A DNA stretch of 41,071 bases from Actinomycetes bacterium (GTDB lineage: Bacteria; Actinomycetota; Actinomycetes; S36-B12; UBA5976), in contig JAKAIC010000007.1 in NCBI GenBank assembly GCA_021814565.1, positions 1-41,071 of the forward strand, given 5' to 3'. The notes under the pieces were generated by a model. The model did not search any database. It was not told the DNA's origin and saw only the letters and a program-made list of their open reading frames with translations. Position numbers and translations under genes: made by a program. Below, one piece after another: positions 1 to 41,071 of this stretch; positions within the stretch are counted from its first letter, which is position 1; each line of letters opens with the position of its first letter.

Positions 1-1185
1 GGTGGTGCTGCTGCCGGTACGCACGCGGGCGGTGACGGTGGTGGCGACGTCGGAGTAGAGCAGAGCCGTGGCTTCCGAGACGGTGGGATCCACGGTGACG
101 GAGGCAGCCCGGTAGATAGGACTCAACATGGCCTCGGAGGCCAGGTCAGGGCCACCCTTGATGGCGATGTCGCTGGTGATGCCCGACAGGATCTCGGCAT
201 CCGCTTGCACCAGCACCATCACATCCCCGACCAATGCCGCATCGGGAAGCGGGATGCGCAGGAGCTTGTCCGCGTCGAGTGTGAGGTTCTCGGCGCCAGC
301 CAGCGGGTACACCCCATCGCTGGTGACGAGCGACACTCGTGCCGCCGTCGGCGACCCCGGTGACAGCAGGCCCAGCACAGCGTTGGTGGTGCCATTGGGG
401 ATCACGCCCACCAGGTCCGAGGCCAGCGGCGAACTGACGGGCGAGATGACGTCAATGCCCAACGATGACAAGGCCCGCTGTCCGCGGCTGAGGATGGCGG
501 AAGTCACCTGGCCGCCATTCGCCGTCACATGCACCGCGAACATGGCACGGTCGGGCTCCAGCTGGGCGAGGGAGATCTGCTTCACCGAGCGGGGCGGGAT
601 CTCGATGCCATGCAGCGATCGGGCGCTGGACTTGCCGCTTTCCGACCACACCTCGAGGTCGACGTCGGCGGTGGTGTCGTCGACATTGGCGATGCTCAGC
701 ACATCGGTGCGCCCCACGGTGCTGGCGCCGCCCACCAGCCATTGCGAACTGGTCGGAGGCTGGCAACTGTAGGTCGCGTAACCCCTGGTGGTGCTGGAGC
801 TCCCGGCGATGCTGGCGTCGGCCATGAGTTGCGAGGCGGCAGAGCCACTGGCGCTGAAGACGGCCGCGGCCGAGTGCCTGACGGCAGTGCTCGTAACTCC
901 ATGGGCGGTGATGTTGAGGTTGACGGGCTGGCGCGCCTGCAGTTGCAGCGAGGCGGAATGCGCCCCCGCCAGTAACGCCCCCTTGACGGCGATGCTCAGG
1001 CCCGGTGAGTCCGCGGGCAGGGTGGGGCACACCAGGCTCAGTGAGGAGATCGGCACCACCACGGTGCTGGCAGCCGGTGGGGTTCTGGGCATCGCCAGTT
1101 GGCCCCCCACCGTGAGCACCGCCATGGCGCCGATGAGGATGATGGAGCGGGAGACTGGACGCCGCCACCAGCTGGAGAAGGTCAT
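1..1185 (-). CDS. DUF5719 family envelope protein (3' end outside window)
   Basis: The frame is open for 395 codons from an ATG at 1185 to the window edge, so the C-terminus is missing. An N-terminal hydrophobic segment (about residues 12-32, RSIILIGAMAVLTVGG) suggests a signal anchor. The rest is beta-rich repeats of the type LSIANVDDTTADVDLEVW and VLGLLSPGSPTAARVSLV, matching the extracytoplasmic DUF5719 family, which in Actinobacteria lies beside a large GT2 membrane protein as here. The ATG overlaps the stop of the upstream GT2 gene (ATGA), so the two are probably translationally coupled. The biochemical role is unknown; a part in envelope polysaccharide assembly is inferred from the neighbour only. 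Confidence 0.8.
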   Translation of the reverse strand, partial: MTFSSWWRRPVSRSIILIGAMAVLTVGGQLAMPRTPPAASTVVVPISSLSLVCPTLPADSPGLSIAVKGALLAGAHSASLQLQARQPVNLNITAHGVTSTAVRHSAAAVFSASGSAASQLMADASIAGSSSTTRGYATYSCQPPTSSQWLVGGASTVGRTDVLSIANVDDTTADVDLEVWSESGKSSARSLHGIEIPPRSVKQISLAQLEPDRAMFAVHVTANGGQVTSAILSRGQRALSSLGIDVISPVSSPLASDLVGVIPNGTTNAVLGLLSPGSPTAARVSLVTSDGVYPLAGAENLTLDADKLLRIPLPDAALVGDVMVLVQADAEILSGITSDIAIKGGPDLASEAMLSPIYRAASVTVDPTVSEATALLYSDVATTVTARVRTGSSTT

Positions 1186-4100
1186 GGCGCCATCACCTCC
1201 GCATCGGCATCGGTGAAGGGACGGTAGCTGGGGAGTGCCAACAGCAGGAGTCCGATGAGGGCCAGCAGGGCGAAGGTGAGCGCACCCAGCCGCTGCCCAT
1301 GCTGGTACTCCACGGTGAGCTGGCCATGGGCACCGCTGGGGATCTTCCAGGCCTGCCGCCAGGACGTGGAATACGAGGCTGCAGGTGCGAGGGGCTTGCC
1401 GTCCAGGCTGGCCAACCAGGCGCCCGCAGGCTCAGCAATGCTCACGATGCGATTGGAGCCCGCTGCATCGAGTTGCGTGCTGCCGGAGAGCGTCTGGCCG
1501 ACGGTGTAGTCCAACGGATCCACCACCGGCTGCGCCGATTCGAACCAGGTGAGGGCGAAACGCTGATTGGGTGCCTGCACCTCCCAGGTCGATGTGGATC
1601 CGCGCGTCCCGCCCGCCAGTCGCCGCAATCCCACCGCGCCATCGAGCGCCTGGATCATCGCCGGGTCACCATCTCCCACCGTGACGTACATGATGCCCAT
1701 GGCGGCGAGCCGTTGCGCGTCCGTGCGGTCACGGCCCGAAAGCATCGAGCCGACAATGGTCTTGAGGTCGCTGTTCGCGACATTGCGCGCCACATCCGCA
1801 TCGCCGATGGTGGCGTCGTGGCCGTCGTAGACCGAGAACCGCACGATGCCCGCACTGTCACGGTGCAGCGAGAGCACACGGATCGACATCGGCATCGAGG
1901 TCTTGGCCAGGACGAAGGCCGGGATGGCCGAGACCTCCGTGCGCCGTACAGGCGAATCCCCGTTGCGCCACAACCAGGATCCCGCGCTCAGGACCGGAGC
2001 CAGCAGCACCCCGAAGGTGAGTGCGATAGTGACCACCTGACGCCAGCTGAAGGTGGCACGCGACAGCGATTCGGCCAGACCGTCCGTGACGGAGGCGATC
2101 ACCAGGAGCAGTGCCAGACCCAGCGCGATGGTGAAAGGGCCGGCCCAGCGCTGCAGCGTGGACCCCGTACTGGGATCATCGACCTTCCACCAAGCGGTGA
2201 GCACGGTGAGGAGTACGTAGGAGCCGAACATGGTGACCGCGACGGTCCAGCCCAGCACAATGCGTCGGGTACGCCGCTTCTGCACCAGCGCACCCATGGC
2301 AGCGAGCAACAGTCCCGCTGTGCTGTACAGCCACGGTGAGGCTGCGCCACCCGGCTGCAGCAACAGGACGTGGAAGAAGGTCTGGTCGGCAGCGTTCGGT
2401 ACATCCGCCCCGGTACCCCTCAGCAAAGAGGACGGTTGTGCGATCCACTCCAGGGACAGCGGGAAGAGCACCAGCCAGGCCGACACCGCCATGAAGGCCA
2501 GACGCACACGCTGGATACGCAGTCGACGCCAGAAGAGGCCGGAGATGGACGCCCAGACGACGAAGAAGACCCAGGCCACAGGGACCCAGGCGGCAGTGAA
2601 GGCCACCGCCAGTGCCATGGCGGCGGCCCGCTGCCACGACTCGTCGCAACGCCAAGCCAGGCGCAGCAGCATGGGCAGCGCGATGGCGAGCACGATGGAA
2701 CCGAGGCGACCCGAGGACACCGCGATGAGCAGCCCCGGCAGCAGCGCATAGGTCGCCGCGAAGAAGGCGCGGGGCTCTGCCTGCGGCATCAGCGGACGTG
2801 CCGCCAGATGTGCGGAGAGGCCGGCAAGCGGAACACCGAGCACCAGCAGGGCACCGACGGCCGCACTGACATTGCCGCCGAAGAGCCAGGACCACATGGC
2901 GAGCAGCGGCATCCAGGCCGGGGTCGGTGCGTTCGAGCCCAGGCCGACCCGGTGCCAGTCACTGAAATAGGCCCGGAAGAGGTCGCCCGCACCGCCGTCC
3001 GCGGGCAGCAGACTCCCGCCCTGGAGGACGCCACTCCCCCAGGTGTTGCGGGTGCCCAGCACGCCGATGATGAGCAGGCCCACGAAGAGCAGGGTCCCGG
3101 GCCGCCGCCACACATGGCGCAGGAAGGACTGTCGCCTACTGCGCGTGAGCACAATGGGCTCCTCTGACTGTGCCTCAGCCGCATCCTCGGCATCGTCAAC
3201 GACCTCGACCACATCGAACACATCGCTGCCTGCCCAGACCTCCAGCAGATCATCGAGCTTCTCCACCGCCACCGTGGCCACCAGATCCACGCCGTGCCAC
3301 ATCTGCTCGGCGATGCTGGGACGCAGACGGCGCGGCGCGCGCACCGGAATGACACCACGGGATTCGATCTCCCGAAGCAGGAGCATGGGATTGGTGACGA
3401 AGGCGAACAATGCGCGCAGCTCGTCGCCGGAATCGCGCGGGTCTTTGCCCACGAAGTAGACCAGGGCACGCAACAAGCTGGCGAGCACCAGCCGGAGGAG
3501 GGTGAAGGGCCGGGCCAGAGCGGGCGCGTGGATGTAGGCCGTGGCCAGCGAGACCTCCCGCCCGATGCGATGGGCGCTGCCACGACGCACATCCTGCGAG
3601 CGCACGTCGTGCGTGGCTGCCTCGCGATGGGCCATCTCCGCCTGCGGCACCACGCGTACGCGATACCCGTGCTCCCAGGCCCGCCAGCAGAAGTCGATGT
3701 CATCGCGGTAGAAGGCGAATATGGCACGCATGCCCTGCAGTGTCTGCCAGACGTCTCGGCGGATGAGCATGCCCGCCGAACTGACCGCGAGCACCTCCTC
3801 GGTCTCTACATACTGGCCCTGATCGCGCTCGCCGTGTTCCACCCGTGGGTCACGATGCCCGCTGCCGGTCAGGGTGATGCCGACGTCCTGCAGTTTCGAG
3901 GAGTCGTTCCAGCCCACACTCTTGCAGCCCAGGATGCCGGCATCCGGATGCAATTCGCTGGCGCGCAGGAGCGCGGCTAGGGCTTCCGGCGCAGGCGCCG
4001 AATCGTCGTGGATAACCCAGATCCAGGCATCGTCGTAGGTCTCGATTCCGTCCTGCGAGGCTTCGGCGCCTCCCACTGCAACGTCGGGCAGGGTGGAGAT

Positions 4101-4397
4101 GACGCGGGCCAGGCTGCTGCCGAAGGCCTGATCGCGCGGTGCGGTCATGACGGTGCGCAGCATGGCGCCGGCATTGGCCAGGATCTCCAGGGTGCCGTCG
4201 ACGCTGCCCGTGTCGATGACATTCACGGAATCGGGTTGCACCGTCGAGCTGCGCAGTGCGGCCAGGGTACGAGGCAGCCAGCGCACGCCATCATGGGTCA
4301 CGAGCGCGACGTCGACGCGATGGCGGCGGGCGATTTCCGAGGGCAATTCCATGCCCTCGGCGAAGAAGTCGTCGACGAAGGCAGGGAAATCAGTCAT
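1182..4397 (-). CDS. Large GT2-family membrane glycosyltransferase (1071 aa)
   Basis: Residues about 28-290 form a GT-A glycosyltransferase 2 domain: VALVTHDGVRWLPRTL at the nucleotide-binding start, an acidic HDD motif at 130-132 for metal/UDP binding, and FYRDDIDFCWRAWEHG near 229. A linker to about 430 is followed by roughly ten hydrophobic segments (about 436-800), a soluble extracytoplasmic part (about 830-1035) and a final membrane helix. This is the large actinobacterial architecture usually paired with DUF5719 and whiB. It probably transfers sugars to a lipid-linked or wall glycan at the membrane; donor and acceptor are unknown. No Shine-Dalgarno sequence precedes the ATG; a TAGGCT hexamer lies 9 nt upstream, so the leader may be very short. 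Confidence 0.85.
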   Translation of the reverse strand: MTDFPAFVDDFFAEGMELPSEIARRHRVDVALVTHDGVRWLPRTLAALRSSTVQPDSVNVIDTGSVDGTLEILANAGAMLRTVMTAPRDQAFGSSLARVISTLPDVAVGGAEASQDGIETYDDAWIWVIHDDSAPAPEALAALLRASELHPDAGILGCKSVGWNDSSKLQDVGITLTGSGHRDPRVEHGERDQGQYVETEEVLAVSSAGMLIRRDVWQTLQGMRAIFAFYRDDIDFCWRAWEHGYRVRVVPQAEMAHREAATHDVRSQDVRRGSAHRIGREVSLATAYIHAPALARPFTLLRLVLASLLRALVYFVGKDPRDSGDELRALFAFVTNPMLLLREIESRGVIPVRAPRRLRPSIAEQMWHGVDLVATVAVEKLDDLLEVWAGSDVFDVVEVVDDAEDAAEAQSEEPIVLTRSRRQSFLRHVWRRPGTLLFVGLLIIGVLGTRNTWGSGVLQGGSLLPADGGAGDLFRAYFSDWHRVGLGSNAPTPAWMPLLAMWSWLFGGNVSAAVGALLVLGVPLAGLSAHLAARPLMPQAEPRAFFAATYALLPGLLIAVSSGRLGSIVLAIALPMLLRLAWRCDESWQRAAAMALAVAFTAAWVPVAWVFFVVWASISGLFWRRLRIQRVRLAFMAVSAWLVLFPLSLEWIAQPSSLLRGTGADVPNAADQTFFHVLLLQPGGAASPWLYSTAGLLLAAMGALVQKRRTRRIVLGWTVAVTMFGSYVLLTVLTAWWKVDDPSTGSTLQRWAGPFTIALGLALLLVIASVTDGLAESLSRATFSWRQVVTIALTFGVLLAPVLSAGSWLWRNGDSPVRRTEVSAIPAFVLAKTSMPMSIRVLSLHRDSAGIVRFSVYDGHDATIGDADVARNVANSDLKTIVGSMLSGRDRTDAQRLAAMGIMYVTVGDGDPAMIQALDGAVGLRRLAGGTRGSTSTWEVQAPNQRFALTWFESAQPVVDPLDYTVGQTLSGSTQLDAAGSNRIVSIAEPAGAWLASLDGKPLAPAASYSTSWRQAWKIPSGAHGQLTVEYQHGQRLGALTFALLALIGLLLLALPSYRPFTDADAEVMAP

Positions 4398-4499
4398 GGC
4401 GTGGAAAGCCTAGGCGGTGCACGGCGTCAGGCGTCATCGACGTTGTTCGGATCCGGTTTGCCCGATTCACCGTCGCCGGACACCGACGACGGCCGAACT

Positions 4500-4745
4500 T
4501 CAGCTGGCGAGCTTGCGCAGACGGCGGCGTTCGCGCTCGGACAGACCGCCCCAGATGCCGAACCGCTCATCATTGGCGAGTGCGTACTCGAGGCACTCGA
4601 CACGGACATCGCAGGAGAGGCAAACTTTCTTGGCCTCGCGCGTGGAGCCACCCTTCTCGGGGAAGAACGACTCCGGATCGGTCTGAGCGCAGAGCGAACG
4701 CTCCTGCCACTGCAGCAGCGGATCGGTGACGACCACGTCCCCCAT
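4500..4745 (-). CDS. whiB: WhiB-family iron-sulfur transcription factor (WhiB/WhiB2 type)
   Basis: This 81-aa Wbl protein has the four cluster-binding cysteines C19, C42, C45 and C51 and the GIWGG turn at 63-67, followed by a basic tail (RERRRLRKLAS). Such proteins bind a [4Fe-4S] cluster and act with the primary sigma factor; the WhiB/WhiB2/WhmD branch controls septation and differentiation. The branch is assigned from the neighbourhood (NDP-sugar pyrophosphorylase, LCP protein, envelope glycosyltransferase), which resembles the mycobacterial whiB2 and streptomycete whiB loci. Translation starts at an ATG behind a strong AGGAGG. Unlike many genes here it has a leader of about 40 nt and its own promoter. 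Confidence 0.93.
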   Translation of the reverse strand: MGDVVVTDPLLQWQERSLCAQTDPESFFPEKGGSTREAKKVCLSCDVRVECLEYALANDERFGIWGGLSERERRRLRKLAS

Positions 4746-4790
4746 ACATCCTCCTGAAGCACCTGGTGCGGCGGCGCGCCGTTGCTGCGA

Positions 4791-4820
4791 ATTACACGCT
4801 TGTTATTGCCCGTTAGTCAA
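4791..4820 (-). promoter_or_regulatory. Sigma70-type promoter of whiB
   Basis: On the minus strand a TTGACT -35 element (4820-4815) and a TGTAAT -10 element (4796-4791) are 18 nt apart, placing the start of transcription about 40 nt before the whiB ATG. This is the best two-box promoter I found in the window and fits the separate SD-bearing leader of whiB. Prediction only. Confidence 0.6.
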
Positions 4821-4901
4821 GCCCTGATGCGAAGAATCCATCGGAACAAAGGACGATTGGCCCTATTCCCCGTGGGGTCTTGGTGCTGCCCCCACAACAC
4901 G

Positions 4902-5984
4902 TCAGGTGCGATCGGTGCTGAACCGTACCGCGGTATCCCCGATGACCGCGTCCGGGAAGATGCGCACACCCGGCGCGAACTCGTTGTTGGCGCCAATATG
5001 GGCACGATTGGCGACGACCCCCTCGACGCAGGAGGTGCCAGGACCGATGAAGGCATCGCGACCGATGATGGAGTCGATGACGATGGCGCCTTCGGCGATA
5101 TGCGCGCCCTCCATCACCACACTGCCCCGCACCAGGGCGTCCTCATCGACAAAGGCGCCATCGCCCAGGCAACTGCCGCCATCAACCCTCGCGCTGGGAT
5201 CCACCGATGCGCTGCCGAGGATGAGCGACTGCCCCACGGCCGTCACCGCCGGCGAGGGTGCGATGCCGGTGACGAGGTCCCGCGAACCGCGAGCGAAGGC
5301 CAGAGGATTGCCCAGATCCAGCCAGTACGCGTCTTCCACCCAACCCAGCACCGGCGCCTGACGGGCCAGCAGTGCGGGGAAAGTCTCGCGCTCGACGGAC
5401 ACCGGCCGGCCAGTGGGGATGGCGTCGATGACGTGCCGGGAGAACACATAACAGCCGGCGTTGATCTGATGGGTGACGATCTCCTCCGGCGTCTGGGGCT
5501 TCTCAAGGAAGGCCGTGACGCGGTTCTCGGCATCCGTGGGCACCAGGCCGAAGGGGCGGGGGTCGTCGACGTTGATGAGGTGGAGCGTGACATCAGCCTG
5601 CTGCTGCCGGTGGTGAGCCACCTGCCCTGCCATGTCGTGGCCACTCAGCACATCACCGTTGAGGATCAGCACGGGATCGTGGGGGCCGGATTGCAGGGCA
5701 TCCAGCACATTGCGGATGGCCCCACCTGTACCCAGCGGCACCCTCTCGGTCACGCACACCAACTCCACACCGAATCGGGAACCATCGCCGAAGTACTCCT
5801 CGAACACCTCCGCCCGATAGGAGGTGCCCAGGATGACGCGCGTCACGCCTGCTTCACGCAGCCTTGCGATCTGGTGTTCGGTGCACGGCTTGCCGGCAAC
5901 GGGCAGCATGGGCTTCGGGGTCTCGATTGTGAGAGGACGCAAACGCGTTCCCTGGCCACCGACGAGGAGGATCGCTTCAAGCAC
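4902..5984 (-). CDS. Sugar-phosphate nucleotidylyltransferase (GDP-mannose pyrophosphorylase-like)
   Basis: The 360-aa protein has the nucleotidyltransferase signature GGQGTRLRPLT (about 9-19) with KPMLPV, LGTGGAIRN and LNGDVL, then left-handed beta-helix hexapeptide repeats from about 245 (for example GAHIAEGAIVIDSIIGRDAF). It condenses a sugar-1-phosphate with an NTP. The whiB-linked actinobacterial homologue (mycobacterial Rv3264c, annotated ManB or ManC) makes GDP-mannose, so that is the favoured product, but a glucose-1-phosphate enzyme cannot be excluded by eye. The start is a GTG with no SD sequence; CACCAT ends 6 nt before it, pointing to a leaderless transcript. Confidence 0.85.
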   Translation of the reverse strand: MLEAILLVGGQGTRLRPLTIETPKPMLPVAGKPCTEHQIARLREAGVTRVILGTSYRAEVFEEYFGDGSRFGVELVCVTERVPLGTGGAIRNVLDALQSGPHDPVLILNGDVLSGHDMAGQVAHHRQQQADVTLHLINVDDPRPFGLVPTDAENRVTAFLEKPQTPEEIVTHQINAGCYVFSRHVIDAIPTGRPVSVERETFPALLARQAPVLGWVEDAYWLDLGNPLAFARGSRDLVTGIAPSPAVTAVGQSLILGSASVDPSARVDGGSCLGDGAFVDEDALVRGSVVMEGAHIAEGAIVIDSIIGRDAFIGPGTSCVEGVVANRAHIGANNEFAPGVRIFPDAVIGDTAVRFSTDRT

Positions 5985-5990
5985 GGGCCA

Positions 5991-5996
5991 ATGGTG
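5991..5996 (-). promoter_or_regulatory. Leaderless -10 element (CACCAT) of the pyrophosphorylase gene
   Basis: CACCAT on the minus strand ends exactly 6 nt before the GTG at 5984, so transcription should begin at or next to the start codon. No SD sequence is present. Confidence 0.5.
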
Positions 5997-6059
5997 GCAC
6001 AGCCGTCGCGGTCCACTGCGCTCCGGCGCCGTCCGCCCGCGGACCGCACCCTGCGCGGG

Positions 6060-9000
6060 TCAACGGTTGCGGAGCGGCGCGATGCTCGACGCATCCACGC
6101 CGACGCGGAAGACCAGTGTCAGGGCGGGGAGGCGTGGAATCAGGGCCATAAGTTCATCGGGCAACAGGCCGCCGGCACTGTCGATGGTGGTTGCCGTGGT
6201 GGACTCGGCTGAGGGCGGCGGATCGATGAAGAAACAGGGAAGCCCACTCCCCGCCGCAATCAGCAGGGACGCGGTCGGTGCCTGCGGACTGGCGACCACC
6301 ACAGCCGCAGTCGAGGAGTCGAAGACCTGCGAACTCGCCACAATCGAGGCCAGAGTGAGGTCGCTCGTGGTGAGGCGCGTGACGTCGCTGGCGAGACCGG
6401 CCACCAGAGCATCGGGCAGCACGTCGGCAGAGCCCACCACCGTGGCTGAGGTCGGCGCTCGCGCAGCTAGGTAGGACGACAAGTCGCTCGACATGGCAGC
6501 CCCGTCAAGCATGAGCAAGGGCGCGTGCGCGCGTGCCGCCAGCGAGACGGCCAAGGGCTGCGATCGGGCATCCTGCTGCGATACCAGCACCACCGAGCTG
6601 CCGGCGCCGGGCGGCAGCGCGTCGGCAAGCCGCACCGACAGGGCAGAGGCCGTCGGCGCATCGATACTGACACTGGCGATCCTCAGTGCGACCAGTGCCG
6701 CCACCAACGAGGGTGGGATGCGCCCGATCAGCACGACCTGTGTGGCGTCGCGGCGCCGAAGCTCGTTCCTGATGGCAGCATCGAGTGTGGCCCCGGTGTT
6801 GATGAACAGTCCCGCGCCGCGGGCACCGGCATAGGCCGAGGCCAGCGCCAGCACGGGGTTGGACGCCGCCGCGCTGGCCGAGTCACTCTGCGCCGCCTGC
6901 AGTAGCACCACGGTGGACGAGATGGCCCCGGGCAGCCGGGCACCGACACTGGTGGTGCCTGCCGACATCTGCATGGCGGATGCCGCCGCGCTTGAGGTGG
7001 GGACCTCGGTGTCCACGCGCCAGATCCACACCGATGGGATGCCCCGTGCCAGCACCTCGGCATCGGAGAGCCCGGAGTTGAGCCGCGACTTCAACGTCTC
7101 CGCCCCCAATGTGAAGCGTTGGCCGGAGGAGGAGATGGCCGTCGCAACGTCCACCGCACCCGACGCATAGCGATTCGACAGGTCAAGATAGGCAACGTCG
7201 GGAGCCCCGAAGGCGGCAGCCAGCTGCGCCTGGCTGAAGGAGCGTGGCACCCACCGTGACACACTGGATGCTGCGTAGGTGAGCGACCACGGGTCATCGA
7301 CACTGCGCGTGTATGACAGTGGCGCACCACCCCAGACATCCTCATTGTTCTGCGTCTTGCCGCCGTCCGCCGCCGAGTAGTAGGCGGAGACCACCTGCCC
7401 ACCGACGGTGAGCGCCAGGCCCTCGCCGTCGGAAACGGCCGTGCCGTCCACGGCTGCCTTCCAGCGCGCGCCGGCCCCTCCGGACTCAGCGAGCTTGGAG
7501 TAACCGGTGAAGTTCTGGTCACGCGGATCGTCATAGACATTGCAGCCGCAGGCGCTGCGGATGCCCGCCCGCACTCGCTTGTAGGCATAGGAGCGCGCGG
7601 TGATGATCTGGGCCTGTATGGCCGCAGCCGGCCAGGAGGAACTGACCTCCGAGATGCCGTAGAGGTATTCGTCGTGCAGCCGCAGGATGTTGTTCACCTG
7701 CAGGCCCAGGTTCAGGGCACCGGAGAGCTTGGCGACCGTGACCGTCACGTAGCCGTATCGGTATCGACCGCCCCTGGCGATGGACACCCCCGGCCCCGCC
7801 ACACGCAAGAGGGCAGGACCGCCGGTGGCCGTGCCCGAATCGCGGTTGCCGGGCCAGCGGAAGGTCAGCGATGTGGTGGTGAAGGCCGGCACCGGCGTGG
7901 CACCGGAGACCGACACCGCGATCCTGCCCGCCAGGTAGCGCGTGGTGACCACATCGTTGATGGGGAGCAGATGCACCGTGCCATCCGCCGCCGTGAGTTC
8001 CAAGGTGGAAGCGGGGTCACCCAAGGATTCGAGCCGGAACGACTGCGAGGCCACGCGGGACGAGAGCGAGACATTCACGTCCATGGTGTCGACGATGGGC
8101 GCAACCACGCTGCCGGTGAAGTAGTGCTGCAGGATCTGCGTGGCGGTGTTGCCCTCCTTGGCCATTCCATACGCCCCCCACTGCGACATTCCCACACCAT
8201 GACCGAAGCCGCTTCCCGAGAAGGTGAACTGCGCGGGGACCACCACCGGTGCAGCCGGCTTCATGGGCAATGCGGGCAGCGCACCGATGGCACCCCGATC
8301 GCCGATGAGGCGTCCGACGGCGATGGCAGTTGCCCTCGATATTCGTGGTGAGATCACGATGCCGGTGATATCGGCACGCGCCGTCAGCCACAGCTGCTGT
8401 GCGGTCGGGAGCCCGCCCGGGGCAATCAGCAATTGCCGTTGCCCCCACTGGGCCTGTGCAATGAGCGCCAAGGGATCGGCGCTCTGTGCGCTGTCGAGCA
8501 CCAGTGCTGGCTTGCCCACGGGCAGGGCGCGCGCCAGCACGAAGGAGGTCGAAGCGAGGTCCTTGCCGATGATGCGCGTGACGCCAGGCAAGGCGGCCAG
8601 GGAGCGATCGGAAAGCTGGTTGCTGTCGCCGATAGCCACGCCACCCAGCAGCCGCAGGCTTCTTATGGCAGATGCGGTGGCCCTCGAAGGTGTGCGCCCG
8701 GCATCCAGCAGCGGGACTCCGAGAGCGTTGGCGTAGGCCGTGGCCACAGCGATCATCGCGGGATCCCCGGCGAGTGACACATAGGTGGCGGTGCTGGATT
8801 CCGCTGGCTTCAGGCGGGCCGCGATCAAGGCTGCCGTGGCCGCCCGGTCAGCGCCACCGATGCGCACCACGGTGATACGCCGTGCCCGCAGCACGCGATC
8901 GACGGTGCTGCTCACCGCAGCCGGAGAGCCGATGACAACCGCCTTCATGCGATGCCTGGCCAGTGCCGTCGCCAGCGAGGCGAGCGACGCCGTCCTGGTG

Positions 9001-9569
9001 AGCAACACCAGTGGCAACTTGAAGCGGTGTGCATAGCTGGAGGCGATGGCGGCGTTGCCAACGTCCGTGGCGCTGCCGATGACCGCACTGCCGGATCTCG
9101 ATGCTGCGAGATCCACGAGACCCTGATGGAAGACATCCAAGCGGCCGAAGCCGGACACCAGGGAGCAGATCCGCTCGCCAGCGGTGCCGGACACCGTGAA
9201 AGTCTGCTCCACCGGAGCGGCGATCGCTGCGCCGCCGCTGTCGAGCAGGGTCACGCGAACGCGGTACTCGCCCGCTGTCAGGGCCACGCTCTGCGTGTCG
9301 ACGCCGTCCCACTGCACGGAGAAAGGTGAAGACGACGCGTAGCCGTTCAGGGTGCGCAGCGCGTCGCCACCACAGACCGACACCACGTCGACGCGCCAGT
9401 AGGCGGGCTGATTGGTGGTGACGGTGATATTCAGTGGCTGGCCAGGGGTCACCACCTGACTTGAGAGGCTGACCCCGGTGATGGCCGCTGCGGAAGGCGC
9501 AGCCAGGGCCGAGGTGGGCAGACAGAGCACGGTCGCCAGGGCGACGGTCAGGAGGGCCCGGATGCGCAC
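6060..9569 (-). CDS. Secreted SpoIID/LytB-domain protein with flanking wall-binding-like regions (1169 aa)
   Basis: A Sec signal peptide (about 1-23, ending SALAA) is followed by a beta domain (30-130) and a region like degenerate cell-wall-binding repeat 2 (about 130-420; VVRIGGADRAATAALIA). The SpoIID/LytB module follows: GFGHGVGMSQWGAYG near 455, the segment SEVSSSWPAAAIQAQ near 640, whose Glu aligns with the glycan-cleaving Glu of SpoIID, and YYSAADGGKT near 731. A second wall-binding-like region fills about 870-1130. SpoIID enzymes are lytic transglycosylases acting on denuded peptidoglycan; this is likely a wall-remodelling protein outside any sporulation context. The start is GTG without SD; AACACT lies 7 nt upstream. 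Confidence 0.85.
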   Translation of the reverse strand: MRIRALLTVALATVLCLPTSALAAPSAAAITGVSLSSQVVTPGQPLNITVTTNQPAYWRVDVVSVCGGDALRTLNGYASSSPFSVQWDGVDTQSVALTAGEYRVRVTLLDSGGAAIAAPVEQTFTVSGTAGERICSLVSGFGRLDVFHQGLVDLAASRSGSAVIGSATDVGNAAIASSYAHRFKLPLVLLTRTASLASLATALARHRMKAVVIGSPAAVSSTVDRVLRARRITVVRIGGADRAATAALIAARLKPAESSTATYVSLAGDPAMIAVATAYANALGVPLLDAGRTPSRATASAIRSLRLLGGVAIGDSNQLSDRSLAALPGVTRIIGKDLASTSFVLARALPVGKPALVLDSAQSADPLALIAQAQWGQRQLLIAPGGLPTAQQLWLTARADITGIVISPRISRATAIAVGRLIGDRGAIGALPALPMKPAAPVVVPAQFTFSGSGFGHGVGMSQWGAYGMAKEGNTATQILQHYFTGSVVAPIVDTMDVNVSLSSRVASQSFRLESLGDPASTLELTAADGTVHLLPINDVVTTRYLAGRIAVSVSGATPVPAFTTTSLTFRWPGNRDSGTATGGPALLRVAGPGVSIARGGRYRYGYVTVTVAKLSGALNLGLQVNNILRLHDEYLYGISEVSSSWPAAAIQAQIITARSYAYKRVRAGIRSACGCNVYDDPRDQNFTGYSKLAESGGAGARWKAAVDGTAVSDGEGLALTVGGQVVSAYYSAADGGKTQNNEDVWGGAPLSYTRSVDDPWSLTYAASSVSRWVPRSFSQAQLAAAFGAPDVAYLDLSNRYASGAVDVATAISSSGQRFTLGAETLKSRLNSGLSDAEVLARGIPSVWIWRVDTEVPTSSAAASAMQMSAGTTSVGARLPGAISSTVVLLQAAQSDSASAAASNPVLALASAYAGARGAGLFINTGATLDAAIRNELRRRDATQVVLIGRIPPSLVAALVALRIASVSIDAPTASALSVRLADALPPGAGSSVVLVSQQDARSQPLAVSLAARAHAPLLMLDGAAMSSDLSSYLAARAPTSATVVGSADVLPDALVAGLASDVTRLTTSDLTLASIVASSQVFDSSTAAVVVASPQAPTASLLIAAGSGLPCFFIDPPPSAESTTATTIDSAGGLLPDELMALIPRLPALTLVFRVGVDASSIAPLRNR

Positions 9570-9576
9570 GGCGATC

Positions 9577-9582
9577 AGTGTT
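9577..9582 (-). promoter_or_regulatory. Possible -10 element (AACACT) of the SpoIID-like gene
   Basis: AACACT on the minus strand lies 7 nt before the GTG at 9569. It keeps the A and final T of the NANNNT pattern but is weaker than the other examples. The 9570-9773 spacer separates this gene from the divergent LCP gene; nothing else in it is recognisable. Confidence 0.3.
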
Positions 9583-9761
9583 CCATGCGCTTGTCGGCCG
9601 CCCGCGCAGACATGGCGTTCTCACAGCAAACACTTGGAAAGGCCTTGCACACATGCCGCAACCGCTGCTCCCGGGTGCCGGCCTTCGTAAGCAGTGTGTC
9701 AGCCTCGGAGCATTTGCGACCGTCCCGACGCTTCCCCGTCAAGCGATCGCCTTTGCACGAT

Positions 9762-9767
9762 TACCCT
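9762..9767 (+). promoter_or_regulatory. Leaderless -10 element (TACCCT) of the LCP gene
   Basis: TACCCT ends exactly 6 nt before the ATG at 9774 and no SD is present. It supports this start over the in-frame upstream codon at 9585. Confidence 0.5.
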
Positions 9768-9773
9768 TGGTCC

Positions 9774-11177
9774 ATGCATCTTCCCCGCAGTAGAGGCGGA
9801 CGCGCAGGGCTGGTGGGCCTGGCCGTTGTCGTTCTCATTGCGGGCGCAGGCTTCGTGGCCGTGCGCAAGCTCAGCGGCAACATCACCGCCATCGACCTCA
9901 CCAAGGGTCTTGGCAAGCGCCCCACCAAGGCAGCACAGGTGGTGGACACCGACGCCATGAACATTCTGGTTATGGGCTCCGATGCGCGTGCCGGCCAGGG
10001 CGCCGGATTCGGCAAGGCATCCGTCTACGGGTCATCCGCGCGCTCCGACACCACCCTGCTGGTGCATCTCTACAAAGGCCACCAACAGGCACTGGTGGTG
10101 AGCATTCCGCGCGATTCGCTGGTCACCATCCCCGCCTGCTTGCGTGCCGATGGTTCCAGCACTGCGCCCTGGACCACCAAGATCAATGCCGCGTTCTCGG
10201 AAGCCGGTCCCGCCTGCACCATCAAGACCGTTGAACAACTCACGGGCGTGTTCATCGATCACTACGTGGTGGTGGACTTCCGCGGTTTCCAGAAGATGGT
10301 GGACGCAGTCGGCGGCGTGCAGGTGTGCCTGACCAAGGCGGTGCAGGACTCCAAGTCGCATCTCGATCTCCCCGCCGGCACCAGCCTGCTCGACGGCAAG
10401 ACGGCACTGGCCTTCGTCCGTACGCGTTATTCCATGGGGGACGGCAGCGACACCGCGCGCATCCGCCGGCAACAGGGTTTCATCGCGGCACTGACGCGCA
10501 AGGTCAAGAGCGCCGGTGTCCTGCTCAATCCGGTGAAGCTCTTCAATCTGCTCGACGCCGCCACCTCCTCGCTCACCATGGATCCCGCGTTCGCTTCGCT
10601 CACCGAGTTGCAATCGGTGGCGCTGAGCCTGCGTTCGCTGAAGGCCAAGGACCTGCGTTTTGTCACGGTGCCCGCCAGCCCTGATGGTTCGGGCAATGTG
10701 GTGTGGACCAGCCGGGCCACGGAACTGTGGACTGCGATCAAGAACGACACGGTGTGGCCGGAGCCCGGCACGCTGGGCTTCGACGGCAAGCCACTCACGG
10801 TGGACCCCAGCGCCGTCAGCATCGATGTGGTGAACGGCGGCGGTGCGGCCCTGGTCGGTGCCAGTGACTCCATGACCGCGCTCGGGTACAGCGTCCACTC
10901 CAAGACCGACACCAAGACCCCGCTCGCGACCACCTCCATAACTGCCGGCCCCAACGGCCTGGAGTCCGCACGCACCGTCGCCGCCGCCCTCGGCATCAGC
11001 AATATCACTGTTGATTCGGCCACGGTGAGCTCGCGTGTGACGCTGACCATCGGTCGCAACTGGACGGATCCCAAGGCGGTAGTGGTGAATCCCGTCTTCA
11101 AGGACGCCAACTCCACATCCATCTACGGCCCCAGCGCGGGGATCACGGGCGACAACAACGCCTGCACCCGGGTCTGA
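9774..11177 (+). CDS. LytR-CpsA-Psr (LCP) family wall-polymer ligase
   Basis: From the ATG at 9774 the protein is 467 aa: a short basic N-terminus, one membrane helix (about 12-30), an LCP catalytic domain (about 60-310) and a LytR_C domain (about 350-450). LCP landmarks are NILVMGSDARAG, SARSDTTLLVHLY, VSIPRDSLVTIP with its conserved Arg/Asp, INAAFSEAG and AFVRTRYSMGDGSDTARIRRQQ near 216. LCP enzymes move glycopolymers from polyprenyl phosphate carriers to peptidoglycan outside the membrane. It probably attaches the polymer made by the facing operon. The longer frame from 9585 is rejected because it would bury the membrane helix and run through the promoter region. The stop is 1 nt from the stop of the convergent glycosyltransferase gene. 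Confidence 0.92.
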   Translation: MHLPRSRGGRAGLVGLAVVVLIAGAGFVAVRKLSGNITAIDLTKGLGKRPTKAAQVVDTDAMNILVMGSDARAGQGAGFGKASVYGSSARSDTTLLVHLYKGHQQALVVSIPRDSLVTIPACLRADGSSTAPWTTKINAAFSEAGPACTIKTVEQLTGVFIDHYVVVDFRGFQKMVDAVGGVQVCLTKAVQDSKSHLDLPAGTSLLDGKTALAFVRTRYSMGDGSDTARIRRQQGFIAALTRKVKSAGVLLNPVKLFNLLDAATSSLTMDPAFASLTELQSVALSLRSLKAKDLRFVTVPASPDGSGNVVWTSRATELWTAIKNDTVWPEPGTLGFDGKPLTVDPSAVSIDVVNGGGAALVGASDSMTALGYSVHSKTDTKTPLATTSITAGPNGLESARTVAAALGISNITVDSATVSSRVTLTIGRNWTDPKAVVVNPVFKDANSTSIYGPSAGITGDNNACTRV

Positions 11178-11178
11178 C

Positions 11179-12252
11179 TCAGCCGCGAACAGCCATCACG
11201 AATTCATCCTGAGCACGTTGCCAGTTGTAGTGCTCCCGCACTCTGGCGAAGGCGGCACGGGTCTTGGCCTCGCGATACTCCTCGGAATCACACAGCGCGA
11301 TGACCGCTGCCGCCGCGGCCGGTGCGACGCCATCGAAGGACGGCAGCAGCACACCGTCCTCGGCCAGCACCGAGCGCGACAGCGGTAGCGGCGTCGCCAC
11401 CACTGCGGCGCCAGCGGCCATGTATTCCAGGATCTTGGTGGGCATCGAATGTCGGTAGTTCGGAAGATCCTGCAGCAGGGCCAGACCGACCATCGATTGC
11501 TCGACTTCCAGCATGGCCTCGGCGTTGGGCAGGGCGCCGTCCCAGCGCACATTCGGGGTGGCGCCGATACGAACACGGTCCTCGGCACTCTGAGCCTCGC
11601 CGATCAGGCGCAGCGTGATGCCATGCTCTGCCAGGACCGGGGCCATCTCCAGCATGGCATCGAGGCCACGTGCACGGGTGATGGAGCCGACGTAGATGGC
11701 CTGCCGTTGGCGGGCCCGGGTGGGGAACGAGTCGGGCACCGGTGGCAGATTCAACACCACCTGATGATCGCGCGAGAAGCGCTGCGCATAGGCACTCTCC
11801 GCCAACAACAAAGTGGCCCGTCGCTCCGCCCAGTGCTCGAGGAGATGCACAGCAGGGACCAGCAGCCTGCGCAGCAGCGGCGGCAGATAGGCCTTGACCT
11901 CCAGTGCAGCAGCCAGGTCCTCGTGCACATCCCAGATGACACGCACCTTCAGTCGCTGCAGTTCACGCCAGGGAAGGACGAGCAGCAATTCCGGGTCGTG
12001 GATTACGAGTGCCTGCGCCCCCGGCGCGAGCGCGGAGATGCGGGCGCGGGCCGCGCGCCAGGCCGACCAGCGCCGTCGACCCACGGCTCGCGGGATGGCG
12101 ATGCGCTGGTACGCGGGGTCGTCCAAGTAGTGGTGTGTCCAGGGCGCGATGGCCACCACCTGCACACCTGCTTCGCGCAAGGCGCCGATCTGGCGGCGGA
12201 AGATGCGTGCGTCCGTGGTGTGGTGCACGACGGTACAGACCAGGACGCGCAC
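11179..12252 (-). CDS. Glycosyltransferase, GT4/GT1-like (GT-B fold)
   Basis: This 357-aa cytosolic GT-B enzyme begins MRVLVCTVVHHTTDARIFRRQ, typical of GT4 enzymes of surface-polysaccharide clusters. The C-terminal half has IYVGSITRARGLDAML and the donor-site segment MPTKILEYMAAGAAVVATPL. It is the last gene of the five-gene export operon: its GTG overlaps the TAG of the ABC ATPase gene by one base (TAGTG). It probably adds a sugar to the exported polymer before transport; donor and linkage cannot be read from the sequence. Confidence 0.82.
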   Translation of the reverse strand: MRVLVCTVVHHTTDARIFRRQIGALREAGVQVVAIAPWTHHYLDDPAYQRIAIPRAVGRRRWSAWRAARARISALAPGAQALVIHDPELLLVLPWRELQRLKVRVIWDVHEDLAAALEVKAYLPPLLRRLLVPAVHLLEHWAERRATLLLAESAYAQRFSRDHQVVLNLPPVPDSFPTRARQRQAIYVGSITRARGLDAMLEMAPVLAEHGITLRLIGEAQSAEDRVRIGATPNVRWDGALPNAEAMLEVEQSMVGLALLQDLPNYRHSMPTKILEYMAAGAAVVATPLPLSRSVLAEDGVLLPSFDGVAPAAAAAVIALCDSEEYREAKTRAAFARVREHYNWQRAQDEFVMAVRG

Positions 12253-13028
12253 TAGCGTTTCCTGGCAGTGCCAAGGTATTCCTCGTACATCGGCAGCACG
12301 TCGGCGGTGCGGCCCGCAGCACGAACGACACCGCGCTCCAGCCAGATGCAGGTCTTGGTCGTCTCCTCGATGGTCGCGGCGTTGTGGTTGACCTGGATCA
12401 CGGCACCCGCCGCTCGCTGGATCTCCGCCAGTCGGGCCTCTGCAGCGGCCCGGAATTTGGAGTCACCGACGCCGAGAGCCTCGTCGACGAGCAGGATCTC
12501 GGGCGTGCGCGCGGTGGCAATGCCGAACTTCAGGCGCGCCTTCATGCCCGATGAGTAGGTGCGCACGGGCAGGTGGATGGAGTCCTTGAGGCCGGAGACC
12601 TCAATCACCTTGGGATAGAACTCCGTGACCTCCTCCGGTGAGAGCCCCAAGGCCAGCAGTCCCAGCCGGATGTTCCGGGAACCGCTGAGATCGGGCATGG
12701 TGACACCGGACACGCCGAGCATGGCGGGGGTTGAGGTCGCCCACACCGATCCCCGCGTGGGGCGCTGCAGGCCGGCAAGCACACGGACGATGCTCGACTT
12801 GCCCGAGCCGTTGCTGCCTATGAGCCCGAGTGCATCGCCACGCCGCAGCGTGAAGGACACATCACTGACGGCGTGGATGATCTGCTTGCGACCCATGACC
12901 TGGGAGACCACCCGCTGCAACGGCGACTTGCCATGACGCTGGGCCAGCACCTCGTACTCGATGGTGATGTGGTCTGCAATCAGGATCACGTCGTCCGACG
13001 CTTGCGCACCGGTTCCCTGCTCAGCCAT
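12252..13028 (-). CDS. Polysaccharide/teichoic acid ABC exporter, ATP-binding subunit (Wzt/TagH-like)
   Basis: The 258-aa ATPase has Walker A GLIGSNGSGKSS (68-79), signature YSSGMKARLKFGIA (from 158; the SGM form is typical of Wzt/TagH transporters) and Walker B EILLVDEALGVGD (from 177). It lacks the C-terminal carbohydrate-binding extension of Wzt proteins that recognise a chain terminator, so it resembles TagH- or KpsT-type subunits. Its ATG overlaps the end of the permease gene by 8 nt. The pair should flip a lipid-linked glycan across the membrane. Confidence 0.9.
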   Translation of the reverse strand: MAEQGTGAQASDDVILIADHITIEYEVLAQRHGKSPLQRVVSQVMGRKQIIHAVSDVSFTLRRGDALGLIGSNGSGKSSIVRVLAGLQRPTRGSVWATSTPAMLGVSGVTMPDLSGSRNIRLGLLALGLSPEEVTEFYPKVIEVSGLKDSIHLPVRTYSSGMKARLKFGIATARTPEILLVDEALGVGDSKFRAAAEARLAEIQRAAGAVIQVNHNAATIEETTKTCIWLERGVVRAAGRTADVLPMYEEYLGTARKR

Positions 13029-13887
13029 GGCCGCGCTCGCTTCGCCAGAATGCGACGGTTCCGCAGATGATCAGCGTTGCCGTGATCACGCCGATGAAGA
13101 TGAGTTCGTGCGGCGCCGGCAACTGTCCCGGAATGAACACCGCCCGCGTGAGCTTGAGCAGGATCGATGCCGGGTTGAAGTTGGCGAGCGTGCGCACCAG
13201 GTGCGGTGCCTTGTGGAAGCGAACGGTGACGTCGTAGAAGACGCCTGACACGAACATCATGGCACGCAGGATGAGCGGGACGAACTGCCGCAGGTCGTAG
13301 ATCTTCTCGACCCAGCGGGCCGTGAACAGTGATACGCCGAACCCGAACAGTGAGGTGAGCAGGAAGGTGAACGGGAGCAGCAGCCAGGCCCAGGTGGGTC
13401 GCATGCCGTACAGCAAGGCGATCGGGTACAACACCAATGCCGATCCCAGCGCGCTCAGCGTCTCCTGCAAAGCAACCGCGATCGGCAGCAGGATCCGTGG
13501 GAACAGCAAAGACTCGGTGAGGTCCTTGGTCGTGGCAAGCACCAAGGACCCGCTCTGCATCACCGATGCGAACAGCTGCCAGGTGAAGACGCCGGAGACG
13601 AGGAACACCAGGAAGTCCGGGCTGTCCTTGGATGTGCCCAGGATGAAGCCGAAGGCAAAGTAGTAAATGCCCGACAGGAACAGTGGATTCAGGAGCTGCC
13701 AGAACAGCCCCAGGCGGTTCTGCACCGTGTCCACGATCGTCCGCGAAATCGCGTAATTGCCGGTGAAGTGGCGCAAGCGCCAGCAGTCGCGCAGATAGGC
13801 CGAGAACTCCCCCGCCTTGTCGACACGATGAAGTCCGGTGCGCCGAGCGAGCGCAGCGGCCTCCTCGGTGGTGAGGGGTGTGTCCAC
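13021..13887 (-). CDS. Polysaccharide/teichoic acid ABC exporter, permease subunit (Wzm/TagG-like)
   Basis: This 288-aa ABC-2 permease has a cytosolic N-terminus of about 55 residues and about six hydrophobic segments (IYYFAFGFILG, FLVFLVSGVFTWQLFASVM, SALVLYPIALLYG, LLLPFTFLLTSLFGFGVSLF, and a last one near IFIGVITATLIICGTVAF). The pattern NRLGLFWQLLNPLF near the start is typical of TagG/Wzm. The GTG start directly abuts the TAA of the dehydrogenase gene. Together with the ATPase it forms the exporter of this operon. Confidence 0.9.
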   Translation of the reverse strand: MDTPLTTEEAAALARRTGLHRVDKAGEFSAYLRDCWRLRHFTGNYAISRTIVDTVQNRLGLFWQLLNPLFLSGIYYFAFGFILGTSKDSPDFLVFLVSGVFTWQLFASVMQSGSLVLATTKDLTESLLFPRILLPIAVALQETLSALGSALVLYPIALLYGMRPTWAWLLLPFTFLLTSLFGFGVSLFTARWVEKIYDLRQFVPLILRAMMFVSGVFYDVTVRFHKAPHLVRTLANFNPASILLKLTRAVFIPGQLPAPHELIFIGVITATLIICGTVAFWRSERGHG

Positions 13888-15174
13888 TTACAGCCGCTCC
13901 ACGTTCGCAGCCTGCAACTTGCCGCGCGTGTCCAGCACCTGCTTCGATGCCTTGGCGATGGCGTCGAGGTCGTAGCCCCGGTGGGCCATGAGCAGCACCA
14001 CGATGTCGGCGGACGCGGCTGCGGACACCGGCTCCAGCTCGCGTTCCAGTACCCGATCGGTGGCTGCCGGACGTCCGTGTTCGTTGTCGATGTTCCAGTG
14101 CTGCACGTAGGGATCGTGGAAGATGACATGGGCACCGCTGGCCAGCAACTGCCGGGCCAAGGGGCGCACCGGGCTCTCGCGCTGGTCAGCGATATCGGGC
14201 TTGTAGGTGACGCCCAACAGCAGCACGCGCGCGCCCTTGAGGCTCTTGCCCTGCTCGTTGAGCAGATCCTGCACACGGCGCTTCACGTAGGCGGGCATGC
14301 CGGCGTTGATCTCCTGCGCCAGCTCCACGAAACGGAAGGGCTGGCCCAGCAGCGTCTTCACGCGGTGCGACAGGTAATTGGGATCGATGGGAATGCAGTG
14401 GCCACCCACGCCCGGGCCCGGGAAGAAGGCTTGGAACCCGAAGGGCTTGGAGGCGGCGGCGCTGATCGCGTCCCACACGTCGATGCCCAGCGGCTTGCAG
14501 AACTGGGCCATCTCGTTGACCAGCGCGATGTTGATGTGACGGTAGGTGTTCTCGATGAGCTTGGCCATCTCCGCCTCGCGTGTGCCACGAGCGCGCACCA
14601 CGGTCTTGACGAAGCGACCGTAGAAAGCCGCGGCCCGATCGGTGCAGGCCGGCGTGTGACCGCCGACCACCTTGGGGGTGTTCACCATGCCGTACACAGG
14701 ATTGCCCGGGTCTATGCGCTCGGGCGAGAAGGCGAGGCTGAAGTCGCCGCCGGCCAGCAGGCCGCCGGCCTCGAGGATGGGCCGCACATCCTCGTCGGTG
14801 GTGCCGGGGTAGGTGGTGGATTCCAGGATGATGAGCTGGCCACGGTGCAGATGCTTGGCGATGGCGCGCGTGGCACCGAGGACCGCGCCCAGATCAGGCC
14901 CGCCCTCGGGGCTCAGCGGTGTGGGAACGCAGATGACGATGGTCTCCGCCTGCGCCAGCACGGCATCATCGGTAGTGGCCTGGAAACCCGCCGCGAGCAT
15001 GACTGCGATGTCGTCATCCGACAGGTCGTCGACATGGGAGACCCCGGAGTTGAGGCCCGCAACCAGGCCCGCATGCAGGTCGTAGCCGCGAACCGAAAGG
15101 CCGGCCCCGCATGCTGCCTGCGCAAGCGGCAGGCCCACATACCCAAGACCAACGACGACAAGATCGATCGACAC
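13888..15174 (-). CDS. UDP-N-acetyl-hexosamine 6-dehydrogenase (WecC/WbpA family)
   Basis: From the GTG at 15174 the protein is 428 aa: NAD-binding GLGYVGLP (9-16), ICVPTPL, LESTTYPGTT, FSPERIDPG, the catalytic-Cys motif GGHCIPIDPNYLS near 257-269 and a C-terminal LLLGVTYKPDIADQRESP. It oxidises C6 of a UDP-sugar twice with NAD+. The catalytic motif resembles WbpA-type UDP-GlcNAc dehydrogenases, but with a 2-epimerase gene just upstream, UDP-ManNAc to UDP-ManNAcA is equally likely. The GTG has a GGAGGG 4 nt before it, which favours it over the ATG at 15201. Confidence 0.88.
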   Translation of the reverse strand: MSIDLVVVGLGYVGLPLAQAACGAGLSVRGYDLHAGLVAGLNSGVSHVDDLSDDDIAVMLAAGFQATTDDAVLAQAETIVICVPTPLSPEGGPDLGAVLGATRAIAKHLHRGQLIILESTTYPGTTDEDVRPILEAGGLLAGGDFSLAFSPERIDPGNPVYGMVNTPKVVGGHTPACTDRAAAFYGRFVKTVVRARGTREAEMAKLIENTYRHINIALVNEMAQFCKPLGIDVWDAISAAASKPFGFQAFFPGPGVGGHCIPIDPNYLSHRVKTLLGQPFRFVELAQEINAGMPAYVKRRVQDLLNEQGKSLKGARVLLLGVTYKPDIADQRESPVRPLARQLLASGAHVIFHDPYVQHWNIDNEHGRPAATDRVLERELEPVSAAASADIVVLLMAHRGYDLDAIAKASKQVLDTRGKLQAANVERL

Positions 15175-15239
15175 GTGCCCTCCAACGTCCAAACAGGCCA
15201 AGGCTAGTCGTTCACGCAGGGCTTTGCCCGTCGGGACGG

Positions 15240-16322
15240 TCAGCCTTGCTCAAGCCAGGAAACGACGATGTCGGCAATGCGCTCTCCCGCATGGCCGTCC
15301 CACAGGGGAGGTGTGACGTGTGCCGCACCCGGCTCGCGTGCCAAGGCGATTCCGGCTTCCGCTACCAGGTCGGCCACCGTGACCAGGCGGTTTGTGCCGT
15401 GGCTGATGGTGATAGGACGTTCGGTGTTGGGGCGCATGGTGAGACAGGGCACACCGAGGATGGTGGTCTCCTCCTGCACACCACCGGAGTCGGTGAGCAC
15501 CAGAGCGGAGCCCCGCACCATGGCAATGAATTCGAGATAGCCCAGCGGATCCATGAGGTGGATGCCCGGATGGCCTTCGATGCCTGCCTCCACCAGATTG
15601 GCTCGGCCGCGCGGATGCAGGGGAATGTAGATCGGTACCAGATCCGCCACCCCGTGCAGTGCTGTGACCAACACGCGCACTGCGTCCAGCGAATCCACAT
15701 TGGCGGGACGATGCAGGGTTGCGACCGCATAGCGATCGGGCAGCGCGAACTCGGTACGCACACCCGCAGGATCCAACTTGTCGAGGCTGGACAGCAGGGT
15801 GTCGATCATTGGATTGCCGACGAAGTGCATCCTGGCGGTGTCCATGCCCTCATGGGCGAGGTGACCGATGGCTTCCGGGCTGGTGACGAAGAGCAGGTCG
15901 CAGAGCTGGTCGGTGACCCGGCGGTTGATCTCCTCAGGCATGGTCATGTCGAAACTGCGCAGGCCCGCTTCCACGTGCGCCATGGGGATCTGCAGCTTGG
16001 AGGCCAGCAGCGCCGCCGCGACTGTGGAGTTGATGTCGCCGTAGACCATGACCAGCGCCGGTCGCTCTGCGAGGAAGGCCTGCTCCAGTGCCACCATGAT
16101 GTTGGCCGTCTGCACGGCATGCGAACCGGATCCCACCCCCAGGTTGATATCCGGCCGCGGCAGGTCCAGCTGCCTGAAGAAGACCTCGCTCATGCGGTCG
16201 TCGTAATGCTGACCGGTGTGTATGAGGCGCTGCTGCACGCCCCGCGCTGCCAGGGCCTTCCAGACCGGGCCCACCTTGGGGAAATTGGGACGGGCGCCAG
16301 TGACATGGACGACGAGCTGCAT
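15240..16322 (-). CDS. wecB: UDP-N-acetylglucosamine 2-epimerase, non-hydrolysing
   Basis: The 360-aa GT-B-fold enzyme interconverts UDP-GlcNAc and UDP-ManNAc. Family motifs are GARPNFPKVGPVWKAL, HTGQHYDDRMSEVFF, MVYGDINSTVAA, HVEAGLRSFDMTMPEE, the active-site TDSGGVQEE and MRPNTERPITISHGTNRLV. It is the first gene of the envelope-polymer operon, 65 nt upstream of the dehydrogenase. A TAGGCT hexamer lies 7 nt before the ATG with no SD sequence, so the operon probably starts here with a nearly leaderless mRNA. Confidence 0.93.
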   Translation of the reverse strand: MQLVVHVTGARPNFPKVGPVWKALAARGVQQRLIHTGQHYDDRMSEVFFRQLDLPRPDINLGVGSGSHAVQTANIMVALEQAFLAERPALVMVYGDINSTVAAALLASKLQIPMAHVEAGLRSFDMTMPEEINRRVTDQLCDLLFVTSPEAIGHLAHEGMDTARMHFVGNPMIDTLLSSLDKLDPAGVRTEFALPDRYAVATLHRPANVDSLDAVRVLVTALHGVADLVPIYIPLHPRGRANLVEAGIEGHPGIHLMDPLGYLEFIAMVRGSALVLTDSGGVQEETTILGVPCLTMRPNTERPITISHGTNRLVTVADLVAEAGIALAREPGAAHVTPPLWDGHAGERIADIVVSWLEQG

Positions 16323-16329
16323 GACCGGA

Positions 16330-16335
16330 AGCCTA
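16330..16335 (-). promoter_or_regulatory. -10 element (TAGGCT) of the wecB operon
   Basis: TAGGCT on the minus strand lies 7 nt before the wecB ATG; no SD is present. The large inverted repeat at 16355-16415 is immediately upstream. Confidence 0.42.
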
Positions 16336-16354
16336 AGCGCCGCTCCCCCAACTG

Positions 16355-16415
16355 CGCTTCACCGGCTGAACTCACGCGACACGCCGTGCGTCGCGTGAGT
16401 TCAGCCGGTGAAGCG
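16355..16415. repeat. Perfect 26-bp inverted repeat with 9-nt loop (REP-like element, copy 1)
   Basis: Arms 16355-16380 and 16390-16415 are perfect reverse complements around the loop ACGCCGTGC. The element lies between the rlmB stop and the wecB promoter, both minus-strand genes, and could stop rlmB transcription although no T-tract follows. A related element with the same outer ends (CGCTTCACCGG / GGTGAAGCG) and the same loop core lies at 38647-38707, so this is a repeat family rather than a one-off terminator. Confidence 0.85.
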
Positions 16416-16421
16416 TGATCA

Positions 16422-16455
16422 GGGGTGGGGTGGGGTGGGTGAGACTGGGTGGGGG
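16422..16455 (+). other. G-run cluster with G-quadruplex potential
   Basis: Six runs of 3-5 G (GGGG, GGGG, GGGG, GGG, GGG, GGGGG) are separated by 1-7 nt on the plus strand, starting 6 nt after the 26-bp inverted repeat and ending 2 nt before the rlmB stop codon. Transcripts of the flanking minus-strand genes would be C-rich here, so a quadruplex could form only in the DNA template strand. Confidence 0.5.
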
Positions 16456-16457
16456 TG

Positions 16458-17417
16458 TCAGCGACGGGCGACGGCCACTGAGTAGAGCGCAACGCTGGCT
16501 GCCACCGATGCGTTCAACGACTCGGTGCCGCCGATCATGGGGATCGATACGACGACATCGCAGGTCTCGGTGACCAGCCGGGACAAGCCCTTGCCCTCGG
16601 AGCCGATGACGATCACCACCGGTCCGCGCGCCAGTTCCACGTCGAGATCGGGAAGCTGCGTCTGGCCATCGGCCGCCAGGCCCACCACGAAACAGCCGGC
16701 CTTCTTGTAGGCCTGCAGTGCACGCGTCAGGTTGACCGCCTTGGCCACCGGCGTGCGGGCAGCCGCACCCGCCGAGGTACGCCAGGCGACGGCCGTCATG
16801 TCCGCGCTGCGGCGCTCCGGTACCACCACGCCGGCGGCACCGAAGGCGCCGGCCGAACGCACGATGGCACCAAGATTGCGTGGATCGGTGACGCCGTCGA
16901 GCGCGATGATCAGCGGATTGCGCCCACCCCTGCTGAGCAGGTCACTGGGATCCGCGTACTCATAGGGGCGCACCGTGAGTGCAACCCCCTGATGCAACTC
17001 CACCCCGGTGATGCGATCCATCTCATGACGCGAGATCTCCAGTACCGGAAGCCCGGAATCTCCTGCAGTGGCAAGGATTTCCCGCACGCGGTCGTCGTAG
17101 TCGATGCCCGTTGCGATGTGCAGTCGCAGAGCTGGCACGTTGGCGCGCAGGGCTTCAACAATGGGATTGCGACCCACCACGATGTCCGAGGTGTCGCGAC
17201 GACGCGAGGGCGACTGGCCGTTGCTGATGCGACCGCGGGATGGTGCAGCGGCACGCTTGGCAGCCTTCTGCGCCGGGCTGCCCGGGCGATCAGCGGCCTT
17301 GGGCGTGGGGCCCTTGCCTTCCAGACCGCGCCGCCGCTGACCGCCGGAACCGACGGTGGGTCCTTTGCGCGAGGCGCCCTTGCGTACAGCACCGCGCCGC
17401 TGCGAATTGCCTGCCAT
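16458..17417 (-). CDS. rlmB: 23S rRNA (guanosine-2251 2'-O)-methyltransferase RlmB
   Basis: The 319-aa SPOUT methyltransferase has a basic, low-complexity N-terminal tail (about 1-80, rich in R, K, G), a substrate-binding domain starting [11 protein letters not shown], and the trefoil-knot motifs ITDP-like [28 protein letters not shown] and [17 protein letters not shown] that bind SAM. The enzyme methylates the ribosomal peptidyl-transferase loop; in this family the target is G2251. The ATG overlaps the cysS stop by one base (TAATG), and the cysS-rlmB order is the usual actinobacterial one. Confidence 0.92.
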
Positions 17418-18835
17418 TACTCGGCCTCTCTCGCCAGCACCCAGCGTGGGCCCTCGGCAGTGTCCTCGATCGCTATGCCCGCGTGGGCCAGCTTGTTGCG
17501 GATGGCGTCGGCACGCGCGAAGTCCTTGGCAGAACGAGCCTCCTGCCGTTCATGCAGTTCCGATTGCACCAGGACGTCGACCGCCTCGCGATAGTCGTCA
17601 CCACCGCTGTGCCGTGTGGCCCAGGGCTCGGCCAACGGATCCACGCCCAGCACTCCGAGGCAGCGGCGCACCGAGGCCAGGACGCCGCGCAGTGTCGCTG
17701 CATTGGCCGCCGAGCCCTGGGCCAGCAGGGTGTTGCCCTCGGTGACGAGCTCGTGGATGGCGGCCACCGCCGCAGGCGCGCCTAGATCGTCGTCCATGGC
17801 GAGCGCGAAGTCGGCGCACATAGGTGTGGCGTGCGGATCAACGTCGCCCATCCGTTCGGTGGCCCGCACCACGAAGTTCTCGATGCGACGGAAGGCCGCA
17901 CCACTCTCCTGCAGGGCCTCATCACTGAATTCGATGTTGCTGCGGTAATGCGCGGAAACTAGGTACCAGCGCAGTTCAATACCGCGGATGCGCTTGAGCA
18001 CCTCCTGCACCACCATGGTGTTCCCCAGGCTCTTGCTCATCTTCTCGCCCGCCTGCGTCACCCAGGCATTGTGGAGCCAGTACTGCGCGAAGCCGTCGCC
18101 CACCGCGTGCGACTGCGCAATCTCGTTCTCGTGGTGAGGGAATTGCAGGTCGAGTCCGCCGCCGTGGATGTCGAAGGTCGCACCGAGGTAGTTGGTGGCC
18201 ATGGCCGAGCACTCGAGATGCCATCCGGGTCGACCGGCTCCCCAGGGAGTGGGCCACGCCGGCTCCCCCGGTTTGGATCCCTTCCACAATGCGAAATCGC
18301 GGGGGTCGCGCTTGCGCGAGGCGAAGTCGGAATCCGCTGCCGGCTCGATGCTGTCAGGGCGCTGCCCGGAGAGCGCGCCGTACTCGGAGAAGGAGCGAAC
18401 GTCGAAGTAGACATCGCCATCGACGGCGTAGGCATGGCCGGCATCGATGAGTCGCTGCATGAGTTCCACCATCTGCGTCACGTGACCGGTGGCACGAGGC
18501 TCGATGGTGGGGGGCAGGACGCCAAGCGCGTCATAGGCGGCACTGAAGGCGCGCTCGTAATGCGCGGCCACCGCCCACCAGGGACGGCCCTCCTCCATGG
18601 CGCGGGCCAGGATCTTGTCATCGATGTCCGTGACATTGCGAACCAGGGTGACCTTGAATCCCGACTCCAGCAACCACCGGCTGAGGACATCGAACACCAC
18701 ACCGGCGCGCAGGTGGCCCACGTGCGGGAGCCCCTGCACGGTGGCACCACACACGTACATCGAGACTTCCCCCGGAATCAGCGGGACGAATGCGCGCGTA
18801 CCGCGGCGAGCGGTGTCGTAGAGGTGGAGTGCCAT
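17417..18835 (-). CDS. cysS: Cysteinyl-tRNA synthetase
   Basis: The 472-aa class I synthetase charges tRNA-Cys. It shows [15 protein letters not shown], containing the zinc ligand C29 and the HIGH-type motif HVGH (38-41), GWHLECSAM and [15 protein letters not shown], which carry the other zinc ligands, and KMSKS near 266. Length is normal. The neighbours rlmB and mycothiol biosynthesis (mshA, 6 kb away) fit a cysteine-centred physiology, although MshC, the CysS paralogue, is not in the window. TAGGCT ends 6 nt before the ATG and no SD is seen, so the transcript is probably leaderless and independent of the GGDEF gene upstream. Confidence 0.95.
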
Positions 18836-18841
18836 GGGCGC

Positions 18842-18847
18842 AGCCTA
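18842..18847 (-). promoter_or_regulatory. Leaderless -10 element (TAGGCT) of cysS
   Basis: TAGGCT on the minus strand ends exactly 6 nt before the cysS ATG at 18835. Confidence 0.5.
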
Positions 18848-18878
18848 CTTTCCGGGACACCCCCGGTGGCGTGCTCGC

Positions 18879-20885
18879 TCAGGGAGCCGGCAGCTCCGCG
18901 GCGATCTCGTTTCGTCCCAGCTGCTTGGCCCGGTACATCGCGGCATCAGCGCGGGCGATGGTCTCGTCCACTGTGTCGGTCGGCCCGACCATCGTGACTC
19001 CGATGCTCAAGGTGACCTGGGTTTCCCGTTCAGGTGTGGGGATGGGATCGGCACAGGCAGCCAACAGCTTCCCTGCCACTGCCACCGCGCGCTCCGCCTC
19101 ACGCACCCCCTCCAGGATGATCAGGAACTCATCGCCCCCCAGACGAGCCACCACATCCAGTTCCCGCAATGTCGCACGCATCCTGGATACCAACGCAACC
19201 AGCACCGCGTCCCCGACAGCATGTCCGTGCAGATCATTGACGGACTTGAAGTGGTCGATGTCCAGGTAGAGGACGGCCGCCCCGCTACCGCCTTCCGCCA
19301 CCCGGGCGATGTTCCCTGCCAGCCGATCCAGCGCCGCTTCGCGCATCATGGCGCCGGTGAGGTCGTCATAGGTGGCGCGGTGGCGAAGTCGTTCCTGCGC
19401 CTCCACCTCGGCCTCCACGTCGCGCAGCACCACCACCCTGCCGGGTCGCCCGAAACCATCGTCGGCAACCTGTCTGCCCACTGCCTCCATCCACAGGTAG
19501 CTGCCGTCATGACGGCGCCAACGGAATCGAAGCCGGATATCCCTGCCTGTCCTGCTGCTGTCCTCGAGGGCCTCACGCAACGCCAGCAGCTCATCGGGAT
19601 GGATGAAGTCGGCGGCATGGTGCCCCTGCATCTCCTCCGGCCTCCAACCCACGGTGCCGGCCGAGGACGGGGAAACCCAGTTCAGTGCACCGGCCGTGTC
19701 AGTGAGCAGGATGACGTCGGAGGAGTTCTCCGCGAGCATCCGGAAGCGCCGTTCGGAGTCGGCCAGCCGCTCCGAGGCCAGATGCCGGTCCGTCACATCG
19801 CGCCAGGTCACGGCGAGCTGGTCATCGGGCAGGCTCTGGGCACGGATGTCGAAGTAGGCGATGCCGGGCGCAAACTGCGTCTCGTGCCGGAAGTCGTCCA
19901 CCGACAAGGCGGTGTCGCAGTCGAAGGCGTTGCGCAGGAGATCGAACAACGGCATCACCGGCAAACCGGGTGTCAGTGCACTGGCGCGCTTGTCCAGCAG
20001 TTCTTCGCGCATGCGACCCAGATAGCTGCAGGCTGCTTGATTGGCCATCACGAAGATGAAATCGGCGATCCCGCCCTGCTCATCACGAACCGCACGGATG
20101 AGCACCTGCGGATCCAGCATGGCATCGGCCGTCAGTTCCAACAACCGCTGCTGGGCGTGCGCCCGCTGCCGTTCGTACACCAGTTCATCTACAACCTTCA
20201 GGCCGCCGATGATGGAGGTCTCACGACCCTGCTCATCCATCACCGCATGCAGGTTGATGGCCATCCAGTGGTAGTCCCCGCCCTTGGTGGCCAGCCGCAG
20301 GATGAATCCTCCCCGCGGAACCTCAAAGGGTTGGCCGGTGTAGATCTGCTCACGAACCGCCTCCGTCGCGGCGCGATCGTCAGGATGCAGGAAGTCGGCG
20401 ATCTGCCTGCCGATGACCTCCTCCGGAGCCCAACCCAGCACTCTGCCCACGGAAGGGGCGATCCAGGTGACGGCGCGTGAAGGTGCGGGTTCGGCTGTGT
20501 ACACCACGTCGGACGCGTTCTCCGCCATGCGTCGGTACTGCTCGTTGACGACCCGCATTTCGTCCAGCAGGGCCCGCTGCGCCGAACCCTGCAGTTGCGC
20601 CTGCCGGGCGATCACATAGGCCAGCACTGCAATGCCGACGACCGCCCAGATGTCGTCAAGCAGGGTCAGCGTGGCATCGGATACGCCGAGGCGTTGGGCC
20701 ACCGACCAGTTCAGGGCGCGTATCAGCGTGTAGGCAAGCGCCGCCACCACCAGAGTACGGAGGGAGTGCCGGTCGGGGTTCCGGAACACTCTGGCGAGGG
20801 CGCTCCAACCCGTTGTCGTCGACTGTTGCACCGACGCACCACCCCTTCCGCCGCCCGCGGCCGGAGACCCATCATGCCCACCCAC
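18879..20885 (-). CDS. Membrane diguanylate cyclase with three PAS domains
   Basis: Up to 668 aa: two membrane helices (about 42-63 and 76-96), three PAS-type sensor domains (about 113-225, 240-355 and 370-490; the first and third are clear, the middle one weak) and a GGDEF domain (about 500-665). The active-site loop is intact (RLGGDEFLIIL, GGDEF near 583) and is preceded after five residues by RELD, a canonical RxxD inhibitory site. The protein should make cyclic di-GMP with product inhibition. No EAL domain is attached. The GTG start lacks SD and a -10 at the usual distance; an internal GTG at 20834 is an alternative. It separates ispF from cysS, genes that are adjacent in other Actinobacteria. 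Confidence 0.88.
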   Translation of the reverse strand: MGGHDGSPAAGGGRGGASVQQSTTTGWSALARVFRNPDRHSLRTLVVAALAYTLIRALNWSVAQRLGVSDATLTLLDDIWAVVGIAVLAYVIARQAQLQGSAQRALLDEMRVVNEQYRRMAENASDVVYTAEPAPSRAVTWIAPSVGRVLGWAPEEVIGRQIADFLHPDDRAATEAVREQIYTGQPFEVPRGGFILRLATKGGDYHWMAINLHAVMDEQGRETSIIGGLKVVDELVYERQRAHAQQRLLELTADAMLDPQVLIRAVRDEQGGIADFIFVMANQAACSYLGRMREELLDKRASALTPGLPVMPLFDLLRNAFDCDTALSVDDFRHETQFAPGIAYFDIRAQSLPDDQLAVTWRDVTDRHLASERLADSERRFRMLAENSSDVILLTDTAGALNWVSPSSAGTVGWRPEEMQGHHAADFIHPDELLALREALEDSSRTGRDIRLRFRWRRHDGSYLWMEAVGRQVADDGFGRPGRVVVLRDVEAEVEAQERLRHRATYDDLTGAMMREAALDRLAGNIARVAEGGSGAAVLYLDIDHFKSVNDLHGHAVGDAVLVALVSRMRATLRELDVVARLGGDEFLIILEGVREAERAVAVAGKLLAACADPIPTPERETQVTLSIGVTMVGPTDTVDETIARADAAMYRAKQLGRNEIAAELPAP

Positions 20886-20966
20886 CCGGGGCTGGCCGCC
20901 TTCGGATCTCCCGGCGTTCCCTACACAATCCTCACATGTTGCCAGTATTTGGGCATCCGGCCAGCG

Positions 20967-21437
20967 TCATGGTCTGCTGAGCAGCGCAGTCGCGATGGCG
21001 GCGACGCCCTCGCCACGGCCGGTGAAGCCCAGTCCATCGGTGGTGGTACCGGCAGCGCTCACGGCTGCACCGCCCAGTGCCACGGACATGGCGGCCTGCA
21101 TCTCGTCACGTCGACGACTCACCTGCGGTCGCCGTCCCACCACCTGCACGGATACGTTCTCGATGCTCCACCCCGCCTCCGTGATGAGGCGACGGGCCTC
21201 CTGCAGCATCGAGGCGCCCGAGGCGTTGCGCCATTCGGGGCGATCGACGCCGAATACCTCGCCCACATCACCCATGCCGGCGGCGGCGAAGATGGCATCA
21301 CAGACGGCGTGCGCAGCCACGTCACCATCAGAATGCCCAACCAGTCCGTGCTGGTCCGGCCACTCGATGCAACCCACCCACAGGGTGCGGCTGTGACCGA
21401 AGGCGTGGACGTCCACTCCGGTGCCGATACGAATCAT
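20967..21437 (-). CDS. ispF: 2-C-methyl-D-erythritol 2,4-cyclodiphosphate synthase
   Basis: The 156-aa enzyme of the MEP isoprenoid pathway has the zinc ligands D9 and H11 in [10 protein letters not shown]43 in [15 protein letters not shown] and the C-terminal [17 protein letters not shown]. It cyclises CDP-methylerythritol 2-phosphate with loss of CMP. The ATG at 21437 overlaps the ispD stop by one base (TGATG); a TTG codon just upstream at 21440 is a less likely start. IspD and IspF are separate proteins here, not the fused IspDF seen elsewhere. Confidence 0.95.
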
Positions 21438-22258
21438 CAACGGGCTCCCAACACTGCTTCCGCCAGCAGCAGATCCAGCGGACGGGTGATCTTGAAGGCC
21501 AGCGCGTCACCATCCACCACCCGCACCGCAATGCCCGCAGCCTCGCAGAGCCCGGCATCGTCGCTGGTGTCGGTGTCGCCGCGCTCCTGGGCCGCCTGAT
21601 GGGCCCGCTCCAGCGCGGCCCGCGTGAAACCCTGCGGCGTCTGCGCGGCGCGCAGTTCCCGGCGATCGAGAGTGCGCATGACCGCCCCCTCCTCCACCAC
21701 TTTCACCGTGTCGGCGATGGGAATGGCGGGCACCACCGCGCTGGCACCATCGTGCAGCGATGCCAGAACTCGTTCGATGACCTGCGCCGGTGCCAGGGCA
21801 CGCGCGGCATCGTGGACGAGTACCAGCTGGACATCACCAGGCAGCACCGCCAGGGCATTGGCCACCGACTGCTGGCGGGTGGCGCCGCCGGCGACCACCA
21901 TGAGGCCCGGCACCTCACGCGCCCCCACGTCGTCAAGGGCCACGAACGCACCTGCGGGATCCACGAAGGCATCGGGGGCATCGTCGCTCGCTATGCCCGG
22001 ATCCGCAAGGAACGCCAATGCCTTCAGCACATCATCGATATGTGCGGGGGGTGCGGCCACCACGATGAGATCGATGGCACGCGCGCCCTCAGCACCGGAT
22101 CCCTCAACCTGCAGCCGGGCATCGACCAAGCCACGAACCGCCAGCTCGAGCAGGGATCGGGCACCCACCTTGTGCAGGGCCTTGGCGATGCCGACGCCCA
22201 ATCGTGTGCCACTACCGGCGGCCGGAACGATGGCAGCGGTGCGGTGCGCGGCACTCAT
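21437..22258 (-). CDS. ispD: 2-C-methyl-D-erythritol 4-phosphate cytidylyltransferase
   Basis: This MEP-pathway cytidylyltransferase has the nucleotide-binding start [11 protein letters not shown] with a following AKAL Lys, [42 protein letters not shown] and a C-terminal [16 protein letters not shown]. At 273 aa it is longer than the usual ~230, because an Ala/Asp-rich stretch of about 35 residues (about 77-113) precedes the GGATRQQSV motif. An SD-like GGGAGAG lies 5-6 nt before the ATG. It is 99 nt downstream of carD, beyond a strong terminator, so it probably has its own promoter; none is obvious except a CATAGACT about 35 nt upstream. Confidence 0.92.
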
Positions 22259-22300
22259 CCAGTCTCTCCCGAAGTCTTCAACCGCGTGGAGTCTATGCGC

Positions 22301-22346
22301 GAAAAGAAAGCAAACGGCCGCGCAACGTCGAAACGTAGCGCGGCCG
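22301..22346 (-). terminator. Intrinsic terminator of carD
   Basis: On the minus strand a 9-bp GC stem (CGGCCGCGC/GCGCGGCCG) encloses ACGT-TTCG-ACGT, an extra 4-bp helix capped by a UUCG tetraloop (22315-22346), followed by the T-rich tract TTTGCTTTCTTTTC (22314-22301). It begins 11 nt after the carD stop codon. This is the clearest Rho-independent terminator in the window. Confidence 0.85.
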
Positions 22347-22357
22347 GAAAGCGGGGA

Positions 22358-22840
22358 TCAGGAAGCGAGAACCTCGTTCAGCACTTCCTCGGCACGGAGT
22401 TCGTCGGTCTTCTGGGCGAGCGCCAACTCCGAGACCAGGATCTGTCGAGCCTTGGCCAGCATGCGCTTCTCGCCTGCGGAAAGGCCGCGGTCCTGGTCGC
22501 GGCGGAAGAGGTCGCGGACCACTTCGGCCACCTTGATGACGTCCCCTGAAGCCAGCTTCTCGACGTTGGCCTTGTAGCGACGGGACCAGTTCGTGGGTTC
22601 CTCGATGTAGGGGCGGCGCAGGACGTCGAACACCTTTTCCAGGCCGGCCGCATCGACCACATCGCGGACGCCGACATACTCGGCATTGGAGGCGGGGACC
22701 CGAACCGTGAGGTCGCCCTGCTGCACCTTGAGCACGAGGTACTCGGTGGGGACTCCCTTGATGTTCCGGATTTCGATGGCTTCGATCAACGCCGCCCCGT
22801 GGTGCGGATACACGACCGTTTCCCCGACTACGAACACCAT
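22358..22840 (-). CDS. carD: CarD RNA polymerase-binding transcription regulator
   Basis: The 160-aa protein has an N-terminal RNA polymerase beta-interaction domain ([21 protein letters not shown], 1-60) and a helical DNA-binding domain with Trp85 ([13 protein letters not shown]), the residue known to wedge into the promoter bubble in mycobacterial CarD. CarD stabilises open complexes at rRNA and other promoters and is essential in mycobacteria. The order carD-ispD-ispF matches Mycobacterium. Translation begins behind AGAGGTGG, 7 nt from the ATG. It is bounded by an extended -10 promoter upstream and a strong terminator downstream, so it looks like a separate transcription unit. Confidence 0.96.
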
Positions 22841-22866
22841 GCTGGATCCACCTCTCAGAGTTCCCT

Positions 22867-22875
22867 AGTCTACCA
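22867..22875 (-). promoter_or_regulatory. Extended -10 promoter element of carD
   Basis: The minus strand reads TGG-TAGACT, an extended -10 (TGn-TANNNT), about 27 nt before the carD ATG. No good -35 box is visible at the usual spacing, as often holds for extended -10 promoters. Confidence 0.45.
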
Positions 22876-23017
22876 GCAATATGACGCACCCCTCACCTTG
22901 CCGGACAAGCGGGAAAACTCCATGGCGCACAAGGGGTTTCGCTGCGGCAGGAGCTGGCGGCAAGGCGACCCGAAGCGCATCAGCGGGGTCTGGCGCATAG
23001 CCGGCTGGGCTGGTCTC

Positions 23018-23042
23018 GAAACAGGGCAAAACGCCCTATTTC
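23018..23042 (-). terminator. Possible hairpin terminator bordering the repeat array
   Basis: A 10-bp stem with one G-U pair (GAAATAGGGC / GCCCTGTTTC on the minus strand) and loop GTTTT lies directly beside the array. It could end transcripts coming through regX3, but the following sequence is not T-rich. Confidence 0.35.
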
Positions 23043-23043
23043 A

Positions 23044-23347
23044 CCCCTCGAATTTGTGTTCGCGCTTCGCGCTCAACAAATCCTCGTCGCTCGGGCAAGA
23101 CGAGCAAGCTCGTGCTGCACCCCTCGAATTTGTGTTCGCGCTTCGCGCTCAACAAATCCTCGTCGCTCGGGCAAGACGAGCAAGCTCGTGCTGCACCCCT
23201 CGAATTTGTGTTCGCGCTTCGCGCTCAACAAATCCTCGTCGCTCGGGCAAGACGAGCAAGCTCGTGCTGCACCCCTCGAATTTGTGTTCGCGCTTCGCGC
23301 TCAACAAATCCTCGTCGCTCGGGCAAGACGAGCAAGCTCGTCTTGCC
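23044..23347. repeat. Tandem array of four 76-bp units
   Basis: Units start at 23044, 23120, 23196 and 23272. Units 1-3 look identical, and unit 4 matches for 70 nt before changing to CTTGCC at the regX3 side. Each unit contains inverted repeats (ATTTGT...ACAAAT around GCGC-rich arms; CTCGTC...GACGAG; ACGAGC-AA-GCTCGT), so a transcript could fold into a hairpin chain. Each begins CCTCGAATTTGT, which is also the 3' end of the regX3 reading frame at 23355-23366. There are no spacers, so this is not a CRISPR array. As 76 is not a multiple of three, it cannot encode a repeated peptide. Confidence 0.93.
23322..23347 (-). terminator. Hairpin just after the regX3 stop codon
   Basis: A perfect 12-bp inverted repeat (GGCAAGACGAGC / GCTCGTCTTGCC, 2-nt centre) begins 2 nt after the regX3 stop. 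No T-tract follows, so it may be an RNA end-protecting hairpin or part of the repeat element rather than a classical terminator. Confidence 0.5.
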
Positions 23348-23349
23348 GC

Positions 23350-24033
23350 TCACTCCTCGAATTTGTAACCCAATCCACGGACGGTGAGGAGGTGGACGGG
23401 GTTGGCGGGGTCCTGTTCGATCTTGCCGCGTAGGCGCTTGACGTGCACATCCAGGGTCTTGGTGTCGCCGAAGTAGTCGGCGCCCCACACCCGGTCGATG
23501 ATCTGCGATCGCGTGAGCACGCGACCGGAGTTCCGCACCAGGAACTCCAAGAGGTCGAACTCCTTGAGCGGCATTGCCACCGGGCTGCCATTGACCGTGA
23601 CCAGGTGGCGATCGATATCGATGCGCACCGGCCCCGCCATGATGGAGCCATCCATGCCGTCAGCCTCGACATCGTGCGGCCGCCGCAGCACAGCGCGCAC
23701 CCGCGCCACCAGTTCCCGTCCCGAGAAGGGCTTGGTCACGTAATCGTCGGCGCCCAGTTCCAGCCCCAGCACCTTGTCCAATTCGGAATCCTTGGCCGTG
23801 AGCATGATGATCGGCACGGTGGATCGCTGCCGGACTGCACGGCACACGTCGGTTCCCGACATGCCCGGCAGCATGAGGTCGAGCAGGATGAGGTCGGCGC
23901 CCTCGCGCTCGAACGCCGCCAGGCCGCCATCGCCGGTGCTCTCGACTCGAACGTCGAAGCCCTCCTTCTCCAGCATGAAGGTGACAGCGTCGCTGAACGA
24001 CTGTTCGTCCTCGATCATCAGGATGCGGCTCAC
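23350..24033 (-). CDS. regX3: OmpR/PhoB-family response regulator RegX3 (PhoP-type)
   Basis: The 227-aa regulator has a receiver domain (2-118) with the acidic pair E8/D9, phospho-acceptor D52 in LLDLMLPGMSGTDVC, T-loop IIMLTAKDSE and the KPF Lys, then a winged-helix DNA-binding domain (about 128-226; LKEFDLLEFLVRNSGRVLTR, DVHVKRLRGKIE, GLGYKFEE). It closely matches mycobacterial RegX3 and streptomycete PhoP, which control phosphate-starvation genes. The GTG at 24033 overlaps the senX3 stop (GTGA) behind AGAGG and is preferred over the GTG at 24048. All catalytic residues are present although the partner kinase looks inactive. The last five codons are copied into the downstream 76-bp repeats. 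Confidence 0.95.
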   Translation of the reverse strand: MSRILMIEDEQSFSDAVTFMLEKEGFDVRVESTGDGGLAAFEREGADLILLDLMLPGMSGTDVCRAVRQRSTVPIIMLTAKDSELDKVLGLELGADDYVTKPFSGRELVARVRAVLRRPHDVEADGMDGSIMAGPVRIDIDRHLVTVNGSPVAMPLKEFDLLEFLVRNSGRVLTRSQIIDRVWGADYFGDTKTLDVHVKRLRGKIEQDPANPVHLLTVRGLGYKFEE

Positions 24034-25127
24034 GGGACCTCTTTCCACTCTGGAGCGGATGATTCACGAGTCCGGCCACGCGCAGGGAAACGCATGGTGA
24101 ACATCGACCCCCTGCCCACTGTGGATTCCACCGTGACTTCGCCGCCGTGAGCCAGGCAGATGTGCTGCACGATGGCCAGCCCCAGGCCGGTACCGCCCGC
24201 GTTGCGGCTCCGGGTGTCGTCGACGCGGTGGAACCGATCGAAGATGCGCTCGATCTGGTCGGGCGGGATGCCCATGCCCTGGTCCTCCACCGAGATACCC
24301 ACGTACCCGTCCTGCAATTGCGCGGACACGGTGACCGTGGTGCCCCTTGCCGAATAGGCGATGGCGTTGGTGAGGAGATTGCGAATGGCGGTGACCAACT
24401 GCTCGCCGTTGGCGAAGAGGCGCAGATCCGGCACCTCACGCTCGACGACGATGGCGCGCTCCCTTGCCGCCGCGGACACCGAGTCCACCGCCTCGAATAT
24501 GAGATCGCGCACGGAGACGAAGCGTGCGTGATCCATGGAATCCGAGGCCTGCAGCCGGGAGAGGTCGGTCAGATCACCAACCAGCGCACTGAGGCGGTTG
24601 GCCTCGGCCTCCATGCGTGAGGCATGGCCGGCGAGCGACTCAGGGTCACCACCCGGCACGCTCATGGCGTCCGCCAGCTGCAGCAGGGCCGCCACCGGTG
24701 CCTGCAGTTCGTCAGAGACATTGACGATGAACTCGCGACGCATGGCGTCCACGCGGCTGGCCGCACTGATGTCATCGACGAACAGCAGCACCCGGCCGTC
24801 CTCGAGTGGGGCGCTGCGCAGGCTCACCAGGCGCGGGGGTGCCCCGAATGCGACTCCGCCGATCGCCAGTTCCAGGACGTGCGAGCGGCCGTCGCTGCGT
24901 GTCCGCTGCACCAGCTCACCGGCCTCCGCCGAGGCCAGCCGCTCGCCCTGCAGCAGTCCCAGGTCGTGCATGCCATCCGAGTTCATGCTGGCGCGGTCGT
25001 GGGGGTCGAACAGCACCCACTCCCCGGGCAGGGAGGCGAGCAGGGCCAGGGATTCCCGCCGCACTGGCGCCGCGGGCGGGGATTCGGGGGCTGGCGATGT
25101 TCTTCGCAGACGTGTCCGCAGGCCCAT
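24030..25127 (-). CDS. senX3: SenX3-like sensor kinase with degenerate H-box, probable pseudokinase
   Basis: The 365-aa protein has a PAS-like region (about 25-125), a HisKA-like dimerisation region (130-200) and an HATPase domain (about 240-355) with intact N-box NLLTNAIAYS, G1 VEDQGMGIPP, F-box FDRFHRVD and G2 GGTGLGLAIVQH. The H-box reads VSDELQAPV where SenX3 and PhoR have VSHELKTPV: the phosphorylated His is Asp139 (codon GAC at 24713-24711), Lys is Gln and the phosphatase Thr is Ala143. The two N-terminal membrane helices of SenX3 are also absent and there is no room upstream for them. It probably cannot phosphorylate itself. The ATG at 25127 is chosen because TAGGCT ends 6 nt upstream; a GTG at 25133 is the alternative. 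Confidence 0.88.
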   Translation of the reverse strand: MGLRTRLRRTSPAPESPPAAPVRRESLALLASLPGEWVLFDPHDRASMNSDGMHDLGLLQGERLASAEAGELVQRTRSDGRSHVLELAIGGVAFGAPPRLVSLRSAPLEDGRVLLFVDDISAASRVDAMRREFIVNVSDELQAPVAALLQLADAMSVPGGDPESLAGHASRMEAEANRLSALVGDLTDLSRLQASDSMDHARFVSVRDLIFEAVDSVSAAARERAIVVEREVPDLRLFANGEQLVTAIRNLLTNAIAYSARGTTVTVSAQLQDGYVGISVEDQGMGIPPDQIERIFDRFHRVDDTRSRNAGGTGLGLAIVQHICLAHGGEVTVESTVGRGSMFTMRFPARGRTRESSAPEWKEVP

Positions 25128-25133
25128 GGGCAC

Positions 25134-25139
25134 AGCCTA
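25134..25139 (-). promoter_or_regulatory. Leaderless -10 element (TAGGCT) of senX3-regX3
   Basis: TAGGCT on the minus strand ends exactly 6 nt before the ATG at 25127. The rest of the spacer toward mshA (25140-25235) shows no clear two-box promoter and no obvious direct-repeat PHO box by eye. Confidence 0.5.
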
Positions 25140-25235
25140 GGCAATGGCCGGGGAAGCCCGGGCGGGTCGGCTGCGTTGCACCTGCGTTCGCCAATGACGG
25201 GAGAAAGCGCCACCATGAGCGCAGAGGAGGGCAGC

Positions 25236-26522
25236 ATGCTTGTCGACATCAACGCCAGGCCACGGCGCATCGCCGTCATCAGCGTCCACACCTCCCCCCT
25301 GGACCAGCCCGGTACCGGTGATGCCGGTGGCCTCAACGTCTACGTGCTGGAGACCGCCAAGCGCATGGCCCTGCGCGGTATCGAGGTCGACATCTTCACG
25401 CGCGCAACGCGCTCGGACCTGCCGGCCATCGTGCAGTTGGCGCCCGGAATCAGCGTGCGACACATCGAGGCCGGACCCTTCGGTGAACTGCGCAAGGAGG
25501 ACCTGCCCTCGCAGATGTGTGCCATGACCAGCGGCATGCTGCATGTCGTCGCCCACGAGGGCAGGGAGTACGACCTCGTGCACTCGCATTACTGGCTCTC
25601 AGGTCAGGTGGGCTGGCTCACCAGCGAACGCTGGGGCGTACCGCTGGTACACACCATGCACACCCTGGCCAAGGTCAAGAACGAGGCGCTGGCCGAAGGT
25701 GACACTCCCGAACCTCGCATCCGCATCATCGGCGAGGAGCAGGTGGTCGACGCCTCCTCGGCGCTGGTGGCGAACACGGTGCAGGAGGCGGTTGACCTCG
25801 AGACCTACTACGACGCACCCAGTGACCGTGTCATCGTGGCGCACCCGGGCGTGGATCTCGACACCTTCAATCCGGCCGACGGCAGGCGGGCGGCGCGCCA
25901 GCGTCTCGGCATCCGTCCGGATGCGCAGTTGCTGCTCTTCGTCGGACGCATCCAGCCCCTGAAGGCTCCCGACGTCCTGATCAATGCCGCGGCGGAACTG
26001 CTGGCCATGGACCCCTCGATGAGCGAACGCCTGCAGGTAGTCATCTGCGGTGGCCCCAGCGGTACCGGCCTCGAACACCCCGAGTCGATGGAGATGCTGG
26101 CCAGCGCACGCGGCGTTGACGTGGACTTCGTCCCGCCCCAGACCCGTGAGGTCCTCGCTGACTACTACCGCGCTGCCGACCTGGTCGTGGTTCCTTCCTA
26201 CTCCGAATCCTTCGGACTGGTGGCAATCGAGGCCCAGGCCTGCGGCACGCCGGTGATCGCAGCCGCGGTTGGCGGCCTGCGCACAGCTGTCGCACACAAC
26301 GTCTCCGGCATCCTGGTGGAGGGGCACGATCCCAAGCTCTGGGCCGAGCGCATCCACGAATTCCTGCGCTGCCCCATCTGCCCCCGGCGCCTTTCAGCAG
26401 GCGCTGTGCGACACGCTGCGCAGTTCACCTGGGACCACACCGTCGACGCCATGCTGGAGGCCTATCGCATTGCACGGGGCGCAGCGCTGGCCGAGTTGCG
26501 CGCCCAGGCCGGCCATGCCTGA
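25236..26522 (+). CDS. mshA: D-inositol-3-phosphate glycosyltransferase (mycothiol synthesis)
   Basis: MshA transfers GlcNAc from UDP-GlcNAc to inositol 3-phosphate, the first step of mycothiol synthesis. The 428-aa GT4 protein has IAVISVHTSPLDQPGTGDAGG with the GG loop for UDP, VHSHYWLSGQVGW, VHTMHTLAKVKN, LFVGRIQPLKAPDVL and the donor motif SESFGLVAIEAQACGTPV (about 322-340). The ATG at 25236 is chosen for the AGGAGG 5 nt upstream; an ATG at 25215 would add seven residues. The next gene, ybjN, overlaps the end by 8 nt and gpmA follows, the order known from mycobacteria. Confidence 0.93.
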   Translation: MLVDINARPRRIAVISVHTSPLDQPGTGDAGGLNVYVLETAKRMALRGIEVDIFTRATRSDLPAIVQLAPGISVRHIEAGPFGELRKEDLPSQMCAMTSGMLHVVAHEGREYDLVHSHYWLSGQVGWLTSERWGVPLVHTMHTLAKVKNEALAEGDTPEPRIRIIGEEQVVDASSALVANTVQEAVDLETYYDAPSDRVIVAHPGVDLDTFNPADGRRAARQRLGIRPDAQLLLFVGRIQPLKAPDVLINAAAELLAMDPSMSERLQVVICGGPSGTGLEHPESMEMLASARGVDVDFVPPQTREVLADYYRAADLVVVPSYSESFGLVAIEAQACGTPVIAAAVGGLRTAVAHNVSGILVEGHDPKLWAERIHEFLRCPICPRRLSAGAVRHAAQFTWDHTVDAMLEAYRIARGAALAELRAQAGHA

Positions 26523-26997
26523 CGCCCTGCAGCCCATAATGACATGGGCACACGAACTGGACCTGGAAGTGGAGCGGCCCTCTGAGGACACGCTCATCGT
26601 CAGCTTGCCGGGCTCCCAGCGCCAGCAGGTCTCCGTCGCCGTCACCGCCACCGCTCAGGCCCTGGTCTTCGAGAGCTTCGTGGCTCGCGGCACCGATGAA
26701 GATCCGGCCAAACTTCACGAATTCCTGTTGCGGCGCAACGCCAAGGCCTTTGGTGCGGCCTATTGCATCGACCAGTTCGGCGACGTCTACCTGGTGGGTC
26801 GACTGCCCCTGGCTTCCGCGACCATAGCAGGCATAGACCTGGTGCTGGCATCCATCCTGGGTATGGCCGACGGCGACTTCAACACCATCCTGCAACTGGG
26901 CTTCGCCGAGGCCATCGAACGCGAGTGGCGTTGGCGTCTGGCGCGCGGCGAATCCACGGCCAACCTAGCCGCCTTCGAGAACCTGCGCCCGCAGTAG
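26515..26997 (+). CDS. YbjN-domain protein
   Basis: The 160-aa protein has a YbjN fold similar to type III secretion chaperones: [54 protein letters not shown] and a C-terminal helix. In Actinobacteria this gene regularly lies between mshA and gpmA, as here; the molecular role is unknown. The ATG lies inside the end of mshA (8-nt overlap), so translation is probably coupled. No catalytic residues are recognisable. Confidence 0.85.
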
Positions 26998-27035
26998 GCC
27001 CTTGGCCCCCGTGTGTCGCAAGGCACGGCATGCGG

Positions 27036-27041
27036 CACAAT
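27036..27041 (+). promoter_or_regulatory. Leaderless -10 element (CACAAT) of gpmA
   Basis: CACAAT ends exactly 6 nt before the ATG at 27048, in the 50-nt gap after ybjN. No SD is present. Confidence 0.5.
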
Positions 27042-27047
27042 TGGCAC

Positions 27048-27800
27048 ATGGCCAACGAATACACACTCATCCTGTTGCGACACGGCGAAAGCACGTGGAA
27101 CGCGCTCAACCTGTTCACGGGATGGGTTGATGTCGACCTCTCCGACAAGGGCCAGGACGAAGCCGTCCGCGGCGGCCAGCTGATGGCGGAGAAGGGGCTG
27201 CTCCCTGACATCGTCCACACCTCCGTGCTGCGTCGGGCCATCAAGACCGCGAACCTGGCACTGGATGCCTGCGATCGTCACTGGATCCCGGTGCGGCGCG
27301 ATTGGCGCCTCAACGAGCGCCACTACGGCGCCCTGCAGGGCCGCAACAAGAAGCAGACCCTCGAGACCTACGGCGAGGAGCAGTTCATGCTCTGGCGCCG
27401 CTCTTACGACGTCCCGCCGCCGGCTATCGAACCCGAGGACGAGTACGCGCAGACGCACGATGCGCGCTACGCCGGTCTCGGTACCGAGCTGCCGGCCACC
27501 GAATGCCTCAAGGATGTCGTGGCCCGCATGATCCCCTACTGGGAAGCGGCCATCGTGCCCGATCTCAGGGCCGGCAGGACTGTGCTCGTCACCGCCCATG
27601 GCAACTCGTTGCGGGCGCTGGTGAAGCACCTCGACGGCATCAGCGACGAGGACATCGCGGCCCTCAACATCCCCACTGCCATGCCGCTTGTCTACCGACT
27701 TGACGAGCACATGCGGCCCCTCGTCCGCGGTGGTGAGTACCTCGATCCCGCGGCCGCAGCAGAAGCTGCAGCAGCGGTCGCGGCCCAGGGCAGGAAATAG
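27048..27800 (+). CDS. gpmA: 2,3-bisphosphoglycerate-dependent phosphoglycerate mutase
   Basis: The 250-aa glycolytic enzyme interconverts 3- and 2-phosphoglycerate. The phosphohistidine motif [10 protein letters not shown] contains H12; the partner His lies in [11 protein letters not shown] (about 184), with catalytic Glu in [11 protein letters not shown]. Length is normal. The last 20 residues are Ala-rich. Leaderless by the -10 spacing, and it ends at a strong bidirectional hairpin shared with the convergent methyltransferase gene. Confidence 0.96.
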
Positions 27801-27829
27801 CGCAGAACACGCACCAGCAATCGGACTTC

Positions 27830-27865
27830 GAGGGCGCGCCAACCCACAGCGGTCGGCGCGCCCTC
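27830..27865. terminator. Bidirectional hairpin between gpmA and the methyltransferase gene
   Basis: A perfect 11-bp inverted repeat (GAGGGCGCGCC / GGCGCGCCCTC) with a 14-nt loop lies between two convergent stop codons. Only short T stretches flank it (ACGTTT on the plus strand). Confidence 0.7.
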
Positions 27866-27870
27866 ACGTT

Positions 27871-28668
27871 TCAGACGGTGGGTGCGACGAGGGACCAGGG
27901 CACGGTGACCTCACCGAGGCTCCACCGCTTGCGATCCCCGATGACGGGGGTGCCCTGCTGGACGAGCAGGTCGACGGCAGCGATCCAACGCTGGCGGGCA
28001 CCGAAGGTGCCATGTGGGGCATTGATGGCCCAGGCACGATCAAAGGCCTGCAGGAACGCGTGCACGGGCTGGCCGGGCAGGTTGTGGTGGATGAGCGCCT
28101 TGGGCAGGCGCTCCGCCAGATCCGAAGGCTTGCCCAGCGAAGCCAACTGCGTGGAGAGCGTCAGCGACTGGGGCGCTGCCACGGCATCCGCGGTCTTGCG
28201 GATGGCCAGCCACGCCGAACGTCGACCGACCTCGTCGCAGGTGCCGTCGATGATGAGCCCACCGGGCGCCAAATGCGAGTACATCTCCTGCCACGAGCGC
28301 TGCACGCTGGATTCGTCGTACTGTCGCAGCACGTTGAAGGCACGCACCACATGCGCATGCATTCCCGCCAGCTCGAAGCCGCCGCGCCGGAAGCGCAGGT
28401 GCGGTTGCTCGAAGGGGATGGCCTGCTGGACGCGTTGTGGGTCGATCTCCAGGCCGACCACCTCAATGTCATCACCAACACTGTTGTGCAGCCTGTCAGC
28501 GAGTTCGCGCGTGGTGACAGGGTAGGCGCCATACCCCAGATCGATGACGATGGCGTGTTCAAGCGAACTCAGGCGACTGCATTCCATATGGATGAGCCAA
28601 CGGTCGCACCGGCGCAGCCGGTTCGGCGCAGTGGTCCCACGGGTGATGTTGCCGACCGGCGTCGTCAT
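27871..28668 (-). CDS. Class I SAM-dependent methyltransferase-like protein
   Basis: From the ATG at 28668 the protein is 265 aa. VIDLGYGAYPVT (41-52) is a SAM-binding motif I, followed by VVGLEIDPQRVQQA (motif II acidic residue) and HLAPGGLIIDGTCDE. The C-terminal half (FGARQRWIAAVDLLVQQG) is specific to a conserved actinobacterial family of unknown substrate. The ATG overlaps the DUF2516 stop (ATGA), so the longer frame to 28806 is rejected. It ends the asparaginase-DUF2516-methyltransferase run. Confidence 0.8.
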   Translation of the reverse strand: MTTPVGNITRGTTAPNRLRRCDRWLIHMECSRLSSLEHAIVIDLGYGAYPVTTRELADRLHNSVGDDIEVVGLEIDPQRVQQAIPFEQPHLRFRRGGFELAGMHAHVVRAFNVLRQYDESSVQRSWQEMYSHLAPGGLIIDGTCDEVGRRSAWLAIRKTADAVAAPQSLTLSTQLASLGKPSDLAERLPKALIHHNLPGQPVHAFLQAFDRAWAINAPHGTFGARQRWIAAVDLLVQQGTPVIGDRKRWSLGEVTVPWSLVAPTV

Positions 28669-28943
28669 CGGCGCGGCTCGATGGATGCAAGCTGGTGGCG
28701 GATCTCCACCAGGTACACCGAGATAGCCACGATGGCCGCGATCTCGAACATGATGCTGCGGAATCCGAAGAGCACGAAGACGGAGGCGATGAGGCCGACG
28801 ATCCACGCCGTCCGCGAACCGCGTCCCAGCACCTCGAAGGCGGGTGCACTGTGACGCAGGGCATCGACCACCGCGAACACGCCGGAAATGAGGAAGGCCA
28901 ACTCCACGCCCGTGATCAGCAGTGCCAGCAATGACGAATTCAT
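28665..28943 (-). CDS. DUF2516 family small membrane protein
   Basis: The 92-aa protein has about three membrane helices (LLALLITGVELAFLISGVFAVVDAL; AWIVGLIASVFVLFG; MFEIAAIVAISVYLVEI) and a short charged tail, matching actinobacterial DUF2516, a family of unknown function usually beside this methyltransferase. A GGAGGA lies 4 nt before the ATG. It follows the asparaginase gene by 30 nt. Confidence 0.82.
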   Translation of the reverse strand: MNSSLLALLITGVELAFLISGVFAVVDALRHSAPAFEVLGRGSRTAWIVGLIASVFVLFGFRSIMFEIAAIVAISVYLVEIRHQLASIEPRR

Positions 28944-28973
28944 GTCTCCTCCGGGCCAGAGCGTAGCGAGCAG

Positions 28974-29936
28974 CTAGGCCAGCGCGGCGGCCAACCGTGC
29001 GCTGACTCGCGTCTGCCCCATGGAACGGCCGCCACCCAACACCGGCGCCACCGGCAGTTGCGCCACAGCATCATCGGCCAATCCCCAGGCGCCGAGCACG
29101 GCACGCAGCACCGGCTGGTGACCGCGTGCCGTGCCGTCGGAGACCTTGACAGCACCGGCTCTCCCGTCGGGCAGGGCGAAGGCAATCACGCCCTCGGCGC
29201 CGATCTTGGAGATGAGCCCGGGCATGAGTTGCATGGCTATGGTGTCGTCACGGCCGGGCCCCGCCACCATCTCCGGGAAGTGGCGCATGGCGCTCGCAAT
29301 CAGGCCTTCGGGGCTGTCCGCAGGGGCCGTGGCCACACTGCGGAAGAGCCGGGCCAGGCCCACCAGCGAGACGGCGAAGAGGGGCGCACCACAGCCATCC
29401 ACCGTCACCGTGGTAACCAGCTCCCCGGTCAGTTCCTCCGCCACTGCAAGCGCGGCACGCTGCATGGGATGCTGTGGATCCAGGTACGACGCCACCGTCC
29501 AGTGGTTCACGACGCAGGTGCCGATGAAGCCCGCGTGCTTGCCGGAGCAGTTGAAGTGCAGGCGATCAGGGGTGCCGCCTTCGCGCAGGTGGGCGTCCCG
29601 CTCCGTGGCACCCAGAGGCAGGCTTTCGGGGCACTGCAGATCGGCTGCCGTGCGTCCGTACTTGGCCAGTATCTCCTCCACGCCCGCAACATGCCCCGCG
29701 CCACCGCTGTGGGAGGCGGTGGCCAACGCCAGCAGGCGCGGTTCGAGGTCGAGGCCGTTGCGCACCATGGCCGCAGCCTGCGCTGGCTTGAGGCTGGAAC
29801 GCGGATACATGAGCGCCGATGTGTCGCCAAGGCTCAGGCGTACATCACCCGCTTCGTCGAGCAGCACCATCGCACCGCAGTGCCACGACTCGACGATGTC
29901 GCCGCGCACCACTTCCACCAGCAGGTCATCACGCAT
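28974..29936 (-). CDS. Asparaginase, Rhizobium etli type (Asparaginase_II family)
   Basis: The 320-aa protein belongs to the zinc-containing asparaginase class unrelated to E. coli AnsA/AnsB. Its signatures are YPRSSLKP (44-51; catalytic Ser/Lys), SHSGG, CSGKHAGFIG near 128 (Cys and Lys) and VDGCGAPLFA near 182 (second Cys), the residues known to hold Zn and the Ser-Lys pairs in the R. etli enzyme. It should hydrolyse asparagine to aspartate and ammonia in the cytosol. TAGATT ends 6 nt before the ATG, so it probably starts its own leaderless transcript 38 nt after ygfZ. Confidence 0.88.
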   Translation of the reverse strand: MRDDLLVEVVRGDIVESWHCGAMVLLDEAGDVRLSLGDTSALMYPRSSLKPAQAAAMVRNGLDLEPRLLALATASHSGGAGHVAGVEEILAKYGRTAADLQCPESLPLGATERDAHLREGGTPDRLHFNCSGKHAGFIGTCVVNHWTVASYLDPQHPMQRAALAVAEELTGELVTTVTVDGCGAPLFAVSLVGLARLFRSVATAPADSPEGLIASAMRHFPEMVAGPGRDDTIAMQLMPGLISKIGAEGVIAFALPDGRAGAVKVSDGTARGHQPVLRAVLGAWGLADDAVAQLPVAPVLGGGRSMGQTRVSARLAAALA

Positions 29937-29942
29937 GCCGGA

Positions 29943-29948
29943 AATCTA
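29943..29948 (-). promoter_or_regulatory. Leaderless -10 element (TAGATT) of the asparaginase gene
   Basis: TAGATT on the minus strand ends exactly 6 nt before the ATG at 29936, within the 38-nt gap after ygfZ. Confidence 0.5.
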
Positions 29949-29974
29949 TGCCCTCCAGCGCTGTGGGGCAGCGA

Positions 29975-31042
29975 TCAGGCGTGGCCCAGCATGCGCATGC
30001 GCACTTTGCCCGCCGAACCACGAGCCGTACCAGCCGTCTCCTGATTCACGATGATGTGCTGCGTGGCCTGCAGACCATCGACCGTGAGCTCCTGCGCAGG
30101 ATCCAGTGCACGCTTGACCAGTGCCGTCGCGATGGGACCGAGTTCGTGATGGTGCGCGGACATACCGAGGAATCCCACTTGCTCCTCCCCCGCCAGTACC
30201 GGCTCCCCGTGCTGCGGCAGATCGTCACGCGATCCGTCCAAGTGCAGCAACACCAGACGACGAGGCGGCTTGCCCGCGTTATGCACCTTGGCGACGGTTT
30301 CCTGACCGCGGTAGCAGCCCTTCTTCATGTGCACCGCAACGCCCAACCAGCCCACCTCGTGCGGAATTGTGCGCTCATCGGTCTCGACGCCGAAGCGCGG
30401 CAGGCCCGCGGCCAGGCGTAGGGCATTCCAGGCCCAGCTGCCGGCCAGCGCAGTGTGTGTCCCGAGATAGGCCTTGAGGTCCTCACGGGGCAGGAACAAC
30501 TCACGGCCGGCAAAACGCTCGGGCTGTTGCGCCACGCATTGCGACAGGTCAGCACCCGAATCCGGGAGTGGCAGGCCCGCGTACAGCGCAGGCGTGAGCA
30601 CGCTCGGGAATTGCGGATGGGCCTCGCGACGCGGCTCCCACACGGTCGCCCACTGCTCGCTGACATCACGCACCTCGACGCGCAGCATGAAGCGCATGCG
30701 ATCAAGAAAGGCCACCACACTGGCGGCATTACCGGGTTCCACGCCCATGAGCAGGCGGTCCTCGAGGACCGCGACATGGAGCTCGGCCTCGACCCGCCCA
30801 TGCGGATCGAGCAGCAGGTCGTAGGTGGAGTCACCGGGCTTCAGCGCCAGCAGCAACTGCGAGGTCAGGGAATCCAGCCAGCTCAACCGGTCGGCACCGG
30901 TGACCTCCAGCACGCCCCGATGGGAGAGGTCCACGGCACCGGCGCCCGCGGCCAGCAGGCGCTGCTCGGCAAAGGGATCCCCGTAGTGCCAGGGCACGCC
31001 GGCATCCACGTCATCAGCACGCATCATGGGCACGGCAGTCAT
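29975..31042 (-). CDS. ygfZ: YgfZ/GcvT-like folate-binding protein
   Basis: The 355-aa protein has the YgfZ hallmark KGCYRGQETVAK near 238-249 with its redox-sensitive Cys, and a GcvT-like fold (VDLSHRGVLEVTGADRLSWLDSL). YgfZ uses folate to help assemble or repair certain iron-sulfur enzymes such as MiaB. A perfect AAGGAGG 8 nt upstream fixes the ATG at 31042, not the start at 31075. It follows the Nur-like gene by 69 nt, a pairing I recall from Streptomyces and, with the nitrobindin gene, from Mycobacterium. Confidence 0.9.
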   Translation of the reverse strand: MTAVPMMRADDVDAGVPWHYGDPFAEQRLLAAGAGAVDLSHRGVLEVTGADRLSWLDSLTSQLLLALKPGDSTYDLLLDPHGRVEAELHVAVLEDRLLMGVEPGNAASVVAFLDRMRFMLRVEVRDVSEQWATVWEPRREAHPQFPSVLTPALYAGLPLPDSGADLSQCVAQQPERFAGRELFLPREDLKAYLGTHTALAGSWAWNALRLAAGLPRFGVETDERTIPHEVGWLGVAVHMKKGCYRGQETVAKVHNAGKPPRRLVLLHLDGSRDDLPQHGEPVLAGEEQVGFLGMSAHHHELGPIATALVKRALDPAQELTVDGLQATQHIIVNQETAGTARGSAGKVRMRMLGHA

Positions 31043-31111
31043 AGGACGCACCTCCTTCTCAGCGGCAACGCGCAAGCCGCTCCGTTGCTTCCCCAGCGGC
31101 GGCGAGGCAGG

Positions 31112-31549
31112 TCAGTGCTTACCGGCCCGACCCTGTTCGATGCACTTCCGGCAGCGCCCGTGGAACGACACATGCGAGACGTCGATGTCAAAGCCCTTGT
31201 CAGCGCGCAAGGCGCGGGCCAGTGACTCCAGGACATCTGCGGAGATGGACTCCACGTTGCCACAGGCATCACAGGCCAGGTGGATGTGCGTCTCGTCGTC
31301 GACCGAGTGGTACGTCGGCGCCCCGTGGCCGATATGGGAGTGGGTGACGAGCCCGACCTTCTCCAGCACCTCGAGCGCACGGTAGATGGTGGAGAGGTTG
31401 ACGCCAGCGGCGTGGCGCTGCACCTCGGCCAGCAGTTCCTCGGGTGAACCATGCCGTAGCGTCTCGACGGCCTGCAGCACCAATTGCCGCTGCGGCGTGA
31501 TGCGGTAGCCCTGCGCGTGCAGGCGACGATCCCAATCCGCCATGCTCAT
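31112..31549 (-). CDS. nur: Fur-family metalloregulator, Nur-like (nickel-responsive)
   Basis: The 145-aa repressor has an N-terminal winged helix (YRITPQRQLVLQAVETL; VNLSTIYRALEVLEKVGLV) and a dimerisation domain with metal ligands in HIGHGAPTYHSVDDETHIHL and two CxxC pairs (CDACG, CRKC) for structural zinc. The GHGAPTYH segment and overall sequence match my memory of Streptomyces Nur better than Fur or Zur; the metal is inferred, not proven. The ATG at 31549 overlaps the nitrobindin stop (ATGA). It lies in a run with ygfZ and the nitrobindin-like gene, a setting linked to metal and NO stress. Confidence 0.82.
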   Translation of the reverse strand: MSMADWDRRLHAQGYRITPQRQLVLQAVETLRHGSPEELLAEVQRHAAGVNLSTIYRALEVLEKVGLVTHSHIGHGAPTYHSVDDETHIHLACDACGNVESISADVLESLARALRADKGFDIDVSHVSFHGRCRKCIEQGRAGKH

Positions 31550-32073
31550 GCCGACTGCAATCGGATCCACACGTGAGACTCCTCGGCTGCGCCCGCTACC
31601 GCCATGTCGAAGGCCATGAGCAATTCTCCGGCCACCAGCCCGTAGATCCGCTTCCCCGACTCGATGCGCGGTGCGCCGGGCGTGTGCACGAAGTTCGACG
31701 CGTGCACTTCCAGCTTGGCGCCGGTGATGCGCGCGTTCTCCAACGAGGTGACCGTCACCTTCCCCAGCCAGATCTCAGCGATGCCGTGGTAGTTGCAGAT
31801 GGTGACTTCCACACCGTTGTTCGGCCCGGCACGCCAATACCCCGATTCCGTGTGCGAGGGCCGTAGGCGCTGGTCGTCCTCGTCCACCATCCAGGACACC
31901 GAGCGGTACTCCAGAAAGGGGCGGCCGTCGGAGGCGAACTCCACGACCTCCTCGTAACGGAAACCGGGTGCGCCAGCAATCGCGCCTTCGCCGATCCCCC
32001 GCCAGCGCCCGACGAGCCAGGACAGGTGTGCTATATCAGGATGCACGCCGGCCAGTACGTCGGGTTCGCTCAT
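31546..32073 (-). CDS. Nitrobindin-like heme-binding beta-barrel protein (FABP/THAP4 family)
   Basis: The 175-aa protein matches actinobacterial nitrobindins: LVGRWRGIGEGAI at the barrel start, FEYLEEV-like FRYEEVVEF, PFLEYRSVSW, ESGYWR, GIAEIWLGKV, and a C-terminal His (EESHVWIRL) where the proximal heme ligand is expected. Nitrobindins bind ferric heme and act on peroxynitrite or NO. Heme binding is inferred from the family. The ATG overlaps the stop of the upstream 36-aa gene (TGATG) and its own stop overlaps the Nur-like start, so three genes are tightly coupled. Confidence 0.85.
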   Translation of the reverse strand: MSEPDVLAGVHPDIAHLSWLVGRWRGIGEGAIAGAPGFRYEEVVEFASDGRPFLEYRSVSWMVDEDDQRLRPSHTESGYWRAGPNNGVEVTICNYHGIAEIWLGKVTVTSLENARITGAKLEVHASNFVHTPGAPRIESGKRIYGLVAGELLMAFDMAVAGAAEESHVWIRLQSA

Positions 32074-32183
32074 CAGGCCTGGCCCTTGAAGAGCTTGCTG
32101 ACAACGGTCACGGCAAATGCCGCGATACCGATCGACACGCAGACGAGTGCGATCATGTAGCCGGTTTCGACGATGCTGGTCAT
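32073..32183 (-). CDS. 36-aa single-pass membrane protein
   Basis: The frame from 32183 encodes a short N-terminus (MTSIVETGY), one hydrophobic helix (MIALVCVSIGIAAFAVTVV) and a basic tail (SKLFKGQA). Its stop overlaps the nitrobindin ATG by one base (TGATG), and TAAACT, a good -10, ends 6 nt before its ATG, so it would be the first translated gene of the nitrobindin-nur-ygfZ run. I do not recognise a family. Exact coupling and promoter placement make it likely to be translated; it may serve mainly to couple translation. Confidence 0.7.
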   Translation of the reverse strand: MTSIVETGYMIALVCVSIGIAAFAVTVVSKLFKGQA

Positions 32184-32189
32184 GTCCAC

Positions 32190-32195
32190 AGTTTA
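32190..32195 (-). promoter_or_regulatory. Leaderless -10 element (TAAACT) of the nitrobindin-nur-ygfZ run
   Basis: TAAACT on the minus strand ends exactly 6 nt before the ATG at 32183. It faces the DsrE promoter: the two start codons are only 30 nt apart. Confidence 0.55.
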
Positions 32196-32201
32196 GCCAC
32201 C

Positions 32202-32207
32202 TACCAT
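32202..32207 (+). promoter_or_regulatory. Leaderless -10 element (TACCAT) of the DsrE-like gene
   Basis: TACCAT ends exactly 6 nt before the ATG at 32214 and lies 6 nt from the opposing TAAACT element. Confidence 0.5.
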
Positions 32208-32213
32208 TTCCCC

Positions 32214-32573
32214 ATGGCTCGTCTCGTCATCAAGATCACCTCGGGCGCCGAGGCCCTCGAACGCTGCAACCAGGGCTGGACGGTGGCCACCGCCGCGATG
32301 GCCGCGGGCGTGGAGACCAGCGTCTGGCTCACCGGTGACGCGGTCTGGTTCGCCACTCCCGGCTATGCGGACAGCGTGGAACTCGAAGGTGCGCAGTCGT
32401 TCTCCTTCGCCGTCGCTGAGATCCTCGCCCAGGGAACGCTCACCGCGTGCACGCAATGCCTCAGACGGCGCAACATCGAACCTGAGCAGGTGTTGCCCGG
32501 GGTGCGGGTGGCGGGGGCTATGGGCTTCGTGGAGGAAGTGATGGTGCCGGAGGCCAAGGCCCTCGTCTACTGA
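32214..32573 (+). CDS. DsrE-family small sulfur-transfer-like protein
   Basis: The 119-aa protein has the DsrE/F fold pattern: RLVIKITSGAEALERCNQG, AMAAGVETSVWLTGDAVWF, the cysteine loop LTACTQCLRRRNI (about 78-90) where active DsrE-like proteins hold their sulfur-carrying Cys, and VMVPEAKALVY. A persulfide carrier role is possible but unproven. It faces the nitrobindin run and ends 5 nt from the convergent DUF4395 stop. In other Actinobacteria this neighbourhood carries sulfurtransferase genes, which fits a sulfur role. Confidence 0.78.
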   Translation: MARLVIKITSGAEALERCNQGWTVATAAMAAGVETSVWLTGDAVWFATPGYADSVELEGAQSFSFAVAEILAQGTLTACTQCLRRRNIEPEQVLPGVRVAGAMGFVEEVMVPEAKALVY

Positions 32574-32578
32574 GCTGC

Positions 32579-33037
32579 TCACGCGGCGCGATGGCGCAGC
32601 CGCTGGATGAGCAGATAGGTCTCGCAGCCCAGGCAGTAGTTGAAGGCGGCGTTCAGGAAGGCCGCGGCCAGGGCCAGCGCTCCGGCCACCGTGAACACGG
32701 CCGCGCTGCCCACGACTGAACCCAGCAGCGATACCAGCGCGAACAGCAGTCCCACGGTTTGGGCGAAACGCGGTGGCTCCGGCGCTTCAAGCGGTACCGG
32801 ACCGGAGAGGCGCGGCTTCACCAGAGCCGCATAGATGCGACCGTAGGGCTGGGCCTGCAGGCCGACGATGGAGCCCAGACCGAACACCGCGGCCTGCAAC
32901 GCCATGAGCGCGGTGCCGAGCGCATGCGGTCCGGTGATCACCGCGATCGCCAGCACCACGGTGGTGATGCCAGCACCGAAACGAGGACCACGGGCGTCGA
33001 TCGGCTTGTGGGCATTCGCGGATGCGCTGGTGGTCAT
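32579..33037 (-). CDS. DUF4395 membrane protein
   Basis: The 152-aa protein has four hydrophobic segments (TTVVLAIAVITGPHALGTALM; QTVGLLFALVSLLGSVVG; AAVFTVAGALALAAAFLNAAF and the segment before QAQPYG) and the terminal motif NYCLGCETYLL, a CxxC at the membrane typical of DUF4395. The family is regularly encoded beside a thioredoxin-fold protein, as here (53-nt gap, same strand), suggesting electron exchange across the membrane; this is inference. Confidence 0.85.
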   Translation of the reverse strand: MTTSASANAHKPIDARGPRFGAGITTVVLAIAVITGPHALGTALMALQAAVFGLGSIVGLQAQPYGRIYAALVKPRLSGPVPLEAPEPPRFAQTVGLLFALVSLLGSVVGSAAVFTVAGALALAAAFLNAAFNYCLGCETYLLIQRLRHRAA

Positions 33038-33090
33038 GGCAACTCCTTGCGTCGTGACGGTGCATGGCGGTATGCCGCACCGTGGTGGAA

Positions 33091-33531
33091 TCAGATGTCT
33101 TCGAAGCGGCGATCGTCGACAGCGACGAGCAGTTCGTCCTTGCGGGGAACGCCGCTGATGCGTGCGCTGAGGCGCCCACGCCCGTCCAGCACCAGGATGG
33201 TGGGCGTCCGCATGATGGCGAATTCACGCACCAGATCCATGTGCTCCTCGGCATTGACCTCAAGATGGCGAACCCCGGGCACGGTCGCAGCCACCTCCGT
33301 GGCAATGGCCTTGGCTGCGCGGCAGGGAGCGCACACGCTCGAGGAGAACTGCACGATGGTTGCGCGTTCCCCCATGGCGCCGTGCTGGGCGAAGGGTGAA
33401 TCCGCTGCCACCACCCCCTCGCTGTCGGCAGCGAGCGCCAGCTGCTGCACGCGTCCGTCCGTGAGTTTGCGCAGCACACCGAAGCCGCTGGCGAGCACCA
33501 GCACGGCCAGCACGACGATCGCTCCACTCAT
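33091..33531 (-). CDS. Membrane-anchored thioredoxin-fold protein
   Basis: The 146-aa protein has one N-terminal helix (IVVLAVLVLASGFGVL), then a thioredoxin fold with active site C67-A-P-C70 (SSSVCAPCRAAK) and the cis-Pro region RTPTILVLDG. It probably works as an extracytoplasmic or membrane-associated thiol reductant together with the DUF4395 protein downstream. The ATG at 33531 starts just before the membrane helix; the longer frame to 33717 overlaps the hydrolase gene and is rejected. Confidence 0.86.
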   Translation of the reverse strand: MSGAIVVLAVLVLASGFGVLRKLTDGRVQQLALAADSEGVVAADSPFAQHGAMGERATIVQFSSSVCAPCRAAKAIATEVAATVPGVRHLEVNAEEHMDLVREFAIMRTPTILVLDGRGRLSARISGVPRKDELLVAVDDRRFEDI

Positions 33532-33620
33532 GACACCACAGCCAACCCCATGCCGGGCAAACGCCGGAACCGCGTCCAGACTTCCCCCGACCCACTGCGA
33601 ACACTTCGCACTCGCCTGCC

Positions 33621-34439
33621 TCAGGCGCGCAGCACGGTTGCCGACCAGGCCGCAATGCGGTTGGTCAACTCCTGTGTGGTGCCGCGTTCGGCGTGGCCCA
33701 TTCCGGGCTCCACCCACAGTTCCGCACTCGTGTTGCCCGCTTCAACAGCCGCGCGATGCACCCGCGCGCTGTGCTCGGGCGGGAAATAGTGGTCGCGGTC
33801 GCCGTGCACGAAGAGCAGGGGATGCGTGATTACAGCCGCCGATGCCGCCGGTGAGGTGGGCAGACCGCAAGCAGGTGTATCGGGACCCTCGCCCCAGTCG
33901 CGCACCGTGAGCTTCACGCCCTCACCCACGCGCAGGGCCAGGCGGCCCCAGGGCGTTGCCGTGATACGGAACATGCGATCCATGACATGGGTGCCGCGGA
34001 AGAACCACTCGCCCACGCCACTAACCAGCACCGTGGCATCGGGCCGCTCCCGCACTTGGATCTCGCGGTCCTTCGGGGTCATGCGGTCAGGTGCGGTGGT
34101 CAATGCCGCATGACGAATCGCCACGGCCGCGCCCATGGAGAAGCCGACGGTGACCAGTGGTGCGTCGGACAGCGTTCTCGCCCAGGCGCAGACCGCATCA
34201 AGGTCGAGCGGCTCACGGTACGAGAGTGTGCAGGCACCCGCACTCTCACCATGGCCGCGCTGGTCGAACACCACCACGCGTCCGTAGGGAGCAAGCCACT
34301 GCGTGATGAGCGTGATGCCTGCCTTGCGTCGATTGCCGGTGATGCCGTGGGCCATGACGAAGGTGAGCGGGCCCTCACCGTGCGCCTCGGCCACAATGCG
34401 GGTGCCGTCACTAGAGCGCAGGACCGCGCTGTTCGTCAT
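33621..34439 (-). CDS. Alpha/beta hydrolase
   Basis: The 272-aa protein has an oxyanion-loop segment MAHGITGNRR, nucleophile elbow GFSMG (Ser101), VHGDRDHYFP with the acid near 214 and the catalytic His in GMGHAERG near 249. The substrate is unknown. The ATG overlaps the stop of the sensor kinase gene (ATGA), tying it to the RR-kinase operon. Confidence 0.85.
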   Translation of the reverse strand: MTNSAVLRSSDGTRIVAEAHGEGPLTFVMAHGITGNRRKAGITLITQWLAPYGRVVVFDQRGHGESAGACTLSYREPLDLDAVCAWARTLSDAPLVTVGFSMGAAVAIRHAALTTAPDRMTPKDREIQVRERPDATVLVSGVGEWFFRGTHVMDRMFRITATPWGRLALRVGEGVKLTVRDWGEGPDTPACGLPTSPAASAAVITHPLLFVHGDRDHYFPPEHSARVHRAAVEAGNTSAELWVEPGMGHAERGTTQELTNRIAAWSATVLRA

Positions 34440-36205
34440 GCGTGCCCCACCTGCGTCGTCACGGGAAATCGGACCTCCAGCAGCATACGTCCAGTGCCGG
34501 CATCATGCGTGAGGCTCCAACGTTCCGGGCTCACCGAATCCAGCCACTGCGATCCGAGACCTGCCACTCCGCGACCCGCGGGCACGCCGTCATTGCGCAC
34601 TCGCACGAGCACCTCGTCCGCGAGCTGCTGCACAGCAATCTCGATACGAGTGGCATGGGCGTGGCGAACGGCATTGGCGATGGCCTCTTCAGCGACGGCA
34701 AGCACCTGCTGGCATGCCGAACAGTGCTCCTGGTCCGGGAGGTCCAGCGTCAGCGTGATGTCGACGACCGCGGACCACTCGGCCACAAGCGTGCCCAGCG
34801 CCTTGACCACATCCAGGGGTTCCGGTTCGAAGGCACCGATAAGCGGCGTCTCCATCAACGAGTCGAGCCTCTGCAGGGCCTGGGTGGCGGTTGCCGGATT
34901 GCGTTCGTCAGCCGCTCTTTCCAGTTCCAGCGAAATGGCCATCAGCCGACCCTGCAATGACGAATGCAAGTGTCGTGCCAGCAACCGGCTGGCCTCGGCC
35001 AGCTCGCGCGCACGCACCCGCTGCGCGACATCGGCTGCGTTGAGGCTGGCCGATGCCATTTCCAGGCGCACCCGGCGGGTACCCGTCAGCCCCACGATGA
35101 TGGAGGTGGCGGCCATCAGCAGCACACCCCCCAACGAACAGACGACTGCCCAGGCCACGGCCTGCGAGGTAGCCCAGCCCAGTTGTGGCATCACCAGCGG
35201 TGGCACGGACGCGATCAGCATGGCGGCGATGATGCCCGTCCAGTATTCGGCTGCACCGCGATGGCCCGGCACGCGCACGATGAGGTCAGCCACCGCCAGC
35301 ACCACACAGATGCAGGTCAGTTGCAGGATGAACATGAGCACGGCCCAGCCCGGGCTGGGCATGGACATGGCCATGCCGCTGGTGAAGAGCCAGGCGATGA
35401 GAGCCGACCAGAAGATGGGATAGGGCTGCGGATAGCAACCCAGACGCAACAGCAGCGGCAGATCCACCCGCACCTGCTCGCTCGGCGGCTCCTCCCACAA
35501 CTCATGCGAAATGGGGCGTATGTCGTGGTCCACCGCCTCACGCAGCGATGCTGCGATGCGTCGCAGCATCTGCACGGATTCATCGAGATCCATGGGCAGG
35601 GTCATGAAGGCACGGGTCCGTGACACGGACTCCTGCACTCGCACCGAGACGGTTGCGGCCAACTCCCTGGCCAGCGCCTGGGACAGGGCACTTTCATGCT
35701 GTGCGCGAACCAGCATCCGGGCCTGATCATCGAGCAGTCGTTCGCGCTCCGCGATGAAGCGGTCCCGGCCGTTGTAGTAGAGGCTGGTCAGCGCCAGCCA
35801 CACCAGCCCTTGGAAGGCGCCCGTCCAGAACCGCGTGATCCCCAGGTAGAGCGAGGGGATTCCGACCACCGAGTGCAGCGAGCCGATGGTGAGCATGCGG
35901 ACGGCGCCCACCACGGCAAAGGTCAGGATCTGCGCCTTCACCTGCCGCAGCACCAACCAGGTGCGCGAAAGCCAGCCGTAGAGCATCAGCAGCAACGCGG
36001 CGGCAGCGGATCCTAGGACGGCGGTTACCAACCCCCAGAACACAGTGCGCGGTGACTCCAGCAGGCGAACCTGGGCGACGGCCGTGGTGAGCGTGCCGAC
36101 GGGGACCATGTAGAGCAGTGGCCGCATGCGCAGCGCCGCGCCGGTTTCGACGGCCAGCCACACCTGCCGCACCCCATCGGCGAAGGACTCACTGGCGCGT
36201 GACAT
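34436..36205 (-). CDS. Multipass membrane sensor kinase-like protein with HATPase domain
   Basis: The 589-aa protein has a first membrane block of four helices (about 25-150), a coiled cytosolic region (about 150-255), a second block of four helices (about 265-385), and a C-terminal NarL-type kinase module. The dimerisation helix reads LLARHLHSSLQGRLM (His near 410), keeping His but with Ser where the family usually has Asp (LHDxxxQ). HATPase motifs are EEAIANAVRHAHATRI and GVAGLGSQWLDS; the G1 box is reduced to RNDG. It may be a divergent kinase. The ATG lies in the end of the regulator gene (17-nt overlap). Confidence 0.82.
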   Translation of the reverse strand: MSRASESFADGVRQVWLAVETGAALRMRPLLYMVPVGTLTTAVAQVRLLESPRTVFWGLVTAVLGSAAAALLLMLYGWLSRTWLVLRQVKAQILTFAVVGAVRMLTIGSLHSVVGIPSLYLGITRFWTGAFQGLVWLALTSLYYNGRDRFIAERERLLDDQARMLVRAQHESALSQALARELAATVSVRVQESVSRTRAFMTLPMDLDESVQMLRRIAASLREAVDHDIRPISHELWEEPPSEQVRVDLPLLLRLGCYPQPYPIFWSALIAWLFTSGMAMSMPSPGWAVLMFILQLTCICVVLAVADLIVRVPGHRGAAEYWTGIIAAMLIASVPPLVMPQLGWATSQAVAWAVVCSLGGVLLMAATSIIVGLTGTRRVRLEMASASLNAADVAQRVRARELAEASRLLARHLHSSLQGRLMAISLELERAADERNPATATQALQRLDSLMETPLIGAFEPEPLDVVKALGTLVAEWSAVVDITLTLDLPDQEHCSACQQVLAVAEEAIANAVRHAHATRIEIAVQQLADEVLVRVRNDGVPAGRGVAGLGSQWLDSVSPERWSLTHDAGTGRMLLEVRFPVTTQVGHA

Positions 36206-36824
36206 TGCCCGTCATCTCGAGGTACGCACGGGTGAGTTGCACCCGCTGATTGAATGACGAATCCGCTGGCAGTTCGAGGCGGAGTGCCACCCGTCGCATC
36301 ATCTGTTCCACCGCGCGCTCGGAAACGTTGCGACGTCTGGCGATTTCAGCGTTGGTGAGTCCTTCGGCAACGGCCCGCAGAATCGACAACTGGGAATCAG
36401 TGAACTGTTCTGCCAGACCCGGCTTGCTGATGACGCCACGCTGCCGCGGTTCCATACAGGTCTGGAGTGCTTGCGTTAGGTCAGTGATCGACTGCACATC
36501 GCGCTTGCGCAGGAAGACGGTTCGTGAGGGCAGATCGGGTGCCTGCTGCGCAAGCAGGCGGGGCGAGTCGTAGGTGGTGAGCACGACGATGCCGATCGCA
36601 GGATTCTGCCGACGCAGGGCGATGGCGATATCGGCACCATTGGGGCCGATGCCGAGATCGAGATCCAGCACCGCCGCTTCCGGGTGACCCAGGGCGGCGA
36701 ACTTCATGGCCTCGCTCGCGGACGCCGCTTCCCCAATGACGCTCAAACCCTGCTGCCGCAAGGCAGAGGCCACGCTGGAGCGGGTGAGTCCGTCGTCCTC
36801 CACCACCAGCACGCGCAGGCCCAT
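36189..36824 (-). CDS. NarL/LuxR-family response regulator
   Basis: From the ATG at 36824 the protein is 211 aa: receiver domain (3-125) with the acidic pair near 9-11 (EDD), D54 in AVLDLDLGIGPNG and Lys in FLRKRDV, then a LuxR helix-turn-helix (about 145-200; FTDSQLSILRAVAEGLTNAE, RRNVSERAVEQMMRRV). It is cotranscribed with the membrane kinase and hydrolase. AATAAT, the best -10 match in the window, ends 6 nt before the ATG, so the longer frame reaching 37871 is rejected; that frame is antisense to the Sua5 gene. Confidence 0.9.
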   Translation of the reverse strand: MGLRVLVVEDDGLTRSSVASALRQQGLSVIGEAASASEAMKFAALGHPEAAVLDLDLGIGPNGADIAIALRRQNPAIGIVVLTTYDSPRLLAQQAPDLPSRTVFLRKRDVQSITDLTQALQTCMEPRQRGVISKPGLAEQFTDSQLSILRAVAEGLTNAEIARRRNVSERAVEQMMRRVALRLELPADSSFNQRVQLTRAYLEMTGNVTRQ

Positions 36825-36830
36825 GACTTC

Positions 36831-36836
36831 ATTATT
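36831..36836 (-). promoter_or_regulatory. Leaderless -10 element (AATAAT) of the regulator-kinase-hydrolase operon
   Basis: AATAAT on the minus strand (5 of 6 to TATAAT) ends exactly 6 nt before the ATG at 36824. Confidence 0.55.
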
Positions 36837-36866
36837 CACGGTTCGACGTCGCCGACTGCCTGCAGG

Positions 36867-36872
36867 CACAAT
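36867..36872 (+). promoter_or_regulatory. Leaderless -10 element (CACAAT) of the Sua5 gene
   Basis: CACAAT ends exactly 6 nt before the GTG at 36879 and 9 nt before the ATG at 36882. Its spacing favours the GTG. Confidence 0.42.
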
Positions 36873-36878
36873 GCGCGT

Positions 36879-37814
36879 GTGATGGGAACCGACGCGCGGC
36901 TGGCCGCGGAGTGCCTGCGTCGCGGCGGTCTGGCTGCACTGCCGACGGAAACCGTGTACGGCTTGGGCGCCGATGCCACCAACGCGGTCGCGGTCTCTCG
37001 CATCTTCACGGTCAAGGGCCGGCCAGCCGATCATCCACTCATCGTGCACCTCGCCGATGCCCGCCAGGTCCGGTCCTGGGCACGCCAGATGCCGGCCTAC
37101 GCGCAACTGCTGGCCGCGGCCTTCTGGCCGGGGCCGCTCACCCTCATCCTGCCCAAACTCCCCGAGGTGCTCGACATCGTCACCGGCGGCCAGGACACGG
37201 TGGGCCTGCGCGTGCCGGCCCATCCGCTCATGCACGAGGTGCTGGAACATCTGGGTCGCGGGGTAGCAGCGCCCAGCGCCAATCGCTTCGGCAAGGTGAG
37301 CCCCACCGCTATCGAGCATGTGTTGGCGGACATCGGCAACCTGCTGGGAACCGACGACTACCTGCTCGACGGCGGCCCCTGCGCCGTCGGTGTTGAATCC
37401 ACCATCGTGGACTGCACCGGGTCGTCGCCACGGCTGCTGCGCACCGGCGCCGTGTCCGTCGAGATGATCGAGCAGACAACCGGACTGGCAGTGCTGGGGG
37501 CGGATGGTCGCATTCGCGCCTCCGGAACCCTGGCCAGCCACTACGCGCCCACCGCCACCGTGCACATTGTTAAAGCCGAGGACGTGAACAGCGCGAGCGT
37601 GGGTGCCGGGCTCATCGCCAGCGCCGCCGTGCGCACACCCGCGGGGATGGTGCGGCTGCTGGAAGCGGCCGACCACGGGGAGTACGCGCGCAACCTCTAT
37701 GCCGCCCTGCGTCGCAGTGATGAACTGGGACTGCGCGATGTGATCGCAGTGCTGCCGGAGGACGCGGGCTTGGGCTCGGCCATCCGCGACCGCCTGCAAC
37801 GCGCGGCGCATTGA
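36879..37814 (+). CDS. sua5: L-threonylcarbamoyladenylate synthase (Sua5/TsaC)
   Basis: The 311-aa enzyme makes threonylcarbamoyl-AMP from Thr, bicarbonate and ATP for t6A37 of tRNA. It has the YrdC/Sua5 catalytic domain (about 1-200: LPTETVYGLGADA, KGRPADHPLIVHL, APSANRFGKVSPT, VGVESTIVDCTG) and a C-terminal Sua5 domain starting SGTLASHYAPTA, so it is the long Sua5 form, not the short TsaC. The GTG at 36879 is chosen by the 6-nt spacing from CACAAT; the ATG at 36882 would give one residue less. It is divergent from the regulator gene, with 54 nt between start codons. Confidence 0.93.
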   Translation: MMGTDARLAAECLRRGGLAALPTETVYGLGADATNAVAVSRIFTVKGRPADHPLIVHLADARQVRSWARQMPAYAQLLAAAFWPGPLTLILPKLPEVLDIVTGGQDTVGLRVPAHPLMHEVLEHLGRGVAAPSANRFGKVSPTAIEHVLADIGNLLGTDDYLLDGGPCAVGVESTIVDCTGSSPRLLRTGAVSVEMIEQTTGLAVLGADGRIRASGTLASHYAPTATVHIVKAEDVNSASVGAGLIASAAVRTPAGMVRLLEAADHGEYARNLYAALRRSDELGLRDVIAVLPEDAGLGSAIRDRLQRAAH

Positions 37815-37821
37815 GGCCCGC

Positions 37822-37827
37822 CATACT
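37822..37827 (+). promoter_or_regulatory. Leaderless -10 element (CATACT) of the lipoprotein gene
   Basis: CATACT ends exactly 6 nt before the ATG at 37834, in the 19-nt gap after the Sua5 gene. This picks the ATG over the GTG at 37828. Confidence 0.5.
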
Positions 37828-37833
37828 GTGCCC

Positions 37834-38631
37834 ATGCGTGCGCTGCGTCTGACCGGATGGGCTTTGGCCACCGCCCTGGCCGTCAGTGGTTGTGGCCTGA
37901 CGGATGCGCGTGATGCCGCCCTGGCGGAGGCGCGCGTGAAACCACTGGATATGGCTGACAGCCTGCGCCCCGGTCTGGTCGGGATGCCCGACTACCCTGC
38001 CACCGGCTGGGGCAATTCCGCGCCTGCAGCCACGACATCCGCCACCGTGCAGGCCCGCCTGCAGCAGATCGGTCTGCAGGCCGCTGAGCTCGGCCCTGCA
38101 CTCACGGTCAGGACGGAACCCGATGGCACGTCACTCGGCATTCCCACACTGGACTTCTGCGCTGCCAACTACCCCAGCGAGGCCCTGCGCAGTGCCCGCG
38201 ATCAACGCGCGGCCTACGACAAGCACGGCAGCTTCGCCGGCATCTCCAGCGAAGTGGTGCTCTACCAGTCGGACGCGGCCGCGCAGCAGGCGCTGCACGA
38301 GGTGACGGCGGCCCGCATCGCCTGCCCTGTCGACAAGCCGGTGAAGACCTTCGACGGCCACACCATTGTCTTCGCCTTCCATCCGGCACCGGGACCGTCG
38401 AACACGCCACTGCTGCCGGCGGATGCGCGGCTCATCATCCACACCACCATGAAGGTTGATGGGCAACCGCAGACCGCCTTCCTCGTCTATCAGGTACAGG
38501 GTCGCGTGCTCGCCGCGCTGTATGCCGTGGATACGACGGGCAAGCCCATGGCGCAGTCGGCACTCGATCCGCTGTACGGCCTCGCAGGCGACATGGCCAA
38601 CCGCCTGAGAACCATCGCCCCCACCTTCTGA
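37834..38631 (+). CDS. Predicted lipoprotein of unknown function
   Basis: The 265-aa protein has a lipobox VSGC with lipidated Cys20 after a hydrophobic signal (LTGWALATALA), then an extracytoplasmic domain of about 240 residues with two conserved-looking cysteines (FCAANYPSE and RIACPVDKP) that could form a disulfide. The layout resembles the PknH-like sensor lipoproteins of Actinobacteria, but I do not recognise the family with confidence. It follows Sua5 on the plus strand but probably has its own promoter, and it is convergent with glnR across the repeat at 38647-38707. Confidence 0.75.
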   Translation: MRALRLTGWALATALAVSGCGLTDARDAALAEARVKPLDMADSLRPGLVGMPDYPATGWGNSAPAATTSATVQARLQQIGLQAAELGPALTVRTEPDGTSLGIPTLDFCAANYPSEALRSARDQRAAYDKHGSFAGISSEVVLYQSDAAAQQALHEVTAARIACPVDKPVKTFDGHTIVFAFHPAPGPSNTPLLPADARLIIHTTMKVDGQPQTAFLVYQVQGRVLAALYAVDTTGKPMAQSALDPLYGLAGDMANRLRTIAPTF

Positions 38632-38646
38632 CGCCCCCCACCCTCG

Positions 38647-38707
38647 CGCTTCACCGGCAGTTCTTGCGCGACACGCCGTGTTTTCAGTGAGTTCCGGCGG
38701 TGAAGCG
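38647..38707. repeat. REP-like inverted repeat, copy 2
   Basis: The same outer ends as copy 1 (CGCTTCACCG / CGGTGAAGCG, a perfect 10-bp stem) and the same loop core GCGACACGCCGTG, but the inner stem has diverged and no longer pairs fully. It lies between the convergent lipoprotein and glnR genes and may serve as a bidirectional terminator. Confidence 0.75.
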
Positions 38708-38716
38708 GGATGGGGA

Positions 38717-39424
38717 TCAAGCGATGGTGGAGGACTGGCGGGTCTGCTCGGTCTCGAAGCGGTAGCCCACGTTGCGCACGGTGCCGATGAGGTTCTCGAA
38801 GTCACTGCCCAGTTTCATGCGCAGCCGACGCACGTGCACATCGACGGTGCGCGTGCCACCGAAGTAGTCATAGCCCCAGACCTCCTGCAGCAACTGGGCG
38901 CGCGAGAACACGCGCCCGGGGCTGCTGGCCAGGAACTTCAGGAGCTCGAACTCCTTGAACGTGAGGTCAAGCGCGCGACCGTGAAGCTTGGCCGTGTAGG
39001 TGGCCTCATCGATGACAAGTTCACCATGACGGATCTCCTCCGTGGACTCGGAGCCGTTGTTGCCGGCCATGGCCAGCTGCCTGCCCAGAGCCAGGCGGAT
39101 GCGGGCGTCGACCTCCGCCGGACCAGCGGTGTCGAGCAGAACATCGTCGATACCCCAGTCCGCGGAAACGGCCGCCAGCCCTCCCTCGGTGGCGATGAGG
39201 ACGATGTTGTTGTCGATGCCGGTGGTGCGGACGAGCCGGCACAGCGAACGTGCTGCGGCCAGGTCGCGGCGACCGTCGACCAGCACGATGTCCGACGCCG
39301 GCGCACTGACAAGTGCGGAGACCTCCGGGGGCAGCACTCGCACCTTGTGTGTGAGCAGTGCAAGCGCGGGCAGCACCTCGGTGGAGAGGGTCATGGCGCG
39401 AGTCAACAACAGCAGCTCAGCCAT
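38717..39424 (-). CDS. glnR: GlnR-family atypical response regulator
   Basis: The 235-aa regulator opens [20 protein letters not shown] and contains VDGRRDL with D50, [20 protein letters not shown] and a winged-helix domain ([51 protein letters not shown]), an end-to-end match to actinobacterial GlnR. GlnR controls nitrogen metabolism without a partner kinase; the D50 pocket is kept for structure in known members. The ATG at 39424 is preceded by AAGAGGTGG. The longer frame to 39760 runs through the duplicated prepilin peptidase tail and is rejected. A 9-bp inverted repeat lies upstream. Confidence 0.93.
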
Positions 39425-39442
39425 ACCCACCTCTTGAACACA

Positions 39443-39487
39443 AGAACTCGGACAGCCGGACGCCGGATGGCACCGTTGCCGAGTTCT
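39443..39487. promoter_or_regulatory. Inverted repeat upstream of glnR
   Basis: AGAACTCGG (39443-39451) and CCGAGTTCT (39479-39487) form perfect 9-bp arms 27 nt apart, 19-63 nt before the glnR ATG. It may be an operator or leader hairpin. It does not look like a known GlnR box to me. Confidence 0.4.
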
Positions 39488-39510
39488 GGCTGAACAATAG
39501 CGGAGTCCGG

Positions 39511-39718
39511 TCCCTGGACGGCGAGCCGCGCCTCGAAGAAGACACTGAGTGGCAGCCGCAGGAAGGCGCCCAGCAGCATGAAGGGCCCGAAGGGAATCGT
39601 GTCCTTGCGGCCAGTCCCTAGACCGCGAGCAGCGCCTCGAAGAAGGCACCCAGTGGCAGCACCAGGAAGGCGCCCAGCAGCATGAAGGGCCCGAAGGGAA
39701 TCGTGTCCTTGCGGCCGG
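39511..39718. repeat. 104-bp tandem duplication at the prepilin peptidase 3' end
   Basis: Copy B (39511-39614) and copy A (39615-39718) align with nine mismatches by hand. Copy A encodes the C-terminus of the peptidase including [16 protein letters not shown]; copy B repeats it downstream of the stop. The stop TAG in copy A (39620-39618) corresponds to CAG in copy B. As 104 is not a multiple of three, copy B is in another frame relative to the gene. Confidence 0.92.
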
Positions 39719-40382
39719 TCCTGCGTGACGCCAGCAGCGCCGCAGACAGGGCGCCGCCACTCATGAAGCCCAGCGCCGTGGCACCCACCACGTAGGCCCA
39801 GCCCAGGTACCCCGTGAGGGCACCGATACTGAGCGCAAGTTTCACATCGCCCATACCCATACCGCCACGCGTGAGCAGGTTCATCAGGAAGTACAGGACG
39901 AACAACGCCACGGCTCCCAGGAAGGCGCCCTGAAGCGCGGCCGGACTGTGGAAGCCCGCGTCCGCAGCCGCCAACAGCAGGGCCACTCCCGCCGCGGGCA
40001 GCGTCAGCACATCGGGAAGGCGTTTGTGGTCGACATCGATGAACCACAGGGCCGCGGCCACAGGCACGAAAAGCAGCCAGGCGATGGCGAAGATACTGGG
40101 GAGCGGCGTGGTGACGACGGCCACGGTAAGCAGTACGCAAAGCAATTCCACCTGCAGGCGACGCGCACCGGGGCTGGTGCCGCACACCCGACAGCGACCG
40201 CGCCGGACCATCCACCCCACCACGGGGAACTGCGCGTGCCAGCCCAGTGGCGCAGCGCAGGTGCCGCATCGGAGCTTGCCCCGCAACGGTTCCTGCTCGG
40301 GCACGCGTTCGATGAGCAACTGCGCGAACCACGACACCGCAGTGCCGTAGACGACCGCGATCAACAGTGCCTGCCAGGTCAT
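39618..40382 (-). CDS. Prepilin peptidase (A24 family, PilD/ComC-type)
   Basis: The 254-aa membrane aspartic protease has cytosolic zinc-type CxxC pairs (C39/C42, C64/C67), catalytic Asp in [11 protein letters not shown] (near 116-118) and GMGMGDVK (D179), and about seven membrane helices. It cleaves, and may N-methylate, type IV prepilin-like leaders. No pilin or Tad genes are in the window. The ATG at 40382 is chosen for an AGGAGG 4 nt upstream. The C-terminal 35 residues lie in the tandem duplication, so the present stop may be secondary. Confidence 0.92.
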
Positions 40383-40455
40383 GGAGCCTCCTAGGTGCGA
40401 TTCTCGCAACCTAGAGGGAGTTCCCTGTGGACGACGGGCCGAAATCCGAGCCTTC

Positions 40456-40461
40456 TACACT
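40456..40461 (+). promoter_or_regulatory. -10 element (TACACT) of the GT87-like gene
   Basis: TACACT ends 7 nt before the GTG at 40469; no SD is present. The 86-nt spacer from the divergent prepilin peptidase start shows nothing else recognisable. Confidence 0.38.
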
Positions 40462-40468
40462 CACCCAC

Positions 40469-41071
40469 GTGCTACGTATCGGGCGGTGGCTGGACGACGG
40501 GCGCGTCATGGCGGGGGCATGGGTCACCACCCACGCGCTCGCGCTGGCCATCTGGCACTTCTATGCATATGCCGCCTGTTGCGACGTCCACTACTACTGG
40601 ACGCAGATCTCCCGGCTGCAGCTGGTGGGGCCACAGCACACACTGACCGAGTACCCCACGCCCGTCATCTGGATCATGCAGATTCCATGGTGGATCTCGC
40701 AGGGCGAATGGACGTTGTACCACCGCTCCTTCGACGGCCTGATGATGTTGCTCGACGGCGTCTTCGCCATCGCCCTGTGGCGAGCGGGCGGCACCCGTCG
40801 CGTTCAGGCACTGCTCTTCTGGCTGGCCTTTCCACTGCTGCTCGGTCCCATCGCCTACATGCGCTTCGACATGATCCCGGCCGTGCTGGTGGGCGCCTCC
40901 CTGCTCACCCTGGGCGAGCAACGCCACCGTGTTTCAGGGGCGCTGACCGGCATCGGCGCGGCCATCAAGTTGTGGCCGGCAGCGCTGTGGCCCGTGTTGC
41001 TCGTGAGCCAGCGCAAGGGCAAGCTCCGCGCCAGCATCTGGTTCCTCGGCACCGCCGCGGCGCTGGCACTG
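40469..41071 (+). CDS. GT87-like membrane mannosyltransferase (5' part)
   Basis: The frame is open for 201 codons from the GTG at 40469 to the window end. It has several membrane helices, an early DVHYYWTQI, and the segment MRFDMIPAVLVGASLLTL followed by GALTGIGAAIKLWPAALW, a signature of the GT87/DUF2029 polyprenyl-phosphate-mannose mannosyltransferases. These use lipid-linked mannose on the outer face of the membrane to build lipoarabinomannan-like glycans. TACACT lies 7 nt before the GTG. No SD is seen. The C-terminus is missing, so the assignment rests on the N-terminal half. Confidence 0.78.
   Translation, partial: MLRIGRWLDDGRVMAGAWVTTHALALAIWHFYAYAACCDVHYYWTQISRLQLVGPQHTLTEYPTPVIWIMQIPWWISQGEWTLYHRSFDGLMMLLDGVFAIALWRAGGTRRVQALLFWLAFPLLLGPIAYMRFDMIPAVLVGASLLTLGEQRHRVSGALTGIGAAIKLWPAALWPVLLVSQRKGKLRASIWFLGTAAALAL

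What the first reader, a model, noticed from the sequence alone, without database searches (positions are those of the whole stretch)
16355..16415. Perfect 26-bp inverted repeat belonging to a dispersed family
A 61-nt element with fully complementary arms lies between rlmB and wecB. A second element of the same length at 38647-38707 has the same ends and the same loop core (GCGACACGCCGTG), but its inner arms no longer pair. Conservation of the loop and outer ends over the inner stem is unlike a simple terminator and suggests a REP-like or transposase-mobilised palindrome, or a protein or RNA binding site.
Basis: seen in the sequence. Interest (0 to 1): 0.58.

Follow-up and report, generated by a model that had tools for sequence, protein, structure and literature searches.

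The report
Dispersed terminator-like DNA hairpin family
A 61-letter DNA hairpin repeated nine times in this actinobacterial genome, and about 32 times at other sites in its sister species, belongs to a wider actinobacterial group of fixed-length hairpins that usually sit right behind genes and probably stop transcription, but which in this genus have scattered through the genome like a REP repeat.

Summary
The palindrome at 16355-16415 (26 perfect pairs) is one of nine 61-nt copies in this genome. The sister species has about 32 copies of 62 nt. Length, ends (CGCTTCAC/GTGAAGCG) and apex (CGACACGCCGTG) are constant. The stem between them differs completely but still pairs: 13 of 29 pairs show compensatory changes. 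Nearly all distinct sister-species cores are near-perfect 29-bp hairpins with a GCN triloop and an unpaired A/T on the 3' arm. The copy at 38647 is a decayed member. Both window sites are empty at the syntenic places in the sister genome, so copies move or turn over. No RAYT-type transposase and no target duplications were found. Hairpins with the same apex and unrelated stems occur in many Actinomycetes. A genome that looks mycobacterial has at least 76 such hairpins, nearly all 52 nt between anchors and mostly 4-20 nt behind gene ends; 7 of 50 carry GACACGCC at exactly the same position. Best reading: a genus-specific, dispersed branch of an actinobacterial terminator-like hairpin class, probably the one behind the M. 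tuberculosis TRIT motif. Terminator function is inferred; the means of spread is unknown.

The parts
16355..16415 (+). 61-nt hairpin element, copy 1 (26 perfect pairs); strand given by the asymmetric apex GACACGCC
16355..16362 (+). conserved left end CGCTTCAC (pairs with 16408-16415 GTGAAGCG)
   Evidence: invariant apart from one one-base exception among the 32 distinct copies
16408..16415 (+). conserved right end GTGAAGCG
16363..16375 (+). left half of the variable, self-pairing mid-stem (partner 16395-16407)
   Evidence: compensatory changes within and between species
16395..16407 (+). right half of the variable, self-pairing mid-stem
16378..16385 (+). apical motif GACACGCC, shared with hairpins of other Actinomycetes that have unrelated stems
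38647..38707 (+). 61-nt hairpin element, copy 2, decayed inner stem, between convergent genes (15 and 9 nt from the two gene ends)
38670..38677 (+). apical motif GACACGCC of copy 2
   Evidence: by position
15240..16322 (-). wecB-type UDP-GlcNAc 2-epimerase gene; its start is 32 nt from copy 1
   Evidence: Pfam Epimerase_2
16458..17417 (-). rlmB-type SpoU rRNA methylase gene; its 3' end is 42 nt from copy 1
   Evidence: Pfam SpoU_methylase
38717..39430 (-). GlnR-like response regulator gene; its 3' end is 9 nt from copy 2
   Evidence: Pfam GlnR_1st and Trans_reg_C

Best explanation
The element is one copy of a genus-specific, dispersed family of fixed-length (61-62 nt) hairpins. The family is a branch of a wider actinobacterial class of roughly 60-nt terminator-like hairpins with a shared apical motif (CGACACGCCG). 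Where a copy lies behind a gene, the transcribed hairpin most likely ends or protects the 3' end of the transcript, on either strand because it is palindromic. Copy 2 would then be a bidirectional terminator between convergent genes, and copy 1 would separate the rlmB transcript from wecB. In this genus the hairpin has also spread to new intergenic sites regardless of gene direction, by a mechanism not identified. Shown: copies, fixed length, conserved ends and apex, compensatory stem changes, empty syntenic sites, relatives behind stop codons across the class. Inferred: termination, and recognition of the apex or bulge by a factor.
For: Nine copies here, about 32 in the sister species. On 20 distinct sister cores 95.5% of cells pair, 13 of 29 pairs have double changes, covariation score 0.307 against 0.076 in shuffles (0/500), and slid controls fall to 32-46% paired. 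Folds show a near-constant GCN triloop and a bulged A or T on the 3' arm. The same apex with unrelated stems appears in other families of the order and class. In an apex-blind set of 50 mycobacterial-type hairpins, 44 are exactly 52 nt and 7 have GACACGCC, all at position 19 (shuffle mean 0.04, max 2 in 2000 shuffles). Class relatives lie about 8-40 nt behind the 3' ends of Pfam-supported genes, several between convergent genes. Most of the 15 copies read in the mycobacterial-type genome lie 4-20 nt behind a called gene end. All nine own-genome copies adjoin at least one gene 3' end.
Against: There is no U-tract after the hairpin and no terminator was predicted around copy 1. In the sister species placement matches background: 7 convergent, 13 tandem, 8 divergent, against 15, 44 and 22 for all gene pairs with gaps of at least 80 nt, and several divergent sites have Pfam-supported genes on both sides, where a terminator makes little sense. 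Other strong hairpins, possibly the true terminators, sit beside some copies. There are no expression data. The published TRIT consensus could not be read here.
Confidence: 0.5

Rival explanations
1. A REP- or MITE-like mobile palindrome moved in trans by a transposase or recombinase that recognises the folded single strand (ends, bulged A/T, GCN loop), with no transcriptional role of its own.
For: Empty syntenic sites in the sister genome. Seven sister copies with the same core apart from one loop base but different flanks suggest recent spread. Random gene orientation in the sister species. Strand-defining asymmetry with an unpaired A/T. No G-U pairs in the intact sister-species folds, which fits a DNA hairpin better than an RNA one.
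Against: No Y1/RAYT domain in either genome, one IS110 gene here and none in the sister, no target duplications, no transposase among the annotated neighbours. Relatives in other families sit tightly behind stop codons.
Confidence: 0.3
2. A binding site for a chromosome-organising or regulatory protein that reads the conserved ends and apex, possibly in cruciform form.
For: Two conserved sequence blocks separated by a stem that is free in sequence, with constant spacing.
Against: A double-strand binding site would not need the mid-stem to stay self-complementary. Most excess end motifs are accounted for by the paired copies. Positions are not conserved.
Confidence: 0.1
3. The arms stay complementary by mutation alone (hairpin template switching corrects one arm from the other) and the hairpins have no function.
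For: Near-perfect Watson-Crick arms with no G-U pairs in intact sister copies. Other palindrome families in the genus look equally perfect.
Against: Change is mostly confined to pairs 12-20 while ends and apex stay fixed. The bulge and exact length persist, which correction should erase.
Confidence: 0.08

Closest known systems
TRIT (M. tuberculosis Rho-independent terminator motif; Gardner et al. 2011, RNIE)
   Same: From general knowledge: a conserved structured motif enriched near gene ends in M. tuberculosis. Here a mycobacterial-type genome has at least 76 fixed-length hairpins, those read lying mostly just behind genes, some with the same apex as the window element.
   Different: The window family has a different outer stem and, in the sister species, ignores gene ends. 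The TRIT consensus itself was not available for comparison; PMC3526491 only cites the model.
REP / BIME elements with RAYT (TnpA-REP) transposases
   Same: Short intergenic palindromes in many copies, non-syntenic, strand-asymmetric.
   Different: No RAYT in either genome. The ends here are CGCTTCAC. Longer, about 61 nt, with a variable but paired stem.
MITEs (for example NEMIS/Correia elements)
   Same: Small dispersed inverted-repeat elements.
   Different: No target-site duplication and no matching autonomous element found; the apex rather than only the termini is conserved.
Integron attC sites
   Same: Works-like only: folded hairpin with extrahelical bases on one arm and a stem free in sequence.
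   Different: The apex is conserved here, whereas attC loops vary; neighbours are housekeeping genes, not cassettes. attC boxes were not searched for with a model.

Membership tests
TRIT-like actinobacterial terminator hairpin | roughly 60-nt strong hairpin | tested here: met
   61 nt, 26 pairs, -55 kcal/mol
TRIT-like actinobacterial terminator hairpin | location just behind gene 3' ends | tested here: inconclusive
   own genome 9 of 9 next to a 3' end, but zero divergent of nine is not significant against about 22% background; sister species at background
TRIT-like actinobacterial terminator hairpin | match to the published TRIT covariance model | not testable with these tools
   paper and model not held; no Rfam family matches
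TRIT-like actinobacterial terminator hairpin | terminates transcription | not testable with these tools
   needs Term-seq or a reporter
classical intrinsic terminator | U-tract after the stem | tested here: not met
REP element | cognate RAYT (Y1_Tnp) in the genome | tested here: not met
   PF01797 absent from both genomes, control genomes positive; both are draft genomes, 98% and 89% complete
REP element | dispersed, intergenic, non-syntenic palindrome | tested here: met
MITE | target-site duplication | tested here: not met
MITE | related autonomous transposon with the same ends | tested here: inconclusive
   few unpaired half-sites; their surroundings were not examined

The most novel reading that the evidence does not exclude
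Actinomycetes share a modular hairpin: genus-specific ends, a mid-stem free in sequence but kept paired, an unpaired A/T on one arm, and a class-wide apical motif CGACACGCCG that an unknown factor reads. In this genus that terminator-like hairpin has become a spreading repeat moved without a RAYT.
Probability: 0.25. Interest if true: 0.75.

Novelty: new variant of a known kind. Interest (0 to 1): 0.5.

Why it matters
Terminator loops are not expected to be conserved, yet the same apical motif recurs at a fixed position inside hairpins with unrelated stems across the class. That makes a testable claim that something reads the apex. The contrast between gene-end placement in relatives and scattered placement in the sister species gives a natural case of a terminator-like hairpin turning into a dispersed repeat, or of one element playing both parts.

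Tried and rejected
RAYT/Y1 transposase: absent in both genomes. IS110: one gene here, none in the sister, so not a shared mobiliser. Target duplications: none. Rfam: no match at gathering score and only a chance-level microRNA hit at E 0.64. Viral origin: six end-pattern hits in viral contigs were not followed up; sixteen apex hits were folded and one pair of viral contigs shows a terminator-like hairpin, probably chance. No phage BLAST match with the mycobacterial-type query and no plasmid BLAST match with the window copy. Exact-end pattern over 84,980 species: apart from the sister genome the strongly folding hits held one hairpin with another apex (L048), and the rest did not fold strongly. 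Exact apex counts in the order outside this genus are about the same as for the reversed control pattern; only the hairpin context is informative. A pooled gene caller on mixed class loci gave unreliable strands and was replaced by Pfam checks. Literature searches for the sequence found nothing relevant.

Full report
OBSERVATION. The palindrome at 16355-16415 is exactly as described: 61 nt, 26 contiguous complementary pairs, loop of 9; about 3e-9 expected by composition in the window. The element at 38647-38707 has the same length, ends and core with a broken inner stem. Pattern and covariance searches of the whole draft genome (1,995,058 bases, 156 contigs) give nine copies, all 61 nt.

SISTER SPECIES. 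The only other genome of the genus among the relatives searched has about 32 copies, 62 nt long (two sites on C38 are inferred from paired half-sites at the right spacing and were not read). The ends CGCTTCAC/GTGAAGCG and the apex GCGACACGCCGTG are shared, but the 13-bp stem between them is wholly different and still pairs.

STRUCTURE. On 20 distinct sister cores, 95.5% of cells pair, 13 of 29 pairs carry changes on both sides, and the covariation score is 0.307 against 0.076 in shuffles, with 0 of 500 reaching it; sliding the partners drops pairing to 32-46%. Changes concentrate in pairs 12-20. Folding shows a GCN triloop and an unpaired base on the 3' arm, A or T, at positions 37-45, with no G-U pairs in the intact copies. 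An even length with a three-base loop forces one unpaired base, so the informative points are its arm and identity. In this genome the 3' arm usually has two unpaired bases, or the apex is mismatched.

PLACEMENT AND MOBILITY. Both window sites are empty at the syntenic places in the sister genome although the flanking genes align. Seven sister copies have the same core, apart from one loop base, with different flanks. No target duplication was detected. Element orientation relative to genes is mixed. In the sister species 7 copies lie between convergent, 13 between tandem and 8 between divergent genes, against a background of 15, 44 and 22; several divergent cases have Pfam-supported genes on both sides. 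In this genome all nine adjoin a gene 3' end (genes). No Y1 transposase was found in either genome and annotated neighbours are ordinary genes. Gene calls away from the Pfam-checked loci come from a simple codon-usage script and are approximate.

RELATIVES. A model of the sister copies found two identical 64-nt hairpins with the same apex and an unrelated stem in another family of the order. An apex search of 166 genomes gave no overall excess over the reversed control, but three further genomes held long hairpins or a half-hairpin around it. A generic-stem model, built from an alignment in which I removed bulged bases by hand, found hairpins with the apex in several more families of the class. 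That search is biased towards the apex, so I used an apex-blind test: 50 hairpins with ends GCAGACGCA/TGCGTCTGC listed from one genome (76 by count), 44 of them exactly 52 nt; 7 contain GACACGCC, every time at position 19, against a shuffle mean of 0.04. That genome is taken to be mycobacterial because its hairpin matches only a Mycobacterium plasmid in the plasmid collection; the record was not fetched.

GENE ENDS. Class-level relatives lie roughly 8-40 nt behind stop codons of Pfam-supported genes, with clear convergent pairs at L249, L256, L262 and L269. In the mycobacterial-type genome most of the 15 copies read lie 4-20 nt behind a called gene end. This is terminator territory. TRIT, from general knowledge a conserved structured motif near M. 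tuberculosis gene ends, is the closest named thing; the paper is not held and a held paper only cites its model.

VERDICT. A dispersed, genus-specific branch of an actinobacterial terminator-like hairpin class, with a conserved apex and a stem kept paired but free in sequence. Termination is inferred from placement and structure; the spreading mechanism is open.

Noticed in passing
window 23042-23341: Perfect tandem array, 76-bp unit, 3.9 copies at 100% match; a period not divisible by three.
   Followed up: no
window 39510-39721: Two tandem copies of a 104-bp unit, 91% match, near the GlnR-like gene.
   Followed up: no
window 16420-16456: G-rich tract (GGGGTGGGGTGGGGTGGGTG...) right after copy 1, with C-rich sequence on the other side; other copies here have similar C-rich/G-rich flanks. 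Possible G-quadruplex.
   Followed up: partly
L153:118-182, L156:9930-9990, L166:2945-3007: Second palindrome family in this genome (GCCGACGGCTCC-NNNNN-GGGGCCTTC) with a 5-bp mid-stem block replaced yet still paired.
   Followed up: partly
L041:5353-5420, L164:5708-5775: Third palindrome family, 68 nt, with compensatory stem changes and its own conserved apex.
   Followed up: partly
L019, L023, L053, L061, L066, L109, L134: At least three further long palindrome families in the sister genome (CGTTCCGGTTTC.., GATCTGTTGTTTCGGGCCC.., CTAGGACTCAGAACGGG..).
   Followed up: no
G464 hairpins: A second recurring apex type, ATTTCGNNNCGAAAT, among the mycobacterial-type hairpins.
   Followed up: no
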